Below, in pieces: positions 1-7,389 of a stretch of 7,389 nucleotides of DNA. The translations under genes were made by a program, and so were the position numbers. The notes below the pieces were generated by a model. It did not search any database. It had not been told where the DNA came from and saw nothing but the letters and a program-made list of their open reading frames with translations. Origin of the DNA: Gemmatimonadota bacterium (GTDB lineage: Bacteria; GCA-2686955); NCBI GenBank assembly GCA_002686955.1, contig NYZA01000267.1, positions 1 through 7,389 of the forward strand, in the 5' to 3' direction. The stretch's first letter is position 1; every line of letters begins with the position of its first letter.

Positions 1-18
1 AAACGGTGCGAAGCACCG
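1..18 (-). terminator. Probable intrinsic terminator of the leftward phosphodiesterase gene (cut by window edge)
   Basis: Positions 4-9 (CGGTGC) and 13-18 (GCACCG) form a perfect 6-bp stem around a 3-nt loop. Read on the minus strand the order is GG, stem, TTC loop, stem, then TTT at the window edge, which is the shape of a Rho-independent terminator. It lies about 50 nt past the stop codon of the leftward gene. The T-tract cannot be measured because the window ends after three T's. Seen: the hairpin and the T's. Inferred: the termination role. Confidence 0.55.
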
Positions 19-70
19 CCAGGGCACGAATCTGCGCCGCCTCGCGACGAAAGTTGGTGAGATATCCGGG

Positions 71-1675
71 CTAAGGGTTCGCGCCTGGATAGACGTAGGG
101 TAGAGACCGCGGATCGAGACCGGGGAAGAGCTCTTTCTGGCGGAATCTGATCTCTTCCTCCGTGAATGCGGCGACGATCGTGGGATAGCCCAACATGAAA
201 CGCTTCATCTCCTCTCTGTCGTAGCCGGCGGCATCGATGAGCTTGTCGTCGGCCCACAGGTGTCCGTGGCGGATAGACCGGAAGATTGCCCGGCCGGTTT
301 CTTCGCCGGTCTCGCCCGGGTAGCGGCGATTCAGTTCATCGAGAAAGCGCTCCAGGCGAAGTCGCTTCGGGTTGCCGAGCCCGATGAGAGGGCCGGCGCC
401 GTGATCGGATGTCAAGATCAGAAGATAGTTATCGCCGGTCAGCTCGCCGAGGATGCTCATCAGCTCTCCGGTAAACCCGTCGAGCTTCTTCATGGCCTTC
501 TTGTGAATGTCGGAATCCGTCCCGATGAAATGCCCGATCTCGTCCAGAATCTTCATGTTGATCAGAACGAGATCGGTAATCTCGTCGCTACCGGGCGATT
601 CGTTCCGGAGCATATCGAAGATAATCTGCTTGCGGTAGTCGACGCAGAGCGGATGGGCCTTCAGCTCACCGTAGCTTCGCGGACCCCATCCCGAAACCTC
701 CAGACCCGATTGTGGAAGGTGGGAAATGAATCTGCTTGGGCTGTAGCGCTTCAGGTAATCGGGGATCTCTCTCTGAACGGAACCGGACATCAATTCGCCG
801 GTGCTCAGGTTCTGAAAGAGCACGAGATCGCGGTCCCCCGATTCGTGCAGCACCCCGTGCCCCGTGAGGGGAACGATCGCCTTTTTGTGTTCAGAAAACC
901 CGATCACGATCGCTCGGTTGTCGACAGCGGCATCGTGTAGATCGGCGAAAGTCGGCTGCAGCAATCGCGAAGGGTCGCCATCTTCGAAGTAATTATGCCA
1001 TCTCCACACCTGAGGATCGTGCGAAGCAAGGCGAAAGTTGGTGGAGATGCCGTTCACATTCGGGTAGGTGCCGGTGCCGAGAACCGCATGGGAGATCGAC
1101 GTATGTGTTGTGAGGTAATCGAGGTCGCAGTTCTCGAAGACGATCCCGTCTTCCTCGAGCCGGCTGAAAGTGGGGTGGGAGGGCAGCCGATCTTGGTACG
1201 TCTCGTAGGCGAGCATGTCGAGGATGAGCAGAGCCAAGATCTTCGGCCGTCCGTCGAGCTCGATCGGCAACGCGTCGGCACTGGCCCATTTCGTGCGGGG
1301 AACCGACAGAAGATCGAAACAGGTCGCCGAGATATTGATCGGGCTCACGGGCTCGTGCACGAGCCTGGGGCGGCCGGCGATCTCGGTGGGGGAGTAGACG
1401 ACCAGCGGCACACGCGTGTCGTACCGAAAGGGGGTCGCGTGATAGTGGATCTTTCGTTGTCGGTCGTGCGCGAATGCGGCTCCGTCCTCTTGGACGAGGA
1501 AGAACTGGCCGGATTCTCTGGCGTAGTGCGATCTAGCGAGTCGATCCAGGAGCGCATCGGCATCGAACTCCGCAGGCTTTCTCTGATCGGCGCATCCCAG
1601 CGCAGAAAGGAGGAAGACCGCAGTGAGCGCGGATATGCGAATGTGGGGGCACATCGCTCGGGGCTTATGAGACAT
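71..1675 (-). CDS. Lipoprotein of the alkaline phosphatase superfamily (type I phosphodiesterase / nucleotide pyrophosphatase-like)
   Basis: Predicted metal-dependent phosphoester hydrolase anchored to the envelope; the substrate is unknown. With ATG at 1675 as start it is 534 residues. The N-terminus is a lipoprotein signal: basic residues, a hydrophobic stretch, then SALGC with the lipid Cys at about residue 28. The lipobox is imperfect (Ala at -3, Leu at -2). The next residues are Ala-Asp, which does not give the classical Asp+2 inner-membrane retention signal. Superfamily metal-site motifs appear in order: LILDML (Asp153), then THTSISHAVLGTGTYP, which aligns without gaps to the NPP nucleophile motif (Thr192 as nucleophile), then ILDEIGHFIG (Asp378, His382) and LTSDHG (Asp424, His425). 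A His-rich RHGHLW near residue 470 may supply the last metal ligand. An in-frame TTG at 1684 and an ATG at 1654 are alternative starts; none has a clear ribosome-binding site. A strong promoter lies about 40-65 nt upstream. The gene stands alone and is divergent from purN. Sulfatase-like or phosphonate hydrolase activity is a possible alternative. Confidence 0.85.
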   Translation of the reverse strand: MSHKPRAMCPHIRISALTAVFLLSALGCADQRKPAEFDADALLDRLARSHYARESGQFFLVQEDGAAFAHDRQRKIHYHATPFRYDTRVPLVVYSPTEIAGRPRLVHEPVSPINISATCFDLLSVPRTKWASADALPIELDGRPKILALLILDMLAYETYQDRLPSHPTFSRLEEDGIVFENCDLDYLTTHTSISHAVLGTGTYPNVNGISTNFRLASHDPQVWRWHNYFEDGDPSRLLQPTFADLHDAAVDNRAIVIGFSEHKKAIVPLTGHGVLHESGDRDLVLFQNLSTGELMSGSVQREIPDYLKRYSPSRFISHLPQSGLEVSGWGPRSYGELKAHPLCVDYRKQIIFDMLRNESPGSDEITDLVLINMKILDEIGHFIGTDSDIHKKAMKKLDGFTGELMSILGELTGDNYLLILTSDHGAGPLIGLGNPKRLRLERFLDELNRRYPGETGEETGRAIFRSIRHGHLWADDKLIDAAGYDREEMKRFMLGYPTIVAAFTEEEIRFRQKELFPGLDPRSLPYVYPGANP

Positions 1676-1713
1676 GGGAGTCAAGTTCGGATGTTGGCTT
1701 GTGAAGGGATCTC

Positions 1714-1741
1714 AGTATAGGAAGTGGAGGTGAAATGTCAT
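1714..1741 (-). promoter_or_regulatory. Sigma-70-type promoter for the leftward phosphodiesterase-like gene
   Basis: Read on the minus strand, a -35 element ATGACA (1736-1741, five of six consensus bases) is separated by 16 nt from a -10 element TATACT (1714-1719, five of six). The expected start site is near 1707, giving a leader of about 32 nt before the ATG at 1675. The leader has no evident Shine-Dalgarno sequence. This is one of the better consensus matches in the window, and its orientation and distance fit the gene. Confidence 0.65.
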
Positions 1742-1789
1742 CCCACTTGGGGTTTGCGCAAGAATAGCTAACGAGTTTCGCATCCCATC

Positions 1790-1889
1790 TGCACCGCACC
1801 TCCGGCCGATCGGGGCGACCCGAATCCTCGAAATAGGCCTGCTATTCCTCCGGTTTCGGGTCGCCCCGATCGACCGGATCTACGGTACA
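1790..1889. repeat. About 100-nt near-perfect palindrome (long inverted repeat)
   Basis: The core arms 1801-1824 and 1855-1878 are 24 bp long with one mismatch (C1806 against A1873), including an 18-bp perfect run at 1807-1824 / 1855-1872. Outside a 4x4 internal loop, 1790-1796 pairs with 1883-1889 with one mismatch (C1792 against A1887). Inside, 1830-1836 pairs with 1842-1848 with one mismatch (A1831 against C1847) around a 5-nt loop. All three mismatches are A-C on the plus strand and would be G-U wobbles in a minus-strand RNA. The element sits between two divergent promoters, and neither side ends in a T-tract. It could be a palindromic mobile unit (REP- or MITE-like), a structured RNA, or a cruciform or protein-binding site. 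I saw no second copy in the window. Confidence 0.85.
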
Positions 1890-1890
1890 T

Positions 1891-1920
1891 CTGGGCGCAA
1901 CCCCAGGAAGTTGTTTCTTC
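1891..1920 (+). other. Small hairpin with T-rich tail (possible weak terminator or attenuator)
   Basis: CTGGG (1891-1895) and CCCAG (1902-1906) form a perfect 5-bp stem around a 6-nt loop. It is followed by GAAGTTGTTTCTTC, which contains a short T-rich run. It begins one base beyond the long palindrome. A rightward transcript that entered through the palindrome could stop or pause here, ahead of the purN promoter. The stem is short and the T-run is interrupted, so the role is only a possibility. Confidence 0.25.
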
Positions 1921-1984
1921 GTGGGCCCTCGAGGCAGTTCCGATCGAAGGGGTCAGATCTGCGAGCAATACCGCGGCCCCCACA

Positions 1985-2013
1985 TTGACACCCCCGCGCC
2001 CCCCCGATACCGT
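1985..2013 (+). promoter_or_regulatory. Candidate purN promoter placed for a leaderless transcript
   Basis: A perfect -35 element TTGACA (1985-1990) is followed by a 17-nt spacer and TACCGT (2008-2013), which keeps the three most conserved -10 bases (TAnnnT). The expected start site, about 7 nt after the -10, falls on the A of the purN ATG at 2020, so the mRNA would be leaderless. That agrees with the absence of any Shine-Dalgarno sequence before this ATG. The spacer is nearly all C and G, with runs of five C (1991-1995) and seven C (1999-2005). The -10 is weak outside the conserved bases. Confidence 0.45.
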
Positions 2014-2019
2014 CGCGCC

Positions 2020-2649
2020 ATGGCCTTCAACCCCCGACTCGTCGTGCTGGCATCCGGGCGAGGATCGAACTTCCGGGCGATCGCCGATGCGATCGATCGC
2101 CGAGAGCTCGACGCCGAGATCGGGCTCTTGATCAGCGACAATCCCGGAGCGCCGGCCCTCGAGCAAGCGCGGCGCCGCGGGATCGCGACCCATCTGCTCG
2201 ATTGCGGCGAACGCCGGGGGCGCATGAAGCGCGATTCGGTCGACGAGTTGCTCCGTCTTATCGATGGCGCCGACGCCGTCATCCTGGCCGGCTTCATGCG
2301 CATTGTGCCAAAGCGGGTCGTCGAGGCCCATCGCGGCCGCATATTGAACATCCACCCCTCTCTTCTTCCCGCCTTTCCGGGGCTGAACCCCCAGGCGCAG
2401 GCTTTGGAGCACGGGGTGCGCGTCTCGGGCTGTACCGTGCATCTGGTCGACGAGGGCACCGACACCGGTCCGATTCTGCTCCAGGCGGCCGTCGAAGTGC
2501 GAGACGACGACACCGCGGCGAGTCTGTCCGCTAGAATCCTCCGCGAGGAGCACCGCATCTATCCCCGGGCGATCGAGCTCTTGTGTCGGAAGAGGGTTTT
2601 CGTGGACGGCCGGCGGATTCGAATCCTCCATCCGGAATCAGCGTCATGA
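2020..2649 (+). CDS. purN: Phosphoribosylglycinamide formyltransferase (GAR transformylase 1)
   Basis: Cytosolic enzyme of de novo purine synthesis that transfers the formyl group of 10-formyltetrahydrofolate to GAR, giving FGAR. The 209-residue length fits the family. Visible motifs: the phosphate-binding loop LASGRGSNF (10-18), LAGFMRIV (89-96), NIHPSLLP (110-117) and DEGTDTGPILLQ (144-155). The catalytic triad equivalents Asn110, His112 and Asp148 are each offset by four from E. coli Asn106, His108 and Asp144, so the active site looks intact. ATG at 2020 is chosen because the conserved first beta strand starts at once. An in-frame GTG at 1921 has a better ribosome-binding site (AGGAAG, 1905-1910), but its extra 33 residues look non-coding. 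No purM, purH or other purine gene is adjacent. The stop overlaps the next start as ATGA, so the downstream gene is probably translationally coupled to it. Confidence 0.95.
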   Translation: MAFNPRLVVLASGRGSNFRAIADAIDRRELDAEIGLLISDNPGAPALEQARRRGIATHLLDCGERRGRMKRDSVDELLRLIDGADAVILAGFMRIVPKRVVEAHRGRILNIHPSLLPAFPGLNPQAQALEHGVRVSGCTVHLVDEGTDTGPILLQAAVEVRDDDTAASLSARILREEHRIYPRAIELLCRKRVFVDGRRIRILHPESAS

Positions 2650-3401
2650 AGCGTTTCCCCACGATCTTACTCGCTCTCCCCGCGATTCTCGTCACCAACA
2701 CATTTGCGGACGAAGCTGGTGAAAAGGTGTTGCGTCAACTGGACGCCGCCGCGCGCCCCTCGGCCACCCGTTCACTCGTGCGTCAGACGATTCGCACTTC
2801 AGGCGGCGCTGAACGCGCATTTACTCTCGAGATATGCACGAGCGCCGACGAAGAAGAGCTACTCCTCGTCTACACCGAACCGGCGCGCGTGAAGGGTGTT
2901 TCCTTCCTCATGCTCAATGGACGTAGCGACACTTGGACTTTCAATCCCAAGACCCGGCGCGTGCGCAAGCTCACTTCGAGTACGCAAAAGCGAAGGGTGA
3001 ACGGATCGGACTTCACATACGAAGACTTCGGCGACGCAGGCAAGATGGGAGAGGACTACAGCGCCGATTATGACGGCGAGGAGACGCTCGAAGGTGAGCT
3101 CTGCGATCGGATCGTCCTCGTGCCGAAACCGGGGGGCCCGTCCTATTCGAAGGTCATCGCCTGGGTCGGTCGCGAACCGCGTGTCGTTCGCCGAGCCGAC
3201 TACTACGACGAAGAGGGCGAAGAGCTGAAGCGTTTGATCGCCACCGATGTTCGCTTGGTGGATGGCGCGCCGACTCCGCACGATCTCCTGATGAAGAGCC
3301 TGCGTGGCGATCGATCCACGCGGATGCAGCTCGTCGAAGTCGAGCGGAATCTCGAGTTCAACGGCGGCATATTTACGCTCGATCATCTACAGGGTCGCTG
3401 A
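2646..3401 (+). CDS. LolA-like outer membrane lipoprotein-sorting family protein (periplasmic)
   Basis: A 251-residue exported protein. Residues 1-21 form a Sec signal peptide (MKRFP, a hydrophobic core, then cleavage after TFA before DEA). The mature part matches the family often annotated as outer membrane lipoprotein-sorting protein (LolA-like fold). Supporting motifs are YTEPARVKG (76-84), the stretch 87-109 with a conserved W and FNPKTRRVRKL, and GSDFTYEDF (120-128). These proteins are half-barrel lipid or lipoprotein binders. Members of this subfamily often sit beside MMPL/RND exporters and an outer membrane protein, and are distinct from the housekeeping lolA gene. The start ATG overlaps the purN stop (ATGA), with a weak GGAA (2634-2637) ahead of it. 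The next gene begins 4 nt after the stop, so the two are probably co-expressed and act together. The cargo is unknown, and no exporter gene lies in the window. Confidence 0.8.
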   Translation: MKRFPTILLALPAILVTNTFADEAGEKVLRQLDAAARPSATRSLVRQTIRTSGGAERAFTLEICTSADEEELLLVYTEPARVKGVSFLMLNGRSDTWTFNPKTRRVRKLTSSTQKRRVNGSDFTYEDFGDAGKMGEDYSADYDGEETLEGELCDRIVLVPKPGGPSYSKVIAWVGREPRVVRRADYYDEEGEELKRLIATDVRLVDGAPTPHDLLMKSLRGDRSTRMQLVEVERNLEFNGGIFTLDHLQGR

Positions 3402-3405
3402 GTAG

Positions 3406-4683
3406 GTGCGGGGCGCGTTTCGACTGATCCTCCTTCTGAACACGACCTCGGTGTTTTGTGCTGAGCTCAGCGGCGAGCTGGAGTCGACACTCCTCGCCTT
3501 CGGCGTGGCCGACACGATCTACTGGCAGCAGGCGGCACGCGCGAGGACCTATCTGCGCCAGGATCTCGGCGGCGGCGCCCGCGTGGAACTGGGGCTCGAC
3601 GCCACGACCTATTCGGGGAAGACCTCGCTTCGCCTCCTGGACCTCTTGCCCGAATCGTACGAGACGGCCATCGATTCCCTCGCGACGCTGCTCTTCGGCG
3701 CCGATCCGAGGGCTCGGGCCGATCCTCCCTTCTTGTGGGCCGCCGCCGATGCCGCGGGCCAGCTCCCCTCTTTCAATTCGATTCGCCTCGATCGGGCCTT
3801 GATCGTCTGGCCGGGGCCCGGCTTCACGGCTGAAGTGGGTAGACAACCGCTCACGTGGGGAGCGGGCTATGCCTGGAATCCCACGAATGTCTTCGATCGC
3901 AAGAACCTGCTCGAACCCACCCGAATGCCGCGCGGCCTCGACGCCATCCGCGTGCGTGTGGGGAGACGCGTTCGGTTCGAGGGGGTTCTGCGCGTCGATG
4001 ATAGGCCGGAGGAGTCGGGAGCGGCGCTGCGGGCTAGTACGAGCGCCGGTGGGTGGGATCTCTCAGCGATCGCCGCGCGCCAGAGATGGCGTCGCATGGA
4101 CTGGGAACGATGGATGGAGCCCGAGAAGGATGATCCGCCGTCGGTGGTCGAGTGGGAGGCGGAGAGGCCGTACCTCGTCCTGTTCAATGAAGAGGTGGAG
4201 CGGATCACGCTCGGCGGCGACCTTCGTGGTGAGATCCGGGGGGTAGGCTGCTGGGTCGAGGCCGCCTGGAACCGTCTCGATCTCGGGCGGGACTTCTGGG
4301 ATCTGACGGCCGGCGTCGACCACCTCTTCGATTGGCAGACCTACCTTCTCGCCGAGTACCACCTCGAGGGGGAGGGGAGGCGCGACCCGAACGACTACTC
4401 ACTGAACGACTGGATGAAGACCCTGACGGGAGAACGGGCTGGCATGGGAAGGCACTACGGCTTTGTCGCGCTAAACCACCCGATCGGCGAGCTTTCAGAG
4501 CTCTCGCTCCTCGCGTTCGCCAATCTCAGCGACCGCAGCACCTGGCTGGAAGCTCAGCTCGAACACTCCCTGGCCGACGACCTGGTCCTGGCGGCCGCGG
4601 CCGATCTGCCCTTCGGCGGAGAGGAGGACGAGCTGGGGCGCTTCGGGCCGGGGGGGTTTCTGCGGTTCGAGGCGTTCTTCTGA
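3406..4683 (+). CDS. Predicted outer membrane beta-barrel protein partnered with the LolA-like gene
   Basis: 425 residues. The N-terminus is a short Sec-type signal (hydrophobic LILLL, probable cleavage near residue 19). The rest alternates polar and aromatic or hydrophobic residues as in beta strands, and the chain ends RFEAFF with a terminal Phe, the usual signal for outer membrane barrel assembly. The segment VGRQPLTWGAGYAWNPTNVF (144-163) resembles the opening of porin-like proteins annotated as DUF1302 or similar, which co-occur with LolA-like proteins and RND exporters. I recognise the type, not a specific family. The start is GTG at 3406, directly after an in-frame TAG, so no longer start exists; a weak AGGG (3391-3394) precedes it. 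It lies 4 nt after the previous stop, so it is in the same transcript. It converges with the CotH gene, leaving 18 nt between the stops. A non-porin barrel or a secreted beta-rich protein is possible. Confidence 0.7.
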   Translation: MRGAFRLILLLNTTSVFCAELSGELESTLLAFGVADTIYWQQAARARTYLRQDLGGGARVELGLDATTYSGKTSLRLLDLLPESYETAIDSLATLLFGADPRARADPPFLWAAADAAGQLPSFNSIRLDRALIVWPGPGFTAEVGRQPLTWGAGYAWNPTNVFDRKNLLEPTRMPRGLDAIRVRVGRRVRFEGVLRVDDRPEESGAALRASTSAGGWDLSAIAARQRWRRMDWERWMEPEKDDPPSVVEWEAERPYLVLFNEEVERITLGGDLRGEIRGVGCWVEAAWNRLDLGRDFWDLTAGVDHLFDWQTYLLAEYHLEGEGRRDPNDYSLNDWMKTLTGERAGMGRHYGFVALNHPIGELSELSLLAFANLSDRSTWLEAQLEHSLADDLVLAAAADLPFGGEEDELGRFGPGGFLRFEAFF

Positions 4684-4701
4684 CCGCTCTCGAGGTCGGA
4701 A
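4684..4701. other. 18-nt gap between convergent stops
   Basis: The barrel gene (plus) and the CotH gene (minus) end 18 nt apart. The gap holds no hairpin and no T-tract, so any terminator must lie inside the opposing coding region, or the two transcripts overlap at their 3' ends. Confidence 0.8.
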
Positions 4702-7389
4702 TCACCGCGGCGACGAGTATCCGAAGCCTGGCCGGGCCCGGCTATCCGCGACCCAGGGGCCGAGATCGGGGTTCACGTTGGCACTTCCCGCGCTCGGCAG
4801 CGCGAATCGCTCCCAGGTGTCGCCGCCGTCGGGGTATCGACCCATGCTGTAATCGGTTTCCTGGTAGCCGAAATCGAGGGCGTCCAAAACATTGGGCGTC
4901 GTTCCCGCCTCGACCAGGCCGATGCTCTCGCCGTCCCGGCCGAGCTTGAAATCGGCGTGCAGCTCGCCGCGGTCCGGCCTGCCGTCTAGCCAAAAGACCA
5001 ATAGCTCGCCCGGCTCCATCGTGAGGTCGGGCAACGGCCAGCGGTACGGCTCGTCCTCCGGATCGTCGCTTAGAAAGAGACCGTCCAGGTCGATCGGAGA
5101 GGCGGTTGGATTGAGGAGCTCTGCCCAGTCGGGCGTGTTTCCGTATTCGTCGCGTGGGCCGTTGCGATTGGTCGCCGAAAACTCGTTGATGACGAGATGA
5201 TCGGGTGGTGTCCCACGAACAAAGAAAGTTGCGGTTGCGGTATCGACCGGAGTGCCGCTCGGCTCGAAGGCGTAGAAGCGCACATCGAATCGGCCGGCCT
5301 TCTGTGGCCCTGGGAACCGGAAGAACCGGGTGCGAGAGTTGCCGGCTTCCAGCTCCAGGAAGGTCAGCTCCGCCTCGGGTCCCTCCTTGATCCGAACGCC
5401 CCCTTCACCGAAGGAGTACACCGTGATGGAGCACCTCTGCAGGCCTCGCCAGTGTGCGCGCAGCCGGAGCTCCAGATCGACCAGCCCGCCCGGATCCAGG
5501 ACCTGCGGACTGAAGCTCGCGTCGAGCGTGCCGGCCCGTGGCGCCCAGTTCCGCGCGAGCGGACTGGCTTCGAAAAGGGGGCGGGCCCGTCCGTAGCCGT
5601 CGGGCACCCGCCCGAAGGGGTGCTCCGTCGCGGGAAGAGAGAGGGAATCGGCCAACTCGAGAGCGCCCTCCTCGTCGACATAGAGGCCGATCCAGGAGCC
5701 CAAGATCACCGGTGCGACGATCTGCTTGAGCTCGTCCGGCTCAAACCCCAGTCCACCGATCGGCCAGCGAGTCGGGTCTACGGGATCGTCGCTGAGGTAG
5801 AGCGCTTCGAAATCGAGGGGTGATCGGCCTCGATAATGCAGCTCGAGCGAGGTCGGCGCCCTCCCGCCCATTCGAGCAGCGCGGCTGTTCTCGAAGAGCA
5901 GCTCATTGATCGACAGGTCGGAGGCGGCGGGAGCTCTGAGCGAATCGATCGATGCCCGCAGCACGGGATCACGTTCGGCGAGCTTGCTGAAGAGCGAGTT
6001 GATGCCGTCGCGGTATCCAGCGTTCTTCTCGCGAGTGGCCTTTGCCACGTCGATCAATCCGTCGTCGACACTGATGCCGGCAAGGGAGTCGACCTGCGTT
6101 GCGATTTGGGGCCACCAGGTGCCATCCAGAATCTCCTCGAGACGCGCCAAATAGCGACGCTGGAGTGATGGCACTTCGAGCATCAGAGTAAGCAACACAT
6201 TCCAGCCGCCACGTGGGTTCCTGTACCTCGCCGTGCCGAGGTTCGCCGGAGCCTCGTCGTCGAACAGAAGAGCGTCTACATCCCAGGGAAGCACCTTCCA
6301 AAGCCCGCCGGAGCGGTCGCGATGAAGCATGAAATTATGTCTAGCGAAATCGTCGTTCGCGACCAACACCTGGCTGGCGTAGTAGTCGATCAGCGATTCG
6401 ACATCGAGATTGCGCAGGAACCACCCCTCGCGATCGCGCGGTAAAGCGCTCTCCATATCCTGGAAGAGTGTGATCAGATCGTCCCTATAAAGATCGTCCG
6501 ACGTGGTGTTTTCGAAGCAATCGAGATATCGCTGCAGCGTCTCTTGGGTCTGCGCCCCGCAGTTCGCCTTATAGCTGCGCCCCGTTGTATCGAGCGCGAT
6601 CCGTTCGAGGTACGCCTCGTCGGGTTCCTCGATTCGGGAATAGACTCCCGCGAACTCCCCATTGATTACGAGGCGAGACATATCGATGTCGTAGGTGGGG
6701 ACGCCGACCATCTCCATGACCGTATGGCCGAGCGGCTCCTTCAGCAACGACTTGTCGGCGAAGTTGGCGACAAGATTGATGTCGTCGGGATCGAGTCCGT
6801 CGTCGCTACGGAATTTGTACGATTTCTTGGGATGCTGCAAGCTGCCATGACCACGGAAGCTGAGTGTTCCCGTGCGTTCGACCCCATCGAAGTAGAGAAT
6901 CGCGGACTTGCGGATCTTCTCAGGAAGCGCATGTTGCATCTCCAGGAGATCGACGGGGTCCAACGCGATTTCGATCTGCGGCAGCTCGCTCAGTTGACGG
7001 GCGGAGACACCGCCGATCGACGAGCCGACGCCCTTGCGGCCCAAAGCGTCGATCGGAATGACGTGGTGAGCGAGCTCTTCGCCGGCGGGCACGATCGCCC
7101 AAGGCAAATGGCGGCGCTCCTCCTGCAAGACTACGTCGTCCTGGTCGCGAACCTCGACGAGATAGCTATCGTGCAATGTGTCGGCGACATTTCGCCAGGT
7201 CAACAGCGCCCCCCCCCAAGTGGGTGTGGCACGAAGCACACCGACGGCTGGGTTCACCGGTGGGATCTCTTCGAGAGAGCGCAAGCCGATCGCGGCGAGA
7301 AGAGGCTCCCCGATCACCGGAACGAGATCGATGTCGAGTGTATCGTCGCCGGTGACCACGAGGCGCCGCAGGTCTACCGTTCGAGCCTT
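4702..7389 (-). CDS. Large CotH-kinase / lamin-tail domain protein, 5' end beyond the window
   Basis: At least 895 codons are visible and the frame stays open through the right edge, so the GTG at 7359 is probably internal and the signal peptide lies outside. Domains, counting that GTG as residue 1: a fibronectin-III-like region (about 35-115); a CotH kinase domain (about 125-375) with RGHGS (169), KKSYKF (178), NLVANFADKS (195), NGEFAGVYSRIEEPD (233), ANDDFARHN (334-342) and PWDVD (358-362); a helical linker; lamin-tail domain 1 (about 482-605); an Ig-like beta domain (about 610-715); and lamin-tail domain 2 (about 722-863), opening INEF and closing GRYPDGG. CotH proteins are atypical secreted kinases. 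Asp337 and Asp360 are 23 apart, as I recall for the B. subtilis CotH catalytic Asp228 and Asp251, so activity is plausible. The C-terminus shows no membrane segment or known sorting tail. It is probably a surface or secreted protein with an unknown target. A nine-G tract lies near its visible 5' part. Confidence 0.85.
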   Translation of the reverse strand, partial: KARTVDLRRLVVTGDDTLDIDLVPVIGEPLLAAIGLRSLEEIPPVNPAVGVLRATPTWGGALLTWRNVADTLHDSYLVEVRDQDDVVLQEERRHLPWAIVPAGEELAHHVIPIDALGRKGVGSSIGGVSARQLSELPQIEIALDPVDLLEMQHALPEKIRKSAILYFDGVERTGTLSFRGHGSLQHPKKSYKFRSDDGLDPDDINLVANFADKSLLKEPLGHTVMEMVGVPTYDIDMSRLVINGEFAGVYSRIEEPDEAYLERIALDTTGRSYKANCGAQTQETLQRYLDCFENTTSDDLYRDDLITLFQDMESALPRDREGWFLRNLDVESLIDYYASQVLVANDDFARHNFMLHRDRSGGLWKVLPWDVDALLFDDEAPANLGTARYRNPRGGWNVLLTLMLEVPSLQRRYLARLEEILDGTWWPQIATQVDSLAGISVDDGLIDVAKATREKNAGYRDGINSLFSKLAERDPVLRASIDSLRAPAASDLSINELLFENSRAARMGGRAPTSLELHYRGRSPLDFEALYLSDDPVDPTRWPIGGLGFEPDELKQIVAPVILGSWIGLYVDEEGALELADSLSLPATEHPFGRVPDGYGRARPLFEASPLARNWAPRAGTLDASFSPQVLDPGGLVDLELRLRAHWRGLQRCSITVYSFGEGGVRIKEGPEAELTFLELEAGNSRTRFFRFPGPQKAGRFDVRFYAFEPSGTPVDTATATFFVRGTPPDHLVINEFSATNRNGPRDEYGNTPDWAELLNPTASPIDLDGLFLSDDPEDEPYRWPLPDLTMEPGELLVFWLDGRPDRGELHADFKLGRDGESIGLVEAGTTPNVLDALDFGYQETDYSMGRYPDGGDTWERFALPSAGSANVNPDLGPWVADSRARPGFGYSSPR
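7209..7217. repeat. Nine-C homopolymer (nine G on the CotH coding strand)
   Basis: Nine consecutive C's on the plus strand fall inside the CotH gene, in the codons for Trp-Gly-Gly-Ala at about residues 48-51 of the visible part. This is the longest single-base run I noticed in the window. Tracts of this length can slip in replication and switch a gene on and off, but they are also prone to sequencing or assembly error. The frame is open on both sides, so the version shown is the ON form. Confidence 0.85.

Follow-up and report, generated by a model that had tools for sequence, protein, structure and literature searches.

What a long palindrome represents between two divergently transcribed genes is the question raised by the window (the whole stretch of 7,389 nt of DNA that was analysed), which is contig C267 of a 4.28-Mb source assembly in 270 contigs. 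The minus-strand neighbour of the palindrome is a gene for a phosphodiesterase-like lipoprotein and the plus-strand neighbour is purN; farther along, positions 4702-7389 encode a CotH-kinase protein that carries a lamin-tail-like domain and is cut off by the window end. In an inverted-repeat search, the palindrome was the longest repeat that the window contains (I1, with 44-nt arms that are 82% complementary; Table 1), and in comparison with 200 dinucleotide shuffles its plus strand folds at -69.8 kcal/mol (z -8.1) and its minus strand at -91.4 kcal/mol (z -11.8). An earlier reading of the sequence alone had singled out positions 1790-1889 as a palindrome far beyond chance, which is borne out by the folding of both strands far below the shuffles; the feature is real, but those limits are too short, being merely the middle of 1750-1928. 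When copies from the genome were aligned with their flanks, similarity ended sharply at GGGTYCGCGCAAGAATAACTT on both sides, with unrelated sequence beyond; because the copies match up to these edges and then diverge, the repeated unit in the window is 1750-1928, and its body folds end to end as a near full-length hairpin. The palindrome had also been placed between two divergent promoters: the genes do diverge, but a consensus match exists for the leftward promoter only (1741-1714), and no promoter clearly belonging to the element was found. It had been described as not being a normal terminator, and indeed there is no terminator inside the element itself; the sole predicted intrinsic terminator (G+C stem plus T run), at 1890-1907 plus tail, overlaps only its right end and is near the shuffled expectation.

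Table 1. Features of the repeated element in the window and of its immediate flanks.
Feature	Position	Strand	Basis or comment
Palindrome left arm	1784-1827	.	inverted repeat I1
Palindrome right arm	1852-1895	.	inverted repeat I1
Complete MITE copy, 179 bp	1750..1928	- (folding/motif strand)	TIR pairing and alignment to other copies
Left TIR, GGGTTTGCGCAAGAATAGCTA (family GGGTYCGCGCAAGAATAACTT)	1750..1770	+	family TIR pattern
Right TIR	1908..1928	-	TIR pairing, copy alignment
Left flank TTG, decayed target duplication	1747..1749	.	comparison with duplications of other copies
Right flank TCG, decayed target duplication	1929..1931	.	comparison with other copies
Conserved core CCGGAGG-AAUAG-loop-CUAUU-UCGAGGAUU	1823..1853	-	apical stem covaries, purines beside stem conserved
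Tandem 5'-GA/3'-AG internal loop, one side	1788..1789	-	opposite 1890-1891
Tandem GA loop, partner side	1890..1891	-	opposite 1788-1789
Sigma-70-like promoter match, leftward gene	1714..1741	-	consensus match only; just outside element

The element is a MITE: short, non-coding and present in high copy number, with 21-bp terminal repeats (TIRs) and 3-bp TNA duplications. The possibility of a palindromic mobile unit with further copies in the genome, raised by the sequence-only reading, was upheld by a search of the source genome with 1784-1895, which gave 43 matches at 73-100% identity (three of them the same copies read on the opposite strand), and by 183 matches to the TIR pattern at up to three mismatches, compared to 0 for a reversed control. 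The 183 TIR matches imply about 90 elements, and the copy number is underestimated because the assembly breaks at the element repeat; many contigs of the source genome stop within an element (C18, C81, C131, C150, C156, C195, C228 and C251). The 56 distinct complete copies recovered form a nested series of sizes from 57 to about 182 bp, mostly 176-182 bp, with about a dozen at 86-89 bp and a few at 57, 98-99 or 151 bp. A 3-bp flanking duplication is exact in 29 of these 56 copies and has one mismatch in 22 more, the duplicated triplet being mostly TAA, TTA or TCA and its commonest context a preceding C and a following G (C-TNA-G). There are also 40-bp elements with TNA duplications that comprise little beyond two TIRs (L054:2485, L261:1501, L273:1501 and L306:368). 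By crude gene calls, 52 of the 56 complete copies lie outside predicted genes, and the orientation of the flanking genes shows no significant bias (17, 9, 8 and 7 copies in the four arrangements). The element has thus spread to dozens of loci by TNA-duplicating insertion using its TIRs.

Whether the two strands of this element are equivalent cannot be read from the window copy, but can be read from the family. The sequence-only reading had reported that three A-C mismatches of the arms become G-U pairs on the minus strand, which is exact for the 44-nt arms (A.C at 1792/1887, 1797/1882 and 1806/1873, and zero G.T), but it does not describe all mismatches, since five others are present. The outer arms of the window copy lean the opposite way (8 G.T versus 4 A.C or C.A), and over its full length this decayed copy has no net bias, at 7:7 in a strand-neutral count. 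The accompanying warning that three mismatches could be chance is therefore right for the window copy, in which the strand bias is at chance level; in the family the bias is upheld. In 38 full copies, oriented by sequence rather than by energy and each aligned to its own reverse complement in a strand-symmetric alignment, the plus strand has 345 A.C (G.U on the minus strand) versus 113 G.T, with A.C in excess in 37 copies, G.T in none and one tie, although copies within one genome share ancestry and these counts are not independent events. In the family consensus A.C outnumbers G.T by 9 to 1, and the biased consensus pairs alternate among C-A, T-A and C-G (on the minus strand G.U, A-U and G-C), almost never T-G. 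New departures from Watson-Crick pairs of the body are 31 A.C versus 14 G.T (p 0.016), compared to 21 to 17 within the TIRs. Complementary substitutions occur in similar numbers (G>A 28, C>T 24, A>G 28, T>C 27), a symmetry that argues against a simple mutational bias of one strand. The minus strand also has 268 G.A mismatches versus 32 C.T, and the window family repeatedly has tandem 5'-GA/3'-AG pairs at positions 38, 49 and 79, the first two of which lie 11 bp, or one turn of an A-form helix, apart. The mean folding energy is -126.6 kcal/mol for the minus strand versus -95.3 kcal/mol for the plus strand, and in all 38 copies the minus strand has the better fold. Thus, the minus strand alone keeps wobble-compatible pairs and purine-purine loops. 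As for the leftward minus-strand RNA hairpin that had been suggested, minus-strand folding stands at the level of the family, in the 38 copies and in other genomes; that the folded molecule is RNA is our inference.

Base pairing of the body is maintained by compensatory change, both among the copies of the source genome and, on the modelled strand, across genomes, as the sequence-only reading had thought worth looking for. In an alignment of 38 bodies (A1), compensatory change occurs at 16 of the 44 pairs that make up the consensus fold; 96.5% of cells are paired, compared to 31-42% when partners are slid, and 60 cells are double changes versus 13.5 in shuffles, a count that overstates independence because of shared ancestry within the genome. 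In a second alignment (A2), across genomes and fitted to a covariance model of the motif strand, 33 of 44 pairs have double changes, amounting to 181 cells versus 61.5 shuffled. The observed covariation was reached by 0 of 500 shuffles in the within-genome and cross-genome sets. In Rfam, the window has no match above gathering score, the best permissive match being at E 1.2 and 17 bits.

Relatives of the element were found in more than a dozen other genomes. A search with the body's covariance model (R1) gave matches with E values of 2e-6 to 1e-20 in nine genomes, so that the search for relatives put forward by the sequence-only reading yielded full-length matches in eight of them; with eight candidates scored per genome, G062 and G283 have a minimum of eight copies apiece. 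The same core is found between other TIRs, such as AGCGCTTGCGTAAAAATAACTT in G124 and GGACCCGCGCAGAAATAACTT in G062, and in G062 nearly identical copies occupy different sites. In all 28 covariance-model relatives from eight genomes, which were found using a model of the motif strand itself, the motif strand has the better fold, and likewise in all elements of four other genomes (19/19, 5/5, 2/2 and 2/2). Among the eight genomes with full-length relatives, seven have more G.U than A.C; the exception is G124, with 16 A.C versus 10 G.U, where the motif strand is nonetheless the better folded. Tandem GA pairs occur at positions 40 and 51 in several other families. This agreement between families is the strongest independent evidence for the polarity. 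The TIR has its own distribution: in the Acidobacteria MAG G060, the same TIR was found beside a PF21804 match, with 33 TIR copies at no more than one mismatch around a different body of 157 bp, and the TIR is present in 12 of 396 sampled genomes of this phylum, in multiple copies in six. A second type of core, AAGGCG...GCAACGCC around an AGG-[hairpin]-TCGA motif (L326:1501-1639, L216-L244), seems to link the 157-bp elements of G060 and the 240-bp elements of G248, G318 and G390 to the window family. One element (L337) has an extra arm unit of 11-12 nt (GAAGATGGCCC-like), as though arms lengthened one helical turn at a time, and some 450 nt separate a TIR element from two Acido-Lenti-1 RNAs (RF01687; L274:864-909 and 1010-1055). 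The DNA of the element had no match in one genome of the same family and 58 others, it was absent from the plasmids searched, in which core matches were at chance level only, and the viral contigs searched gave no match.

Taken together, these results are probably best explained by a MITE whose minus strand functions in folded form, more likely as RNA than as single-stranded DNA. The element is a non-autonomous DNA transposon, spread to dozens of loci by insertions that duplicate 3 bp (TNA) and bounded by short conserved TIRs, with a DDE transposase supplied in trans as its probable mover. That one strand is kept foldable points to a functional nucleic acid, RNA or single-stranded DNA, and away from an inverted repeat that arose by chance, and this strand would most likely act as a short leftward RNA hairpin, in which proteins may contact the AGG-[stem-loop]-UCGAGGA core and the tandem GA pairs with their helical phasing. 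The lack of a gene-orientation bias suggests that the fold may serve the element itself, through mobilisation, stability or transcript control, rather than the neighbouring genes. It is possible, and proposed here tentatively, that the AGG-[hairpin]-UCGAGGA core with phased tandem GA pairs defines a hitherto undescribed structured class of RNA (or single-stranded DNA) carried in MITEs with several TIRs across bacterial phyla, with roles in mobilisation or host function.

G.T and tandem GA pairs form in DNA as well as in RNA and are stable in single strands of it, so the polarity data fit equally a folded strand that acts as single-stranded DNA, for example in the lagging-strand template, where a transposase or nuclease would recognise it in the manner of IS200/IS605, REP-RAYT or attC sites, and a role outside host transcripts would suit the absent gene-orientation bias; however, the known single-stranded systems make no target duplication, whereas the TIRs and 3-bp duplications of the element are typical of double-strand DDE transposition, and this alternative is rather unlikely. 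The covariation alone could arise from correction of one palindrome arm by the other, through template switching or gene conversion, in an ordinary MITE with neither strand functional, and the nested sizes of 40, 57, 87, 98, 151 and 180 bp suggest hairpin-mediated deletion in such an element. The polarity could not arise in this way: correction between DNA arms gives no reason for an excess of A.C over G.T or of G.A over C.T on one strand, nor for a polarity that keeps one direction with respect to the core in several genomes, and so an element of this kind is improbable. A regulatory site, terminator or insulator shared by the divergent phosphodiesterase-purN pair, which the sequence-only reading had also entertained, would agree with the location between divergent genes, but the element is found at dozens of loci beside unrelated genes in all four orientations and contains no T-run terminator, leaving this role scarcely credible.

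The remaining explanation concerns the source of the transposase. A MITE usually has an autonomous parent with matching TIRs, although this is not a strict requirement. No transposase bounded by matching TIRs was found among the PF01609, PF07592 and PF21804 matches of these incomplete assemblies: PF07592 (ISAzo13) candidates had no matching TIRs, no PF01609 match (IS5-type derivative) was near a matching TIR, and the unpaired TIRs of G000 and G124 led only to truncated copies, contig ends, runs of N and nested IS rather than to a long element. An IS of about 2.44 kb with a PF21804 (Transposase_29) domain, having an HTH ORF and a DDE ORF, occurs at five loci in the source genome (L133:204-2646 on C108, L049, L082, L134 and L051). 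All five abut the same TIR ACT, far oftener than random targeting predicts, and a member of this IS family also lies beside such a TIR in L195. The 20-21-bp MITE end beside the IS at all five loci would be accounted for if the MITE were a non-autonomous derivative of this IS sharing its 21-bp end. PF21804 elements in MAGs of many phyla (L135-L214), two-gene IS with a possible frameshift from the HTH ORF to the DDE ORF, however, have a conserved end TCAGA(A/C)CTCCTGA with 3-bp ANT-like duplications, whereas the MITE ends in GGGTYCGCGC with a TNA duplication, and on C108 the IS sits inside a MITE with ACT duplicated, GGGTCCACGCAAGAATA-ACT[IS]ACT-TGTCATTTGGCATCCC. This parentage is mostly refuted and very improbable, and the IS was rejected as the autonomous parent; by its ends and position, it is read as a nested insertion that apparently prefers the MITE-TIR site.

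The usual picture of a bacterial MITE is that of a passive palindrome, with stem-loops that arise incidentally from its terminal repeats. In the present MITE the two strands are distinguishable, since one of them, unlike the other, keeps G.U and G.A pairs in dozens of copies and several genomes, which makes it directly testable whether MITE RNA or single-stranded DNA matters, and the covariance model is a handle for mapping the family through bacterial genomes. IS5-superfamily elements of the IS1031 type make a 3-bp TNA target duplication and have a G-rich TIR start, both of which the window element shares; unlike them, it has no such transposase with its TIRs among PF01609 or PF07592 matches. 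REP/REPIN elements are not known to make a target duplication. The element resembles REP/REPIN-RAYT systems in its many intergenic palindromes, one-strand hairpin and probable mobiliser in trans, but it is a 179-bp unit with TIRs and 3-bp duplications, whereas REPs are 20-40-bp palindromes with GTAG/CGTC tags (PMC3733652), and it does not belong with them. Of the bcr repeats of the Bacillus cereus group, the MITE-like bcr1-3 are often transcribed in UTRs and a conserved secondary structure is described for some families (PMC3446304 and references in it); these repeats are described from one species group, and their likeness to the window element is one of description. Stem-loop transcripts are well documented for bacterial MITEs (PMC2229807; PMC10969869): such transcripts are predicted for ERIC/IRU, Correia/NEMIS, RUP and YPAL, and ERIC acts on mRNA in an orientation-dependent manner (PMC2229807). 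Like these, the window element is among non-coding units of 100-200 bp with TIRs and target duplications; unlike them as they are described, and not recognised as any of them by its sequence, it is G+C-rich with TNA rather than TA as its target, and its family has a measured polarity and one core under several TIRs in several genomes of a phylum. The MITE nature itself is thus of a known kind, and the novelty lies in the polarity measured here, in tandem GA pairs with helical phasing and in a single core common to elements with several TIRs.
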